Positions 1 through 62,551 of a DNA stretch of 62,551 nucleotides are shown in pieces; position 1 is the first letter of the stretch, and the number at the start of each line of letters is the position of its first letter. A model generated the notes under the pieces. That model made no database searches. It worked only from the letters and a program-made list of their open reading frames with translations, and was not told the origin of the DNA. The stretch is taken from positions 1 to 62,551 of the forward strand of contig JAFTFX010000009.1 of NCBI GenBank assembly GCA_017458225.1, written 5' to 3'. The stretch is from Prevotella sp. (GTDB taxonomy: Bacteria > Bacteroidota > Bacteroidia > Bacteroidales > Bacteroidaceae). Both the position numbers and the translations under genes were made by a program.

Positions 1-90
1 ATATGTCGCTTCTTGTACTACTTCTGTCTATGGAAATCTTTCAAAGAACTCTTTCTTTAAGTCGCCTCGGAGGTCGTTTCCTCGTTAGCG
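1..90 (-). other. Probable rRNA-operon leader, transcribed out of the left edge
   Basis: Read on the minus strand, this stretch follows a strong promoter, contains no start codon with an open frame, and carries GTTCTTTGA (complement of 43-51), which resembles the boxA-like antitermination motif found before 16S genes in Bacteroidales. The following AAGTAGTACAAGAAGCGA also resembles 16S upstream spacers of Prevotella as I remember them. The 16S gene itself would start outside the window, so this is an inference from the leader alone. Confidence 0.5.
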
Positions 91-94
91 GATG

Positions 95-125
95 CAAAGG
101 TACGACTTTTTCCGGAACCACCAAA
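95..125 (-). promoter_or_regulatory. Strong Bacteroidetes-type promoter (probable rrn promoter)
   Basis: The -7 box is TACCTTTG (complement of 95-102). A -33 TTTG (complement of 122-125) lies 19 nt upstream. Both match the Bacteroidetes primary sigma consensus TTTG-N19-21-TAnnTTTG. The predicted start is near position 88 and transcription runs leftward. Confidence 0.7.
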
Positions 126-285
126 ACTTTTCAAGGAAAAATTCAAGAAAATACAGAAAAAATTCCACGGTTTTGATTTATATCAAATACACGGAGCCTA
201 TATACCTTATATATATTATACGCGCGCGTAAAGGAACGGACAAGAGCACCAGGATCCTCACGGCAGAAGACAGCAAGCATTAGCA

Positions 286-349
286 CAAAGCAAGGCAAAC
301 CGCATGGCAAAGCAAGGCAAAACGCATGGTAAAGCAAGGCAAACCATTT
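286..349. repeat. Three 22-bp tandem units (CAAAGCAAGGCAAAnCGCATGG)
   Basis: Units start at 286, 308 and 330. The first two differ at one base; the third is partial and begins with T instead of C. The array abuts the next repeat, which has the same 22-bp period. Apart from these arrays and an alternating AT/GC tract (about 203-227), I see no gene in 126-496. Confidence 0.85.
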
Positions 350-420
350 TACAAAGTCGACGAGTTTGTTCAACAAAGTCGACGAGTTTGTCTAACAAAG
401 TCGACGAGTTTGTAAAATGG
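344..420. repeat. Triple quasi-palindrome array, copy 1, with 12-bp terminal inverted repeats
   Basis: Three copies of ACAAAGTCGACGAGTTTGT start at 351, 373 and 395 (22-bp period). Each is a quasi-palindrome with one symmetric G/G mismatch. The array is bounded by a perfect inverted repeat, CCATTTTACAAA at 344-355 and TTTGTAAAATGG at 409-420. Positions 349-413 are identical to 37265-37329. Confidence 0.9.
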
Positions 421-496
421 ATGAACATAGACAGCACTCTGTATCGCTATTAATTGTCACCCCAAAAGTGGAGCGCGACAGTGCGACAGAGGCGTG

Positions 497-2416
497 TCAG
501 AACTCGAGGATGAGGGACTGACGCGGCTTCAGCTGCACATCGGTAGCGAGATTGTAATATCGGTTGGTGAGGATATCCTTGGCACGCTTTGCCTGTCCGA
601 TTACTTCAGCATAGCGTTTCACCTCCATGACTGCAGGGCTGGTGGTTCCGTTCAAGACGGTCAGCGAAGTGTGGCCTTCATACTGACGAGCTATGACATA
701 GACACCATTGCGCGGAATGAACTGCACCTGTTTCCCCTTGGAAATCAGTAAGTTGCCTTTTCTCCAATGGAGCAAGCGACTGAGCCATGAGAACATCTGC
801 TGTTCCATTCGGGTGCGCCCCTCCTTCGTGAAAGCGCTACGGCTATCGGTGGGGAATCCGCCGGGGAAGTCCTTGCGCACATTACCATCGGTGACCTGCT
901 TCGTGCCGTTCATCATAATCTCCGTTCCGTAATAGAGCTGCGGTATGCGCTTCACCGTCAGGAGCAAGCTCAGTGCCTGCTTCAGCGCGAGCGAATCTTT
1001 TCCGTCGCCAAGGAAGCGGTCGGTGTCGTGATTATCGATGAATGCCATCACGCTGGAGGGATTGGGATAGAGATAATCATAGACGAACGAGTTGTAGATG
1101 CGGTTGAATCCTCTCCACCAGCCATCCGTCTCTTCATGCTTGCAGGAGTCGAGTGCCTCCTGGAAAGAGAAGTCCATCACGGTTTTCAGATAAGAGTTCT
1201 GGTCGCTGAGTTTCGAGTCTTTCTGCCAAGCGGCAGTATATGCAGGCACGGTGACCCATGTTTCGCCCACGGTATTGAAGTTGGGATACTCCTCATCGAG
1301 TTCCTTCATCCACTGCGCCATCGGTTCGCGGAAGGCATAGGGATAGGTGTCCATACGGATGCCGTCGATGCCAGCCGTCTCTATCCACCACTTGGAGTTC
1401 TGGATGAGGTAGCGCATGAGATGAGGATTGTGCTGGTTCAGATCGGGCATTGTTGACACGAACCATCCCTCGGTTGTCTCGCGTTTGTCGACCTCAGAGG
1501 CATAGGGGTCGAGCACGGGCGTGAGCTTGTAGCTGGTCTGTTGGAAGTCGGTGCCGCGCGAGTCGCTCGTGCCACCCGACTGCTGCAGCCATTCGGGCAG
1601 GTTGAACCAGTCCTTCGCCGGCATGTCGGCCACCCACGGATGCTCGAATCCACAGTGGTTGAAAATCATGTCCATCACCACTTTCAGCCCTTTGGCATGA
1701 GCCTCGTCGATCAGTCTGCGATAGTCTTCATTAGAGCCGAATCGCGGGTCTACACGATAGTAATCGGTTGTGGCATAACCATGATAGGTGCTATAGCCGA
1801 GCTCATTATCGGGCGAGTCGTTCTCCAAGATGGGCGTGAACCACAAGGCGGTAACGCCCAGTTCGTTGAAATAGTCAAGATGCTGGCGCAGGCCCTCCAG
1901 GTCGCCCCCGTGACGCAGTGACGGCTGAGAGCGATCCTCACGGTAAGCGCGCATTCCTTTGACCTGCGGATTATGGTTCTCGCCCTGTGCAAAGCGGTCT
2001 GGCATGAGCAGATAGAGCACGTCGCTGATGTCGAAGCCCCGGCGCTCGGTGCCAGCCATCTCGCGCGCCTTCAGCTGATAGTCCACCTTTATCACTTTTC
2101 CTTTTGCAGTAGGCTTTTTGCCCGGTATCTCGAAGGCGAGCGTCATTGTGCCCGGCTGGGCATCGCGCACGTTCATGTAGATGAGCAGATAGTTGGGCGA
2201 GTCGAGCCGCACGATGCTGTCGATACGCACGCCGGCATAGTCGGTTGTCACCTCTTTCACCGTGGCAATATCCTTGCCATAGACCATCAGTTGTACCTGT
2301 GGGTTCTTCATGCCCACGAACCAGTCGGTGGGCTCAATGCGGTCGATTGTCAGTTTGGCTGCATTCATAGTGATTGTTTGTGCCGTAATGGCCAGTAATA
2401 GGAATAATCGTTTCAT
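497..2416 (-). CDS. GH13 alpha-glucan hydrolase, SusA-like neopullulanase/cyclomaltodextrinase
   Basis: This probably hydrolyses imported maltodextrins in the periplasm. The 639-aa protein has an Sec signal peptide (residues 1-19), an N-terminal beta domain of the cyclomaltodextrinase type (about 20-120), a GH13 barrel and a C-terminal beta domain. All four GH13 regions are visible: DMIFNH (about 249-254), GIRMDTYPY with nucleophile Asp356, GETW with acid/base Glu385, and FIDNHDTDR with Asp464. There is no lipobox and no T9SS tail, which fits a periplasmic location. It is the third gene of a minus-strand operon, 15 bp after the pullulanase. The exact preference (neopullulanase, cyclomaltodextrinase or alpha-amylase) cannot be read from sequence; SusA of Bacteroides thetaiotaomicron is the closest functional analogue by context. 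Confidence 0.9.
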   Translation of the reverse strand: MKRLFLLLAITAQTITMNAAKLTIDRIEPTDWFVGMKNPQVQLMVYGKDIATVKEVTTDYAGVRIDSIVRLDSPNYLLIYMNVRDAQPGTMTLAFEIPGKKPTAKGKVIKVDYQLKAREMAGTERRGFDISDVLYLLMPDRFAQGENHNPQVKGMRAYREDRSQPSLRHGGDLEGLRQHLDYFNELGVTALWFTPILENDSPDNELGYSTYHGYATTDYYRVDPRFGSNEDYRRLIDEAHAKGLKVVMDMIFNHCGFEHPWVADMPAKDWFNLPEWLQQSGGTSDSRGTDFQQTSYKLTPVLDPYASEVDKRETTEGWFVSTMPDLNQHNPHLMRYLIQNSKWWIETAGIDGIRMDTYPYAFREPMAQWMKELDEEYPNFNTVGETWVTVPAYTAAWQKDSKLSDQNSYLKTVMDFSFQEALDSCKHEETDGWWRGFNRIYNSFVYDYLYPNPSSVMAFIDNHDTDRFLGDGKDSLALKQALSLLLTVKRIPQLYYGTEIMMNGTKQVTDGNVRKDFPGGFPTDSRSAFTKEGRTRMEQQMFSWLSRLLHWRKGNLLISKGKQVQFIPRNGVYVIARQYEGHTSLTVLNGTTSPAVMEVKRYAEVIGQAKRAKDILTNRYYNLATDVQLKPRQSLILEF

Positions 2417-2431
2417 ATAATGGTTTCGTAT

Positions 2432-4369
2432 TTAGTCATGAATAATCAATGCCGACTGTGGAGCTACGTTGACAGCAGAGCCGTTGACGGTGCCGAGGCC
2501 ACTCACGCCGACTTCGATGACCCCGTTGGCGCAGACCACGGTATAGTGACCGTTGGGCACACTAACCGTCTGCTCCTGCTTGGAAGAGTTGAGCACCACG
2601 ATGATGTTGCGCCAACTGTCGCGGCCGGCATAGTTCTTCAACCTGTAGGCCACTACCGACTCGGGAGCCTCCAGAAATTCCAGATGCTTGCGCACCAAAT
2701 CGGAATTGCCCAGACGGAAGGCCGGATGCTGCCGGCGCAGCTGGATGAGCTTCTTATAGTACTGGAACACCTGCGGATAACGCAGTTTGTTCTCCCAGTC
2801 GAGCTGGTTGATGCTGTCGGGCGACTCAAACGAGTTGTGCACGCCCTTCTTGTCGCGCAGCAGTTCCTCGCCGCTGAGCATGAAGGGCACACCCTGCGAG
2901 GTGAAGACTGCCGTCTGGGCAAGCAAGTCGAGACGAATGAGTTCTTCCTTTTGAGAGGAAAGAGAATAGTTTTCTTTGGCAAACACCGAAGCCTTCAGAC
3001 GGTCCACCAGACACATGTCGTCGTGGCAACTGACGTAGGCCATCATCTGCGTGGGCTCCAGGGCGTAAGGCTTCTTCGAATAGTTCACCTTCGAATAGTC
3101 TATCTGCGGATGGGCAATCATGGCGGCAATGCCAGCCTTCAGACTCTCCGTCTCCTTGTTGTCGTAGGAGCCGCCCAGCCAACCACATTTTGTATCGTCG
3201 CTGAAGGGGCCTCGCAGTGCATCGCGAATGTCGTCGCTGAAAGCGGCAATGCCCGGCATCAGCGGAATATTGGCCTTCATGCCCAGCTGCTCGTTGGGCA
3301 GGGCACATGCACCGGCACTCCAGCCCTCGCCATAGATGAAGATGGTGGGGTCTATCTCATCGAGCGCCTTGCGAATCTGGTTCATCGTCTCAATGTCGTG
3401 AACGCCCATCAGGTCGAAGCGGAAGCCGTCGATATGATATTCGCGCACCCAGTATTTCACCGACTCAATCATGAAGCGGCGCATCATGGGCTGTTCAGAA
3501 GCCGTCTCGTTGCCGCAGCCCGAACCGTTGCTATAGGCTCCGTCGGATGTCTTCCGATAGTAATAGTCGGGATAGGTGCGCTGGAAGTTGGAGTGTTCGA
3601 TGTCGTAGGTGTGGTTGTAGACCACATCGAGGATGACCGCAATGCCGGCCTTGTGGAGGGCTTCTACCATCTGTTTGAACTCACGGATGCGGCACGCCGG
3701 ATCGTAAGGATCAGTGGAATAGGAACCCTCGGGCACGTTGTAGTTCACGGGATCGTAGCCCCAGTTGTACTGCGGCTGACCGAGCCGTGTCTCGTCGACT
3801 GAGCCGTAGTCGTATGAGGGCAGCAGATGGACGGCATTGATGCCCAAGTCTTTCAAGTGGTCGATGGCCCACGGTTCGGTGAGCGCCAGGAACTTGCCCG
3901 GATGCTGGGCATCCTTTCTGTTGACAGAGAAATCGCGGTGATGGAGTTCGTAGACAACCAGGTCGGCCGGACTCTTGATGACGGGCCGTTTCAGGTCCCA
4001 TCCGCAGTCACTCTGATATTCCTGCAGGATGGCACCGCGCTGTCCATTCACGCCTACTGCTTTCGCAAACACGCCTGGACACTCGCCACGCCCCATGTCG
4101 AAGGTGTAGAAACGGCCGCGCAAGTCGCCCTTCACCACTGTTTTCCACAGGTCCTGTCCGTCGGGCTTCATCGCCACGGTTTGAAGGGGCTTTCCCCCTA
4201 CCCCATCCTTGTAGATGCGCACCTTCACCCCTTTGGCTGTGCTGGGAGCGAAGAGCCGGAAGGTGGTCTGACTGGGCGAATAGACCATTTCGTTGAAGTC
4301 GAAGTCTTGTGCCGTTGTCACTTGGAAACTCATAAGAGACACGAACCCTGCTACTAATAATTTCTTCAT
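2432..4369 (-). CDS. pulA: Type I pullulanase (GH13_14)
   Basis: Debranching enzyme that cleaves alpha-1,6 links in pullulan and limit dextrins. The ATG at 4369 gives MKKLLVAGFVSLMSFQVTTAQ, a normal signal peptide, and is preferred over the upstream in-frame TTG. An early-set domain typical of pullulanases (about 30-120) precedes the barrel. The pullulanase hallmark YNWGYDP is present, followed by the GH13 regions DVVYNH, GFRFDLMG (nucleophile Asp), GEGW (acid/base Glu) and VSCHDD. The length of 645 aa is normal for the short Bacteroidetes form. It starts 10 bp after the upstream amylase stop and ends 15 bp before the SusA-like gene, so the three glycosidases form one transcription unit. Confidence 0.93.
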   Translation of the reverse strand: MKKLLVAGFVSLMSFQVTTAQDFDFNEMVYSPSQTTFRLFAPSTAKGVKVRIYKDGVGGKPLQTVAMKPDGQDLWKTVVKGDLRGRFYTFDMGRGECPGVFAKAVGVNGQRGAILQEYQSDCGWDLKRPVIKSPADLVVYELHHRDFSVNRKDAQHPGKFLALTEPWAIDHLKDLGINAVHLLPSYDYGSVDETRLGQPQYNWGYDPVNYNVPEGSYSTDPYDPACRIREFKQMVEALHKAGIAVILDVVYNHTYDIEHSNFQRTYPDYYYRKTSDGAYSNGSGCGNETASEQPMMRRFMIESVKYWVREYHIDGFRFDLMGVHDIETMNQIRKALDEIDPTIFIYGEGWSAGACALPNEQLGMKANIPLMPGIAAFSDDIRDALRGPFSDDTKCGWLGGSYDNKETESLKAGIAAMIAHPQIDYSKVNYSKKPYALEPTQMMAYVSCHDDMCLVDRLKASVFAKENYSLSSQKEELIRLDLLAQTAVFTSQGVPFMLSGEELLRDKKGVHNSFESPDSINQLDWENKLRYPQVFQYYKKLIQLRRQHPAFRLGNSDLVRKHLEFLEAPESVVAYRLKNYAGRDSWRNIIVVLNSSKQEQTVSVPNGHYTVVCANGVIEVGVSGLGTVNGSAVNVAPQSALIIHD

Positions 4370-4379
4370 GACCAAACGC

Positions 4380-6401
4380 TTATCTGAAAATCACCTTCCT
4401 ACAATTCTTGCCTTCCTTCACGACATACACTCCGCCACGCGCAGGCTTGTCAACGCGCTGTCCCTGCAGATTGTAGTAGACGGGTACTGTCCCTGTGAGA
4501 TCCATGCGGACGCTGCCCACCGACACCACATTGGCTTTCAGGCCATCCTGCATATAGTAGCCTCCATTCTCAAACGCCAGGTCGGCTGTCTGGGGAGCTT
4601 CAGTGTTGTTGAAGATGATTTGCGTGGGCTGAGTTGGCGTTGTGCCGGTGTACTGCTGGTTCCACGACCATTTCCACACTGCGTTGCCGCGGCTGCTGGT
4701 TCCTAAGTTCACGCAACTGACACCCGGCCATGTTCCGCCCGTATAGTTGCCATTGTCGTCCCATGCCCAGCAGCTGATGGTGTTGGTCCAAGACAGAGGA
4801 GCCTCAAAGAAGGCACACACCTCACCCTCAGCCACGGTGCAGAACGACGGTATGTCGAACTTCTGCTTCTCCGTAACGTTAAAGGTGCGTGTGATGACGT
4901 TCGATGGATTCGTGCTCAGCCACACTTTGAGCGTGGTGGTGCCCAAAGGTATCGCTACCGTAGCCTTTTGGGAAGCACGCTGTGGCTCGCCGTCATTCAC
5001 CTGATAGCAAAGATAGCCCGAGCCTTTGGTTACTGCCGAAAGGGTTGCCTCCTGTTCGCCGACATAGTTGCCCGAAGCCAAATCTACCCAGGGGATATCC
5101 AACTCGTTAGACAAATAATAGGCATAGTGGTAGCCCGACAGCGCAAGTGTCCAGTCAGTAGCAGAGGCTGCCACCTTCTTCGTATCGCCAACCACAACGA
5201 TCAGCTTGCCAGCTACGTTATTGGCATAGTAAGTCTGCGAACTATACAGATTCGTATAGCTGCTGGTATTGGTGATGCCGGCAACTTTGCGAGCCGCAAT
5301 CATCGACTTCAGCTCGTTGGGATAAGCCACCCAGTGCTTCATGAACACACAGGGTGTGCCCGGCATGGCCAGCAAATAGGCATTAGCAGCCAGTGTGTCG
5401 CGCTTCAGGGGGTCTTGTGCTGCGTTGGAACGAGTCTCTGTGTCATGGTTTTCCGTAAAAGTCACGGCATAGCGGAAATACTTGCCGCCGTCCTGATTAT
5501 TGCTCACCAACGGCCAGTTACCATCGTTCTGCTGAGCCAGCCTGCTCCAGTTGCCATTGTTGGCAGCATTGCGCACGGTATAGCGGAACTGGAAGTCGAA
5601 GGCAGCCGACTGAATAACGCCGTTGACCTTCGTTCCTTCAATCCAGTTCTTGATGGTGGCCGTGCCATCCCAGCACTCACCCACCGAGAACTCTGGCTGC
5701 GAGGCGGCATTGTAAGTGCCCGTGAACGAGGCCGAATAGCCTTTCACCATGTCGTAGCGGAAGCCAGCATAGCCCAGATCGTTCTTCAGAAAGTCAAGAT
5801 AGGCCTTGACGATGGTCTGCACATTCTCGCTCTTATGATCCAAGTCGCGCATGCCGTCCCAACCCTCGCCAGTGTCGTTGTTCGCCGAGAGCTGGTAGCC
5901 GTTCTGCGTGGCCCAGGTCTTGGTCTTTCCACCGTCGTCGTTAGCACAGATGTCGGTAGACTTCATCTCGTAGGTCACGCCCTTGTAGGTCTCCTTGGGG
6001 AAGTCCACACAATTCGACACGTTGCGACGGTGGTTGATCACCACGTCGGCCAGTGTCTTCAATCCCTTGCTCTTGAAAGTATTGATCATGGAGCGCAACT
6101 GCTGCTCAGTACCAAACGAGCTGTTATAGTTGTTGAACCACCACAGGTCGTCGTAGCCCATCGACTGGCCACCACAATAGCCGCTCTGTGGAATCCAAAT
6201 CAAGTCGAAGGTTGCGGCCAGTTCGTCGGCTTGCTTTTCCAATACAGCCCACTGGCTGTCGCTATAAGAATCCCAATAGAATCCCTGCAGCATCACGCCG
6301 CCATACTGGTTAGGCCACCCTTGTGCAAATGTTGCCAGTGAAGAGCAGGCAAACAGCACCATCACAAATAGTTTAAGCTTGAGAGTTGTTAGTTTTCGCA
6401 T
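4380..6401 (-). CDS. Secreted GH13 alpha-amylase with C-terminal CBM26 (SusG counterpart)
   Basis: This should attack starch outside or at the surface of the cell. The ATG at 6401 gives a 673-aa protein with signal peptide MRKLTTLKLKLFVMVLFACS and a likely cut after TFA-Q (residues 25-27). Starting further upstream would add 35 residues unlike a signal peptide and would read through the operator. The GH13 residues are Asp217 in GFRYDMVKG, Glu242 in GECW and Asp320 in ENHDTE. Residues about 550-645 match a CBM26 starch-binding module (FFEAPLSW, TWPGV, IIFNN, ENGGYY). The last 33 residues (YYNLQGQRV, GGVYVV, KVIFR) look like a short C-terminal tail common on Prevotella secreted enzymes. Unlike SusG it has no convincing lipobox. 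It is the first gene of an operon with its own operator. Confidence 0.93.
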   Translation of the reverse strand: MRKLTTLKLKLFVMVLFACSSLATFAQGWPNQYGGVMLQGFYWDSYSDSQWAVLEKQADELAATFDLIWIPQSGYCGGQSMGYDDLWWFNNYNSSFGTEQQLRSMINTFKSKGLKTLADVVINHRRNVSNCVDFPKETYKGVTYEMKSTDICANDDGGKTKTWATQNGYQLSANNDTGEGWDGMRDLDHKSENVQTIVKAYLDFLKNDLGYAGFRYDMVKGYSASFTGTYNAASQPEFSVGECWDGTATIKNWIEGTKVNGVIQSAAFDFQFRYTVRNAANNGNWSRLAQQNDGNWPLVSNNQDGGKYFRYAVTFTENHDTETRSNAAQDPLKRDTLAANAYLLAMPGTPCVFMKHWVAYPNELKSMIAARKVAGITNTSSYTNLYSSQTYYANNVAGKLIVVVGDTKKVAASATDWTLALSGYHYAYYLSNELDIPWVDLASGNYVGEQEATLSAVTKGSGYLCYQVNDGEPQRASQKATVAIPLGTTTLKVWLSTNPSNVITRTFNVTEKQKFDIPSFCTVAEGEVCAFFEAPLSWTNTISCWAWDDNGNYTGGTWPGVSCVNLGTSSRGNAVWKWSWNQQYTGTTPTQPTQIIFNNTEAPQTADLAFENGGYYMQDGLKANVVSVGSVRMDLTGTVPVYYNLQGQRVDKPARGGVYVVKEGKNCRKVIFR

Positions 6402-6428
6402 TTTTTTACAGTTTTTGGTTTCTGCCAG

Positions 6429-6436
6429 CGAAATTA
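6429..6436 (-). promoter_or_regulatory. Candidate -7 box of the amylase operon
   Basis: TAATTTCG on the minus strand differs from TAnnTTTG at one base and lies 27 nt before the amylase ATG. I see no TTTG at the -33 spacing. This suggests an activator-dependent promoter. Confidence 0.45.
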
Positions 6437-6491
6437 CAACAAATGCGGCTGTTTTGACGCTAATTGCAACATATTTAAACGCAACACGAAA

Positions 6492-6505
6492 TGCAAACGT
6501 TTGCA
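6492..6505. promoter_or_regulatory. LacI-family operator, perfect palindrome TGCAAACGTTTGCA
   Basis: The 14-bp perfect palindrome matches the general LacI/CcpA half-site pattern with a central CG. Its centre lies 62.5 bp upstream of the amylase -7 box, the same spacing as the site in front of susC. The local LacI-family gene (14344-15369) is the likely binder. Confidence 0.75.
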
Positions 6506-6555
6506 CAGTCTGCGAAAATCCGTGGTGTGCGCCTGCATCTGATTTCAGAATCGAG

Positions 6556-6591
6556 AAACGGATGCCAGCGTCTCTACGCTGGCATCCGTTT
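6556..6591 (-). terminator. Hairpin terminator of the susCDEF operon
   Basis: A perfect 15-bp stem (AAACGGATGCCAGCG and its complement) with a 6-nt loop lies 48 bp after the susF-like stop. Only a short T run follows, so termination may be partial. Confidence 0.7.
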
Positions 6592-6638
6592 CAGGGAGTG
6601 GCAGCCTTAACTGGCTGCTATTTCATGGTACAATTGGA

Positions 6639-8090
6639 TTACTTAATTGAAGCTGCACCGGTAACGAAGTTGAGGTAGGCCTTCTGACCTGCACTCACAG
6701 AGGGAGCAGCCAACTCGTCGGACTCACGAACAACGATAGCGTCGCCGATCACATTGAACTCTGTGCGCCACCAGTCGATGCCACCAACCTTGGCATACAT
6801 GCGTAACGCGCCACTATTGGCAAACGCAGGCGATACGAACTCACCATCTTCAGTGGCAGGCTCTGTGAACTTGTTAGCCTCAACACCAGCAGTCCAGTCG
6901 CCCGTAACATCACCAATCAGGTAGATCTCGGCCTTGTGTACGGTCATGGTACGCTCAGCAGAGCTAACCTCCAGGAGATACCAGCCAGCATTGGCCACCT
7001 TGCAGTTTGTTCCATCGTTGCTCATGCCTGCACCAGCTTCGTCGGTAACGGCAAGCTGATCACCACCAAAGTCGCCGCTCCAACCTGCAACAGGCGAGAA
7101 CTTGAACAATTCGTTGGCATGCAGATAAATAACCGTCCAGAAGGTATAGGGAGATGTTCCACCCCAGTTGTTGTTGACAGCATTCAGCTGAAGCCATGTA
7201 GAGCCCCATCCATAGTGGTCGCCAGTGAGATAGAGAGCAGGCGGCAGAACAGCCTCGACAGTATAAGTAGCCAGCAACATATTGACAGAGATGAGATAGC
7301 CTTCTGCATTGGCAACAGCCGAGAACTTCAGGTTGCCACCTGCATTGTTGAGCGATACCGAACCCTCGTTAGCAGGGTCATCAGCTCCAGGAGCAGCAGA
7401 CACAGCAGCATCCCACGAAGCGATGCTACCATCGGCATTGAAGCTGGATGAGGGAATGAACTTCACCTCGTAGGTTTCAACACCAGCCTTGGCAGGAACA
7501 GTAACAGTAAACACAGGATCTTCGTAGACATCGCCACCGCCATTCACCATGTGATACTCGTCTTTTCTGGTGCATGCCCAGTCATCAACATTGCCTACAA
7601 CATAATAGCCTGCAGGATCAATAAAGGGAGCTTTCACATTGGCAGTGATATTGAACTTTGCCGACTTGTAAGTAGTGGCCGTAGCACCATTACTAAGGAT
7701 GGTCAGCACCTGTGCTTGTACAGTATGTACCGTATTGGGGTTAGAACCATACTTGCCAACAAGATAATCCTGCAAATCGGCCACTGCCATTTTGCCTTCA
7801 GCCGAGAGATCGTAGGTAGCATTATCGTCGAGCACTATTTTATAGGTCGGTGTATATTGCTCATCGCTGACAACAGGTGCTGCGATGGTGCACACTTGAA
7901 CCTCTGTCACGTCGGCAGAAAGTGCGTTCAGATTGATGGCTGCCGTGCCTGGTGTCACCGTTCCACTCGCAAAAGTGGTTATGGCATCCTGCGTGTTGAC
8001 AGGCTGTTCTGCCCAGTTGCCGAAGTCCTGGTCGCAGGCAGCCAGTACGGTGGCTGCCATTGCGACGAACATATATGATTTGAATTTCAT
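6639..8090 (-). CDS. susF: SusF/SusE-family outer-membrane starch-binding lipoprotein
   Basis: Surface lipoprotein likely to hold starch near the SusC pore. The signal peptide ends in VLAAC with lipidated Cys19, followed by acidic residues (D20, D22) that fit the Bacteroidetes surface-export signal. An Ig-like N-terminal region (about 30-150) is followed by repeated carbohydrate-binding-like domains with the recurring pattern YYVVGN/LYLTGDHYGWG/IYLIGDVTGDW and tryptophans typical of starch binding. It has 483 aa, about the SusF size. It is the last gene of susCDEF and 32 bp after the susE-like gene. E and F labels rest on order and size, because the two proteins belong to one superfamily. Confidence 0.85.
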   Translation of the reverse strand: MKFKSYMFVAMAATVLAACDQDFGNWAEQPVNTQDAITTFASGTVTPGTAAINLNALSADVTEVQVCTIAAPVVSDEQYTPTYKIVLDDNATYDLSAEGKMAVADLQDYLVGKYGSNPNTVHTVQAQVLTILSNGATATTYKSAKFNITANVKAPFIDPAGYYVVGNVDDWACTRKDEYHMVNGGGDVYEDPVFTVTVPAKAGVETYEVKFIPSSSFNADGSIASWDAAVSAAPGADDPANEGSVSLNNAGGNLKFSAVANAEGYLISVNMLLATYTVEAVLPPALYLTGDHYGWGSTWLQLNAVNNNWGGTSPYTFWTVIYLHANELFKFSPVAGWSGDFGGDQLAVTDEAGAGMSNDGTNCKVANAGWYLLEVSSAERTMTVHKAEIYLIGDVTGDWTAGVEANKFTEPATEDGEFVSPAFANSGALRMYAKVGGIDWWRTEFNVIGDAIVVRESDELAAPSVSAGQKAYLNFVTGAASIK

Positions 8091-8122
8091 AATCTTATCG
8101 GTTTAAATATTGTTATTAATTA

Positions 8123-9346
8123 TTACTCAGTCTTCTCGACAAACATGAACTGACCAGTGATGTCGTTGAAGAACACCTTGTAGCCACCCTTAGTATAAGG
8201 AATGTTAGGACCATTGCCGACACCTACGCCCCATGGGAATTCAGCCGAACCCCAGTTCACTGTCCATGCGCCGTCGGCAGCAAACTTCACACCATCGGTA
8301 AAGTCACCATCGAAGGTTACATCGCATACCCAGTCGTGGTTCTCGCCACCACTGACGGTCGTAATGGGCGAAAGTGGATTGCCATTTGCCTGATCCCAAG
8401 AGTTGATATCGCCAGGCATCGTAATCATGGTGTAGACAGAAACTGCCTCTGTATAAGGAGCAATCTGCAAGGTGTGAGCCTTCGTATCGAGAGTCAGTGT
8501 GTAATAGCCGGCATTCTCCACCTTGATATTACCAGGATCGTCGCCACCATCACGATATACCTGACCACCCTTTTCAGTACCACCGCACATGCCGTGATCC
8601 CAATCGCCCGGATCGGCCACGATCTTGAATTCACCGGCGCTGAAATAGCCTGTATACGAGAACACGCCATCGCCTGTAGCCTTGCTGTAGGTCTCGCCCT
8701 TCACGGTGTAGAACGGAATCATGCTGACACCAACACCGCTCTTGCTGTTGCCCCAAGTACCATCGGCAATATTTCCACCAACGAGATACCAGAAATGAGG
8801 CGGAGTGTTCAGAGCCTCAACGAAATAGGGTATCACCTTCAGTGGCTTGGCTGTTGAAACTACGAAGCTGCTACTGTCGGTTGCGTTGGCCATGATGGCT
8901 GTCATACGAATATAGATATCCATACCCGTAGTACGTTCTGCCTCAGTGAAGAGAGTTGTAAAATCAGCTTCAGAATAGCATTCACGAAGCAGCATGAGGG
9001 CCTTGTCGATTTCAAGTGCAAGAGCCTGATAGACTGTCGACGAGCCCGTCGTCGTGAGTGTCTGAGTCTTGTCGGCATCAAAATTCTGATTCAAGGCCAC
9101 TTGCGCTCCATAGATAATCTCAGCAGGGAAACCATAGTCAGGAGCAGCATGGGCTTTCAGCTCTATCGACTCACTATTCTGCAAGTCAACGGCCTGACTG
9201 CCCACAGCAGGATCGTTCAATTCAAAGAAGGTAGCTCCCTGATGTGAAGGTAGCTGTACCTTGGGGTTATCATCGCGGTCGCTCTCACATGAAGTGAACG
9301 CCATCAGCCCGACGAACAGAGCGGCCAATATACTTATTCTTTTCAT
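8123..9346 (-). CDS. susE: SusE-like outer-membrane starch-binding lipoprotein
   Basis: Surface-exposed glycan-binding lipoprotein. The ATG at 9346 gives MKRISILAALFVGLMAFTSC with lipidated Cys20 and an acidic follow-on (E21, D23, D25, D26). The longer reading from 9373 would add a poor leader. An N-terminal Ig-like domain of the SusE type (about 35-175) precedes two domains that begin with FWYLVGGNIADG and MITMPGDINSW, the same pattern as in the neighbouring susF-like protein. It has 407 aa, close to SusE. It lies 38 bp after the susD-like stop and 32 bp before susF, inside the outer-membrane operon. Confidence 0.85.
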   Translation of the reverse strand: MKRISILAALFVGLMAFTSCESDRDDNPKVQLPSHQGATFFELNDPAVGSQAVDLQNSESIELKAHAAPDYGFPAEIIYGAQVALNQNFDADKTQTLTTTGSSTVYQALALEIDKALMLLRECYSEADFTTLFTEAERTTGMDIYIRMTAIMANATDSSSFVVSTAKPLKVIPYFVEALNTPPHFWYLVGGNIADGTWGNSKSGVGVSMIPFYTVKGETYSKATGDGVFSYTGYFSAGEFKIVADPGDWDHGMCGGTEKGGQVYRDGGDDPGNIKVENAGYYTLTLDTKAHTLQIAPYTEAVSVYTMITMPGDINSWDQANGNPLSPITTVSGGENHDWVCDVTFDGDFTDGVKFAADGAWTVNWGSAEFPWGVGVGNGPNIPYTKGGYKVFFNDITGQFMFVEKTE

Positions 9347-9384
9347 AATATTCTTGTTTGTTAGGGTAAACACACATTAATTAT

Positions 9385-11004
9385 TTAATAGCCGGGATTC
9401 TGCTTCAGGTTGTCAGCCATAACAGCACTGCTGGGCAATGGGAATACGTTACGATAGCCTTCGAACGAACCATTTGCCTTAATGCCGTTCATCCATTCCC
9501 AAGAGTAGTTGTGCTGGCCACCATACTTATTAAAGCGGACAAGTGTCATGCGGCGCATGCCTTCATAGGCAAACTCACGCGACCACTCTTCCTCAATCTC
9601 ATCGAGTGAGAACGAACTCATACCGCTGTATGCCTCAGCACGATTGCGCAGTTCCTGAATCTTGGCAAGACCAGCAGCTGTGCAGTTGCCGCCGTTCAAG
9701 CGAGCATCAGCCTCAGCATAAATCAAGTTAGCCTCGGCACGGCGCAGCATCGGGAAGTCGGTGTCAACAAACTGCATGTGATGAACATCGCTGCCATCAG
9801 CATGCTTGGCCAAGAACTTAACGTAGGCATAGCCGCTCTTGAAGTCGCCCTCATCGGTAATATTGGGAGTACGGCCCTCAGAGACGAACAGGGCACGGTC
9901 ATCCTTGACAGTCTGGGCGAAGACGGTTGCATCAGCAATACCTGCCACGGCATCGTAGTCTTTCACAAACTTGTCGACAAACTGGCGACGAGCATGGTTG
10001 CCGCCCCATACCTCAGAAGTACCTGTAGGATAGGAAGCAGTAATATCACCATTGGTGGTAGAAGCAATAATGAACAAGCATCCGCCCCAAGTCTGGGTGA
10101 GTTCACCGTCATGCAGAGCAGGCAGAAGCACCTCGTCCTGAGCGCCATTAGTATCGTTGTCGCCCATGAAGAGCAGCTGGAATGGTGTGTAGCCGTAAGC
10201 AGGCGTTGTGCAGAGCTTATAGGCTGAGCCCAACACCTTGTCAGCGTATGTTCTTGCTTCTGTCCATTTGGCAACACCTGTATAGACCTCGCTGTTCAGA
10301 TAGAGACGGGCCAGCAGCAGCCATGCTGCAGCCTTGTCGGCGCGACCATAGGTATTCGTCTTAGGATCTTTCATCACTTCACCCGTTGTGCCGTCACCAA
10401 TGGCCTTCAACTCGCTTTCGAGGAAAGCAGAGAGTGTGGTGCGATCCACCTGCTGGGCAGCTCCGGCAACGGTTGTCTTGAAAGGCACATTGCCATAGAG
10501 ATCCATCAGATAATAGTAATACAATGCACGCATGAACCTCACCTCAGCACGACGCGCCAATGTCTCAGCATCGCTTGCCGTTGCCACCTCCAGGAAGTTG
10601 TTGCACAGCGTAACGCCGAAGTTCAGACGGTAGTAGAGGGCACGCATCATAGGGTGTTCGTCGTTCCACGTGTTGTGATTAAACTCAGGAATACCTGCGT
10701 CGCCCCAGATACAAGCGGCCTCATCAGTTGTCAGTTCGTTAGCATTCCAGATTTGGCGAATCATGTTCGACGTACCCTCGTCAATATCGTCAAGGTCGCT
10801 CTGGCCGTCAGGACCTTTCTGGCCCGTCAGCACCATGTTGGCATAGATTTTGGCAAACATACCATCGGTATTGGTTGTTGCCTCATTGGCATCAATCTTC
10901 TGGGGGTTGACATTATCAACATCCAAATCCCCCACACAGGCGGTCAGCGTGAAAGCTGACAAGACTGCTGCTGCACCTATTATATTTTTAACATAAAATT
11001 TCAT
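9385..11004 (-). CDS. susD: SusD/RagB-family starch-binding lipoprotein
   Basis: Surface lipoprotein that forms the lid over the SusC transporter and binds glycan. The signal peptide ends LTAC with lipidated Cys23. The SusD N-terminal region is rich in TPR-like helices (RALYYRLNFGVTLCNNFLEV, EVRFMRALYYYYLMDLYGNVPF) and the C-terminal RagB part ends in the typical VFPLPSSAVMADNLKQNPGY. The length of 539 aa is close to B. thetaiotaomicron SusD. It starts 12 bp after susC and is certainly co-transcribed with it. Confidence 0.95.
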   Translation of the reverse strand: MKFYVKNIIGAAAVLSAFTLTACVGDLDVDNVNPQKIDANEATTNTDGMFAKIYANMVLTGQKGPDGQSDLDDIDEGTSNMIRQIWNANELTTDEAACIWGDAGIPEFNHNTWNDEHPMMRALYYRLNFGVTLCNNFLEVATASDAETLARRAEVRFMRALYYYYLMDLYGNVPFKTTVAGAAQQVDRTTLSAFLESELKAIGDGTTGEVMKDPKTNTYGRADKAAAWLLLARLYLNSEVYTGVAKWTEARTYADKVLGSAYKLCTTPAYGYTPFQLLFMGDNDTNGAQDEVLLPALHDGELTQTWGGCLFIIASTTNGDITASYPTGTSEVWGGNHARRQFVDKFVKDYDAVAGIADATVFAQTVKDDRALFVSEGRTPNITDEGDFKSGYAYVKFLAKHADGSDVHHMQFVDTDFPMLRRAEANLIYAEADARLNGGNCTAAGLAKIQELRNRAEAYSGMSSFSLDEIEEEWSREFAYEGMRRMTLVRFNKYGGQHNYSWEWMNGIKANGSFEGYRNVFPLPSSAVMADNLKQNPGY

Positions 11005-11016
11005 AGTCGTAATGTA

Positions 11017-14000
11017 TTAGAAGTTCAAGTTAAGACCAATAACTGTTGTGAGAGGACGCGGATAGAGCGTATTGTCAATACCATTGCTGACTTCAGGATC
11101 CAGTCCGTCGTATTTCGTAATGGTGAACACGTTCTGAACGGTTGCATAGATACGTCCGCTGATGTTGGCATCCCAAATCTTGGCAAAGTTGTAACCCAGC
11201 GTGATGTTGTCCAACTTCAGGAACGAAGCGTTCTGAACGAAGTAGTCTGACATAAACTGAGTGGTCTGCGGATTGGTGAAGCCCAGTGCCACAGCGTTTG
11301 TGGTGCGGTTGCCCAGATAGTTGAGCGTAGAGATGGCACCCTTACCAAGGTTGATAGCACTCGACTCAGCATTGTTGAACACGTAGTTGCCAATGCTTGC
11401 ACGCATATTGAAGCCCAGATCCCAGTTCTTGTAGACAATCTTCGAGCCAAGGCCCATCGTAAAGTCAGGAGCAGGCTGGTAGTAAGCGTAACGGTCGCCA
11501 GAGTCGATGCCGCCACTGCCGTTGCGGTCTACGAACACGTTCTGGAGAGGATTGCCATACTGATCGTACACCTGCTGGTATACATTGAACGAATTGACAG
11601 CCTTGCCCTCTGCGTTGATTTGAATCTTACCGCCAGTACCGCCAGCGATGTTGTCGCCAGTCTCAGGACTTGCGCTGACCAGCTCGTCGATTTCATTATG
11701 ATTATAAGTAAAGTTGTAGTTCACTTCCCAACTCAGGTCCTTGGTCTGGATAGGACGAACGGTCAATCCAAGCTCAATACCTTCGTTGTGAAGATCGCCC
11801 ACATTCTGAGTTACCTTGTTACGGAAGTTGCTACCCGTCTCAACGAATACGGAGTTAATCAGGTCGGTGGTCTTACGGTAATAGTAATCCACGTTCAATA
11901 CGATGCGATTCTTGAAGAATCCCAAGTCGATACCAGCATTATAGGTAGTGGTACGCTCCCACTTCAGATCAGCATTGTAGGCATCGGGGCTCAGTGTACG
12001 GCCATCGCCAACAATGGGATAGTAGGCATGGTCAACACTGGGAGAATAAACAGGCAGATAGTAGTAGTCGCCAATACCATCCTGCTGACCCGTCACGCCA
12101 TAGCCCAAGCGGATCTTGGTATCGCTCAGCCAGTTGACATTGCGCAGGAAGGGCTCTTCCTTCACTTTCCATGCAAAAGCGGCAGCAGGGAACAGGCCCC
12201 AGTGTTTCTTGAAGCGTGAAGAACCGTCATCACGCAAGCTGAATGTCAGCAAATAGCGATCGAGAAGACTATAGTTCAAACGTCCCATAAAGGAAACAAG
12301 ATAGTGTTCGCTCTTATAGACACGTTCCACCTCAGCTGCAGGCTCGTTATACTTCTGACCAGCATTCGGGCTGGAAGAAGGATAGATACCATAATTATTA
12401 TAATCAGTACGGATTGAGTACTTCTGATACTCATAACCTGCCATGATGTCAAAATGATGGGCCTTGTTGAAGTCCTTCGTATACTGAGCGTATGCCGTGA
12501 ACTGCAGGTTGTATAATTTCTGCTTGCTCCAACCTGTATAGCCATAATAATAGGCATTCGTTCCATAAGGAGACTGGTCGTCGTTGCTCTTGCCGAAGGT
12601 GTAGTCGGCACCAGCATTGACATGCAAGTGCAGGTCTTCAAATCCATGAATAGCATAATCGGCCTCCACATTACCAACAACTTCGCGTGAACGGCCAATG
12701 TTGTGACGCATTTCCAACTGAGCCAAGGGGTTGGGAGTAGCCTTATCGTTCCACATCTGCTGCCACTGGGTATCGCCTGCATATGCTGCAGTCTTATACC
12801 ACTGCACGTAACCACCAAAATAATCTTGATAAATGGCATTATCAGACTTTACAGCTTTGGTAGGATCCATCCAACGAGCACTACCTATTGCGCCAGCATC
12901 GGCGAAACGAGTCTTCGAATACATGCCCTTACCATTGATATTGAATTTCAGGTGATCCTTCAAGAATGAAGGTGAAAGGTTGAAACTGCCAGTATAGCGT
13001 GTGTAACTGGAAGTCTTCAGGATACCGTTCTGACTCGTTCCACCCACTGATACGCGATAAGGCATATTCTTCAAGCCACCAGTTATCGTGATGTTATGGT
13101 CGGTAGAAATTGCTGTACGGAAAATTTCGTCTTGCCAGTCAGTATTGGCATACTGTTTATTGCCGTTGGCATCCAAATAGCCCAACATGCCATATTCAGA
13201 ACTGCCCTCACCGTAAGTGTCGGCAACCAACTTCATATAAGCAGGACCGTCAAGCACATCAAATGAATTTTTCTTCGTTGAAATAGACACATTGCCGTTG
13301 TAGCTCACATGAGCAGCCTGAGCAGAACGTCCTTTCTTGGTGGTAATCAGAATGACACCATTCGAAGCACGGCTACCATAGATGGCTGTTGCCGATGCGT
13401 CCTTCAGAACTGTGAAGCTCTCAATATCATTAGGATTAACCAACGACAGAGGATTGGGGTTACCTGTACGGCTGTCATTACTCATGGCCAATCCGTCAAT
13501 CACGATCAGAGGGTCGTTAGACGCATTCAGAGACGAACCGCCACGAATACGAATCTGAGCACCCACACCAGGCTCACCACCATACGAAGTAACCTGTACG
13601 CCAGCAATCTTACCCTGCAGCATGTCCTGTGCTGAGGTCTGCAAGCCGTGGTTCATTTCGTCAGGCTTAATAGCGGTGACAGAACCGGTGAGGTCGCTCT
13701 TCTTAGCGCGGCCGTAACCGATGACGACAACGTTCTCGAGCACCTGGGCATCGTCCTGCATCGTAACTACCACATTGGGAGCAGCTGTTACACGAGCTGT
13801 CTGATAGCCCACATAGCTCACCTCGAGTGTTGCCCCCTGCTGAGCCGAGAGCACGAAATTACCGTCAATATCGGAAATCACCCCCCCCGCCGTCTGGCCG
13901 ACGACACGGACTGTTGCACCGATAATCGGTTCTCCACTCGAATCCTTCACATGGCCTCGCACATTAATCTGTGCAAAAGCACCCACTGTCAAGAAGAGGC

Positions 14001-14085
14001 CCAGCAATAAGGCCAGCATCCTGACAGGAATTTGTAATTGACGGAGTTGCATGGCTCCGCGATGAATGTTTACCTGCTTCATCAT
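11017..14085 (-). CDS. susC: SusC/RagA-family TonB-linked outer-membrane maltodextrin transporter
   Basis: This imports oligosaccharides across the outer membrane with energy from TonB. After a signal peptide ending GAFA-Q (about residue 38) come a carboxypeptidase-regulatory-like domain (GHVKDSSGEPIIGATV), a TonB-box region (VLENVVVIGYG), a plug (LQGKIAGVQV, RIRGGSSLNASNDPLIVIDG) and a beta barrel that ends in Phe (VIGLNLNF). The size of 1022 aa is normal. Eight consecutive G (C at 13881-13888 on the plus strand) encode Gly-Gly-Val near residue 67 and are a possible slippage site. It is the first gene of susCDEF, divergent from the lacI-type gene, with a shared operator between them. Confidence 0.96.
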   Translation of the reverse strand: MMKQVNIHRGAMQLRQLQIPVRMLALLLGLFLTVGAFAQINVRGHVKDSSGEPIIGATVRVVGQTAGGVISDIDGNFVLSAQQGATLEVSYVGYQTARVTAAPNVVVTMQDDAQVLENVVVIGYGRAKKSDLTGSVTAIKPDEMNHGLQTSAQDMLQGKIAGVQVTSYGGEPGVGAQIRIRGGSSLNASNDPLIVIDGLAMSNDSRTGNPNPLSLVNPNDIESFTVLKDASATAIYGSRASNGVILITTKKGRSAQAAHVSYNGNVSISTKKNSFDVLDGPAYMKLVADTYGEGSSEYGMLGYLDANGNKQYANTDWQDEIFRTAISTDHNITITGGLKNMPYRVSVGGTSQNGILKTSSYTRYTGSFNLSPSFLKDHLKFNINGKGMYSKTRFADAGAIGSARWMDPTKAVKSDNAIYQDYFGGYVQWYKTAAYAGDTQWQQMWNDKATPNPLAQLEMRHNIGRSREVVGNVEADYAIHGFEDLHLHVNAGADYTFGKSNDDQSPYGTNAYYYGYTGWSKQKLYNLQFTAYAQYTKDFNKAHHFDIMAGYEYQKYSIRTDYNNYGIYPSSSPNAGQKYNEPAAEVERVYKSEHYLVSFMGRLNYSLLDRYLLTFSLRDDGSSRFKKHWGLFPAAAFAWKVKEEPFLRNVNWLSDTKIRLGYGVTGQQDGIGDYYYLPVYSPSVDHAYYPIVGDGRTLSPDAYNADLKWERTTTYNAGIDLGFFKNRIVLNVDYYYRKTTDLINSVFVETGSNFRNKVTQNVGDLHNEGIELGLTVRPIQTKDLSWEVNYNFTYNHNEIDELVSASPETGDNIAGGTGGKIQINAEGKAVNSFNVYQQVYDQYGNPLQNVFVDRNGSGGIDSGDRYAYYQPAPDFTMGLGSKIVYKNWDLGFNMRASIGNYVFNNAESSAINLGKGAISTLNYLGNRTTNAVALGFTNPQTTQFMSDYFVQNASFLKLDNITLGYNFAKIWDANISGRIYATVQNVFTITKYDGLDPEVSNGIDNTLYPRPLTTVIGLNLNF

Positions 14086-14176
14086 TACATTTAAATTAAA
14101 AAATTAGAGTTAAAATAGTTATTAGTAAAATGTCTGGTTTTAGTCATTTTAAGGACTTTCGCCCTATTTTACGGTG

Positions 14177-14184
14177 CAAAGTTA
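14177..14184 (-). promoter_or_regulatory. Candidate susC -7 box
   Basis: TAACTTTG on the minus strand is a full match to TAnnTTTG. No TTTG is seen at the expected -33 position, and the operator lies 62.5 bp upstream of the box. The predicted 5' leader is about 85 nt. Confidence 0.55.
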
Positions 14185-14238
14185 GATTTCTTTCCCATTC
14201 GTTGTACTATTTTTTGTTTAAAAACGTTATAATCTAAC

Positions 14239-14254
14239 GTGCAAACGTTTGCAC
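14239..14254. promoter_or_regulatory. LacI-family operator in the susC/regulator divergent region
   Basis: A 16-bp perfect palindrome, GTGCAAACGTTTGCAC, contains the same 14-bp core as the site at 6492-6505. It is centred at 14246.5, almost exactly midway between the divergent -7 boxes (14177-14184 minus, 14308-14315 plus). It could serve both susC and the regulator gene. Confidence 0.8.
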
Positions 14255-14307
14255 AATCTTAAAAAGAATATAAAGAGGAAAATGGCAAGGGGTAAGGAAA
14301 GATTTTC

Positions 14308-14315
14308 TAATTTTG
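14308..14315 (+). promoter_or_regulatory. Candidate -7 box for the LacI-type regulator operon
   Basis: TAATTTTG matches TAnnTTTG and lies 28 nt before the regulator ATG. There is no clear -33 TTTG. Confidence 0.5.
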
Positions 14316-14343
14316 CAACGTCACTCATTCTAAAAGCCTAAAA

Positions 14344-15369
14344 ATGAAAGAATCTTCATCGATGACAATGAAGGATATTGCCCGTGAACTGGGCATCAGT
14401 GTGGCCACGGTTTCGCGGGCACTGAGCAATTCATCGCGCATTTCAGAAGAGCGACGGGCTGAAATCCAGCAGTTTGCCCGAGAGCACAATTTCACGCCTA
14501 ACGTGCTGGCTGAATCGCTACGGCACAGTCGCGTGAAGCCCATGAAGGTCATTGGGGTCATCATTCCAGAGTTTGTGCATTACTATTTCGCATCAGTTCT
14601 GCGTGGCATTGAGGAGGAGGCCTCGGCCCACGGATATCGGGTAATGGTGGCTCAGAGTGGCGAGCACTATGAACGCGAGGTGCAACTGTGCCAGTCATTC
14701 TATGAGAACAAGGTGTGCGGCATCATTGTCTCGCAGGCAAAGGACACGCAACACTACGACCATTTCCAGCGTCTAATCAATGCTGGCGTGCCATTGGTGT
14801 TCTACGATCGGATATGTACGGGCGTGAACGCGAGCCGCGTGGTAGTCGATGACTATATGGGAGCGTTCAATGCCGTCACCCATCTCTTCAACACCGGCTG
14901 TCGGCGTATTGCCTACTACGGTTCGAAGATGAACCTGGAGATTGCCAAGAACCGTTTCAATGGCTATAAGGACGCACTACTGAAGCACGGACTGCCATTT
15001 GAAGAGCGGCTCACCCGTGTCTGCGACACCCGACAGGAGGCTGAGCTGATTACACCTGAACTATTCGATGGCGACAGCTATCCCGACGCTTTCTTCGCCG
15101 TGAACGACGACACGGCACTGGGCATTCTATACACCATCAAACGCATGGGGCTGCGTGTGCCAGAAGATGTCTCTATCTGCGGATTCAGCAACGGAACTGG
15201 TGCTTTGTCGAGCGACCCCATGCTGACCACCATCGAGCAGAACGGTGTGAAAGTGGGAGAAGAGGCAGCCGACGTGCTGATAGGGCATGTGGAAGGGCGA
15301 ATTCCACTGGAGAAAGCCGAAAAGCGCATCGTGCGCACAAGATTGATTCTCAGGGGAACAACGAGGTAA
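14344..15369 (+). CDS. LacI-family transcriptional regulator of the starch locus
   Basis: DNA-binding regulator that probably senses a maltodextrin. The N-terminal HTH reads MTMKDIARELGISVATVSRALSNSSRISEERRAEIQ in outline (residues about 8-43), followed by the hinge and a periplasmic-binding-protein-like effector domain (VIGVIIPEFVHYYFASVLRGIEEEA onward). It has 341 aa, normal for the family. It heads an operon with the MFS transporter (27 bp downstream), malQ and the GH97 gene. B. thetaiotaomicron uses the unrelated membrane regulator SusR for its sus genes, so control here is of another type. Two matching palindromes in the locus are its likely targets. Confidence 0.92.
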   Translation: MKESSSMTMKDIARELGISVATVSRALSNSSRISEERRAEIQQFAREHNFTPNVLAESLRHSRVKPMKVIGVIIPEFVHYYFASVLRGIEEEASAHGYRVMVAQSGEHYEREVQLCQSFYENKVCGIIVSQAKDTQHYDHFQRLINAGVPLVFYDRICTGVNASRVVVDDYMGAFNAVTHLFNTGCRRIAYYGSKMNLEIAKNRFNGYKDALLKHGLPFEERLTRVCDTRQEAELITPELFDGDSYPDAFFAVNDDTALGILYTIKRMGLRVPEDVSICGFSNGTGALSSDPMLTTIEQNGVKVGEEAADVLIGHVEGRIPLEKAEKRIVRTRLILRGTTR

Positions 15370-15396
15370 AAATATAAAAAATAAAAGAATGAAATA

Positions 15397-16698
15397 ATGA
15401 AACAGAAACCTAATTTATCGTTTTGGAATCTTTGGAACCTCAGTTTCGGATTCTTCGGCGTACAGATAGCCTACGCCCTGCAAAGCGGCAACGTGTCGCG
15501 CATCTTCCGAACCCTTGGTGCCGACCCTCACTCGCTGAGTTTTTTCTGGATTCTGCCCCCACTGATGGGCATGCTGGTACAACCCATCGTAGGCACGCTG
15601 AGTGACAAGACATGGACGCGCTGGGGCCGGCGCATACCTTATTTATTTATAGGAGCCGCCACGGCTGTGGCCGTGATGTGCCTGCTGCCCAATGCTGGTT
15701 CGTTGGGGCTGGCCTCTGTCGGCATGGTGCTGCTGGTGGGTACCATCCTGCTCATGCTGCTTGACACCTCTATCAACATGGCCATGCAACCGTTCAAGAT
15801 GATGGTGGGCGACATGGTGAACGAGGAGCAGAAGGCCAAGGCCTACAGCATACAGTCGCTGCTGTGCAATGCCGGCAGTGTGGTGGGCTTTGTGTTCCCC
15901 TTTTTCTTCACATGGATAGGACTGAGCAATGTGGCTCCAGAAGGTGTGGTGCCCGACTCGGTAGTATGGTCGTTCTACGTTGGTGCCGCCATCCTTATTG
16001 CCTGCGTCATCTATACCGTATTGAAAGTGAAAGAATGGCCGCCTAAAGAATATGCCGAGTACAACCCAGAGCCAGAAAAGGAGGAAAAGGCAAACTGGTT
16101 CACGCTGCTACGCAACGCCCCAGGCACGTTCTGGCGTGTCGGTCTGGTACAGTTCTTCTGCTGGGCAGCTTTCCTATATATGTGGACCTACGTGGTCGAT
16201 GCCGTATCACTCACGGTATGGGGAACAGACAACCCCACCACAGCGGAATATCAAAATGCTGGCGACTGGACGGGCGTACTCTATGCCATTCAGGCTTGTG
16301 CCTCGGTGGTATGGGCTGCTGTACTGACGCAGTTTAAGAACGTGAAGCTGGCCTATTCGCTCAGTCTGGTACTGGGCGGTCTGGGCTTTGCGCTCATTCC
16401 TTTCTGCCCCAACCAGTACATGCAGATTGTGCCGTTCCTGCTCATCGGCTGTGCCTGGGCTGCCATGCTGGCCATGCCGTTCACGTTCGTAACGAACGCA
16501 CTGCAAGGCTACGGTCACATGGGCACCTATCTAGGTCTGTTCAACTGCACCATCTGCTTGCCGCAGATCGTTGCAGCCCTGCTGGGCGGCAGCATCCTCT
16601 CACTGGTAGGCGGTGTGCAATCAACGATGATGATTGTGGCCGGCTGCAGCCTGCTGATTGGATCTGCCTGCGTGCTGGGCATCAAAACGAAAAAATAG
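15397..16698 (+). CDS. MFS sugar transporter (maltose/maltodextrin symporter, SLC45/GPH-like)
   Basis: Inner-membrane transporter for the products of periplasmic starch hydrolysis. It has 433 aa and about 12 hydrophobic segments. The N-terminal FWNLWNLSFGFFGVQIAYALQ and the loop GTLSDKTWTRWGRRIPYLFIGA are typical of the sucrose/maltose-type MFS branch of Bacteroidetes starch loci. Its place between the regulator and malQ (21 bp upstream of malQ) supports maltose or maltodextrin as substrate. The specificity itself is inferred from context. Confidence 0.9.
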   Translation: MKQKPNLSFWNLWNLSFGFFGVQIAYALQSGNVSRIFRTLGADPHSLSFFWILPPLMGMLVQPIVGTLSDKTWTRWGRRIPYLFIGAATAVAVMCLLPNAGSLGLASVGMVLLVGTILLMLLDTSINMAMQPFKMMVGDMVNEEQKAKAYSIQSLLCNAGSVVGFVFPFFFTWIGLSNVAPEGVVPDSVVWSFYVGAAILIACVIYTVLKVKEWPPKEYAEYNPEPEKEEKANWFTLLRNAPGTFWRVGLVQFFCWAAFLYMWTYVVDAVSLTVWGTDNPTTAEYQNAGDWTGVLYAIQACASVVWAAVLTQFKNVKLAYSLSLVLGGLGFALIPFCPNQYMQIVPFLLIGCAWAAMLAMPFTFVTNALQGYGHMGTYLGLFNCTICLPQIVAALLGGSILSLVGGVQSTMMIVAGCSLLIGSACVLGIKTKK

Positions 16699-16719
16699 GA
16701 TTACCAAAATACGATTGCT

Positions 16720-21520
<4,801 letters not shown>

Positions 21521-21554
21521 GACTGATACCATCACCATCCTTCAAAATGGCCCT

Positions 21555-21598
21555 AAATGAAAAGCGCGTAACAGAAATCTGCCACGCGCTTTTCATTT
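21555..21598. terminator. Bidirectional terminator between susB and the GH106-like gene
   Basis: A perfect 15-bp stem (AAATGAAAAGCGCGT at 21555-21569 with its complement at 21584-21598) has A and T tracts on both sides. The loop is 14 nt. It lies between two convergent genes and overlaps the stop codon of the minus-strand gene by one base. Confidence 0.85.
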
Positions 21599-24500
21599 TA
21601 TTTCACCACAACTTTTCGGCCATTGCGTATGTAAAGTCCCCTGACTGGCTTTGCAATCCTGATGCCTTGCAGTGTATAATAATACTGAGGCTCAAGGGTC
21701 TTTTCCTTCTTGGGTAAGACTATTGAAGTGGGCATCTGACGTGGGCGATATTGCTGCAACATTCTATAAACATAATAGCTACTGCGACTGAAGAGGTCAT
21801 AGACAATTTCATTCGCGTCGTCAGCACACGTCATCAACAACGTCAATGAGTCGGCTGCATTGTAATCCACTTTTGAAGAAGTGCCCAACAGATAAGACAA
21901 CAGCGCCACATCACCCTGCTGGGCTGCGGCATGCAACTCAAAATCATTGGTTACGCCCATGCCATAAGAAGGTAAACAGAACATAAACGAGGCTTTAGCC
22001 GATTTCACAACGACACCTTCAGCAACCTCTATCTCAGTCTTTCCCGACGAACCAGCCGGAGCACGTCGCCATGCATCGGTAACCGTAAAGCCAGAAAGAG
22101 CAATCTTGTTCGTCATGACTTGCCAGCCACATGCTGGAGCCTCGTCTTTCGTGAAGTCAACCAGACGCACCTGATCGTAAGCCCCATATGCATGCAGATA
22201 GGCACTGCTCTCATTCCCTGCCGCATCTTTACCTGTCACCACGATAAAGGTAGGACATGCGCCCTGTACCGTCAACAGTGTCTTGTCGGCAGAAAGCGCG
22301 TAGTCGTTGAAGGCATTGCCGTCTTCATCAGTAACAACAATTTCCGTGAGTTCCTGCCCCGAGGGAGCGGTCAGCTGATAGGTAGGATAGAAATCCTGTC
22401 CGTCCTGCACGAAACTCTTCAACTCGGCCTTGAGTTCCGACGATTGATGACGCAGGGGAACCAGTTTGACGGCACCATTCAAGCCCGAGGGAACCAACGA
22501 CCAGTTATTATAGGTGATGCCCGACTGGCTGGTGTTGCCATTCACAATATCCAGAATATTCACGTCCTTGAACTTACGCCACACCACGCCGTCGAGATCC
22601 ATCTGACGAATGCGGTTGGCCGGCAGGTTGGTCACCTCAACACGCAAGGTGTTGACACCTGCCTGCGGTTTTCCTGTGATGTCAAGGACGAAAGGTGCAC
22701 TCCATGCACACCCTACATACTCACCGTTCAGATAGACACGGGCACTCTCGCGCACATCGCCCAAATCAAGGCGCATGCCGGCATTGGCCATGGAGAGCAG
22801 TTGCTGCGTCACATTGAAAGTGGTCTCATAGATGCCCGTGCCCATCGCCTTGGCTGTGGCGGCATCCAACTGTTCCCACGCGGAAGGCTTGTCCAGTTCG
22901 TAGGTACCCAAAGTTTCTGCAGGATAGCTGTCGTCGGTGAAGCTGAGTGTCCACTTTGAGTTAATGGAGATACCTTCCATCTCAACAACAGGGACATCGG
23001 TTGTCTGAGGCATCACGCCCCCACCCGTTCCATCATTGAAGGTCCGCAGGATGATGCTCTCACCCGATTTCAATGACAGCCAGAGTTTTCCGTCCTCAAC
23101 GGTAGCACGGCTAATGCTGCCTGTCATGGGATTGTAGAGCCAAGCCTGTATGAACGGCACAGCCAGTGACACCATGCCTTCTTTCTTGTCGTGTGAAAGA
23201 TTGGTAATAAAATAATGATAGCCTGTCTCGTTCTTACGACGAATCATACGCAGTCCGAGGGCAGTGCGAATCTCTTCACCCTGCACGCCAAATGATGCCA
23301 CCGATGCCGCATCATTCTTATAGACGATCTTTGCCCCCTGCTCAGCCAGCTCGTCCAAATGAGCTTTCACACCTTCTGGAAGATTGGTGCTGACGGGAAC
23401 AATCAGTCCACGATAGCGCGCGCCTGCCGCCGTCTGCAACATGCCGTCGACGAAAGTGGTTGTCAGCAACAGCTCGTCACTGATGAAGTCGCAGTCCAGT
23501 CCTGCAGCCTCCACATTGTTGACGGCCGTCACCATCGAAGGAATCTTCTGCGACAACGTGTTGATGTCGAAGAGTTGCAAGCGAGCCGCATTGACACCCG
23601 TATTCTTGTGCATGGCATCCTGGAAAGGAGCATAGACCAGCAGGTCATTGTCGGGCTGTCCCATCTGCAGGAAACTCTGGCAGCGAGTGGCATACTGCAT
23701 GAACTCCGAGGCATCGCGCCAGATACTGTTGGTAGGGCTCATATCAACCGACGCATAGAACTTCCATCCTGGCCATGCAGCCTCCTGAGGTGAATAGGTA
23801 GTACCGTGGAAGAAAATATGGTTGACACCAGCAATAAACATCAGGTCAACTTCCGGCTTCATCTGCGACAACGACACGCGGAAATGTTCTGCCAACCATG
23901 TGAAGGTCTCGCTCGATGTCATCTTCTTGCCCGTTATGTGGGCTGCCGACGAGGCGTATTTCAGCGTGGCCAAATCGCTGAGGTTCTGACTGGTAAAGCC
24001 AGGATCGGTACGCAGGCCACGTATATTGAAGTTCGTAATGCCGAAGCCCTCAATCTCGGGAATGTCCACTGCTGCATAGAAGTCAATAAGATTGCCGGGC
24101 GAGCCATGTCCTTGATTACGGGTTGTCACCCCATGCGAGTGGGCCCATTCCGTCCACTGCCGAGTGAAATTGTTGAGCAGCATGTCGGAGAGTGTCTGGC
24201 GATAGTCGGCCAACACCTGATTGCCCGTATCCTTGCGCTTGCCCAATGCCAACAATTGGTCCATGTGTTCTTCCAATTTATAGCCACGATATTTCTCAAA
24301 CTCACTGAACATCTTCGGTGTCCAGTCGGCCCCATAGACCTCATAGCTGTCATTGAAGAACGTGTGTGGCCAACGGGCACCCGTGGCCGTAAACCTGCTG
24401 TCGAAGTGTTGCAGATAGCTCTTCACTGCATCGGCATCATAGTGGTCCAGCACATAGCCCTCGCCACCAGGAGCCGCACGCTTCACCTGCTGACCGGTGT

Positions 24501-25107
24501 GTCCGTTGTAGACGGCCAGCAACAGCCACTCACCTGCCGGAGCCGTCCACTTCAACATCTTTCCGTCGACATACTCCGTCACATCAACGGCCTGCTGGTC
24601 GCCATCCTGCTGGAAGGCCATCACCTTATTCAAAGAAGCATTCGCCTCAGGACTGCTCACATCGAATGACAGTACCGTTGCGCCGTCACCAGTTTTCGTC
24701 TCGTTCTTTGTAACAAGCTTTCCTGCTGCCTGAGCAAGGGTGACCCACGGACCGCCAAAAGGCCAGCCCGTTCCACCATTCATGTCAATATCAACACCAG
24801 AATCATCGCCTGTCGTCTGACATACCTTCAAGGCATCCATCCAGCCCGACGAGAGGTATGTGAGCTCATGACTTTCATTGCCTGTCACCCCATAGATGGG
24901 TGTGATCTCGAGTGTGCCGATACCTGTTTTGGCATATTCCGCAATGTTCCATTTCAGATTATCAGCATCAACAGCCGAGCCCATCCACCACCAGCGCGAA
25001 CCTGGTTTCATCTCACGAGTCACTTCAGGCCATTGTGGCTCACCCTGAGCAAATGTCCATTCCGTCATGCAGAGGAATGCAAGCAGTACCCATAATTTTC
25101 GTTTCAT
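21598..25107 (-). CDS. Secreted GH106-like glycosidase (alpha-L-rhamnosidase family)
   Basis: The 1169-aa protein has a signal peptide (MKRKLWVLLAFLCMTEWTFAQ). Its N-terminal part carries features I associate with GH106 and related large rhamnosidases: SRWWWMGSAVD, GIGTLEITPIYGV and DIDMNGGTGWPFGGPWV. A galactose-binding-like beta-sandwich segment is near residues 735-860 (YETTFNVTQ, ARVYLNGEYVG, LRVEVTNLPANRI). The last residues (YYTLQGIRI, VRGLYIRNGRKVVVK) form the same kind of short C-terminal tail as in the amylase. It has no nearby SusC/D pair and no starch-type operator, so it is probably a separately controlled enzyme for rhamnose-containing glycans. The substrate is not proven. Confidence 0.75.
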   Translation of the reverse strand: MKRKLWVLLAFLCMTEWTFAQGEPQWPEVTREMKPGSRWWWMGSAVDADNLKWNIAEYAKTGIGTLEITPIYGVTGNESHELTYLSSGWMDALKVCQTTGDDSGVDIDMNGGTGWPFGGPWVTLAQAAGKLVTKNETKTGDGATVLSFDVSSPEANASLNKVMAFQQDGDQQAVDVTEYVDGKMLKWTAPAGEWLLLAVYNGHTGQQVKRAAPGGEGYVLDHYDADAVKSYLQHFDSRFTATGARWPHTFFNDSYEVYGADWTPKMFSEFEKYRGYKLEEHMDQLLALGKRKDTGNQVLADYRQTLSDMLLNNFTRQWTEWAHSHGVTTRNQGHGSPGNLIDFYAAVDIPEIEGFGITNFNIRGLRTDPGFTSQNLSDLATLKYASSAAHITGKKMTSSETFTWLAEHFRVSLSQMKPEVDLMFIAGVNHIFFHGTTYSPQEAAWPGWKFYASVDMSPTNSIWRDASEFMQYATRCQSFLQMGQPDNDLLVYAPFQDAMHKNTGVNAARLQLFDINTLSQKIPSMVTAVNNVEAAGLDCDFISDELLLTTTFVDGMLQTAAGARYRGLIVPVSTNLPEGVKAHLDELAEQGAKIVYKNDAASVASFGVQGEEIRTALGLRMIRRKNETGYHYFITNLSHDKKEGMVSLAVPFIQAWLYNPMTGSISRATVEDGKLWLSLKSGESIILRTFNDGTGGGVMPQTTDVPVVEMEGISINSKWTLSFTDDSYPAETLGTYELDKPSAWEQLDAATAKAMGTGIYETTFNVTQQLLSMANAGMRLDLGDVRESARVYLNGEYVGCAWSAPFVLDITGKPQAGVNTLRVEVTNLPANRIRQMDLDGVVWRKFKDVNILDIVNGNTSQSGITYNNWSLVPSGLNGAVKLVPLRHQSSELKAELKSFVQDGQDFYPTYQLTAPSGQELTEIVVTDEDGNAFNDYALSADKTLLTVQGACPTFIVVTGKDAAGNESSAYLHAYGAYDQVRLVDFTKDEAPACGWQVMTNKIALSGFTVTDAWRRAPAGSSGKTEIEVAEGVVVKSAKASFMFCLPSYGMGVTNDFELHAAAQQGDVALLSYLLGTSSKVDYNAADSLTLLMTCADDANEIVYDLFSRSSYYVYRMLQQYRPRQMPTSIVLPKKEKTLEPQYYYTLQGIRIAKPVRGLYIRNGRKVVVK

Positions 25108-25269
25108 TTTGTTACAGTTTCTTTTGTTTTAGAGTTTTGGCGGCAAAGATAATCAAAAATATTGACATGATATAGTAGATGAAAAATTAAAAAAAGTAAA
25201 TCATACTACTATTACAAGAGTTTTGCCTAATTTTGCACCTAAATTCGCAAATTAATCATTTAGAAAGTA

Positions 25270-26772
25270 ATGAGTCTTACAGATATAGCAAGAATCTTCT
25301 TCAAACAGCGCCAACGCGAACTGCAGCGCCATCAGCATGAAGGAGAAACTTTGCAGAGAGAGGTCCTGACCCACCTTTTGAATCAGGCAAAAGATACAGA
25401 ATACGGCATCAATCACGTGTTTGGCGGAAAGAAAGACTATGAGAGTTTCATCCGCAACACTCCCGTCAACACCTACGAAGAACTGAAAGGCGACATTGAC
25501 CGCATGCGGCAAGGCGAGACCGACGTGCTGTGGCCGGGCCGTGTGAAGTGGTATGCCAAGTCGAGCGGCACCACCAACGACAAGTCGAAGTTCATCCCCG
25601 TATCGCCTGAAGGCTTGAAGAGAATACACTACAAAGGCGGTGCCGACGTAGTAGCCCTCTACTTGCGCAACAATCCCAAAAGTCGCATGTTCGACGGTCG
25701 CGGCCTCATCCTGGGAGGCAGTCATGCCCCCAACTACAACCTGCCCGGCTCACTGGTGGGCGACCTCAGTGCCATCCTGATTGAGAACATCAACCCTGTC
25801 GTCAATCTGGTGCGTGTCCCATCGAAGCAGACGGCCCTGCTCTCCGATTTTGAAATCAAGCGCGACCGTATTGCCCGTGAGGCCATGACGAAGAATGTCA
25901 CCAACCTGAGCGGCGTTCCGTCGTGGATGCTCTCGGTGCTAAACCGCATGATGGAGATTACGGGCAAGCAGCACTTGGAGGAAGTATGGCCCAACATCGA
26001 AGTATTCTTCCACGGCGGCGTGGCCTTCACGCCCTATCGCGAGCAATACGAGAAACTCATCACCTCGCCTCGCATGCACTATATGGAGACCTACAACGCC
26101 AGCGAGGGCTTCTTCGGCATTCAGGACGATCCTACCGACAAGTCGATGCTCTTGATGCTCGACTACGACGTGTTCTATGAATTCCAGGAGATGGGCACCG
26201 ACACCATCGTGCCGCTCTGGGGCGTGGAGAAAGGCAAGAACTATGCCATGATTATCTCTACCTCATGCGGACTGTGGCGCTATATGATTGGCGACACCAT
26301 CCAGTTCACGTCGACCAATCCCTACAAGTTCATTATCTCTGGTCGCACCAAGAGTTTCATCAACGCTTTCGGCGAGGAACTTATTGTGGATAATGCAGAG
26401 AAAGGACTGGCTTATGCCTGTCAGAAGACGGGAGCCGTGGTCAGTGAATACACAGCCGCCCCTGTCTTCATGGACGACAATGCAAAGTGTCGCCACCAGT
26501 GGGTGATAGAGTTCACCAAAAAGCCTGCCGACATCAAGGAGTTTGCTGGCATTCTCGACCGCAAGCTGCAAGAGATTAACAGCGACTACGAAGCCAAGCG
26601 ATATAAGGACATTACCCTGCAACCACTGGAAATCATCACCGCTCGCAGCGGACTGTTCAATGACTGGCTGAAGGCCAAGGGCAAACTGGGCGGTCAGCAC
26701 AAGGTGCCCCGACTGAACAACTCACGCGACATCATCGAACAGTTGTTAGAGTTAAACGAAATTGAAAGTTGA
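25270..26772 (+). CDS. GH3 auxin-responsive-promoter family protein (acyl-adenylating fold)
   Basis: A 500-aa protein of the GH3 family of adenylate-forming acyl-amido synthetases, named after plant enzymes and unrelated to glycoside hydrolase family 3. The ATP-binding motif SSGTTNDKSKFIP (about residues 98-110) and YNASEGFFGIQ (about 277-287) are intact, so the protein should be catalytically competent. The bacterial substrate is unknown. A TAATTTTG -7 box (25228-25235) lies upstream. It ends just before the Ig-like lipoprotein ATG, so the genes are co-transcribed. Confidence 0.9.
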   Translation: MSLTDIARIFFKQRQRELQRHQHEGETLQREVLTHLLNQAKDTEYGINHVFGGKKDYESFIRNTPVNTYEELKGDIDRMRQGETDVLWPGRVKWYAKSSGTTNDKSKFIPVSPEGLKRIHYKGGADVVALYLRNNPKSRMFDGRGLILGGSHAPNYNLPGSLVGDLSAILIENINPVVNLVRVPSKQTALLSDFEIKRDRIAREAMTKNVTNLSGVPSWMLSVLNRMMEITGKQHLEEVWPNIEVFFHGGVAFTPYREQYEKLITSPRMHYMETYNASEGFFGIQDDPTDKSMLLMLDYDVFYEFQEMGTDTIVPLWGVEKGKNYAMIISTSCGLWRYMIGDTIQFTSTNPYKFIISGRTKSFINAFGEELIVDNAEKGLAYACQKTGAVVSEYTAAPVFMDDNAKCRHQWVIEFTKKPADIKEFAGILDRKLQEINSDYEAKRYKDITLQPLEIITARSGLFNDWLKAKGKLGGQHKVPRLNNSRDIIEQLLELNEIES

Positions 26773-26777
26773 AAGAT

Positions 26778-28706
26778 ATGAAAAGAATCGTTTATTTTCT
26801 CGTTTTATCTTTCCTTACCTCCTGTGCCCGCATGGGTAACCCAGACGGAGGCTGGTACGACGACACCCCGCCAAGAGTGGTACACTCAACCCCCGACGAC
26901 AAAGGAACACATGTGACAGCAAAGCGCGTAACTATCAATTTCAACGAGTTCGTCAAGATTGAAGATGCCCAGAACAAAGTCATCATCTCACCGCCGCAGA
27001 TGGAAATGCCCGACATCAAGGCCAGCGGCAAGCGCATCATCATCAGCCTGCACGACTCGCTGAAGGCCAATACCACCTATACCGTTGACTTCAGCGATGC
27101 CATCTCTGACAACAACGAAGGCAACCCTATGGGCAACTACACCTTCTCGTTTTCCACGGGCGAGCAGATTGACACGATGCAAGTATCCGGCTATGCCCTC
27201 AACGCTGAGGATCTGGAACCCATCAAAGGCATTCTGGTTGGCCTCTATGAAGACAGCACCTTTGCCGACTCCACCTTCCACAAATTGCCCATGATGCGCG
27301 TATCACGCACCAACGGCAGCGGCTTCTTTACCATCAAGGGCGTGGCTCCAGGGCGCTATCGCGTCCGCGCCTTGCAGGATGCCGACGGCGACTTCATGCA
27401 CGGGCAGAAGAGTGAGACCATCGGATTTGTCGACGACATTATCGAGCCTTCCGCCATGCAGGATGTCAGACAAGACACCGTATGGACCGACGCACTGCAC
27501 ATTCATAACATCCTGCGCACTGGCTACACTCACTTCCTACCCGACGATATCACGCTGCTCTGCTTCCAGGCCCCTCAGACTGACCGCTACCTCATCAAGA
27601 CCGAGCGCAAGGAGCCTGAGAAGATCGGTCTTTTCTTCACCTACGGCAGCGACAGTCTGCCCACGATCAGAGGTCTGAACTTCGAGGCCGACAGTGCCTT
27701 TATCATTGAGCCATCCCAGAAGCTGGACACCATCTACTACTGGCTGCGCGACACCATGCTGATCAATCAGGACACGCTGAGAATGGAAATCAACTACCAG
27801 ATGACCGACACCACAGGCATTTTGATTGCAAAGACCGACACCATCGAGGCACTGGCCAAGGTGCCCTACGAGAAACGCCTCAAGGAACGCATGAAGGAAT
27901 ATGAGAAGTGGCAGAAGGAACAGGAAAAGAAAAAGAAGAAAGAAGAGCCCTACGACAGCATCATGCCCAAGGAAGTGCTCAGGTTGAAGATGAGCGCCAG
28001 CGGTTCGATGGCTCCCAACGAGAATGTCTTTTTCGAATTCCCCGTTCCACTGAGTTCCTGCATCAAGGATTCCGTACACCTCTATTCCATGATTGACTCC
28101 GTGTGGTATCGGGCTCCCCACGTCTTCGAACAGGTGGGCATTCGCACATACGTGCTCAAAGCCGAATGGCGACCAGGCATCGAGTATAGCCTGGAGATTG
28201 ACTCGGCTGCCTTCGAAAGCATCTACGGACTGGTCAACAAGCCCATCAAGACCGGATTGAAAATACGGACAGAAGACGAGTTCAGCACTCTGCAAGTCAA
28301 CATCACGGCACCTGCCGACAGCGGAGAAATCTACGTTCAGCTGCTGGGCAGAGACGATAAGCCCATGCGTGAGGAGAAAGTAAAGGACGGCTCTGCCGAA
28401 TTCTATTTCGTAAAGCCTAACACCTACTATCTGCGCGCCTTCATCGACTATAACGGTAACGGCATCTGGGACACGGGCGACTACGACAACCACCAGCAGG
28501 CAGAACCCGTCTACTATTTCCCTGAACAGGTGGAGTGCAAGCAGAAATGGGATGTCACCCGCAACTGGACGCTCGACGAGAAGCCACGCTTCAAGCAAAA
28601 GCCACTCGACATCACCAAGCAGAAGCCCGACCAGCAGAAACAACTGAAGAGCCGCAATGCCCAGCGCGCTGCCGAGAAGGGCATACCCCTGCCAACAGGG
28701 AAATAG
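26778..28706 (+). CDS. Ig-like (Big_5) domain lipoprotein
   Basis: A cell-envelope lipoprotein of 642 aa. I chose the ATG at 26778 (MKRIVYFLVLSFLTSC) because it puts the lipidated Cys at about residue 16; the TTG 9 bp upstream is less likely. The N-terminal region (PPRVVHSTPDDKGTHV, ITINFNEFVKI, NTTYTVDFSDAISDNNEGNP) is the bacterial Ig-like Big_5 type. A charged segment rich in Lys and Glu (about residues 370-390) follows. The C-terminal part is beta-rich (LRAFIDYNGNGIWDTGDYD) and ends very basic. This family is widespread in Bacteroidetes without assigned function. It is the middle gene of a three-gene operon. Confidence 0.85.
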   Translation: MKRIVYFLVLSFLTSCARMGNPDGGWYDDTPPRVVHSTPDDKGTHVTAKRVTINFNEFVKIEDAQNKVIISPPQMEMPDIKASGKRIIISLHDSLKANTTYTVDFSDAISDNNEGNPMGNYTFSFSTGEQIDTMQVSGYALNAEDLEPIKGILVGLYEDSTFADSTFHKLPMMRVSRTNGSGFFTIKGVAPGRYRVRALQDADGDFMHGQKSETIGFVDDIIEPSAMQDVRQDTVWTDALHIHNILRTGYTHFLPDDITLLCFQAPQTDRYLIKTERKEPEKIGLFFTYGSDSLPTIRGLNFEADSAFIIEPSQKLDTIYYWLRDTMLINQDTLRMEINYQMTDTTGILIAKTDTIEALAKVPYEKRLKERMKEYEKWQKEQEKKKKKEEPYDSIMPKEVLRLKMSASGSMAPNENVFFEFPVPLSSCIKDSVHLYSMIDSVWYRAPHVFEQVGIRTYVLKAEWRPGIEYSLEIDSAAFESIYGLVNKPIKTGLKIRTEDEFSTLQVNITAPADSGEIYVQLLGRDDKPMREEKVKDGSAEFYFVKPNTYYLRAFIDYNGNGIWDTGDYDNHQQAEPVYYFPEQVECKQKWDVTRNWTLDEKPRFKQKPLDITKQKPDQQKQLKSRNAQRAAEKGIPLPTGK

Positions 28707-28801
28707 ACCTTGCAGAGAAGAAAACTTTATTTCAGAGATTAGTTTTTACCTTTTACTCTTTCATGCATCCATATAGAGTAAACCCTTTAAAAAGAAAGAT
28801 T

Positions 28802-29644
28802 ATGAAAAGACTATTGATAACTCGCAACACAGTACACATGCTGGCACTGCTGTCGCTCCTCGCGGCTGGTTCAATGACCTCAATGCCTGCCCAAGCCCAA
28901 TGCGGCATTGAGAACAAGGCATTCCAGAGTGGTGAATTCCTCGCCTACGACCTTTACTTCAACTGGAAGTTCGTGTGGCTCAAGGTTGGGTCGGCCAGCA
29001 TGTCTACGGTCAAATCGGTCTACAACGGCGAAGATGCCTATCGCACCAGCCTCATCACCCGAGGCAACGAAAAGCTGGACGGATTCTTCGTCATGCGCGA
29101 CACCCTGCTCAGCTATTGCAACAAAGACCTTGCTCCCCTCTACCACCGCAAGGGATCGCTGGAAGGCAAGCGCTACTATGTCGACGAGCTGTGGTACACC
29201 TATCCGAAGAACAACTGTCACGTCAAGATGCACCGCATTGATGCCGACGGCGAGGTGCACTGGAAGGACAAGGAGTACAAAGACTGCGTCTACGACATGA
29301 TGAGCATCTTCCTGCGTGCCCGCAACTTCGATGCCTCTACGATGAAGGAAGGCGATGTCATACCCATGCCCATCACCGATGCCAAGCACCTGTCGAACTC
29401 TTGGCTGAAGTATCGCGGCAAGGAGACCTATAAGATTGACGGTACAAAGGAGAAGTTCCGCTGTCTGGTCTTCTCGTTCATTGAGCACGAGAACGGCAAG
29501 AACAAGGAACTCATCCGCTTCTACGTCACCGACGACCTGAACCACATCCCCGTGCGCCTCGACCTCTTCCTCTCCTTCGGCTCCGCCAAGGTGTTCCTAA
29601 AGAGCTACAAGGGCATCAAGAATCCCATCACCTCAAAACTTTAA
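28802..29644 (+). CDS. DUF3108 family exported protein
   Basis: The 280-aa protein starts at the ATG at 28802 (MKRLLITRNTVHMLALLSLLAAGSM, a signal peptide ending near AQAQ). An upstream in-frame opening at 28535 overlaps the preceding gene in another frame and is not the start. The pattern FQSGEFLAYDLYFNWKFVWLKVGSASM followed by RDTLLSYCNK and YHRKGSLEGKRYYVDELWY is characteristic of DUF3108 proteins, which have a lipocalin-like beta fold in the envelope. It lies 95 bp after the Ig-like lipoprotein and is followed by a strong terminator. The function is unknown. Confidence 0.85.
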   Translation: MKRLLITRNTVHMLALLSLLAAGSMTSMPAQAQCGIENKAFQSGEFLAYDLYFNWKFVWLKVGSASMSTVKSVYNGEDAYRTSLITRGNEKLDGFFVMRDTLLSYCNKDLAPLYHRKGSLEGKRYYVDELWYTYPKNNCHVKMHRIDADGEVHWKDKEYKDCVYDMMSIFLRARNFDASTMKEGDVIPMPITDAKHLSNSWLKYRGKETYKIDGTKEKFRCLVFSFIEHENGKNKELIRFYVTDDLNHIPVRLDLFLSFGSAKVFLKSYKGIKNPITSKL

Positions 29645-29652
29645 CAGATAAC

Positions 29653-29680
29653 AAAAAGGCTGAATTTCTTCAGCCTTTTT
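29653..29680. terminator. Bidirectional terminator
   Basis: A 12-bp perfect stem (AAAAAGGCTGAA / TTCAGCCTTTTT) with a TTTC loop separates the convergent DUF3108 and aldo/keto reductase genes. Confidence 0.92.
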
Positions 29681-29695
29681 AGTTTTCTCCGTTTT

Positions 29696-30664
29696 CTACA
29701 GTTCGTTAGGGAACGGCTGCGCGTTGACACACTTCAGATTCTTCTGAAGCTGGGCGGTGCTGCTGGCACCTACAAGCACAGAGGTGACACCCTTCTGGGC
29801 CAAAATCCAGGCCAGGGCCATCTCAGCCAGTGTCTCACCACGCTGCTGTGCCTGCTCATTGTAAGAACGGATGCGCTGCAGCAGCTCGTCGGTAAGCATG
29901 CTCTCCTTCAAGAACTTGCCTTTCGACATGCGCGAGTCTTCAGGTATACCGTTCAAGTAGCGGTCGGTGAGCAGTCCCTGAGCCAGTGGCGAGAAGGAGA
30001 TGAAGCCCACGCCCTGCTCATGGCAGAGGTCGAGGATGCCCGACTCCTGCGGCTCACGGTCGAGCATGTTCAAACGGCCTTGATAAATAAGGCAGGGCAC
30101 GTCGTGCTCCTTCAGATAGCGGAACGCGAAGCGCGTAGCTTCGAGCGGCCAGCGCGAGATGCCTACATAGAGGGCCTTGCCTGCACGAACGATGTCGACG
30201 AGTGCCTGCAGTGTCTCCTCCAACGGCGTTTCAGGATCGTAGCGATGCGAGTAGAACAGGTCGACATAGTCGAGATGCATGCGGCGTAGTGACTGGTCGA
30301 GCGAAGCCATCAGATACTTGCGCGAGCCCCAGTTGCCGTAAGGACCGGGCCACATGTCGTAGCCTGCCTTGCTGGAAATGAACAGTTCGTCGCGATAGGG
30401 AGCGAAGTCGTCCTGCATCAGTCGCCCCATGGTCTCTTCGGCCGAGCCGTAGGGAGGACCGTAGTTGTTAGCCAGGTCGAAGTGGGTGATACCATGATCG
30501 AAGGCATAGCGAGTAATCTCGCGACTGCGCTCGTAGGGGTCAACACCCCCGAAGTTATGCCAAAACCCGAGCGACACCTTCGGCAGCAGCACACCACTGC
30601 GCCCGCATCGCTCATATTTCATGCCCCCGTCGTAGCGCTGGGCATCTGCCATGTAATCATTCAT
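29696..30664 (-). CDS. Aldo/keto reductase, YghZ/L-glyceraldehyde-3-phosphate reductase-like
   Basis: NAD(P)H-dependent reductase of small aldehydes. The ATG at 30664 gives MNDYMADAQRYDGGMKYERCGRSG, which aligns with the start of E. coli YghZ, so I prefer it to the start 10 codons upstream. The TIM-barrel AKR signatures are clear: ITHFDLANNYGPPYGSAEE with catalytic Asp and Tyr, SSKAGYDMWPGPYG with catalytic Lys, YSHRYDPETP with catalytic His, and the cofactor loop SVLVGASSTAQL. It has 322 aa. It is monocistronic, between a bidirectional terminator and its own promoter region. Confidence 0.93.
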   Translation of the reverse strand: MNDYMADAQRYDGGMKYERCGRSGVLLPKVSLGFWHNFGGVDPYERSREITRYAFDHGITHFDLANNYGPPYGSAEETMGRLMQDDFAPYRDELFISSKAGYDMWPGPYGNWGSRKYLMASLDQSLRRMHLDYVDLFYSHRYDPETPLEETLQALVDIVRAGKALYVGISRWPLEATRFAFRYLKEHDVPCLIYQGRLNMLDREPQESGILDLCHEQGVGFISFSPLAQGLLTDRYLNGIPEDSRMSKGKFLKESMLTDELLQRIRSYNEQAQQRGETLAEMALAWILAQKGVTSVLVGASSTAQLQKNLKCVNAQPFPNEL

Positions 30665-30850
30665 AGTCTGCGGTTTATTGATAATCAGTTGCAAAAATAA
30701 ACAAAAAAAGCCAACTAACCATCTGTTAGGTCAAAAAAAATGTCCATGTCCTTTTATTTTCTGGCATCATTGAAAACAAGCAGCCCCATCTTTCGCCCTT
30801 GTTTATCCAGGGTAAAGATGGAGCTGATATGTTAGAGAAGCTATGAACAG

Positions 30851-33800
30851 CTACTGCTCAGTGCGTAGGAGAATCTTTCGTGACAGCTTCTCACCACAGC
30901 CAGTAGCCGTCACGGTGTAGGCTCCTGCCGGCAAGCGACTTAGGTCGATAGCCGTTCCGTTCTGCATTGTGCCCTTCTGCACAACCGTCTGTCCAGCCAT
31001 GTTCACCACATTCACCTGCTGCACCCATCCACACTCGGTGCTTACCGTGAGCAGCGTGCCGTCGAGACGGATGCCATGCTGCTTGTTCACCGGAGTCTCC
31101 TCAATGGCAGTAGTGACCTCGCCATTGTAGAGCGTGCATTCGCGGATTGCCTCTTTCCGCTCCACGTTGCCGGCCGAGTCGGTAGCTACCACGTAGAAGC
31201 CGTGGTTGATGCCCTCGTAGATGCGCACTTCGGCAATGCTGTCGGCAGGCACGTTCTCTGCTGCCTTCCACCAAGCCGAGCCTTCACCGTACTGCACAAA
31301 AACGTCATATCGCCACGGTCCCGACAGTCCGTCGAACTGGTCGGTCAGCACTCGTGCCGTCGAGTCGTTCTTCACCATGATGTCCGTCACGTGGCTTACG
31401 GGCGCAATACGGTCAATGATGTTTGTCCAGGTGGGAGTCATAATCGGCTCATTCACGTCGAACACGATGCTGGCACGGTTAGGTATCTCCGTCTGATGTT
31501 TCAAGCCAACTTTCAACGCAATGTCATACGTCACCTCGCCGATGCCCGATTTTCCATCATAGTTCACGGGCAGGAATCCTTGCATCGGGTCGTTGGTCGG
31601 CTCCATCGTCATTGGGTCTAATGACGTGAACTTCCAATTCATGATACCTTTCGTAGCATCGTAACTTCCTGCAACCTCAACCAAGCCGTTTATCTCAGGG
31701 CGCATGTCAATGGTCTTAACAAAGTTTGGCTCGCCATCAAGATACTCCACTTTCTCGCCAATCTTAATGCCAGTGGGAGCATAAGTGGACAGGTCGAATT
31801 GCTGTCTGTTGAGTGTATCACGAATCTCAACCACCATTGCAGAACGGGTAGCAAAAGCAGTGTCATTCTCAAATTCTATACGGTAACTCACTTTCTTAAC
31901 GGAATCTGTCATAAAGTGACTTCCAGCATCAGAGAGATAACCATATATTTCGTTCGGATCATGAGACTGGCCACCGCCAGAATTGCCGCCACCAGGAGGA
32001 GGCGGGGGACAGCCAGGCTGTTTTGACACATAAGAAGAACATTCGTAGCCTCCCCCACTAATATCACAAAAAGACACCATCGTGTTTAGCAGACCATCTG
32101 TTACGAATTGTTCAGTTTTAGTTAGCTCAAAAAATTCCTTGAACAAAGAAACTGAACCAGAGAAACAACTTGTTATAGCACCAATAACAGAGAAGCCATT
32201 AATTGAATTACCTATATTGTCAAGTGGATTATGGTCCTGATCTATTGCGTTACAAATAACCGTATTGATTGGCTTTAAACCTGCATTTAATACGGATGTC
32301 GCACAACTTAGTACGGATGTAAATAGTGCTGCTATTTCTGCCACACCGCTTTCGGGAGCAGCAATAGTTGCCATCCAAGATGCGAAAGCTGCCATATCCA
32401 TTGTTACTGCAACCGCATTTACCGCACACTCTATGTTGTCCCTAATACAACAGTATCCCTTGTCTTTAGCCCTTCTACTTTTCCCAGCCATTTTTTCTGA
32501 CATGCTCACAGCCAACCAATCTTCTGGAACAGTAAAATAGGCATAAGTATCGACCTCGCGCGTTGAAAGTGTTAGACGTAATATCTTAGTTTCATAAGGG
32601 GCTATATTAGTAAAGAAATAGTTACTCCTTACATATACACTGTCACCAGGGTTATCTTCATCTTCTGTCCAAATCTTCAAGAAATAATGGTCATCTGACA
32701 TTTTATCGCTAAACACTCGTAAAGTCTTTATTTCTTCTGGGGTTAAAGAATCCATTTCTGCTAAGTCAAAAATTGAAGGAAGATTCAACCCATCATACTT
32801 TATATTATATATACCATCTTTGGTTTTGCTCTTCATCCATGTATAGATAGGCACAGCGTATGCCGTCATGTTACCACTATTCGTAATCTTGCAAGTATAG
32901 GTGACTACATGGCCGAAGGAGCGTGGGAACGTTACCTCAGTAGCCAATTCAATAGGCACTGCGTCCTCTACTGTAACCGCATCGTAGACATACTTTTTGC
33001 CCTCCGTAAAGTGGAACAGAGCCGTATACTTACCTGTCGTGGCATCTGTGAAGTCTGCTGTAACACTGGTAGTTCCGTCACTTTCATGACCTATGCTGAA
33101 TGCATGGATGCTGTCATTGGCTTCGTTTACGAAGTCTACGGCATACAAGTCACGGAAACCGTTGCCCTTGAAGGTAATCGTGCTGCATCCACCATTACCG
33201 ACGGCAGCTATGTCATAACTCACCACATCATACTTAGCCAGATGTGTAAAGTCAAGCGAGGTATTTGGCTTGCTACCTGTCACATCGTGAAGTGCAACGT
33301 AATAGGTGCCGTCTGTCCATGTATGGCAACCGCCATATACAACCGACGTACTGCCCGAAGCAGAATAGATCTCTTTCCCCTCTGGGCTAAACACCTGCAA
33401 CGTAGCCGCCTGGTCGGTGCGGAATGCTACGGTGTCGCCTTCCTCCGCATAGAACTTAAACCACCGAATCTCGTCCTTTCCAGGAGTCTGCACAGTCTTG
33501 TGGTCGCCATTATTGATAGGCATAATGTCGGTTACCTCCTGCTTCGTCTGATAGTCCACATATTGCTCTGATGCATCGACAAAACGGCCTGAGGCATCAT
33601 AGAAGCGCAGATGAATGTCGTTCTTGGCATAAACAACAGGTTTGTCCTCCTCTATGCGGAACTGGAACAGCGACGAACGGATAGGCTGCGACTCTACAGG
33701 CAATAGGGTGATGAGCGAGAACGGATCCTGCCGTTCCTGCAATGTCACCTTGTGGGCCTGCTCGTCGCCCTGTTCGTTCAGCCAGTACCAGTACTCGGTG

Positions 33801-34687
33801 ATGCCGTTACCCCCCAGAGGAATCTTCATGAAGAACTGGGTCTGCGTCTTCGTTGTCACGCCCTGCCCGTTGTTGAGCATGTAGGTGATGCGGTGCAGAC
33901 CGTCGGACAGTGAGGACACGTCGAGGTCGAAGTGGAACGTGCCGTTGTTCAATGTGCCAGCTTCGGAATAGAACTCGGCTCCGTCGATGGCATAGACACA
34001 CTTCATCTGAGCGAACTCCTCACGGGTGGTCTCACGCATGAAGAACGACTGATAGGTGTTCGTGGCTGCTCCACTGGGTGTTACCACCTGCACGAACATG
34101 CGATGAAATCCTTGTGGAAGCGACGACACATCGAACTGCCACGAGACCACTCCGCCCTGTGCAGGCACATCTTCCTGCTTGTAGATTTGGTCATCAATCA
34201 TGCAGAGGCAGGTGAGGTGGTCCACTCCCTCCGTCTGCGGCACTTTCACAAAAGGTTGAGCCACGGGCTGGGATACTGCTCCCGCCCCTCCGTCGACCAT
34301 TAAATGGAGAATATGGAAGCCGTCGCTTAGCCTGCTCACGTCAACATCCATGATGCTGCTAATTCCTGTGGCTGTACTGATATTCTCGGAATCATCGTCG
34401 AACCAGTAGCGTCCTTCAGCCGTTGCCGGCACCAGCGTTTTTACAAAATATCGGGTAATGGGCGAACTGGCAACACCTTCTTCGTCAGTCACTTGTATAT
34501 GGATGCTATGCAGTGCCTCACTTAGGCCGCTAACGTCAGCCTCCATCTGCCATACCCCTGTCGAACTACTGCCTGTTTGTACTGTCGAGCGGTCGTTGTC
34601 GAACCAGTAGTCATAGGTGTAGCCTGTCTGTCCTCTTGCTGCTATATGCAGGCAAAAGGCCATGAGAAGTACTAAGATTTTTCTCAT
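30851..34687 (-). CDS. Large multidomain surface protein with T9SS type A sorting domain
   Basis: A 1278-aa exported protein of unknown function. The ATG at 34687 gives MRKILVLLMAFCLHIAARGQ. Residues about 20-300 contain four or more repeats of about 65-75 residues with a common core (YWFDND, VDVSGLSDGLHTIH-like, RYFVK). A beta-rich part follows (about 380-700). A Cys-rich hydrophobic segment (about 765-920) has unusually AT-rich coding DNA. After a PPPPPGGG hinge comes a conserved domain starting SHDPNEIYGY (about 950-1130), with YRIEFENDTAFATRSAMVVEIRD and PNRASIVFDVNEP. The end is a T9SS sorting domain (VVNMAGQTVV, LSRLPAGAYTVTATG, KILLRTEQ). It is in an operon with the beta-helix gene 19 bp upstream, behind the structured leader. 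Confidence 0.85.
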   Translation of the reverse strand: MRKILVLLMAFCLHIAARGQTGYTYDYWFDNDRSTVQTGSSSTGVWQMEADVSGLSEALHSIHIQVTDEEGVASSPITRYFVKTLVPATAEGRYWFDDDSENISTATGISSIMDVDVSRLSDGFHILHLMVDGGAGAVSQPVAQPFVKVPQTEGVDHLTCLCMIDDQIYKQEDVPAQGGVVSWQFDVSSLPQGFHRMFVQVVTPSGAATNTYQSFFMRETTREEFAQMKCVYAIDGAEFYSEAGTLNNGTFHFDLDVSSLSDGLHRITYMLNNGQGVTTKTQTQFFMKIPLGGNGITEYWYWLNEQGDEQAHKVTLQERQDPFSLITLLPVESQPIRSSLFQFRIEEDKPVVYAKNDIHLRFYDASGRFVDASEQYVDYQTKQEVTDIMPINNGDHKTVQTPGKDEIRWFKFYAEEGDTVAFRTDQAATLQVFSPEGKEIYSASGSTSVVYGGCHTWTDGTYYVALHDVTGSKPNTSLDFTHLAKYDVVSYDIAAVGNGGCSTITFKGNGFRDLYAVDFVNEANDSIHAFSIGHESDGTTSVTADFTDATTGKYTALFHFTEGKKYVYDAVTVEDAVPIELATEVTFPRSFGHVVTYTCKITNSGNMTAYAVPIYTWMKSKTKDGIYNIKYDGLNLPSIFDLAEMDSLTPEEIKTLRVFSDKMSDDHYFLKIWTEDEDNPGDSVYVRSNYFFTNIAPYETKILRLTLSTREVDTYAYFTVPEDWLAVSMSEKMAGKSRRAKDKGYCCIRDNIECAVNAVAVTMDMAAFASWMATIAAPESGVAEIAALFTSVLSCATSVLNAGLKPINTVICNAIDQDHNPLDNIGNSINGFSVIGAITSCFSGSVSLFKEFFELTKTEQFVTDGLLNTMVSFCDISGGGYECSSYVSKQPGCPPPPPGGGNSGGGQSHDPNEIYGYLSDAGSHFMTDSVKKVSYRIEFENDTAFATRSAMVVEIRDTLNRQQFDLSTYAPTGIKIGEKVEYLDGEPNFVKTIDMRPEINGLVEVAGSYDATKGIMNWKFTSLDPMTMEPTNDPMQGFLPVNYDGKSGIGEVTYDIALKVGLKHQTEIPNRASIVFDVNEPIMTPTWTNIIDRIAPVSHVTDIMVKNDSTARVLTDQFDGLSGPWRYDVFVQYGEGSAWWKAAENVPADSIAEVRIYEGINHGFYVVATDSAGNVERKEAIRECTLYNGEVTTAIEETPVNKQHGIRLDGTLLTVSTECGWVQQVNVVNMAGQTVVQKGTMQNGTAIDLSRLPAGAYTVTATGCGEKLSRKILLRTEQ

Positions 34688-34706
34688 AACGATGAATGGT
34701 TTAAAA

Positions 34707-35768
34707 CTATTCGGCACCGTTCACTGTGATGTCAACACTCAGCTTGCCATCAGCGGTTGACTTGGCAGCGACGTTGCATTTGGTAATTTGGGGATTAGTA
34801 GGAGTAGAAGAGAATGGTAGATTGCCACCATAAATGCCAACTTGAGTACCATCCATGCCTAAGTATTTATCTTTAGCCTCATCTGTTAGTTCTAATGTTT
34901 CTTGATCATCGTTAAATACACCTCTAAAAGTTTTAAAGATTGAATCCCATCCGTCAGTGATTGTAGTGTTTGTAGAATTGTACACATTCTGAAAAATATT
35001 ATTGTTACCCAACCCACAGCCAATACAATTGAAGGCTATACTATTTGAATTTATTACGTCATCTCCATTTCCATGATTCCCATAGATGATACAGTTGTTA
35101 AATGTAGAGCTTTCAATATTAATTAACCTTGGATAACGATATATTCCATCAAACCTTATACCAGACTCTCCTGTACTAATAACCATACAATTTGTGAATT
35201 CGATATTTGAAGAGCTTGTGCTCCTACTATATGCGTCTTTAACGTAACAGTTTACAAATGTGGCTGAACTTTCCGATGGCAAGATAAATCTCCCCGTTAT
35301 ATAGCAATGAATAAATGATAGGTTTTTCATTCTTGCTTCGTTGCTGTTAGCTGTTATGGTTCTAAAGCGACTTTTGAGAAAAGAAGAATTTTGTAGCGTA
35401 CCATAAATAGTAATAACAAAATGATGGAATATCCCTTCAATAATTAATTTCTGCTCAACACTATCTGGGATGTTAATGGAAAAATCTCCTGTAATAATAG
35501 TCGGCAATGAGTTCGAAATCGTGTCAGGCCTCATACCTGCCCCACGCACTGTAACAGCCTTCTCAAAATTAACCGCATTAAATGTTCCACTTGAGAGTGT
35601 AATCACATCACCATTGTCAGCAGCATTGTAGGCATCGCGGAGTGCTGTGGCACCATAATAGGTTGAAATCTGGCCTTCATGGCTGAGGGTTGCAAGCATT
35701 GAGCTCTGTGCAAAGGTTGCGGTAGCGCAGAGAGTAGCAGCTACTAACAATAAGAATAACTTTTTCAT
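34707..35768 (-). CDS. Secreted right-handed beta-helix-like protein
   Basis: A 353-aa exported protein with signal peptide MKKLFLLLVAATLCATATFAQ. After ALRDAYNAADNGDVITLSSGTF, which resembles the entry of many parallel beta-helix proteins, come repeated short strands with Asn and Ile ladders (FVNCYVKDAY, IEFTNCMVIST, STFNNCIIYGN, SIAFNCIGCG). I see no pectate-lyase catalytic residues, so an adhesive or structural role is more likely. The coding DNA is AT-rich compared with neighbours. It is the first gene after the 256-nt structured leader. The ten bases just before its ATG duplicate a strand of that leader's hairpin. Confidence 0.75.
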   Translation of the reverse strand: MKKLFLLLVAATLCATATFAQSSMLATLSHEGQISTYYGATALRDAYNAADNGDVITLSSGTFNAVNFEKAVTVRGAGMRPDTISNSLPTIITGDFSINIPDSVEQKLIIEGIFHHFVITIYGTLQNSSFLKSRFRTITANSNEARMKNLSFIHCYITGRFILPSESSATFVNCYVKDAYSRSTSSSNIEFTNCMVISTGESGIRFDGIYRYPRLINIESSTFNNCIIYGNHGNGDDVINSNSIAFNCIGCGLGNNNIFQNVYNSTNTTITDGWDSIFKTFRGVFNDDQETLELTDEAKDKYLGMDGTQVGIYGGNLPFSSTPTNPQITKCNVAAKSTADGKLSVDITVNGAE

Positions 35769-35844
35769 AATCTACATTTTTATTTGGTTAGTACTAAATG
35801 TTCCTTGCCTTTGGGCATCTGCACTAAACCTATGGGCATAAGAA

Positions 35845-35987
35845 AAGCGCAGGCCTCTCACATAATTCTCGGACAGGTCTGCTACAACCTCAATCTACAT
35901 TATGGATTAGCCTGCGCTTAGTTGCGCAAGCTCCATTTGTAGATTGGTTGCCCTTTGTTCTCTTCAGTGTAGCAGTTCGTCCGAGAA
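35845..35987 (-). promoter_or_regulatory. Structured 5' leader with mutually exclusive hairpins (candidate RNA switch)
   Basis: Five stacked stems close 35866-35987: 35866-35874 with 35979-35987 (9 bp), 35879-35886 with 35968-35975 (8 bp), 35891-35899 with 35938-35946 (9 bp), 35902-35906 with 35932-35936 (5 bp), and 35910-35917 with 35924-35931 (8 bp, loop AACUAA). The last stem has a C/A pair on the plus strand that becomes G-U on the minus strand, so the RNA is the minus-strand leader. Positions 35845-35854 pair perfectly (10 bp) with 35910-35919, which would break the apical stem. It does not match any riboswitch class I know. Confidence 0.75.
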
Positions 35988-36029
35988 AATTGAGCAAATA
36001 AAAATGTCTGTGCACCGAAATGCACGGGA

Positions 36030-36060
36030 CAAAGATACTCATATTTTCAAAAACGGCAAA
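36030..36060 (-). promoter_or_regulatory. Promoter of the structured leader and beta-helix/T9SS operon
   Basis: The -7 box is TATCTTTG (complement of 36030-36037). The -33 TTTG (complement of 36057-36060) lies 19 nt upstream. The predicted start is near 36024, giving a leader of about 256 nt that opens with a small hairpin (GTGCA/TGCAC, 36012-36027). Confidence 0.75.
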
Positions 36061-36076
36061 GAAAAGAGTGGGAAAA

Positions 36077-36108
36077 TTTGGAAGTAAAAGAAAAAATCCC
36101 TATCTTTG
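36077..36108 (+). promoter_or_regulatory. Promoter of a candidate small RNA
   Basis: TTTG at 36077-36080 and TATCTTTG at 36101-36108 are separated by 20 nt, a full consensus match on the plus strand. No plus-strand gene with a credible product follows. Confidence 0.7.
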
Positions 36109-36113
36109 CAACG

Positions 36114-36241
36114 TCAAACATTAAGTTTGACTATCCGGTAAATGTCTTAGCTGCTATAAGGCTAATGATTCCGCGAGGGGCAAGCCTTTATCGACACTAC
36201 CCATTTAAAAAGAGTTGCAAGCAAGTTTGCAACTCTTTTAT
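36114..36241 (+). ncRNA. Candidate small RNA with its own promoter and terminator
   Basis: A transcript of about 125 nt is predicted between a consensus promoter and an intrinsic terminator. Visible structure includes GTCAAA/TTTGAC (36113-36118 with 36126-36131), a closing stem GGTA..TGTC/GACA.TACC (36137-36146 with 36193-36201), an internal stem ATAAGGCT/AGCCTTTAT with one bulge (36156-36163 with 36183-36191), and inside it CC-GCGA-GG with a GNRA loop (36171-36178). The 60-codon frame across it resembles nothing and overlaps the promoter. I do not recognise the RNA as 6S, SRP, RNase P or tmRNA. In 35769-36237 no protein gene is supported. Confidence 0.6.
36208..36239. terminator. Bidirectional terminator
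   Basis: A perfect 13-bp stem (AAAAGAGTTGCAA / TTGCAACTCTTTT) has a 6-nt loop and A/T tracts on both sides. It ends the small RNA on the plus strand. The stop codon of the convergent minus-strand gene overlaps its edge. Confidence 0.88.
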
Positions 36242-36783
36242 CGTGTATAGCGACGCATGAATGTGTTGTAGTACTGTGCTGTCAATGTGATGTCGCGCGT
36301 GACGGAAATCATTTTGTGCCCCTGGAAAATGAGTACTTCCATGGCATCTTCACTATGTTCAAAATACATCTTTATGCTTCGCGCCAATACACTTGGACTA
36401 TATTCTGTCTGCATGTTTAGCAGTACACGGTTGGTTTGACCAATAGATTCGAGAAGCCTGCTACCAACAATATTGCGGCCTGTGATGTTCTTCAGATCAA
36501 ATAGTTTGAATACATTACGTCGTTCAAAGATAAAATCTGCAGTTCGGAAATCATGTGGGTTGGGTAGTATATAGACTTTATATCCATGCTCAACAGCTTT
36601 CCGTGCAGCACTGAGCAAACTTTGATAGTCTGCATCGTTCTCACTTCCTACAGTGAAAATGTCGGGGTCGGTGTCCAACGGATGGAACTCTTTGCGAGAA
36701 GCGATTGCTTTGAGTTGCTTTACGAAATCTGCCCCTCGCAGCGATCGAAGTTTTGCCAGTTCCTCAGTTATACCGTTTTCCAT
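36238..36783 (-). CDS. CdiA-C/BECR-like orphan toxin-domain protein (tentative)
   Basis: A 181-aa cytoplasmic-type protein without a signal peptide. The core NPHDFRTADFIFERRNVFKL followed by FDLKNITGRNIVGSRLLESIGQTNRVLLNM and a C-terminal beta-alpha unit resembles, from memory, the C-terminal nuclease-like domains of CdiA/phage-head-associated polymorphic toxins: a substrate-binding beta strand with Asp, a conserved Lys, then a helix with Gln and an RVLLNM strand. The usual large delivery protein is missing, so this is an orphan domain. It lies 114 bp downstream of a HigA-like antitoxin fragment on the same strand. It may be a phage or mobile-element remnant, or half of a toxin-antitoxin pair. 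Confidence 0.45.
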   Translation of the reverse strand: MENGITEELAKLRSLRGADFVKQLKAIASRKEFHPLDTDPDIFTVGSENDADYQSLLSAARKAVEHGYKVYILPNPHDFRTADFIFERRNVFKLFDLKNITGRNIVGSRLLESIGQTNRVLLNMQTEYSPSVLARSIKMYFEHSEDAMEVLIFQGHKMISVTRDITLTAQYYNTFMRRYTR

Positions 36784-36897
36784 TATTCTTCATAAACAAA
36801 GAGTAAACACTCTATCTCAATATGTCTTTTTCAGTTCAAATATTTTGTTCTATGTCATAGCTTTTACTTGAAGTTAACCAAAATTATAACAAGCTCA

Positions 36898-37134
36898 TCA
36901 AAACACAGGCTCAGTCACATGGTTTGTAGCCATTATTTCGTGGATGATGTGCAACGTAGACGGTTTACCAATGGAGTAATGCTCTTCGGAATAGTCAGCC
37001 ACAAGGTTCGACAGCAGTTCCAACTCAATGCTGTTAGGGTCAGAGCGGGGTGTCTCATCGGTCACTAAAGGAAGTAACTGCTCCACACGGGCCACAGCCC
37101 ATTCATATTGTTGTTCGTTTTCTATTTTCGTCAT
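36898..37134 (-). CDS. HigA-like antitoxin N-terminal region, lacking the HTH domain
   Basis: A 78-aa protein. The core KIENEQQYEWAVARVEQLLPLV followed by SIELELLSNLVADYSEEHYSIGKP is typical of the N-terminal half of HigA/XRE antitoxins in Bacteroidetes. Those normally continue into a helix-turn-helix domain, but here the frame ends about 18 residues later. I chose the ATG at 37134 because it fits the family start; the ATG at 37149 is possible. The open frame further upstream reads through the promoter (TATCTTTG, just left of 37170). It is either a natural short form or a decayed gene. Confidence 0.65.
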   Translation of the reverse strand: MTKIENEQQYEWAVARVEQLLPLVTDETPRSDPNSIELELLSNLVADYSEEHYSIGKPSTLHIIHEIMATNHVTEPVF

Positions 37135-37264
37135 ATTCCCATCATTCATTAGATGCACGGGGCAAAGATACAAATAATTTGGATTTTTGCAAAGAAAAGA
37201 ACAGAAAAATACAGGAAATAAGGCAATATAAAGTCAATCACACAATAATATATAATTAATTGCG

Positions 37265-37329
37265 TTACAAAGTCGACGAGTTTGTTCAACAAAGTCGACG
37301 AGTTTGTCTAACAAAGTCGACGAGTTTGT
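37265..37329. repeat. Triple quasi-palindrome array, copy 2
   Basis: These 65 bp are identical to 349-413. Units ACAAAGTCGACGAGTTTGT start at 37267, 37289 and 37311. Here the array lacks the flanking CCATTTT/AAAATGG arms. It lies between the HigA-like promoter and the HU gene. Confidence 0.9.
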
Positions 37330-37378
37330 TCAACGGCCCGATATGGACTATTATTAAAATCATTATCAATTAAAAGCT

Positions 37379-37795
37379 ATGGCAATATTTATCAGACTGA
37401 GAAAAGACAAGATGGGAGCTGACAAGAAGCACCACAAGTATTATGCGCACATGGTGTCGACAGGCGAAGTGGGCACTGAAGAGCTGGCCAACCTGATTCA
37501 AGAGAACACCACCTTCAAACGAAGCGAAGTGCGCGGCATCATCGACGAACTGGTGAGCCAGATGAAAAGAGAGCTGGCATTGGGACAGACGGTGAACCTG
37601 GAAGGGTTCGGACGATTCCATCTGGCCGTGGAGAGCGAAGGCAGCGACACACCTGAAGAGTTCAACATTGCCCAAAACATCAAGCGCGTGAAATGCAAAT
37701 TCATGCCGGCTGGCACTCGTCAAGGAAAACAAACAGGGCCCGTAACCCAGCTGTTTGGCGAGGGGGTAGACGTAAAATGGTTCCCTGAAGACTAA
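37379..37795 (+). CDS. HU-family DNA-binding protein (HU-HIG type)
   Basis: A nucleoid-associated DNA-binding protein of the longer Bacteroidetes form (138 aa against about 90 for classic HU). The helical dimerisation part is EELANLIQENTTFKRSEVRGIIDELVSQMKRELALGQTVNLEGFGRFHL in outline (residues about 34-82). The DNA-binding arm region carries basic residues (NIKRVKCKFMPAGTRQGKQ). The extra N-terminal strand (MAIFIRLRKDKMGADKKHHKYYAHM) is typical of the HU-HIG family. It is monocistronic, upstream of gdhA with a separate promoter between. Confidence 0.9.
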   Translation: MAIFIRLRKDKMGADKKHHKYYAHMVSTGEVGTEELANLIQENTTFKRSEVRGIIDELVSQMKRELALGQTVNLEGFGRFHLAVESEGSDTPEEFNIAQNIKRVKCKFMPAGTRQGKQTGPVTQLFGEGVDVKWFPED

Positions 37796-37821
37796 AGCTG
37801 CTGTTTTTTTGTCGCATTTTC

Positions 37822-37852
37822 TTGCAAGCTAACAGTTTTTTTACTACATTTG
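37822..37852 (+). promoter_or_regulatory. gdhA promoter
   Basis: TTG at 37822-37824, a 20-nt spacer and the -7 box TACATTTG at 37845-37852. The predicted leader is about 60 nt. Confidence 0.6.
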
Positions 37853-37916
37853 CAGTGTTCTAATAACATTTTGACCTACTTTAAATCTATTAACAACCTT
37901 TTAAATCGAAAAGACT

Positions 37917-39254
37917 ATGGAAGTTGAGAAAATCATGCAGAATCTGGAGCGCAAACATCCAGGCGAACTGGAGTATCTTCAGGCTGTAAGAGAAGTGCTT
38001 GAATCAATCAAAGATGTTTACAACCAGCATCCCGAATTTGAGAAGGCAAAGATTGTGGAGCGCATCGTGGAACCCGAGCGCATCACCACGTTCCGCGTGC
38101 CCTGGGTCGACGACAAGGGCGAGGTGCAGGTGAACATCGGCTACCGCGTGCAGTTCAACAGCGCCATCGGCCCCTACAAGGGTGGCTTGCGTTTCCACCC
38201 GTCGGTGAACCTGAGCATTCTGAAGTTCCTGGGCTTCGAGCAGACATTCAAGAACGCCCTCACAACGTTGCCCATGGGCGGCGGCAAGGGCGGCAGCGAC
38301 TTTGCTCCGCGCGGCAAGAGCGATGCCGAGATCATGCGTTTCTGCCAGGCCTTCATGATGGAGCTTTATAAAGTGATTGGCCCCGACATGGACGTGCCTG
38401 CCGGCGACATCGGCGTGGGTGGCCGCGAGATTGGCTATCTGTTCGGCATGTATAAGAAACTGACCTCGCAGTTCCACGGTGCCACCCTCACGGGCAAGGG
38501 CATGGAATGGGGCGGCTCTATCCTGCGCCCTGAGGCAACAGGCTACGGCGCACTCTACTTTGTGAACCACATGATGCAGACCCACGGCCTTGACATCAAG
38601 GGCAAGACGGTGGCGCTCTCGGGCTTCGGCAACGTGGCATGGGGTGCTGCCAAGAAGGCTACCGAACTGGGTGCCAAGGTGATTACCATCAGCGGCCCCG
38701 ACGGCTACATCTACGATCCGGCAGGACTGGATGCCGAGAAGATTGACTATCTGCTGGAGCTGCGCGCCAGCGGCAACGACATCTGCGCACCCTACGCCGA
38801 GGAGTTCGAAGGCGCACAGTTCTTCGAAGGCAAGAAGCCGTGGGAGCAGAAGGCCGACATCTATCTGCCTTGCGCCACTCAGAACGAGCTGAACGGCGAC
38901 GATGCCGACAAGATTCTGGCTCAGAAGCCGCTGTGCGTGGCCGAGGTGTCGAACATGGGCTGCACGGCCGAGGCTGTGAACAAGTTCATTGCTGCCGGAC
39001 AGCTGTTTGCTCCTGGCAAGGCCGTCAACGCCGGCGGTGTGGCCACCAGCGGTCTGGAGATGACGCAGAACTCGATGCGCATGTCGTGGACGGCCGAGGA
39101 GGTTGATCAGCGCCTGCATCAGATCATGTCGGGCATTCACGAGCAGTGCGTGAAGTATGGTCGCGAAGGCAATTATATTAATTATGTGAAAGGTGCCAAC
39201 GTGGCCGGCTTCATGAAGGTTGCCAAGGCCATGCTTGCACAGGGAATCGTGTAA
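37917..39254 (+). CDS. gdhA: NADP-type glutamate dehydrogenase
   Basis: Catalyses reductive amination of 2-oxoglutarate to glutamate and is the main ammonia-assimilation enzyme in these anaerobes. The 445-aa protein has the hexameric family I signatures: YKGGLRFHPSVNLSILKFLGFEQ, the catalytic loop LPMGGGKGGSDFAPRGKS (catalytic Lys) and MDVPAGDIGVGGREIGYLFG (catalytic Asp). A Rossmann domain follows with GKTVALSGFGNVAWGAAKKA. It starts at the ATG at 37917 behind a consensus promoter. The rlpA-type frame begins at or just after its end. Confidence 0.97.
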   Translation: MEVEKIMQNLERKHPGELEYLQAVREVLESIKDVYNQHPEFEKAKIVERIVEPERITTFRVPWVDDKGEVQVNIGYRVQFNSAIGPYKGGLRFHPSVNLSILKFLGFEQTFKNALTTLPMGGGKGGSDFAPRGKSDAEIMRFCQAFMMELYKVIGPDMDVPAGDIGVGGREIGYLFGMYKKLTSQFHGATLTGKGMEWGGSILRPEATGYGALYFVNHMMQTHGLDIKGKTVALSGFGNVAWGAAKKATELGAKVITISGPDGYIYDPAGLDAEKIDYLLELRASGNDICAPYAEEFEGAQFFEGKKPWEQKADIYLPCATQNELNGDDADKILAQKPLCVAEVSNMGCTAEAVNKFIAAGQLFAPGKAVNAGGVATSGLEMTQNSMRMSWTAEEVDQRLHQIMSGIHEQCVKYGREGNYINYVKGANVAGFMKVAKAMLAQGIV

Positions 39255-39265
39255 AAGTGAAAAGA

Positions 39266-39373
39266 GAAGAGTGAAAAGTGAGAAATTTGCTACCGCTACA
39301 CCAATAAGGCGCATCATCATTATTTGCGTCCTGTTATTCCATGCGGTAGCAAATTCTTCACTTTTCACTCTTC
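39266..39373. repeat. Inverted-repeat element overlapping the start of rlpA
   Basis: The left arm at 39266-39296 and right arm at 39343-39373 are inverted copies matching at 29 of 31 positions, with 46 bp between. The core contains TTTGCTACCGC. A further single copy of the arm (GCGGTAGCAAATTTTTCACT) is at 42991-43010. It looks like a small interspersed element. Confidence 0.75.
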
Positions 39374-39858
39374 ATTCTTCATTTCTATCCGCTCAGGTCC
39401 AAACGGGCAAGGCATCGTTCTACGCCAAGAAAGCTACAGGGTCGCGAACGGCCAATGGCGAACGGCTTCACCACGACTCAATGACCTGCGCCCACCGCAC
39501 GTACCCCTTCGGCACACTGCTGAAGGTGACCAACCTGACCAACGACCAGTCGGTCATCGTCAGAGTGAACGACCGCGGTCCTTTTGTTCGCGGCCGCATT
39601 GTCGACTTGTCATGGGGTGCCGCCAAAGCAATCGGCATGATTCTGCAGGGCATCGCCACCGTCACCGTTGAGCAGGCCTACAGCGTCACCATTCCCCTGC
39701 GGCCTCACGACATGCAGATTGAGCTGCCCAAGGTGAGAGTGGAACCGGTGGAACTGCCCGACACGCTGCGAACCATCTGGCAGGAAGACGAGCTGATCTA
39801 CCACAAGAAGAAAAACCTCAAGAAGAAAGTCATCAAGAAAAGTGCCAACCGCAAATAG
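39271..39858 (+). CDS. rlpA: RlpA-like double-psi beta-barrel lytic transglycosylase
   Basis: An exported septal-ring-type protein that may cleave peptidoglycan glycan strands. The RlpA barrel is clear: GKASFYAKKATGSRTANGERL, MTCAHRTYPFGTLLKVTNL, VIVRVNDRGPFV and GRIVDLSWGAAKAIGM, with the catalytic Asp in NDRGPF. A basic C-terminal tail (KKKNLKKKVIKK) replaces the SPOR domain. The start is uncertain. GTG at 39271 gives a signal peptide with hydrophobic core IIIICVLLFHAVA, while ATG at 39220 would overlap gdhA by 35 bp. The whole signal peptide is encoded by the inverted-repeat element, suggesting that an insertion supplied or replaced it. Confidence 0.8.
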   Translation: MKSEKFATATPIRRIIIICVLLFHAVANSSLFTLHSSFLSAQVQTGKASFYAKKATGSRTANGERLHHDSMTCAHRTYPFGTLLKVTNLTNDQSVIVRVNDRGPFVRGRIVDLSWGAAKAIGMILQGIATVTVEQAYSVTIPLRPHDMQIELPKVRVEPVELPDTLRTIWQEDELIYHKKKNLKKKVIKKSANRK

Positions 39859-39861
39859 CGA

Positions 39862-40599
39862 CTACTTTTTGCGTGTGGGCACCCGGAATTCCAAGGTCTG
39901 CGAGTCAATGGTGTGCTGACCTTGGGCCACCCCCACCCTTACAACAATCTCGCCATCCTTCAAGCGCTTGTCAGCCAGAATGGTTGCCGTGTAGCGAATG
40001 CCCTGATGGGGTGCAATGCTCTCCACGCGCAGATTGGGCGATACCTTCACATGGCGGTTGCCCGTAACGTCTTCAACCAGCGGATAAATGTCGTAGACGG
40101 CAGCCGACGTATTGTTCATCACCTCGAACGTCACCATGCACTCTTCGCCACGGGTGAGCACGCCGTTATGGTCGCTGTCGTAGATGGCAGCATGGCGCAG
40201 CTCAATGTCAGGCTTCTTTGTCAGTTGCGAGAGGCTGACCGAGCGCTCGCGCTCCTCAGGGCCGCCACCATCAATCGTGATGCGGTCGTCGCCCCGCATA
40301 TCGGGATCAAAGCCACCCTGGGCATTGTCGTAGGGCTGACGCTCTTCGCGCTGCCGCTGGGCCTTGTGCTCGGCAGCCTGCTCAATAGCCGCCCCGATGG
40401 CAGCACCAGCCACCACGCCGCCCACCGTACCGATGAGCGATCCCATATCGTGACCACGCCAGCCACCCGTGATGCCGCCTATCGACGAACCTATCACATG
40501 GCCGAACTCGCCGCCCATCATGGCCCCCGTGGCCGTGTAGCTACTGCAACTGCTCAGCAGCAGTGCCGCACCCGTCATCAGTATGATTGCTTTTCTCAT
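39862..40599 (-). CDS. Glycine-zipper lipoprotein
   Basis: An envelope lipoprotein of 245 aa. The ATG at 40599 gives MRKAIILMTGAALLLSSC with the lipidated Cys at about residue 18; the longer frame to 40710 runs through the promoter region. A glycine-rich segment (GGEFGHVIGSSIGGITGG, LIGTVGGVVAGAAIGAAIEQ; about 28-75) looks like a membrane-inserting glycine zipper. The C-terminal half has an EF-hand-like acidic motif (IYDSDHNGVLTRGEECMV) and an Ig-like beta domain. It is convergent with rlpA (3 bp between stops) and the function is unknown. Confidence 0.8.
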   Translation of the reverse strand: MRKAIILMTGAALLLSSCSSYTATGAMMGGEFGHVIGSSIGGITGGWRGHDMGSLIGTVGGVVAGAAIGAAIEQAAEHKAQRQREERQPYDNAQGGFDPDMRGDDRITIDGGGPEERERSVSLSQLTKKPDIELRHAAIYDSDHNGVLTRGEECMVTFEVMNNTSAAVYDIYPLVEDVTGNRHVKVSPNLRVESIAPHQGIRYTATILADKRLKDGEIVVRVGVAQGQHTIDSQTLEFRVPTRKK

Positions 40600-40875
40600 A
40601 ACCGTCTGCTTCGTTTTGTTTTCTTTGATGCTGCAAAAATAAACAAAATTGTCCATACCGACGAAAAGAAATACCCGAAAAATGGATAGGGATTTCCCTA
40701 AACGACCCATAAAAAGTACCTAAAGAACAAAAATACGGCAATAAAAGGTGTTCAAAATCGCACAAACAGTATCTAATAAAAGAAAATAGCCAAATTTGAA
40801 CAACATTTATTCGGATTTATACACCGCATTCTAAAAAAAAATATTGATATTTGTACCGCAAACAACAATTATTCT

Positions 40876-41754
40876 ATGGCAGAAAATACGCATAGCGAGC
40901 AAGAATTACTCATGAAGTTAGGCAATCTCGTTGTTGACTATTCTGATAATGACATTGCTATTTATGACCATGTGTCAAACGTTTCTCAGCTGCTACCGCT
41001 GAAGCCCAGCAAGAACCTGATAGCCATGTGCAGTTCGGGGTATCTGACGATTCGCGTAGACGAGAAAACCTACACTATTCGGGCTAACGATGTGCTGTTC
41101 TGTCCGCCCAACGTTTGCATCGATCCCGTTGACATCAGTTCCGACTTTGAGTGCAAGTTGCTGAGCCTCTCGGACCGCATCATCCAAGGACTGCTGCACG
41201 ACAAGATAGAAATTTGGCATCGTGCCGTCTACATCAACAATGTGAACGTCATCAGTATGTCGGAAGTGTGCAAGCAGGAGTTCGTCTTCTACTACGGCCT
41301 CATCCTCTCAAAGATTCAGAACCACAAGGTGGTGCCCTACGATATTCTGCAAGCACTCATCAGGGCCCTGTTGCTGGAGCTCTGCCAGATACTGGCCAAC
41401 ACGCAGGGACCGGCCGACGACGTGAAGCCCACGCAGGGCCGAATGCTGTTCAACCGTTTCCTGAAACTTATCTCAAGCAACGAGGTGAAGCGCCGTCCCA
41501 TCACCCACTATGCCGGACAGTTGGCCATCACGCCGAAGTATCTCACCATGCTTTGTCTGAAATACAGCAACAAGACGGCCTCCGACTGGATTGTGCAGTA
41601 CACCATTGAAGACATTCGCTTCTACCTGCGCAACTCAAACCTGAGCATCAAGGAGATTTCCGCCAAACTGGGCTTTGCCAACATGTCGCACTTCGGCAGC
41701 TATGTGCGGAAGCATCTGGGCGCATCGCCCAGCGACTTCCGTCACGAAAGGTAG
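40876..41754 (+). CDS. AraC-family transcriptional regulator
   Basis: A 292-aa regulator. An N-terminal cupin-like sensor region (IRANDVLFCPPNVC, about residues 70-90) is joined to a C-terminal AraC double helix-turn-helix (about 190-290: YAGQLAITPKYLTMLCLKYSNKTASDWI, IKEISAKLGFANMSHFGSYVRKHLGASPSDFR). The effector is unknown. It has its own upstream region with a run of nine A and a near-consensus GATATTTG -7 box. It converges with the JAMM protease gene at the left border of the sulfur island, so it is one candidate regulator of that island. Confidence 0.93.
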   Translation: MAENTHSEQELLMKLGNLVVDYSDNDIAIYDHVSNVSQLLPLKPSKNLIAMCSSGYLTIRVDEKTYTIRANDVLFCPPNVCIDPVDISSDFECKLLSLSDRIIQGLLHDKIEIWHRAVYINNVNVISMSEVCKQEFVFYYGLILSKIQNHKVVPYDILQALIRALLLELCQILANTQGPADDVKPTQGRMLFNRFLKLISSNEVKRRPITHYAGQLAITPKYLTMLCLKYSNKTASDWIVQYTIEDIRFYLRNSNLSIKEISAKLGFANMSHFGSYVRKHLGASPSDFRHER

Positions 41755-41767
41755 AAGCAATCAATGC

Positions 41768-42160
41768 CTACAGGTGCTGCTCCTTGTCAACGACTGCGGC
41801 GTTCAAAATTTTGAACGAGTTCAGCTTCGGCTCGTCGTTGAGCAGCGAAAGGATGGCATAGCGAATGGTGGGGTCGTTGGCCAGACGCAGGTCTTCCTGC
41901 GAAGGGCGCGAGGGCGAGGCTGGATGACTATGCCAGTTGGCCAATATTTTCAGGCCTTTGGAACGGGCATAGCGCAGGGCTGCAAACTGGTCCTTGGGGG
42001 CAAAGGAGAAGTGCTCTGGCGAGTGGTCGATGTTCTCCATCCAGTAGTTCTCGGTGACGTTGCCGTCGGCCGTACCTAAAAGATAGCCACACGACTCGTT
42101 GGGGGCATCCTTGCGAGCCTGAACTATCAGTTCGTCGATGATATTCTGTGGAATTTTCAT
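41768..42160 (-). CDS. JAMM/MPN+ metalloprotease for a ubiquitin-like sulfur carrier (Mec+/HcyD-like)
   Basis: A zinc isopeptidase-type protease of 130 aa that probably trims the C-terminus of the sulfur carrier or releases the amino acid built on it. The JAMM set is complete: Glu22 (in NESCGYLLG), His77 and His79 in NWHSHP, Ser87 and Asp90 in SQEDLRLA. The ATG at 42160 gives MKIPQNIIDEL. A GTG at 42172 overlaps the stop of the E1-like gene and would add four residues, so translation is coupled in either case. Known analogues are Mec+ of the Mycobacterium CysO pathway and HcyD of Wolinella. The neighbours fit this role. Confidence 0.9.
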   Translation of the reverse strand: MKIPQNIIDELIVQARKDAPNESCGYLLGTADGNVTENYWMENIDHSPEHFSFAPKDQFAALRYARSKGLKILANWHSHPASPSRPSQEDLRLANDPTIRYAILSLLNDEPKLNSFKILNAAVVDKEQHL

Positions 42161-42168
42161 TTTACTTT

Positions 42169-42975
42169 TCACTTATGAAGGTCGCACGCTGCCTGCTCGT
42201 AGTCAATGAGATGGTCGATCGTGGGATGACTGCCGCAAATAGCGCATGTGTCACGATGCTTGACCGGCACCGTGCGGAACGTCATGGTCTTGGCATCGAA
42301 GGTGAGCAGACGGTTGGTGAGCAACTGACCGATGCCCGTGAAATACTTCAGCGTCTCGGCAGCCTGAATGGTGCCCAGCATGCCGGCAATGGCTCCCAGC
42401 ACACCTGCCTGCGAACAGGTGGGAACGGCGCCCACAGGAGGCGGCTCCTTGAACATGCAGCGATAGCAGGCTGTGCCAGGCAAGTGTGTAAAGGTCTGGC
42501 CGTTGAAGCGCAGAATGCCACCATGCGAGAAGGGCTTGCCGGCCATGACGCAGGCATCGTTGATGAGGAACTTCACGGGGAAGTTGTCAGTGCCGTCGAC
42601 CACGAAGTCGTACTCCTTGATGATGTCGAGGGCATTCGACGAATCGAGGAAGTCGTGATAGGTGTCGACCTTCACGTCGGGGTTGATGGCCAGCATTTTC
42701 TCCTTGGCACTCTGCACCTTGGGCACACCCACATCCTTGGTGAAATGGATGACCTGGCGCTGCAGGTTCGACAGGTCGACAACGTCGGCATCGATAATGC
42801 CGATGCGACCAATGCCAGCGGCAGCCAGATAGAGCGAGACGGGGGCTCCCAGTCCGCCGGCTCCCACCACCAGCACGCGCGCATTCATTATTTTCTCTTG
42901 TCCCTCTACGCCTACGTCCTGCAACAGTATGTGGCGCGAGTAACGCTGTATCTGTTCTTCAGTAAAGTCAATCAT
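42169..42975 (-). CDS. HesA/MoeB/ThiF-family E1-like sulfur-carrier adenylyltransferase
   Basis: It activates the carrier C-terminus as an acyl-adenylate, ready to accept sulfur. The 268-aa protein has the nucleotide-binding fold VLVVGAGGLGAPVSLYLAAAGIGRIGIID (about 34-62), the RQVIHFTKDVG motif, and DGTDNFPVKFLINDAC with the Mg-binding Asp. Two zinc-binding pairs are present (Cys170/Cys173 and Cys244/Cys247), plus the conserved Cys187 in PTCSQAGVLG. It lies between the carrier gene (41 bp upstream) and the JAMM gene. The family also serves thiamine and molybdopterin synthesis. No thiamine or molybdopterin gene is nearby, so the sulfur amino acid role is favoured. Confidence 0.93.
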   Translation of the reverse strand: MIDFTEEQIQRYSRHILLQDVGVEGQEKIMNARVLVVGAGGLGAPVSLYLAAAGIGRIGIIDADVVDLSNLQRQVIHFTKDVGVPKVQSAKEKMLAINPDVKVDTYHDFLDSSNALDIIKEYDFVVDGTDNFPVKFLINDACVMAGKPFSHGGILRFNGQTFTHLPGTACYRCMFKEPPPVGAVPTCSQAGVLGAIAGMLGTIQAAETLKYFTGIGQLLTNRLLTFDAKTMTFRTVPVKHRDTCAICGSHPTIDHLIDYEQAACDLHK

Positions 42976-43016
42976 AATATCTCACTTAAAGCGGTAGCAA
43001 ATTTTTCACTTCTCAC

Positions 43017-43226
43017 TTAACAGCCTCCTCCCATGAAGTAGAGGAAGTCTACCTTGTCGTCTTCCTTAACCTGGATGTTGTCCCAGTCGTCGCGCTCGGC
43101 AAACTCCTCGTTCACCTGCACCGACACCATTTCCGGATTTTCCACCAGCAGCGCCTTGATCAGCTCTGTTACATTCAGCGGCAGGGTTACTTCCTGCGCA
43201 TCTCCGTTTACATAAATTCTTGCCAT
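43017..43226 (-). CDS. ThiS/MoaD-family sulfur carrier protein ending Gly-Gly-Gly-Cys
   Basis: A ubiquitin-like carrier of 69 aa whose C-terminal glycine is converted to a thiocarboxylate. The beta-grasp pattern is clear (MARIYVNGDAQEVTL, VQVNEEFAERDDWDNI, DDKVDFLYFMGGGC). Instead of ending in Gly-Gly, it ends Gly-Gly-Gly-Cys, so at least the Cys must be removed before activation. The JAMM protease in the same operon is the obvious candidate, as for HcyS of Wolinella, which carries an extra residue after Gly-Gly. It is the first gene of the leftward operon and has a consensus promoter. Confidence 0.92.
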   Translation of the reverse strand: MARIYVNGDAQEVTLPLNVTELIKALLVENPEMVSVQVNEEFAERDDWDNIQVKEDDKVDFLYFMGGGC

Positions 43227-43252
43227 AGTCTTACTGTTGAATGATTACTGTG

Positions 43253-43283
43253 CAAAGGTACGCTGATTTCGCGGATGCCACAA
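43253..43283 (-). promoter_or_regulatory. Promoter of the sulfur-carrier operon
   Basis: The -7 box is TACCTTTG (complement of 43253-43260) and TTG (complement of 43281-43283) lies 20 nt upstream. The leader is about 20 nt. Confidence 0.75.
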
Positions 43284-43303
43284 TCCCACGAAGGGGGTAA
43301 ATG

Positions 43304-43325
43304 ACATACCATATCATAGGTATGT
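43304..43325. promoter_or_regulatory. Candidate operator midway between the divergent sulfur promoters
   Basis: The inverted repeat ACATACC-N8-GGTATGT is centred at 43314.5. The two -7 boxes begin at 43260 (minus) and 43369 (plus), whose midpoint is also 43314.5. One dimeric factor could therefore control both operons symmetrically. The binder is unknown. Confidence 0.6.
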
Positions 43326-43345
43326 AAAATGCCTTTCATGTGCGA

Positions 43346-43376
43346 TTGTGTGACAGTGGAAAACGGCGTAACTTTG
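43346..43376 (+). promoter_or_regulatory. Promoter of the cysK-encapsulin operon
   Basis: TTG at 43346-43348, a 20-nt spacer and TAACTTTG at 43369-43376. The leader is about 30 nt. Confidence 0.75.
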
Positions 43377-43411
43377 CAGCAAAAATTCAAAACAAAAAAA
43401 ATTGATTCGTT

Positions 43412-44350
43412 ATGGGACAGATTGCAAAGAGCCTGACTGACCTGATAGGCCACACGCCACTGGTAGAGCTGACGGGCACCGAGACGGAACTGAAACTGAA
43501 GGCGCGCGTGATTGCGAAGCTGGAATACCTGAACCCGCTGCGCAGCGTGAAAGACCGCACCGCGCTGGCCATGATTGAACGTGGCGAGCACAAGGGACTG
43601 ATAAGTCAGAACACCACGCTCATCGAGCCTACCAGCGGCAACACGGGCATCGGCCTGGCATACGTGGCAGCCATACGCGGCTATAAGCTCATACTGACCA
43701 TGCCCGATGCTATGTCGATAGAGCGGCGCACACTGCTGAAAGCGCTGGGTGCCACCTTAGTGTTAACGCCTGCGCACGAGGGCATGGCCGGTGCCATCCG
43801 CCGAGCCAAGGAACTGGCCGAGGAGATAGGCGATGCCTACATACCACAGCAATTCGAGAATCCTGCCAATCCAGAGGTACACCGCAGAACAACGGGTGAA
43901 GAGATCATCAGCGACACCGACGGCGAAGTAGACTTCTTCGTGAGCGGCATAGGCACAGGCGGCACCATCACAGGCGTGGGACAGACGCTCAAACAATACA
44001 ACCAGAAAGTGAAGATAGTGGGCGTAGAGCCCTACACATCGTCGGTGCTGTCGGGCGAGCGGCCCGGTCCCCACAAGATTCAGGGCATCGGAGCCGGATT
44101 CCAGCCGAAGGTGCTCGACACTACCATCTACGACGAGATTCTGCGCATCAAGGACGACGAGGCCTTCGCCATCGGACGACTGCTGGCACAGAAAGACGGC
44201 ATACTGACGGGCATCTCCAGCGGAGCTGCCGCCGCCGCTGCCATCAAGCTGGCGCGCCGACCTGAGAATGAGGGGAAGACCATCGTGGTGCTGCTGCCCG
44301 ACACAGGCGAGCGCTACCTGAGCACACAACTATACAATTTTAATGAATAA
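43412..44350 (+). CDS. cysK: Cysteine synthase (O-acetylserine sulfhydrylase family)
   Basis: A PLP enzyme that makes cysteine from O-acetylserine and a sulfur donor, either sulfide or a carrier thiocarboxylate as in CysM of Mycobacterium. It has 312 aa. The PLP lysine is Lys47 in NPLRSVKDR. PTSGNTGIGLA and the phosphate loop GTGGTITG are intact, and the end LLPDTGERYLSTQLY is typical of CysK. It heads a six-gene rightward operon and starts 5 bp before the DsrE-like gene. Whether it uses free sulfide or the carrier encoded across the divergent promoter is the main open question. Confidence 0.95.
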   Translation: MGQIAKSLTDLIGHTPLVELTGTETELKLKARVIAKLEYLNPLRSVKDRTALAMIERGEHKGLISQNTTLIEPTSGNTGIGLAYVAAIRGYKLILTMPDAMSIERRTLLKALGATLVLTPAHEGMAGAIRRAKELAEEIGDAYIPQQFENPANPEVHRRTTGEEIISDTDGEVDFFVSGIGTGGTITGVGQTLKQYNQKVKIVGVEPYTSSVLSGERPGPHKIQGIGAGFQPKVLDTTIYDEILRIKDDEAFAIGRLLAQKDGILTGISSGAAAAAAIKLARRPENEGKTIVVLLPDTGERYLSTQLYNFNE

Positions 44351-44355
44351 AGACA

Positions 44356-44835
44356 ATGGCTGAAACAAAGAAACTGAGCATCATCGCCTTCAGCGGCGAT
44401 TTCGACAAACTGACGGCTGTCTTCACGCTGGCCACCGGCGCGGCTGCCGTAGGATACGAGGTGAACATATTCTTCACGTTCTGGGGACTGGATGCCATCA
44501 AGCACAAGCTGGGACGTTCGTTCACAGGCGGCAACTGGCTGACAAAGCTGTTCGGCTTCATGATGGGCGGTCTGCATGTCACTCCCACCTCGCGCTTCAA
44601 CTTCCTCGGTGCAGGTCCCAAAATCTTCCGCTACCTGATGCGCAAGAACAACGTGGCCACACTCGAAGAACTGGTAGAGGCCGCCAAGGTGCTGGGCATC
44701 AATCTCTATGCCTGCGAGATGGCCATGCATGTGCTGGGGCTGAAGAAGGAAGACTTCATTCCCGAAGTGAAAGACGTGCTTGGCGTGGCCTCGTTCCTGA
44801 AACTGAGCGAAGGCGGACAAACATTATTCATATAA
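44356..44835 (+). CDS. DsrE/DsrF/DrsH-like sulfur-relay protein
   Basis: A 159-aa protein of the DsrE-like (peroxiredoxin-like) superfamily. The pattern KKLSIIAFSGDFDKLTAVFTLATGAAAVGYEVNIFFTFWGLDAI and the single conserved cysteine in NLYACEMAMHVLGL match the group that accompanies TusA proteins. It may hold sulfur as a persulfide on that Cys. It lies between cysK (5 bp) and the tusA-like gene (12 bp). The central GGNWLTKLFGFMMGGL suggests a partly membrane-associated or oligomerisation surface. Confidence 0.88.
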   Translation: MAETKKLSIIAFSGDFDKLTAVFTLATGAAAVGYEVNIFFTFWGLDAIKHKLGRSFTGGNWLTKLFGFMMGGLHVTPTSRFNFLGAGPKIFRYLMRKNNVATLEELVEAAKVLGINLYACEMAMHVLGLKKEDFIPEVKDVLGVASFLKLSEGGQTLFI

Positions 44836-44847
44836 ACCGACAACACT

Positions 44848-45072
44848 ATGGCAACAAAGGTACTGGACATCACGAAGGAACATTGCCCCATGACCTTCGT
44901 AAAAACAAAGATTGAACTTTCAAAACTGGCTGAGGGCGACACACTCGAGGTGCTGCTCAGCGAAGGCGAACCACTTGACAACGTGCCGCGCAATGCCAAG
45001 GAGCAGGGCTACAACGTTCTCAGCGTAGAACACGTGGAAGGCACGACGCACAAAGTCGTTATACAAAAATAG
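44848..45072 (+). CDS. TusA/SirA-like sulfurtransferase
   Basis: A small persulfide carrier of 74 aa. The active cysteine is in CPMTFVKTK (Cys13), where the usual TusA motif is CPxP; here the second Pro is Thr. Otherwise the fold (IELSKLAEGDTLEVLLSEGEPLDNVPRNAKEQGYNVLSVE) is typical. It is 12 bp after the DsrE-like gene and 30 bp before the encapsulin. TusA proteins accept sulfur from cysteine desulfurases, and a SufS-type desulfurase is encoded two genes downstream. Confidence 0.92.
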   Translation: MATKVLDITKEHCPMTFVKTKIELSKLAEGDTLEVLLSEGEPLDNVPRNAKEQGYNVLSVEHVEGTTHKVVIQK

Positions 45073-45102
45073 TCAAATACAAATAGTTAAATCGTAAATC
45101 AC

Positions 45103-46542
45103 ATGGCAGATTCAAATCTTCAGCGCAGTGTGACCACTGCCACGGCCAGACGGCTGGCCACCACAACCAAGACCGCCCCACAGATGGGCAGCATCACCCC
45201 ACGATTGTTACTGAAACTACTGCCCTGGGTACAGGTGAGCGGTGGCACCTTCCGCGTGAACCGCACAAAGGTAGAGTTGCGCAAGAGCGAGCGACTGCCC
45301 ATACAGTATCTCGACGGCGTGCCCTCGTTCTCGGCAAAGAGCCTGAAGGCCATCCCTCTGTTCTCTGAGTTCGACGACGAGATTGTTAATCGTCTGGCCC
45401 GCTCGTTCGAAACGGTAGAGGTAGAGTTGGGCAAACTGTTCGTGGAAGAGGGCAAGGACAAGCAGAAGTTCTTCATTGTGGCAGCCGGACAGGCTGAGGT
45501 CATCAGCAAAGGGCCTCACGGCGAGGAGCTGCGCATAGCCTTGCTGGGCGACGGCGAATACTTCGGCGAGGCCGACCTGCTCGACGATGCCGAGTCGACG
45601 GTGTCGGTACGTGCCATCACCCCCACCGTGTTCTTGGGCCTGAAACTGAAGGAACTGGAGAAGTTCATCAAGGAGGTGCCCGACTTCCGCGAGACGTTCA
45701 CCAAGGCCGTCGACAAGCAGTTGCGCCTGAAGGCTACCGTCAACGATCACGGCGAGAAGCACATCGACCTGGTGAGCGGCCATGAGGAGGACAACATCAT
45801 TCCTGAGACCTACATTGACTACGAGGAGCAGCCCACGGAATACTCGCTGAACACGCTGCAGACCGTAGTACGTGTGCATACCCGTGTCAGCGACCTCTAC
45901 AACAATCCTTACAACCAGCTGGAGGAACAGCTGCGCCTCTCTATTGAGAGCATTAAGGAACGCCAGGAATGGGAGCTTATCAACAACAAGAAGTTCGGAC
46001 TGCTCGCTGCCGTGAACCCTGCCTACCGCATCTCGGCACGCTATGGCTCGCCCACACCCGACGACCTCGACGAGCTGCTGTCACTGGTATGGAAAGAGCC
46101 AGCTTTCTTTGTGGCTCATCCGCGCGCCATTGCCGCCTTCGAACGTGAATGCACCTGGCGCGGCGTACCCCCTGTGACCACCGACCTATTCGGTACAAAG
46201 GTCATTCTGTGGCGCGGCGTGCCCATCATACCCTCAGACAAGGTTGAAGTGGAAGGCCAGTACCTCACGGGCCGTGGCGTAGGCACCACGAAGATTATCC
46301 TGGTGCGTACAGGTGAGCAGAATCAGGGTGTCATCGGTCTGCACCAGAGCGGCATTCCTGGCGAGATAGCTCCGTCGCTGTCAGCCCGACTGATGGGACT
46401 CGACAAGTTTGGCGTAGCCTCCTATCTGCTGACGAAATACTTCTCGCTGGCCGCCCTCACCGACGATGCCATCGCCGTGCTCGAGAACGTAGAGGTGGGC
46501 TATTATCACGATTATCAGCATAGGAACAAAGTAGAGAAATAA
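45103..46542 (+). CDS. Family 2B encapsulin shell protein with inserted cNMP-binding-like domain
   Basis: A protein that self-assembles into a hollow HK97-fold compartment around a cargo enzyme. It has 479 aa. The shell part (about 1-80 and 210-479) has family 2 signatures such as LNTLQTVVRVHTRVSDLYNNPYNQLEEQLRLSIESIKERQEWELINN and VGTTKIILVRTGEQNQGVIGLHQ. Residues about 83-205 form a cyclic-nucleotide-binding-like domain (LKAIPLFSEFDDEIVNRLARSFE, GEYFGEADLLDD), which defines family 2B. The phosphate-binding cassette keeps FGE but has DAESTVSV where CRP-type proteins have an Arg for the cyclic phosphate, so ligand binding may be altered. The stop and the next start overlap (TAATG). Confidence 0.9.
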   Translation: MADSNLQRSVTTATARRLATTTKTAPQMGSITPRLLLKLLPWVQVSGGTFRVNRTKVELRKSERLPIQYLDGVPSFSAKSLKAIPLFSEFDDEIVNRLARSFETVEVELGKLFVEEGKDKQKFFIVAAGQAEVISKGPHGEELRIALLGDGEYFGEADLLDDAESTVSVRAITPTVFLGLKLKELEKFIKEVPDFRETFTKAVDKQLRLKATVNDHGEKHIDLVSGHEEDNIIPETYIDYEEQPTEYSLNTLQTVVRVHTRVSDLYNNPYNQLEEQLRLSIESIKERQEWELINNKKFGLLAAVNPAYRISARYGSPTPDDLDELLSLVWKEPAFFVAHPRAIAAFERECTWRGVPPVTTDLFGTKVILWRGVPIIPSDKVEVEGQYLTGRGVGTTKIILVRTGEQNQGVIGLHQSGIPGEIAPSLSARLMGLDKFGVASYLLTKYFSLAALTDDAIAVLENVEVGYYHDYQHRNKVEK

Positions 46543-48050
46543 TGATAAACCTACAAAACATAAGCGGCTACGGAATTGAGGACCCTGGCTTTGAACTGCT
46601 CAGACAGGTGGCTCAAAAGTACTGTCCGGAGGAGCTGCAGCAGGATAGGCAGGCTGTATTGCCTGACGAGGCTCTTGACCTCTCCACGCTGACTGTTCTG
46701 TACGACGCGACATTGTCGCGTCCTACGGGACAGCAGGGTCAGTCGGCCATCGTCCCTGCAGATAACGGATTCGGCATAGGCATTCCTGAGACCGAGAAGC
46801 TGCAAAACCTGCACTATGAGGAAGTGGACACGCTGAATTCGGAGCAGATTAAGAAGGATTTCCCCGTGTTGCAGCAGAAGGTGAACGGGCATGACTTGGT
46901 GTGGCTGGACAACGGAGCCACCACACAGAAGCCCCTGCAGGTCATCGACAAAATTTCGGATTATTATAAGAACTATAATTCGAACATCCACCGCGGAGCC
47001 CACACCCTGGCAGCCCGTGCCACCGATGCCTACGAAGAGGCACGCGAGAAAGTGCAGCGCTTCATCAATGCTGCCAGCAGCGAGGAGATAATCTTCGTGC
47101 GCGGCACTACCGAGGGTATCAACCTCGTGGCACAGACCTATGGCCGGCAGTACTGTTCAGTGGGAGACGACATTATCGTCTCCGAACTGGACCACCACGC
47201 CAACATCGTGCCCTGGCAGCGCATTGCCCAAGAGCGCGGGGCCAACTTGAAGGCCATCCCCACCGACAAGAACGGCGATCTGGTGCTCTCGGAGTTCGAA
47301 CGCCTCATCACGCCTCGCACTCGCTTCGTCAGCGTAGGACACGTGAACAACACCTTCGGCACCATCAACGACGTGAAGCGCATCATCGACATTGCCCACG
47401 GGCACAACATTCCCGTGCTGATCGACGGTGCACAGTCGATTGCCCACACGAAGGTGGACGTACAACAACTGGGAGCCGATTTCTTCGTATTCTCAGGCCA
47501 TAAGATCTACGGTCCCAACGGCATCGGCGTAGTATATGGCCGCAAAGACCTGCTCGACAAAATGCAACCCTGGCAAGGCGGAGGCAACATGATCAAGGAC
47601 GTGACCATTGAGCGCACTGAATATAACGTGCCACCGGCACGCTTCGAGGCTGGCACACCCAATGTGGCTGATGCCATCGGTCTGGGTGCTGCCCTCGACT
47701 ACGTGAGCCACTTAGGCATTCGCAACATCGAAGCCCATGAGCACAAGCTGACCGAATATGCCCGAGAGCAGCTGGCCCTGATCCCCGGACTGACGCTCAT
47801 TGGCGATCCGAAACAGCGCGTCAGTGTGGTGAGTTTCGTGCTCGACGGCATTCCCGTGCCCGAGGTGGGCACCCTGCTCGACAAGGAGGGTATTGCCGTA
47901 CGTGCCGGTCACCACTGCGCCCAGCCAGCCCTGCGCGCCCTGGGCTACGAGATGAGCGTGCGCCCCACCTTCGCCCTCTACAATACCAAAGAGGACGTGG
48001 ACAAGTTGGTCATTGCCGTACGAAAGATAATAGGAAACAGAACGATATGA
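46542..48050 (+). CDS. SufS-type cysteine desulfurase with N-terminal encapsulin-cargo extension
   Basis: A PLP enzyme that takes sulfur from cysteine as a persulfide, leaving alanine. The 502-aa protein has about 100 extra N-terminal residues before the SufS domain starts (EQIKKDFPVLQQKVNGHDLVWLDNGATTQKP). The extension is rich in Pro, Gln, Asp and Gly (LSRPTGQQGQSAIVPADNGFGIGIPETEKLQN), as known for desulfurase cargo of family 2 encapsulins. The PLP lysine is Lys321 in FSGHKIYG; the sulfur-accepting cysteine is Cys459 in RAGHHCAQPALRALG. It overlaps the encapsulin gene by 1 base and the next gene by 4 bases, so expression is tightly coupled. Confidence 0.95.
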   Translation: MINLQNISGYGIEDPGFELLRQVAQKYCPEELQQDRQAVLPDEALDLSTLTVLYDATLSRPTGQQGQSAIVPADNGFGIGIPETEKLQNLHYEEVDTLNSEQIKKDFPVLQQKVNGHDLVWLDNGATTQKPLQVIDKISDYYKNYNSNIHRGAHTLAARATDAYEEAREKVQRFINAASSEEIIFVRGTTEGINLVAQTYGRQYCSVGDDIIVSELDHHANIVPWQRIAQERGANLKAIPTDKNGDLVLSEFERLITPRTRFVSVGHVNNTFGTINDVKRIIDIAHGHNIPVLIDGAQSIAHTKVDVQQLGADFFVFSGHKIYGPNGIGVVYGRKDLLDKMQPWQGGGNMIKDVTIERTEYNVPPARFEAGTPNVADAIGLGAALDYVSHLGIRNIEAHEHKLTEYAREQLALIPGLTLIGDPKQRVSVVSFVLDGIPVPEVGTLLDKEGIAVRAGHHCAQPALRALGYEMSVRPTFALYNTKEDVDKLVIAVRKIIGNRTI

Positions 48051-49279
48051 AATACGAGACCAAAGTCTTGACCACAAAGTATCAGAAGCCTGATGCCTAC
48101 GGAGCACTCAGTATGCCCGTCTACTACACGTCGGCCTTCGAGTTCCCATCGGCCAAGGCCATGAGCGATGCGTTTTGCGGCCGAAGCATGGCACCGTCGT
48201 ATTCACGCATTGCCAATCCGACAGTCACCTACTTGGAAGAGCGGGTAAGGCAAATCACGGGAGCCGTGAGTGTCACAGCACTGAACACGGGCATGGCTGC
48301 CATCCACTACGCCTTGACGGCAGTGAGTGCAGCCGGACTGAACATCGTGGCATCAAAACATCTGTTTGGCAACAGCGTGTCGCTCATTCGCGACACGCTG
48401 GGTGCATTCGGTGTGGAACCGCGTTTCGTTGATTTCACTGACCTGAAGGCGGTGGAGTCGCAGATTGACGATAAGACGTGTGCCCTATTCTTTGAGATTA
48501 TCACTAACCCACAGTTGTTTGTGGCCGACATCAAAGCGCTCTCGGAGATTGCCCATCAGAAAGGTGTTCCCCTGATAGCCGATACGACGATTGTACCATT
48601 TTCGACCCTCCATGCAAATAAATTTGGTGTGGATATAGAGGTGGTGAGTAGCACGAAATATATCTCAGGTGGTGGCACCGGACTGGGCGGTCTGCTCATT
48701 GACTATGGGTCGTTCGACTGGTCGCAGCACCCGTCGCCCGTTCTGCAAGCACGCACCAAGCGTGTTGGCAAGAAGCTGGCATTTACGGCGCGTGTAAAGA
48801 CTGAATTGGTGACTAACCTCGGTTCGCTGATGACTCCGCAGGCGGCTTACATGGAAACACTGGGACTCGATACACTCGATATCCGCTATCGCCGTCAGGC
48901 AGAAACTACGCTATGGCTTGCGCAACAATGCCTGCAAATATCTGAAATAAAGCGTGTAAACTATACGGGATTGAAGGACAATCCATTCCATGAATTATCT
49001 GAACGGCAGTTTGGCTCATTGCCCGGTGCTGTCTTCACCATCGATCTTGAATCGAAGGAAGCCGCCTGGTCGTTCATCGACAAGCTACAGGTCATTCGCC
49101 GCGCAACCAACCTGTTCGACAGGAAATCGCTGGCCATCCACCCTGCATCAACCATCTTCGGTCTGTTCACCCCTGAACAACGGGCAGAGATGAGTGTGGC
49201 CGAGACGACCGTGCGCCTCAGTATAGGACTGGAGGATGGAGAAGACCTGCTGGCCGACATTCGTCAGGCACTCAGCTAA
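48047..49279 (+). CDS. Trans-sulfuration-family PLP enzyme (MetY/MetB-like)
   Basis: A member of the Cys/Met metabolism PLP family, 410 aa, probably an O-acetyl- or O-succinyl-homoserine sulfhydrylase or a related gamma-replacement enzyme. The PLP lysine is Lys204 in VVSSTKYISGGGTGLGG. Other signatures are YSRIANPTVTYLEERV and LNTGMAAIHYAL, with RLSIGLEDGEDLLADIRQAL at the end. It overlaps the desulfurase by 4 bases (ATGA). In Wolinella a MetY enzyme takes sulfur from a carrier thiocarboxylate, which fits the ThiS/E1/JAMM genes in the divergent operon. Sequence alone does not separate MetY, MetZ and MetB. Confidence 0.9.
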   Translation: MKYETKVLTTKYQKPDAYGALSMPVYYTSAFEFPSAKAMSDAFCGRSMAPSYSRIANPTVTYLEERVRQITGAVSVTALNTGMAAIHYALTAVSAAGLNIVASKHLFGNSVSLIRDTLGAFGVEPRFVDFTDLKAVESQIDDKTCALFFEIITNPQLFVADIKALSEIAHQKGVPLIADTTIVPFSTLHANKFGVDIEVVSSTKYISGGGTGLGGLLIDYGSFDWSQHPSPVLQARTKRVGKKLAFTARVKTELVTNLGSLMTPQAAYMETLGLDTLDIRYRRQAETTLWLAQQCLQISEIKRVNYTGLKDNPFHELSERQFGSLPGAVFTIDLESKEAAWSFIDKLQVIRRATNLFDRKSLAIHPASTIFGLFTPEQRAEMSVAETTVRLSIGLEDGEDLLADIRQALS

Positions 49280-49293
49280 CCTTGCCCCCGTAC

Positions 49294-49935
49294 CTAAATA
49301 CACAAGAAAGAGGTGTCAATCCAGCCTGCGCGAAAGGCATATTTCATGGCTTCGTGGGCTGTATTGACACCCAATTTTCGGAAGATATTCTTTCGATGGG
49401 TGTTGATGGTATGCACACTTGAGAAACGTGCATTGGCAATCTCTTTCGTTGTCTTGCCCTGTGCGATAGCCTTTACAATCTCTATCTCGGTCGCCGTCAG
49501 TACGGCAGGCTGTTCTTCTTCCTGCTTTTGCGACAGAATCAATTCGGTAGCACGCTGGCTCACATAGCGTTTCCCCTCGGATGCCGACTGTATGGCATCA
49601 CGAATAGACTTCAGCGATTCGTCCTTGAAAAGCACACTGAACTGATGCGAGGAATAGATCACCTTGCGCAGGAAGCTTTTGGTCAGATCGTCGCTGAGCA
49701 GAATCCATGAGGACATGGCAAAACGCTCACTAATGATGAGCAACTGCTCCTCGTCCACAATGTCGAACAGCGTATAGTCGAGAATCACCACAGCATCTTC
49801 ATGCTCTTTCAGCAACTGGGTGAGTCCTGCCTTGTCCGTGGTTTGAAACACCTGATTGTTCTCGTCTCTTTTCAGCAGGCTGAGCAATGCAAATCGCGTC
49901 AAGTCCTGATTGTCGGCCAAAATAAAGTTCCTCAT
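49294..49935 (-). CDS. NarL/LuxR-family response regulator
   Basis: A 213-aa two-domain regulator. The receiver-like N-terminus keeps acidic residues Asp8 and Asp11, a candidate phospho-acceptor Asp53 in VVILDYTLFD and a Lys in LFKDES. The C-terminal LuxR-type HTH is clear (VLTATEIEIVKAIAQGKTTKEIANARFSSVHTINTHRKNIFRKLGV, about 145-190). No histidine kinase is nearby. It converges with the sulfur-island operon (14 bp between stops) and lies downstream of the rpoC terminator. It is a second candidate regulator of the island. Confidence 0.92.
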   Translation of the reverse strand: MRNFILADNQDLTRFALLSLLKRDENNQVFQTTDKAGLTQLLKEHEDAVVILDYTLFDIVDEEQLLIISERFAMSSWILLSDDLTKSFLRKVIYSSHQFSVLFKDESLKSIRDAIQSASEGKRYVSQRATELILSQKQEEEQPAVLTATEIEIVKAIAQGKTTKEIANARFSSVHTINTHRKNIFRKLGVNTAHEAMKYAFRAGWIDTSFLCI

Positions 49936-49970
49936 AAAGTTCTGATCTTTTGTTTAGTTTCTATGTTTTA

Positions 49971-50007
49971 AAAAAACTGCTGGCAGAACAAACTGCCAGC
50001 AGTTTTT
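49971..50007 (-). terminator. rpoC operon terminator
   Basis: A perfect 10-bp GC-rich stem (CTGCTGGCAG / CTGCCAGCAG) with a 6-nt loop is flanked by A6 and T5 tracts, extending the stem to 15 bp. It lies 27 bp after the rpoC stop. Confidence 0.95.
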
Positions 50008-50034
50008 CATATAGGGGTTGGTGTCAGATTCACC

Positions 50035-53000
50035 CTACTCTTCAATAGCGGCCTCCTCAACAAAGTCGAGCACGTTCTTGCGGTTAGCCTGCATGCGCTC
50101 ATAGTCTTCCTTGGAGCCAACGATGAGCTTCTCGAACTCGCGCAGACCTGTACCGGCAGGAATAAGGTGACCGCAGATAACGTTCTCCTTCATACCTTCA
50201 AGGGTATCGACCTTGCCGCGGATGGCAGCCTCGTTGAGCACCTTGGTGGTCTCCTGGAACGATGCAGCCGACATGAACGACTTGGTCTGCAGTGCTGCAC
50301 GGGTGATACCCTGCAGAATCTGAGTAGACGTAGCGGGAACGGCATCGCGCACTTGAACAAGACGGAGGTCACGGCGCTTCAGTGAAGAGTTCTCGTCGCG
50401 CAGACGGCGAGCAGTCACAATCTGGCCGGCCTTCAGCTGATCGCTGTCGCCAGCATCGGTGACAACCTTCTTGCCCCAGATGCGGTCGTTCTCCTCAGCA
50501 AAGTCGAGCTTGTCGACAATTTCCTGCTCAAGGAAGGCGGTATCGCCAGGATCGTTGATCTGCACCTTGCGCATCATCTGGCGCACGATAATCTCGAAGT
50601 GCTTGTCGTTGATCTTGATACCCTGCAGACGATACACATCCTGCACCTCGTTGACGATGTACTCCTGAACGGCGGTCGGGCCCTTGATGGCCAGGATGTC
50701 GCTCGGGGTGATGGCACCGTCGGAGAGCGGAGTACCAGCGCGCACGGCATCGTGCTCCTGCACCAGAATCTGCTTCGAAAGCGAAACGAGATACTTGCGC
50801 TGGTCACCTGTCTTCGAGGTAACGATGATCTCGCGGTTACCACGCTTCACCTTACCCATGGTGACCTCACCGTCAATCTCACTGACGACTGCGGGGTTCG
50901 ACGGGTTGCGAGCCTCAAACAGCTCGGTGACACGGGGCAGACCAGCGGTGATATCACCACCCTTAGCTGCTGCACGCGGAATCTTGACGAGCGTCTCACC
51001 TGTCTTGACGGTCTGACCATCCTCAACAACCACGTGGCCTCCCACAGGGAAGTTATAAGTGCCGAGGACTTCGCCGTTGGCATCAATGATGTTACAGGTG
51101 GGCACCTTGGTCTTATCCTTCGACTCAGTGACGATCTTCTCAGTAAGACCGGTGGTCTCGTCGGTCTCGGCACGGAAGGTGATGCCCTCAATGACATCGT
51201 TGAACTTCAGCGTACCGGCATACTCGGTGACGATGACGGCATTGAAGGGGTCCCACTGGGCAATCTTGTCGCCCTTCGAGACTACGTCGCCGGTCTTGAA
51301 ATAGAGTGAAGAGCCGTAAGGCACGTTCACCGTAGAAAGAACAATCTTTGTATTGGGATCGACGAAACGGAGCTCGCCCAGACGGCTGACTACCATCTCG
51401 CACATGCGGCCATCCTCGTCGAACGGAACGGTGCGAACCTCTTCGAACTCAAGACGAGCCGACTCGTACTTCGACACGATGGTTGCATTCGCAGCGGCAT
51501 TCGCAGCCACACCACCGGCGTGGAACGTACGGAGCGTAAGCTGAGTACCAGGCTCACCAATGGCCTGTGCGGCAATCACACCGACAGCCTCGCCCTTCTG
51601 CACCATGCGGCGAGTAGCAAGGTTGCGGCCATAGCACTTACGGCAAACACCCTTCTTCGACTCACAGGTGAGCACCGAACGAATTTCGACCATCTCGATC
51701 TCGGCCTTCTCAATCTCCTCGGCCAGCGTCTCAGTGATTTCCTCACCGGCAGGAACAATGACCTCGCCAGTCTTGGGATTCACCACATCGTGTACGCTGA
51801 CACGACCCAGAATGCGCTCAGCAAGTGAAGAAATAACCTCATCACCGCTCTTCAGGGCAGTGCACTCCAGACCACGCAATGTTCCGCAGTCTTCTTCGTT
51901 GATGATCACATCGTGCGAAACGTCAACAAGACGACGGGTCAGATAACCGGCATCGGCCGTCTTCATGGCAGTATCGGCAAGACCTTTACGGGCACCGTGG
52001 GTAGAGATGAAGTACTCCAGCACTGACATACCTTCCTTGAAGTTCGACAGAATGGGGTTTTCAATAATCTGGTGACCCTCGGCACCGGCCTTCTGAGGCT
52101 TAGCCATCAGACCACGGATACCGGAGAGCTGCTTAATCTGGTCCTTAGAACCTCGAGCACCCGAGTCGAGCATCATGAACACGGCATTGAAGCCCTGGTC
52201 GGCCTCGGTCATCTGCTTCATCAGAATATTACCGATATCGTTGTTCACGTGGGTCCAGGTATCAATCACCTGATTGTAACGCTCGTTATCGGTGATGAAG
52301 CCCATGTTGTAGTTATCAGTGATCTGCTGAACCTCCTGATTACCTTTCTCAATAAGATCGGCTTTCTCCTTCGGGATGATGATATCGTCGAGATTGAAGG
52401 ACAGACCGGCCAGATAAGCCATGCGATAACCCAAGTTCTTAATACCGTCGAGGAACTCACAAGCCTCGGCAAAGCCAACGTTCTTGATAACATCGGCAAT
52501 AATGTCGCGCAAGGACTTCTTCGAAATGACCTTGTTGACATAGCCCACTTCCTTAGGCACAATGCCATTGACGATTACACGACCGACGGAGGTCTCTACC
52601 TGATGACGGATCTTCTTGCCGTCGATGACATCGTCGACAACAACCTTCACCTGAGCATGCAGGTCGCACTTGCCCTCATTGTGGGCAATGATAGCCTCCT
52701 CAGGGCCATAGAACGAGAGGCCCTCGCCCTTGGCACCCGGACGAATCTTGGTGATATAGTAAAGACCAAGCACCATATCCTGTGAAGGAACGGTGATAGG
52801 TGCACCATTGGCCGGATTCAGAATGTTATGGCTCTGCAGCATGAGCAACTGAGCCTCAAGAATAGCCTCGTTGCTAAGGGGAAGGTGAACAGCCATCTGG
52901 TCACCGTCGAAGTCGGCGTTGAATGCAGTACAAGCCAGTGGATGCAGCTGAATGGCCTTACCCTCGATAAGCTTGGGCTGGAAAGCCTGAATACCCAGAC

Positions 53001-54363
53001 GGTGCAGTGTTGGTGCACGGTTGAGCAGCACGGGGTGCCCCTTCATCACGTTCTCCAGAATATCCCAGATGACGGGCTCACGACGGTCGACGATCTTCTT
53101 GGCCGACTTCACCGTCTTCACAATGCCGCGCTCGATGAGCTTGCGGATGATGAACGGCTTGTAGAGCTCGGCAGCCATCAACTTCGGCAGACCGCATTCA
53201 CCCATCTTCAGCTCAGGACCGACAACGATCACCGAACGGGCAGAGTAGTCAACACGCTTACCGAGCAGGTTCTGACGGAAGCGGCCCTGCTTACCCTTTA
53301 GTGAGTCAGAGAGTGACTTCAGCGGGCGGTTGCTCTCGCTCTTCACGGCAGCCGACTTGCGACTGTTGTCAAAGAGTGAGTCGACAGCCTCCTGCAACAT
53401 ACGTTTCTCGTTGCGCAGAATCACCTCGGGAGCATGGATTTCCATGAGTCGCTTCAGACGGTTGTTACGAATGATGACACGACGATAGAGGTCGTTCAGA
53501 TCGGAAGTAGCGAAACGACCACCATCCAGAGGAACGAGAGGGCGCAACTCAGGAGGAGTGACGGGAATAATCTTCATGATCATCCACTCAGGACGGTTAA
53601 TGCCCTTATCCACACTGGCGCGGAATGCCTCAACAACCTGCAGACGTTTCAGAGCCTCATTCTTACGCTGCTGTGAAGAATCGGTATTGGCACGGTCGCG
53701 AAGCTCGTAGGACAGTGAGTCGAGATCCAGTTGCTGAAGCAGTTCGTAAACGGCCTCGGCACCCATCTTGGCCACAAACTTGTTCGGATCGCTGTCCTCA
53801 AGCATGTAGTTGTCTTCCGACAGCTGGTTGTCCAAGATATCATTATATTCCTCTTCTGACAGGAGATCGTACTTCTGAGAGCCAAGAAGGGGATTGCCCT
53901 CGGCATCCTTGCGTCCCTCAAGTGCGCCTGGCTGGATAACGACATAGCGCTCATAATAGATGATAGCATCAAGTTTCTTGGTGGGAAGACCAAGCAAGTA
54001 GCCAATCTTATTAGGAAGACTACGGAAATACCAGATATGGGCAACGGGCACCACCAGTTCGATGTGGCCACTGCGCTCACGACGCACTTTCTTCTCAGTC
54101 ACCTCAACACCACAACGATCGCAGACAATGCCCTTGTAGCGAATGCGCTTGTACTTGCCGCAGGCGCACTCATAGTCCTTTGTAGGACCGAAGATACGCT
54201 CGCAGAACAGACCGTCACGCTCAGGCTTGTAAGTACGATAGTTGATGGTTTCCGGCTTGGTCACCTCACCGAACGAACTCTCGAGAATCTGCTCGGGAGA
54301 GGCAAGGCCGATAGTAATTTTGGTGAAATTACTCTTTGTCTTTGAATCTTTCTTGAAAGCCAT
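50035..54363 (-). CDS. rpoC: RNA polymerase beta' subunit
   Basis: Catalytic subunit of RNA polymerase, 1442 aa, full length for Bacteroidetes. The N-terminal zinc site ([23 protein letters not shown]), the Mg-binding catalytic motif NADFDGDQM, the trigger-loop region (RTFHAGGVA) and the second zinc site ([17 protein letters not shown]) are intact. It is the last gene of the secE-rpoC block, 39 bp after rpoB, and is followed by a strong terminator. Confidence 0.99.
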
Positions 54364-54402
54364 ATTTCAATTTTACCTTTTTACTTTTAAACCTTATTAC
54401 CT

Positions 54403-57400
54403 TTAATCAAGGGTCACGCTCAGACCGAGACCACGAAGTTCGTGCAACAGCACATTCAGTGATTCAGGGATACCTGGTGTAGGCATAGGATCGCCCTTGA
54501 CAATAGCCTCGTAAGCCTTGGAGCGGCCTACAGTATCATCAGACTTGATAGTCAGGATCTCCTGTAACACATGGCTGGCACCAAAGGCCTCAAGGGCCCA
54601 AACCTCCATCTCACCAAAGCGCTGACCACCAAACTGAGCCTTACCACCAAGCGGCTGCTGGGTAATAAGAGAGTACGGACCGATGGAACGGGCGTGCATC
54701 TTATCCTCAACCATGTGACCAAGTTTCAGGAAGTAGGTGATACCTACGGTTGCCGGCTGGTCGAACATCTCGCCCGTCTCACCGTCATAGAGGTGGGTAG
54801 AGCAAAGACGAGGCAGACCTGCCTTATCAGTCCAGGCGGCAAGATCGTCCAGTTTGGCGCCATCGAAGATAGGTGTTGCGAACTTTACGCCAAGGCGCTT
54901 GCCTGCAGCACCGAGGATAGCCTCGAAAATCTGACCGAGGTTCATTCGAGAAGGCACACCCAGTGGGTTCAGTACCAAGTCGACGGGACGGCCATCCTCA
55001 AGGAACGGCATATCCTCTTGACGCACGACCTTCGAAACAATACCCTTGTTACCGTGACGACCGGCAAGCTTATCACCCACACCGATTTTACGTTTCTTGG
55101 CCACATAAACCTTAGCCATCTGCAGAATGCCAGAAGGCAGTTCGTCACCAATAGTGATGGCAAACTTCTTACGCTTCATTTCGGCATCAAGCAGCTTGTA
55201 TTTCTTCATATAGTTGATGATCAACTGGGCAATCAGTTCGTTCTTATGCTCGTCGCTTGTCCAGTTGCTCGTCTGAATATCTCCATATTCCAAGTTCCGG
55301 AGGGCAGTCACCGTGAACTTCGAACCCTTCGAGATGATCTCTGCACCAGTATAATCCTTCACACCCTGTGAAGTCTTACCCCTTGTCAGAGAGGCCAGCT
55401 TGTCAATCAGAATATCCTTCAAATCGCTAACTTTTGCCTCATACTCTTCGTCAATCTTTGCTAGCGTCTGCTTGTCCAAAAGCTTGGTTTGGCGTGTCTT
55501 GATTGCACGGGCAAAGAGTTTCTTGTCGATGATGACACCAGTCAAAGAGGGATTAGCCTTCAGCGAAGAATCCTTCACATCGCCAGCCTTGTCACCGAAA
55601 ATAGCACGAAGGAGTTTTTCTTCCGGCGAGGGATCGCTCTCACCCTTAGGCGAAATCTTACCAATCAGGATATCACCGGGCTCCACACGGGCACCCACAC
55701 GAATGATACCGTTTTCGTCAAGATCCTTGGTAGCCTCCTCACTGACATTAGGAATATCAGCGGTAAACTCTTCAACGCCACGCTTGGTCTCACGCACATC
55801 CAAAGAGTACTCATCGACGTGAACAGAGGTCAGAATATCCTCACGAACAATGCGCTCGTTCAGCACAATGGCATCCTCGTAGTTGTAACCCTTCCAAGGC
55901 ATGTAGGCAACAAGTAGGTTGCGACCCAATGCCAGTTCACCATTCTCGGTGGCATAGCCCTCGGTCAGAATGTCGCCCTTCTTCACGCGCTGTCCCTTGT
56001 TGCAAATAGGACGCAGGTCGATGGTCATGTTCTGATTGGTACGACGGAACTTCGAGATACGATATTCCTTCAAAGCCGGCTCAAAGCTAACGAACTCCTC
56101 ATCCTCCGTACGGTCGTACAGGATGCGAATAGTCGTAGCGTCCACATATTCAACGACACCATTACCCTCTGCAGTAACCATCGTGCGAGAGTCTTCGCAC
56201 ACCTGCTTCTCGATACCTGTTCCTACGATAGGAGCCTCATTGTGAAGCAGAGGCACAGCCTGACGCATCATGTTCGATCCCATCAGTGCTCGGTGAGCAT
56301 CATCGTGCTCCAGGAACGGAATCAGTGAAGCGGCAATAGAGGCTATCTGCTGAGGAGACACATCCATCAGGTCGACATCTGTCGGCGGAACAACGGGGAA
56401 GTCGGCATCCTGACGGCACTTCACCACAGGGCGAATGAACGTGCCATCGTCGTTCAGCGGAGCATTGCCCTGACCAATGACGTGGTTCTCTTCCTCTTCA
56501 GCTGTCAGATAGACAATATCTTCATTATTCAAGTTGGCGACACCATTCTCCACCTTACGGTAAGGAGTCTGGATGAAGCCAAGTTCATTAATCTTAGCAT
56601 AGACACAGAGCGACGAAATCAGACCGATGTTCGGGCCTTCAGGGCTCTCAATCGGGCAGAGACGACCGTAGTGGGTGTAGTGTACGTCACGCACCTCGAA
56701 GCCAGCACGTTCACGCGACAGGCCACCAGGGCCCAGAGCTGAGAGACGACGCTTGTGCGTCACCTCAGCAAGAGGGTTCGTCTGGTCCATGAACTGTGAC
56801 AAGGGGTTCGTTCCGAAGAACGAGTTGATCACGCTCGAAATGGTCTTGGCGTTAATCAGATCGGTCGGAGTGAACACTTCATTGTCGCGAACATTCATTC
56901 GCTCGCGAATGGTACGGTTCATACGAGCCAAACCAATAGAGAACTGATTGCTCAGCTGCTCGCCCACAGTACGTACGCGACGGTTCGACAAGTGGTCAAT
57001 ATCGTCAACGGCAGCCTTCGAGTTAATCAGCTGGATGAGATACTTGATAATCTCAATAATATCCTCCTTTGTCAGGACGCGGACATCCATGTCAGTGTCA
57101 AGGCCCAGTTTTTTGTTGATTCTGTAACGGCCCACATCGCCCAGGTCATATCGTTTGTCAGAGAAGAACAGGTTCTGAATGACCTCGCGTGCACTGGCAT
57201 CATCGGCAGGATCAGCATTGCGCAACTGACGATAGATGTACAACACGGCTTCCTTCTCAGAGTTACTGGGGTCTTTAGCCAGCGTATTGAAGATGATGCT
57301 ATAGTCCTGAGCGACAGCCTCATCCTTATGGACGAGAATTGTCTGAGCACCACTCTCCAGAATGTCCATCATGTTCTCTTCTGTGATTTCCGTCTCACGG

Positions 57401-58215
57401 TCCATGATGACCTCATTACGCTCAATAGAAACAACTTCACCCGTATCCTCATCTACGAAGTCCTCGTTCCAGCTCTTCAGTACGCGAGCAGCCAGACGAG
57501 AGCCCAAAACTTTCTTCAAGGCAGCCTTGTTCACTTTAACCTCCTCGGCCAAGTCGAAGATGCGCAGGATGTCCTTATCGGTCTCAAAGCCGATAGCACG
57601 CAACAAGGTCGTTACAGGCAACTTCTTCTTACGGTCGATGTAAGCATACATCACATTGTTGATATCCGTAGCGAACTCAATCCAAGAGCCTTTGAAAGGA
57701 ATAATACGGGCTGAATAGAGCAACGTACCATTAGCATGCACGTTCTGCCCGAAGAACACACCAGGCGAACGGTGCAACTGAGAAACCACGACACGCTCGG
57801 CACCATTGATAACAAACGTACCATTGTCTGTCATATAAGGAATGGGACCAAGGAACACATCCTGAATCACAGTGGGGAAATCTACATGATCTGGATCGGT
57901 GCAATACAGTTTCAGCTTAGCCTTCAAGGGCACACTATAAGTCAGACCACGCTCCAGACACTCGTCAATGGTGTAGCGAGGCGGGTCAATATAGTAATCC
58001 AAGAACTCAAGAACAAAGCTATTTCTCGTATCGGTGATAGGGAAGTTCTCTGCGAACACCTTATACAAACCGTCGTTCTTGCGTTCTTCAGGCGGAGTGT
58101 CCAACTGCAGAAAGTCTTTGAATGACTTTAATTGCACATCGAGGAAATCCGGTAACGGCATCGGATTCTTGACGCTGCCAAAGTTTACTCTGTTGTCTAT
58201 TACTTTTGAAGCCAT
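54403..58215 (-). CDS. rpoB: RNA polymerase beta subunit
   Basis: Second-largest RNA polymerase subunit, 1270 aa. Recognised by [22 protein letters not shown], the rifampicin-binding region ([47 protein letters not shown]), [12 protein letters not shown] and the C-terminal [28 protein letters not shown]. The rifampicin-region residues D-Q-H-R-S look wild type. It starts 136 bp after rplL, separated by a CTAG array and a hairpin. Confidence 0.99.
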
Positions 58216-58233
58216 ATATTATATTTTTGTTTC

Positions 58234-58283
58234 TAGAATTTCTAGCAATTTCTAGTAAATCTAGGAATACTAGAAATACTAGT
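58234..58283. repeat. Six CTAG motifs at 9-10 bp spacing
   Basis: CTAG occurs at 58234, 58243, 58253, 58262, 58271 and 58280 in an AT-rich context (TTTCTAGAA-like units). It lies between the rpoB start and the hairpin at 58297-58329. CTAG is usually rare in bacterial genomes. Confidence 0.8.
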
Positions 58284-58296
58284 AAGACAAGAAAAG

Positions 58297-58329
58297 GTTA
58301 GGAACCCTCGACTGGAGAGTCCCTAACCA
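58297..58329 (-). promoter_or_regulatory. Hairpin in the rplL-rpoB spacer (attenuator or processing site)
   Basis: GGTTAGG (58297-58303) pairs with CCTAACC (58323-58329), with partial pairing inside. In E. coli the same spacer holds an attenuator and an RNase III site that set the ribosomal protein to polymerase ratio. A similar role here is an inference from position. Confidence 0.55.
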
Positions 58330-58351
58330 AATGTTATTGATGTTATCTGAA

Positions 58352-58729
58352 TTACTTCAGCTCAACGACAGCACCAGCGGCCTCGATGGTCTTCTTCAGG
58401 TTCTCAGCCTCTTCCTTAGACAGGCCTTCCTTAACGGTAGCGGGAGCACCGTCAACCAGGTCCTTAGCTTCCTTCAGGCCAAGACCGCAAGCTTCCTTCA
58501 CTGCCTTTACAACCTGGAGCTTAGCAGCACCAGCCTCTTTCAGAACAACGTCGAAAGAAGTCTTCTCTTCAGCTGCGGGAGCTGCAGCAGCAGCGGGACC
58601 AGCAGCTACAGCAACGGCTGCAGCAGCAGGCTCAATTCCATACTCGTCCTTCAGGACTGTTGCCAACTCGTTTACTTCTTTTACAGTAAGGTTTACCAAC
58701 TCTTCTGCAATAGCTTTAATATCTGCCAT
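58352..58729 (-). CDS. rplL: 50S ribosomal protein L7/L12
   Basis: Stalk protein that recruits translation factors, 125 aa. It shows the N-terminal dimerisation helix ([22 protein letters not shown]), the Ala/Pro-rich hinge (about residues 37-53) and the C-terminal domain [39 protein letters not shown]. It is 52 bp after rplJ, the conserved order. Confidence 0.99.
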
Positions 58730-58781
58730 TTCTATTTAAATTTTTAATTGTTTTTAATGTTAATGTTTAATCTCTCGCTTA

Positions 58782-59303
58782 TTATTTGTTACGCTCAGCG
58801 ATAGCGTCTAACAGACCGTGAATCTTACCACCGGCATTAAGTCCGGAAACAACATTCTTGATAGGCGACTGCAACAGTGCAACAACATCGGCGATAAGCT
58901 CGTTCTTGCTCTTGATTGCAACAAGCTCGTCCAGTTTGTCAGCACCGACAAAGATGCTTTCCTCGGCATAAGCGCCCTTCAAAGCGGGAATTTCCTGCTT
59001 CTTGGTCTTATAATCCTTCAGCAACTTAGCAGGAGCATTTGCCGTCTGAGTGAACATCAGTGCAGTATTGCCCTTCAAGCAGTCATACAAAGCGCTGAAA
59101 TCAGTATCTGCAGCCTCAAATGCCTTGTGAAGAAGCTTGTTCTTGACAACCAGCAATTTGATTTCATTCTTAAAGCAGTTACGACGCAGTTCGCTTGTTT
59201 GCTCTGCATTCAGACCAGCAAGGTCGACAAGGTAGAAGTGAGGGAACTCCTTCAGTTTCTCACCAAGTTCTACAATGATAGTATCTTTTACTTCCTTTTT
59301 CAT
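58782..59303 (-). CDS. rplJ: 50S ribosomal protein L10
   Basis: Base of the L7/L12 stalk, 173 aa. Recognised by the N-terminal KLKEFPHFYLVDLAGLNAEQTSELRRNCFKNEIKLLVVKNKL and the helical C-terminus that binds L12 dimers. It is 20 bp after rplA. In many bacteria L10 controls its own operon through the mRNA leader; I did not identify that structure here. Confidence 0.98.
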   Translation of the reverse strand: MKKEVKDTIIVELGEKLKEFPHFYLVDLAGLNAEQTSELRRNCFKNEIKLLVVKNKLLHKAFEAADTDFSALYDCLKGNTALMFTQTANAPAKLLKDYKTKKQEIPALKGAYAEESIFVGADKLDELVAIKSKNELIADVVALLQSPIKNVVSGLNAGGKIHGLLDAIAERNK

Positions 59304-59323
59304 TTGTCTAATCTTTTAACGAG

Positions 59324-60016
59324 TTATTCAACTGATTTAGGATCTACCTTGATACCCTTACTCATCGTACTTGAAACAAAGATACTCTTAATATATGTAC
59401 CTTTGGCAGTAGCAGGCTTCAATTTGATAATGGTAGAGATAAACTCCTTAGCATTCTCAAAAATCTGGTCAGCAGTGAAGGTCACCTTGCCGATTGACGT
59501 ATGAACGATACCGTTCTTGTCAACCTTAAAGTCAATCTTACCCTGCTTCACCTCTTTGACAGCCTTAGCAACATCCATAGTCACAGTGCCACTCTTCGGG
59601 TTTGGCATCAATCCGCGAGGACCGAGAACACGACCCAAGGGACCCAGCTTACCCATGCAAGAGGGCATCGTAATGATCACATCAACATCGGTCCAACCAC
59701 CTTTGATCTTTTCGATATACTCGTCGAGACCAACATAGTCGGCACCTGCTTCCTTGGCAGCAGCCTCCTGGTCGGGAGTGCAGAGAGCGAGCACGCGAGT
59801 AACCTTACCAGTACCGTTCGGCAGCGAGACAACGCCACGAACCATCTGGTTGGCCTTACGCGGATCAACACCCAAGCGAACATCGATATCAACGGAAGCC
59901 TCAAACTTTGTCGTCGTGATTTCCTTGACAAGTCCTGCAGCTTCTTTCAACGTGTAGGCTTTCCCTGCTTCAACCTTATCAGCGACCAACTTTTGATTTT
60001 TTGTCAGTTTACTCAT
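59324..60016 (-). CDS. rplA: 50S ribosomal protein L1
   Basis: L1-stalk protein, 230 aa. It has the typical [34 protein letters not shown] and the signature [25 protein letters not shown]. It lies 36 bp after rplK and in the usual order. Confidence 0.99.
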
Positions 60017-60052
60017 TTGTTAAAATGCGTTCTTTTAAAATTGAAGTTATTG

Positions 60053-60493
60053 TTATTTTCCAGGGAATTCCCCTTGTACAGTGATACCCATGCTACGAGC
60101 TGTACCGGCAATCTGTTTCATTGCAGACTCAACAGTGAAGCAGTTCAAGTCAGGGAGCTTATCCTCGGCGATGGCGCGCACCTGATCCCAAGTAACGCTG
60201 GCAACCTTCTTACGGTTGGGCTCTGCTGAGCCGCCCTTCACCTTAGCAGCCTCCATCAGCTGAACAGCAGCAGGAGGAGTCTTAATAACGAAACTGAATG
60301 ACTTGTCAGTATAGTACGTGATAACGACAGGTAGAATCTTTCCTGCCTTATCCTGGGTTCTGGCGTTGAACTCTTTGCAGAATCCCATGATGTTAATACC
60401 CTTCGAACCCAAAGCAGGTCCTACGGGAGGCGAGGGATTCGCAGCGCCACCTTTAATCTGTAATTTGATTAATCCAGCAACTTCTTTAGCCAT
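60053..60493 (-). CDS. rplK: 50S ribosomal protein L11
   Basis: GTPase-centre protein, 146 aa. Recognised by [38 protein letters not shown] and the rRNA-binding C-terminal domain. It lies 97 bp after nusG. Confidence 0.99.
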
Positions 60494-60590
60494 TTCTGTT
60501 TGTAAATTATAAATTGATTTTCATATAAGCCAAGGTGTGGAAGCCACCTGTGACCGTATATTAGAATCGACGCACCGTAACAAATGCGTC

Positions 60591-61136
60591 CTATTCTTTC
60601 TCTACTTGATTGAACGCAAGCTCCAGAGGAGTCTTTCGTCCAAAGATTTTCACCATTACTTTCAGTTTACGCTTTTCAGCATTCACTTCCTCCACGACTC
60701 CGCTAAATCCGCTGAACGGACCGTCTGTAACTTTCACAGCGTCATCGAGAGAGAAAGGTATATTCGTTTCCTCAGTGCGGATGGCAGTCTCTTCGACAGT
60801 ACCGAGAATCCTGTTAATATCAGCCTGACGCACAGGACTGGGATTATCCATACCGCCTAAGAATCCCAACACATTCGGAACAAACCGCAGTGTATGGGCG
60901 ATTTCGCCATCCAACTGTGCCTCCACCAAGACATATCCAGGCAAAAAGAGTTTCTCCTTGACCACTCGCTTTCCATTGCGGAGCTGCGCATACTTCTCAG
61001 TAGGCAATAAAATCTGGCCGACGTGGTCTGCCAGAGTCTTATTGTTTCTCATCAAAGCCTCGAGATACTCTTTTACCTTTGCCTCTTTACCGCTAACGGC
61101 TTTCAGCACATACCATTTCTTACCAGTTTCTGCCAT
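60591..61136 (-). CDS. nusG: Transcription termination/antitermination factor NusG
   Basis: RNA-polymerase-associated elongation factor, 181 aa. The NGN domain (KKWYVLKAVSGKEAKVKEYLEAL, LFLPGYVLVEAQLDGEIAHTLRFVPNVLGFLGG) and the C-terminal KOW motif (VKVTDGPFSGFSGVVEEVNAEKRKLKVMVKIFGRKTPLEL) are complete. It lies 33 bp after secE. Confidence 0.99.
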   Translation of the reverse strand: MAETGKKWYVLKAVSGKEAKVKEYLEALMRNNKTLADHVGQILLPTEKYAQLRNGKRVVKEKLFLPGYVLVEAQLDGEIAHTLRFVPNVLGFLGGMDNPSPVRQADINRILGTVEETAIRTEETNIPFSLDDAVKVTDGPFSGFSGVVEEVNAEKRKLKVMVKIFGRKTPLELAFNQVEKE

Positions 61137-61169
61137 TGCTCTTTTCGTCTCTTAACCAGCAGCCCGTGT

Positions 61170-61364
61170 TTAGGCACCGATTGTGTAGATGAAAACCATA
61201 AAATTCTTAAACACCCAGTCCATCGCGAAGACCACAAGCGCAATAATTAGAGATGCGACAAGCACAACCGAAGAACTTTGCGTCAACTCCTTGCGTGTAG
61301 GCCATGTCACCTCGTGTGCAAGTTCTGTGTAGCACAGTTTACAATAATTTAGGAATTTCTTCAT
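61170..61364 (-). CDS. secE: Preprotein translocase subunit SecE
   Basis: Essential single-span subunit of the SecYEG translocon, 64 aa. I chose the ATG at 61364 (MKKFLNYCKLCYTELAHEVTWPTRKELTQSS in outline), which gives the family start; the longer reading would run into the tRNA spacer. The amphipathic helix with the conserved EVTWPTRKEL is followed by one membrane segment (VVLVASLIIALVVFAMDWVF). Confidence 0.96.
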   Translation of the reverse strand: MKKFLNYCKLCYTELAHEVTWPTRKELTQSSSVVLVASLIIALVVFAMDWVFKNFMVFIYTIGA

Positions 61365-61382
61365 CGCTTTGTTTCTTTTTTG

Positions 61383-61455
61383 CACGGGAAGGAGGACTCG
61401 AACCCACGACCCTCGGTTTTGGAGACCGATGCTCTACCAACTGAGCTATTCCCGT
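61383..61455 (-). tRNA. tRNA-Trp (CCA anticodon)
   Basis: A 73-nt cloverleaf on the minus strand with acceptor stem ACGGGAA/TTCCCGT, D-arm AGCTCAGTTGGTAGAGC, anticodon loop CTCCAAA (anticodon CCA), T-loop GTTCGAG and discriminator G. The 3' CCA is not encoded. It lies between tuf and secE, a common arrangement in Bacteroidetes. Confidence 0.97.
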
Positions 61456-61460
61456 ATGAA

Positions 61461-61487
61461 AGCCCCCACCCGTAAGCGGGGGCCTTT
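61461..61487 (-). terminator. Hairpin after tuf
   Basis: GCCCCC (61462-61467) pairs with GGGGGC (61478-61483), and AAAGG/CCTTT flank it. On the minus strand CTTT follows. It lies between tuf and tRNA-Trp and may terminate tuf partly or act as a processing signal. Confidence 0.6.
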
Positions 61488-61495
61488 GATTATTA

Positions 61496-61528
61496 TCTGA
61501 GTACTCCGAATTATTCAGAGTAATCTGA
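61496..61528. repeat. Palindromic repeat after tuf, related to the malQ insertion
   Basis: This stretch folds back with about 13 of 16 pairs and contains GAGTACTC and TCAGAGTAAT, the same words as the repeat at 17956-18003 inside malQ. Confidence 0.6.
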
Positions 61529-61536
61529 TCCTTTGA

Positions 61537-62551
61537 TTAATCCTCGAACACCTCTGTAATCTGGCCAGATCCTACGGTACGACCACCCTCACGGATAGCG
61601 AAGCGCAGACCCTTGTTCAGAGCAACAGCGTAGATCAGTTCGACAGTGATCTCAACGTTATCACCAGGCATCACCATTTCAACACCTGCGGGCAGAGAAA
61701 TCTCACCTGTGCAGTCCATGGTGCGGAGGTAGAACTGAGGACGATACTTGTTTCCGAACGGAGTGTGACGACCACCCTCTTCCTTCTTCAAGACATAGAT
61801 AGAAGCCTTGAACTTCTTGAAGGGTTTGATCTGTCCGGGATGGCAGAGCACCATACCACGCTTGATCTCGTTCTTGTCGATACCGCGGAGCAGCAGACCT
61901 ACGTTATCACCAGCCTGACCCTCATCGAGGAGCTTACGGAACATCTCAACACCAGTAACAACCGAGTTCTTGTCCTCACCCAGACCGAGCAGCTCTACAG
62001 CGTCACCAACGTGGATAACACCAGTCTCGATACGACCAGTAGCAACAGTACCACGGCCAGTGATTGAGAACACGTCCTCAACAGGCATCAAGAAGGGCTT
62101 GTCGGTAGCACGAGGAGGCTCCTGAATCCACTCATCAACAGTGTTCATCAGTTCCATCACCTTCTCTTCCCACTTCTCAACACCATTCAGAGCGCCGAGA
62201 GCAGAACCACGGATGATAGGAGTATTATCTTCGAACTCATACTGAGCGAGGATTTCGCCAACCTCCATCTCAACGAGCTCCAGCATTTCCTCATCGTCAA
62301 CCATGTCGCACTTGTTCAGGAACACAACCAAACGGGGAACGTTCACCTGACGGGCGAGCAGCACGTGCTCACGGGTCTGAGGCATAGGACCGTCAGTTGC
62401 AGCAACAACGAGGATAGCACCGTCCATCTGAGCAGCACCAGTAACCATGTTCTTCACATAGTCGGCGTGTCCCGGGCAGTCAACGTGAGCGTAGTGACGC
62501 TTAGCGGTCTCATACTCAACGTGAGCGGTGTTGATGGTGATACCACGCTCC
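61537..62551 (-). CDS. tuf: Elongation factor Tu, 5' part cut by the window edge
   Basis: GTPase that delivers aminoacyl-tRNA to the ribosome. 337 residues are visible; the first 60 or so lie outside the window. The frame continues to the edge ([29 protein letters not shown]), so the internal Met at 62457 is not the start. GTP motifs DCPGH and NKCD are present, followed by domains 2 and 3 ([13 protein letters not shown], and the C-terminal [18 protein letters not shown]). Confidence 0.99.

Follow-up and report, generated by a model that had tools for sequence, protein, structure and literature searches.

Where might the sulfur of a desulfurase-loaded encapsulin go? Family 2 shells filled with a cysteine desulfurase are described in the accessible text of Nichols 2021 (PMC8049743), and a gene set of Prevotella sp. 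(GCA_017458225.1, contig JAFTFX010000009.1) points to a possible destination of the shell's sulfur. The window, i.e. the whole stretch of DNA analysed, comprises 62,551 nt. Its host is a relative of rumen Prevotella. An earlier note had placed a set of nine sulfur genes at 41768-49279, and with open reading frames and profile scans both the coordinates and the intactness of all nine genes were confirmed. Genes for a JAMM protease, an E1-like enzyme and a carrier are located on the minus strand, those for CysK, a DsrE2-like and a TusA-like protein, encapsulin, desulfurase and a MetY-like enzyme on the plus strand. We consider it probable on balance that the cluster encodes an HcyS-type thiocarboxylate pathway to homocysteine, in many relatives also to cysteine, with sulfur supplied by the encapsulated desulfurase.

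The junction overlaps of 1-4 bases that had been claimed hold for shell/desulfurase (1 base) and desulfurase/MetY (4 bases), and for JAMM/E1 (4 bases) only if the JAMM gene starts with GTG. The ATG at 42160, at which place most aligned relatives start, leaves no overlap and is probably the JAMM start. An AraC-type gene at 40876-41754 was rejected as a member of the set, its matches being of 20-30% identity and present in 4/80 named loci at coverage >0.6. We take the invariant residues reported below for JAMM, E1, desulfurase, TusA and DsrE2 to be those with catalytic roles.

A family 2B encapsulin was found in 30 of the 201 same-family genomes sampled; a JAMM orthologue is present in each of these and in two further genomes, 32 in total (Fisher p 1e-33, phylogeny ignored). 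In the window's genus, the same 2/13 genomes hold both, and the linkage of the shell with the carrier set far exceeds chance. Carrier, E1 and JAMM are all held by 30/30 encapsulin genomes, which bears out the conserved neighbourhood that the earlier note required; the search across the phylum covered 395 genomes. Shell, desulfurase, DsrE2 and TusA occur together in 29/29 relatives, with the desulfurase as the next core gene after the shell each time. The carrier-E1-JAMM genes share this stretch in 24 of the 29 and lie elsewhere in the genome in five. Content is kept while gene order shuffles (divergent, downstream or interleaved), and at loci where both flanks extend for 8.4 kb or more the genes for shell, desulfurase, DsrE2, TusA, carrier, E1 and JAMM stand together in 13/15 and 28/32 cases. 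The named loci are the best 80 of 452 matches, many of them ending at contig ends. Since the locus sets L031-L059 and L090-L169 overlap (e.g. L045 = L166), the counts given below for 95 carriers, 74 repeats and 106 or 105 cysteines are not independent.

Carrier, E1 and JAMM protease

The carrier gene (43017..43226, minus strand) encodes a ThiS-like sulfur carrier in precursor form, with a match to PF02597 and 58.7 bits on TIGR01683 thiS (cut-off 37.5). Its C-terminus consists of FLYFMGGG and one extra residue, a cysteine. A tail after FLYFMGGG was found in 95/95 carriers of the overlapping sets, with 54 distinct, unconserved tails and none untailed. These carriers were collected by a pattern that requires FLYFMGGG and allows an empty tail; in each of the two large sets its yield (24 and 61) equals that of tblastn. 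A special role of the window carrier's terminal cysteine was rejected, as the tails vary freely.

Trimming of the tail by JAMM is known from Wolinella HcyS. Because the carriers bear an unconserved tail beyond the glycines, trimming by the JAMM protein encoded here is implied as well. This HcyD/Mec+-like metalloprotease (41768..42172, minus strand; PF14464, 86.9 bits) has an intact metal site, with E26 and H81xH83x7S91xxD94 invariant in 18 aligned rows. The neighbouring HcyF/MoeB-like adenylyltransferase (42169..42975, minus strand; 268 aa) matches PF00899 with 272 bits as its sole Pfam family and thus represents an E1 without rhodanese domain. Cys187 as well as Cys170, 173, 244 and 247 are invariant in its 14 aligned rows.

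With the thiS cut-off passed, the carrier could serve thiamine (ThiS) or molybdopterin (MoaD) synthesis and lie beside sulfur genes by chance. In one family of another class, a 2B shell indeed adjoins an untailed ThiS and ThiG/H/F-like genes; no JAMM was seen there, and the arrangement also counts against the pathway that we favour. The distribution of ThiG speaks against this explanation. ThiG matches better than E 1e-100 occur in 13/30 encapsulin genomes, and all 13 have a separate ThiS to go with it. No match at this threshold was obtained in 17/30; 7 of these are at least 90% complete, and in five the sole match is partial and reaches ~27-34 bits against a longer frame. The ThiG search itself lists 20/32 genomes, a number that includes six with only partial 23-34-bit matches to longer frames; these six were not counted as ThiG. 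ThiS proteins linked to thiG end at GG in 14/14 cases and are tailed in 0/14. With this distribution and the separate untailed ThiS a thiamine-only carrier was rejected; the carrier is a paralogue separate from the thiazole ThiS, and its restriction to thiamine synthesis, named in the earlier note as an objection to its own proposal, is not borne out. JAB is moreover absent from thiamine and Moco operons in the available part of Iyer 2006 (PMC1779556), and a thiamine or molybdopterin carrier placed here by chance is hardly credible.

It has also to be considered whether the carrier is a ubiquitin-like modifier that E1 attaches to proteins, perhaps to the shell, and JAMM removes. A role of this kind is proposed for some JAB/E1 operons in the accessible text of Iyer 2006 (PMC1779556), and JAMM, with 60 bits, falls short of the cut-off of the haloarchaeal desampylase model (130). 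Against it stand the amino acid synthases as neighbours, a MetY closest to 3ri6, and the ten window proteins scanned, in which no Pfam match to an E2 family was found. We regard a modifier as very improbable.

Shell, desulfurase and the DsrE2-TusA pair

The shell protein (45103..46542, plus strand) belongs to encapsulin family 2B with 566.5 bits on NF041163 encap_f2b (cut-off 400). A cNMP-binding-like insertion (PF00027) covers residues 106-191 and the SrpI-like HK97 domain (PF19307) residues 209-466; the best PDB match, 9bje, spans residues 7-466. The desulfurase (46542..48050, plus strand) is of SufS type (TIGR01979, 557 bits, cut-off 475) and scores 721 bits on the encapsulin cargo model NF041166, under the cut-off of 800. 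K321 and C459 are invariant in 15 aligned rows. Its N-terminal extension of ~95 residues varies among relatives except for a KYCPEE-like and a GFGIGIPET motif, and the structure model (mean pLDDT 53) is too poor to judge whether the extension is disordered. The protein is presumed to be packaged inside the shell.

Andreas and Giessen 2021 list 199 family 2B desulfurase operons (PMC8346489, accessible part). Like these systems, the window has a family 2 shell gene adjoining that of a desulfurase with N-terminal extension, and the serine acetyltransferase described as an accessory gene finds its counterpart in a CysE-like gene within the cluster in L035 and L042. The accessories named in the available text are serine acetyltransferase and rhodanese, whereas ThiS, E1, JAMM, TusA, DsrE2 and MetY are not among them there. 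With regard to what encapsulated cysteine desulfurases do, Synechococcus knockouts showed no growth phenotype according to the accessible text of PMC8049743.

As 28/30 encapsulin genomes contain another SufS match, the desulfurase of the set is a dedicated one; that it is the sole SufS was rejected for these 28 relatives. Single SufS matches are restricted to G000 (75% complete) and G165 (78% complete). The second SufS likewise argues against the encapsulated desulfurase serving iron-sulfur clusters or tRNA thiolation, with the amino acid genes only making its cysteine. The position of a SufS-type desulfurase and CysK in one gene run would suit such a role, which leaves MetY and the carrier set unexplained and has in our view a very slight probability.

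Between CysK and shell, two small genes encode candidate relay proteins. The first product (44356..44835, plus strand) matches PF13686 with 135 bits and is named DsrE2-like only, because its score on NF047629 (69 bits) is below the cut-off of 210. The second is TusA-like (44848..45072, plus strand; PF01206, 75 bits) with the motif HCPMT. We take the SirA of Iyer and co-workers, discussed below, to be TusA. DsrE2 Cys120 is conserved in 105/105 matches, TusA Cys13 in 106/106 and HCPMT in 105/106, all from overlapping sets. Each of the two genes accompanies the shell within one stretch in 29/29 relatives. The pair stays with the shell in five genomes whose carrier genes sit outside the stretch, and with the carrier in two genomes of another class without an encapsulin match at E 1e-60.

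The most serious competing explanation is that shell and carrier genes are co-regulated and chemically separate. The shell and desulfurase would then store or release sulfide, carrier, MetY and CysK would use free cytosolic sulfide, and DsrE2-TusA would serve one side with no direct relay. Several observations point in this direction or count against the pathway that we favour. That the carrier needs no shell is seen from G274, G388, G028 and G039, which have carrier modules and no match to this encapsulin. Some of these modules adjoin sulfite reductase: G274 and G388 have a sulfite reductase-like gene plus TusA (by eye) in their carrier operons, and in G028 (Pfam), as also in G023 (by eye), the sulfite reductase near the carrier bears TusA as its C-terminal domain. 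The carrier genes of G023 and G049 share a contig with sulfite reductase, and the shell is on another. G039 (92% complete) has the carrier module and no match to encapsulin, sulfite reductase or SufS. CysK, by model, is of the sulfide-using type. On the other side, the carrier set is present in 30/30 encapsulin genomes and a sulfite reductase match in only 3; no match to PF01077 was found in the other 27, among them G000, whose absences mean little because its assembly is 75% complete. DsrE2-TusA, constant in the shell stretch, also forms part of carrier operons in another class. Weighing both sides, we consider separate pathways unlikely, though clearly worth keeping in mind.

Amino acid synthases and the proposed pathway

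The MetY-like O-acylhomoserine sulfhydrylase (48047..49279, plus strand; PF01053, 290 bits) has 3ri6 as its best PDB match with 367 bits, the next reaching 263. In the second MetY group, too, the member compared has 3ri6 as its best match. We take W. succinogenes to be the source organism of 3ri6, and MetY is predicted to be of the carrier-using kind. The cysteine synthase (43412..44350, plus strand) scores 445 bits on the CysK model TIGR01139 (cut-off 351) and 294 bits on TIGR01138 cysM, under the cut-off of 394. As an ordinary CysK type, it may use free sulfide.

MetY is present in 26/29 relatives, with one more lost to a contig end, and in 31/32 well-flanked named loci, compared to 20/29 and 14/32 for CysK. 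As MetY is the steadier partner and CysK optional, homocysteine is more likely the main product, and the earlier note's claim that the carrier feeds CysK and MetY is to be corrected in this sense. A flow from desulfurase to CysK would return cysteine to cysteine, a futile cycle unless stored sulfur is acted upon. Regarding the acceptor makers, CysE-like and MetA matches occur in 27/30 encapsulin genomes each, five of the CysE-like ones with a stop within the aligned stretch. Neither was matched in the incomplete G000 assembly.

In the pathway that we favour, JAMM would trim the unconserved tail and expose the glycine end of the carrier, which E1 would adenylate. The desulfurase would take sulfur from cysteine and hold or store it at the shell, from where TusA and DsrE2 could hand the sulfur on, as persulfide, to the adenylated carrier outside, giving a thiocarboxylate. 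The desulfurase would thereby stand in the place that sulfite reductase with TusA takes in some other genomes. MetY would then add the carrier sulfur to O-acylhomoserine (CysK to O-acetylserine), the amino acid staying on the carrier end until released by JAMM. As net effect, surplus cysteine sulfur would be converted to homocysteine without cystathionine, or stored sulfur remobilised. Encapsulation, persulfide relay, thiocarboxylate and product are all inferred here. The route from shell via TusA/DsrE to carrier, as proposed in the earlier note, fits the gene associations of DsrE2-TusA, while transfer, thiocarboxylate and storage go beyond such evidence. The shell might even be a dedicated sulfur-donor organelle that has replaced sulfite reductase in methionine synthesis by protein thiocarboxylate, with DsrE2-TusA taking up sulfur at the shell and supplying an always-capped carrier, in a cystathionine-free transsulfuration that leads from cysteine, or from stored sulfur, to homocysteine. 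This extended version we put forward tentatively, as possible rather than probable.

A pathway with tailed ThiS-like carrier, E1, JAMM and MetY (HcyS/HcyF/HcyD/MetY) was reportedly described for Wolinella succinogenes by Krishnamoorthy and Begley in 2011, its sulfur said to come from sulfite reductase. The window shares all four components, its MetY being nearest to 3ri6, and differs by the encapsulated desulfurase, TusA and DsrE2 as well as by the lack of sulfite reductase matches noted above. The 2011 work is cited in the accessible part of PMC5764234. With the CysO/Mec+/CysM system of Mycobacterium, which includes MoeZ (PMC3227635, partial text), the window has carrier, E1, JAMM-type protease and cysteine synthase in common; differences are the CysK type, the rhodanese-less E1, the tailed carrier and the added encapsulin, DsrE2 and TusA. 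The carrier half already appears in Iyer et al. 2006 (PMC1779556), where row 4e of Table 1 gives ThiS/JAB/E1/SirA/sulfite reductase/O-acetylhomoserine sulfhydrylase operons; these share carrier, JAMM, E1 without rhodanese, TusA (SirA) and MetY. Encapsulin and desulfurase are missing in this row, and DsrE in the available text of the paper.

The claim that the combination is undescribed as one pathway can therefore not be kept for the carrier half; in text searches of the literature, no publication joining carrier operons with desulfurase encapsulins was found. The matches listed for HcyS/HcyD/HcyF (20 of 425) were homocysteine papers that do not concern the pathway. The overall interpretation is thus supported in its conserved neighbourhood, its non-thiamine carrier and a route that fits the associations, and has to be corrected in the weight given to CysK and the novelty of the carrier half. 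What the locus adds is a genetic tie between one shell, its likely sulfur acceptors (TusA, DsrE2 and a ThiS-type carrier) and the enzymes at the end of the pathway. If true, the proposed pathway would represent a second sulfur source for the HcyS/CysO kind of pathway, and in rumen Prevotella, genes that annotation models name thiS and thiF may have their place in amino acid synthesis.

The divergent region and candidate regulators

Between the divergent operons lies an inverted repeat, ATACC-N8-GGTAT (43306..43323), found in 32/36 divergent regions of relatives. In 110 loci of the overlapping sets it occurs in 74 copies at spacer 8 and in 0-3 at other spacers from 2 to 20; as controls, everted, direct and reversed arrangements gave 0, 0 and 1. 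The repeat is a probable operator. A genome-wide regulon is not claimed, with sites versus reversed control amounting to 11/5 in G075 and 2/1 in G000, and to 7-11 versus 3-9 in four same-genus genomes without encapsulin.

Assuming TAxxTTTG as the Bacteroidota -7 consensus, possible -7 elements were located by eye for the carrier operon (TACCTTTG, 43253..43260, minus strand) and for the cysK operon (TAACTTTG, 43369..43376, plus strand). A sigma-70 scan of the divergent region was set aside (one match versus 0.5 expected). Downstream of MetY, a LuxR/NarL-type gene (49294..49935, minus strand; PF00196) encodes a candidate regulator of the set, and LuxR-type genes are found near the shell in 15/29 relatives and 39/80 named loci.

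Gene cluster and linkage of shell and carrier genes

All nine genes of the sulfur cluster (41768..49279) claimed in the earlier note were found intact, and the genes and their active-site residues are established. JAMM protease (41768-42172), E1 enzyme (42169-42975) and ThiS-like carrier (43017-43226) are encoded on the minus strand; CysK (43412-44350), the DsrE2-like (44356-44835) and TusA-like (44848-45072) proteins, the family 2B encapsulin (45103-46542), a SufS-type cysteine desulfurase (46542-48050) and a MetY-like enzyme (48047-49279) are encoded on the plus strand, with 185 bases between the carrier operon and the divergent, CysK-led one. A LuxR/NarL-type regulator gene (49294-49935, minus strand) is convergent to the MetY-like gene and lies 3' of it. 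Overlapping junctions had also been described: shell and desulfurase overlap by 1 base and desulfurase and MetY by 4 bases, but the third overlap (JAMM/E1) exists only with a GTG start, which is not the start in most aligned relatives. The window is one contig of a 2.24 Mb genome that is 75% complete. Its closest named records (best 80 of 452) come from Prevotella and Prevotellaceae MAGs, many of which are rumen-derived, and include Prevotella aff. ruminicola Tc2-24.

The family 2B encapsulin scored above the curated cut-off in 30 of the 201 genomes of the window's family. At E 1e-15 or better, the window JAMM had an orthologue in 32, all 30 encapsulin genomes among them (Fisher p 1e-33, relatedness ignored). 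Within the window's genus, the shell was found in 2/13 genomes and the JAMM in the same two. The proposed conservation across genomes was thus borne out, the carrier set accompanying the shell in all 30 encapsulin genomes, and co-inheritance is established. Shell, desulfurase, DsrE2 and TusA stood together in 29/29 relatives for which the stretch around the shell was read. Carrier, E1 and JAMM lay in the same stretch in 24 relatives and MetY in 26, with one further case truncated by a contig end; CysK was there in 20, the LuxR-type gene in 15. In the five relatives lacking carrier genes at the shell, carrier, E1 and JAMM are grouped elsewhere, four times on another contig and in genome G199 about 12 kb away on the same one. 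Among 80 named GTDB records (the best 80 of 452), 32 loci had at least 8.4 kb on either side, and 28 of these carried shell, desulfurase, DsrE2, TusA, carrier, E1 and JAMM. The layout is either divergent as in the window, on the same strand 3' of the desulfurase, or interleaved (CysK-ThiS-E1-DsrE2-TusA-JAMM-shell-desulfurase). Such reshuffling of the order at unchanged gene content speaks strongly for joint function.

The HcyS pathway of Wolinella is known. According to the accessible parts of the respective papers, so are carrier/JAMM/E1/TusA/MetY operons (Iyer 2006, PMC1779556), the CysO pathway (PMC3227635) and desulfurase-loaded encapsulins (PMC8049743, PMC8346489). Open PMC full text contained no paper joining an encapsulin with a sulfur carrier protein, thiocarboxylate or TusA; subscription papers or supplementary tables may list such clusters. 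Among the matches listed there for encapsulin and Prevotella, the titles were unrelated. The new part appears to be the combination of both known halves in one cluster.

Proposed carrier processing and user enzymes

By profile score an annotation model would label the window carrier ThiS. Carriers of this kind end in FLYFMGGG plus an unconserved tail of 1 to 40 residues, with 54 different tails among 95 sequences (repeats of the same genomes included) and no untailed form among them, whereas the C-terminus of thiG-adjacent ThiS in these genomes is exactly GG in 14/14. A ThiG match better than E 1e-100 was present in 13/30 encapsulin genomes; of the other 17, seven are at least 90% complete, and the carrier set is kept in all. 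A carrier for thiamine only, the outcome set against the original proposal, is ruled out by these tails and by the ThiG distribution: a separate untailed ThiS stands at thiG, and many genomes hold the carrier set without a ThiG match at this threshold.

A free tail beyond an invariant end indicates that the carrier end is produced by cleavage. The metal site of the JAMM is intact in 18/18 aligned sequences, and this enzyme would be the obvious protease for the trimming. Wolinella HcyS is likewise said to be produced as HcyS-Ala and trimmed by HcyD.

Compared with the PDB, the window MetY matched 3ri6 best (367 bits; second chain 263), which we take to be the O-acetylhomoserine sulfhydrylase of the Wolinella HcyS pathway. 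One tested member of the other MetY group in the relatives likewise gave 3ri6 as top match (327 bits). The two groups (L031-L059, same-family loci) share about 50-57% and 64-85% identity with the window MetY and occupy different cluster positions, the tested member belonging to the first. By model score the cluster CysK is of the ordinary kind, and it is a less constant partner than MetY. Regarding acceptor supply, CysE-like matches occurred in 27/30 encapsulin genomes, five interrupted by a stop within the alignment (the search query scores under the cysE cut-off), and MetA matches in 27/30. Neither was matched in the window's genome, which its 75% completeness can explain.

Sulfur source and proposed route

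Sulfite reductase (PF01077) was matched in only 3/30 encapsulin genomes (G023, G049, G183) and in 4/50 of all genomes searched. A second SufS match is present in 28/30, marking the cluster desulfurase as a dedicated one. In three genomes with the same carrier and without this encapsulin, another sulfur supplier adjoins the carrier. In G028, carrier-E1-JAMM adjoins cysD/N/H-like genes (by eye) and a sulfite reductase that ends in a TusA domain. G274 and G388, from another class and with no encapsulin match at E 1e-60, hold a single run of sulfite reductase-like gene (by eye), TusA, carrier, MetY, E1, DsrE2, HCPMT-type TusA and JAMM. A fourth such genome, G039, has no 2B encapsulin over the cut-off and no sulfite reductase match, and so falls outside this scheme; there DsrE2 and TusA are a remnant between E1 and JAMM (L214:2950-3320), with CysK, carrier, E1, JAMM and a CysE-like gene open. 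The sulfite reductase of G023 and G049 shares a contig with the carrier genes, not with the shell. TusA-tailed sulfite reductases were seen at L213:12170-14509 (Pfam), L257:6876-9164 and L258:6858-9227 (by eye); in G028 they are close to carrier genes, in G023 they share a contig with them. Where the carrier lies elsewhere, DsrE2-TusA stays at the shell, and in genomes lacking the shell it stays at the carrier, as a bridge between both would behave.

Feeding CysK alone, the desulfurase would only remake cysteine from cysteine, which makes feeding of MetY the logic of the favoured HcyS-type route. We infer that the desulfurase is loaded as cargo and that persulfide sulfur would be relayed from it by TusA and DsrE2 to a carrier thiocarboxylate. 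In this direction of flow, sulfur would be moved from cysteine to homocysteine as product, and storage in the shell would even out the supply.

The cNMP-like insertion of the window encapsulin carries GEADLLDDAEST at the position of the arginine expected in true cAMP binders. This agrees with the part of PMC12407261 seen, where the 2B insertion domain, sitting over the two-fold pore, was shown to lack cyclic-nucleotide binding. The same paper ascribes a storage role to desulfurase encapsulins.

Putative operator, transport genes and distant loci

The divergent intergenic region contains an ATACC-N8-GGTAT inverted repeat (43306-43323), likewise found in 32/36 divergent regions of relatives with differing spacer letters. 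In 110 loci it occurred 74 times, compared to 1.6 expected from base composition; other spacers from 2 to 20 gave 0-3 copies each, and everted, direct and reversed half-sites 0, 0 and 1. It lies 20-400 bases 5' of a set gene or the LuxR-type gene in 46/109 loci (6/29 and 40/80), the LuxR-type gene being the one preceded in five instances, and is thus confined to part of the relatives. Genome-wide, two encapsulin genomes tested were not richer in it than four encapsulin-free genomes of the genus. From its pattern the repeat is likely an operator, with the LuxR-type protein as candidate binder.

A protein with a predicted PstS-like fold is encoded near carrier genes (L217:9413-13414, L219, L049, L053, L166:1536-2492), several times behind the same repeat (by eye). 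The L217 copy matched nothing in Pfam or NCBIfam; the predicted fold is that of a periplasmic binding protein (pLDDT 81; Foldseek top 4jwo, E 6e-10). With the SusC/RagA-type receptor encoded 3' of it in L217, it could perhaps take up a sulfur compound. Directly 5' of DsrE2-TusA-shell, with the repeat between, lies an SDF-family symporter gene (L041:110-1291; also L126:6921-8105, by eye), for which an amino acid or cystine would fit as substrate.

JAMM relatives occurred in 22/395 genomes of a phylum sample. At 19 loci outside the window's family, E1 adjoined in all, CysK in 14 and DsrE2-TusA in two; the CysK-bearing ones resemble row 4c of Iyer 2006 (PMC1779556), as far as that source was available. 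2B shells (62-66% identity, 30 loci read) were present in 54/395 genomes, all of one other family, which may, as a guess, be Chlorobiaceae. These 30 short loci included CysK in 29 and the desulfurase in 27, and an E1 homologue was nearby in four of eight loci read wider (some cut by contig ends). Two, followed gene by gene, showed CysK, CysE-like, shell, desulfurase and MetY-like genes, then ThiS, ThiG-like, ThiH-like and ThiF-like genes (by eye), the ThiS without a tail and no JAMM seen. For Pelodictyon and Chlorobium, the accessible part of Iyer 2006 (PMC1779556) describes cysteine synthase accompanied by ThiS or ThiS/ThiG. Shells beside ThiS/ThiG-like genes suggest that the desulfurase encapsulin may have become coupled repeatedly to ThiS-type carriers, serving different products. 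This encapsulin-thiazole neighbourhood of another class (2B shell, untailed ThiS, ThiG-/ThiH-/ThiF-like) is found at L203 and L206, and also at L205 and L209.
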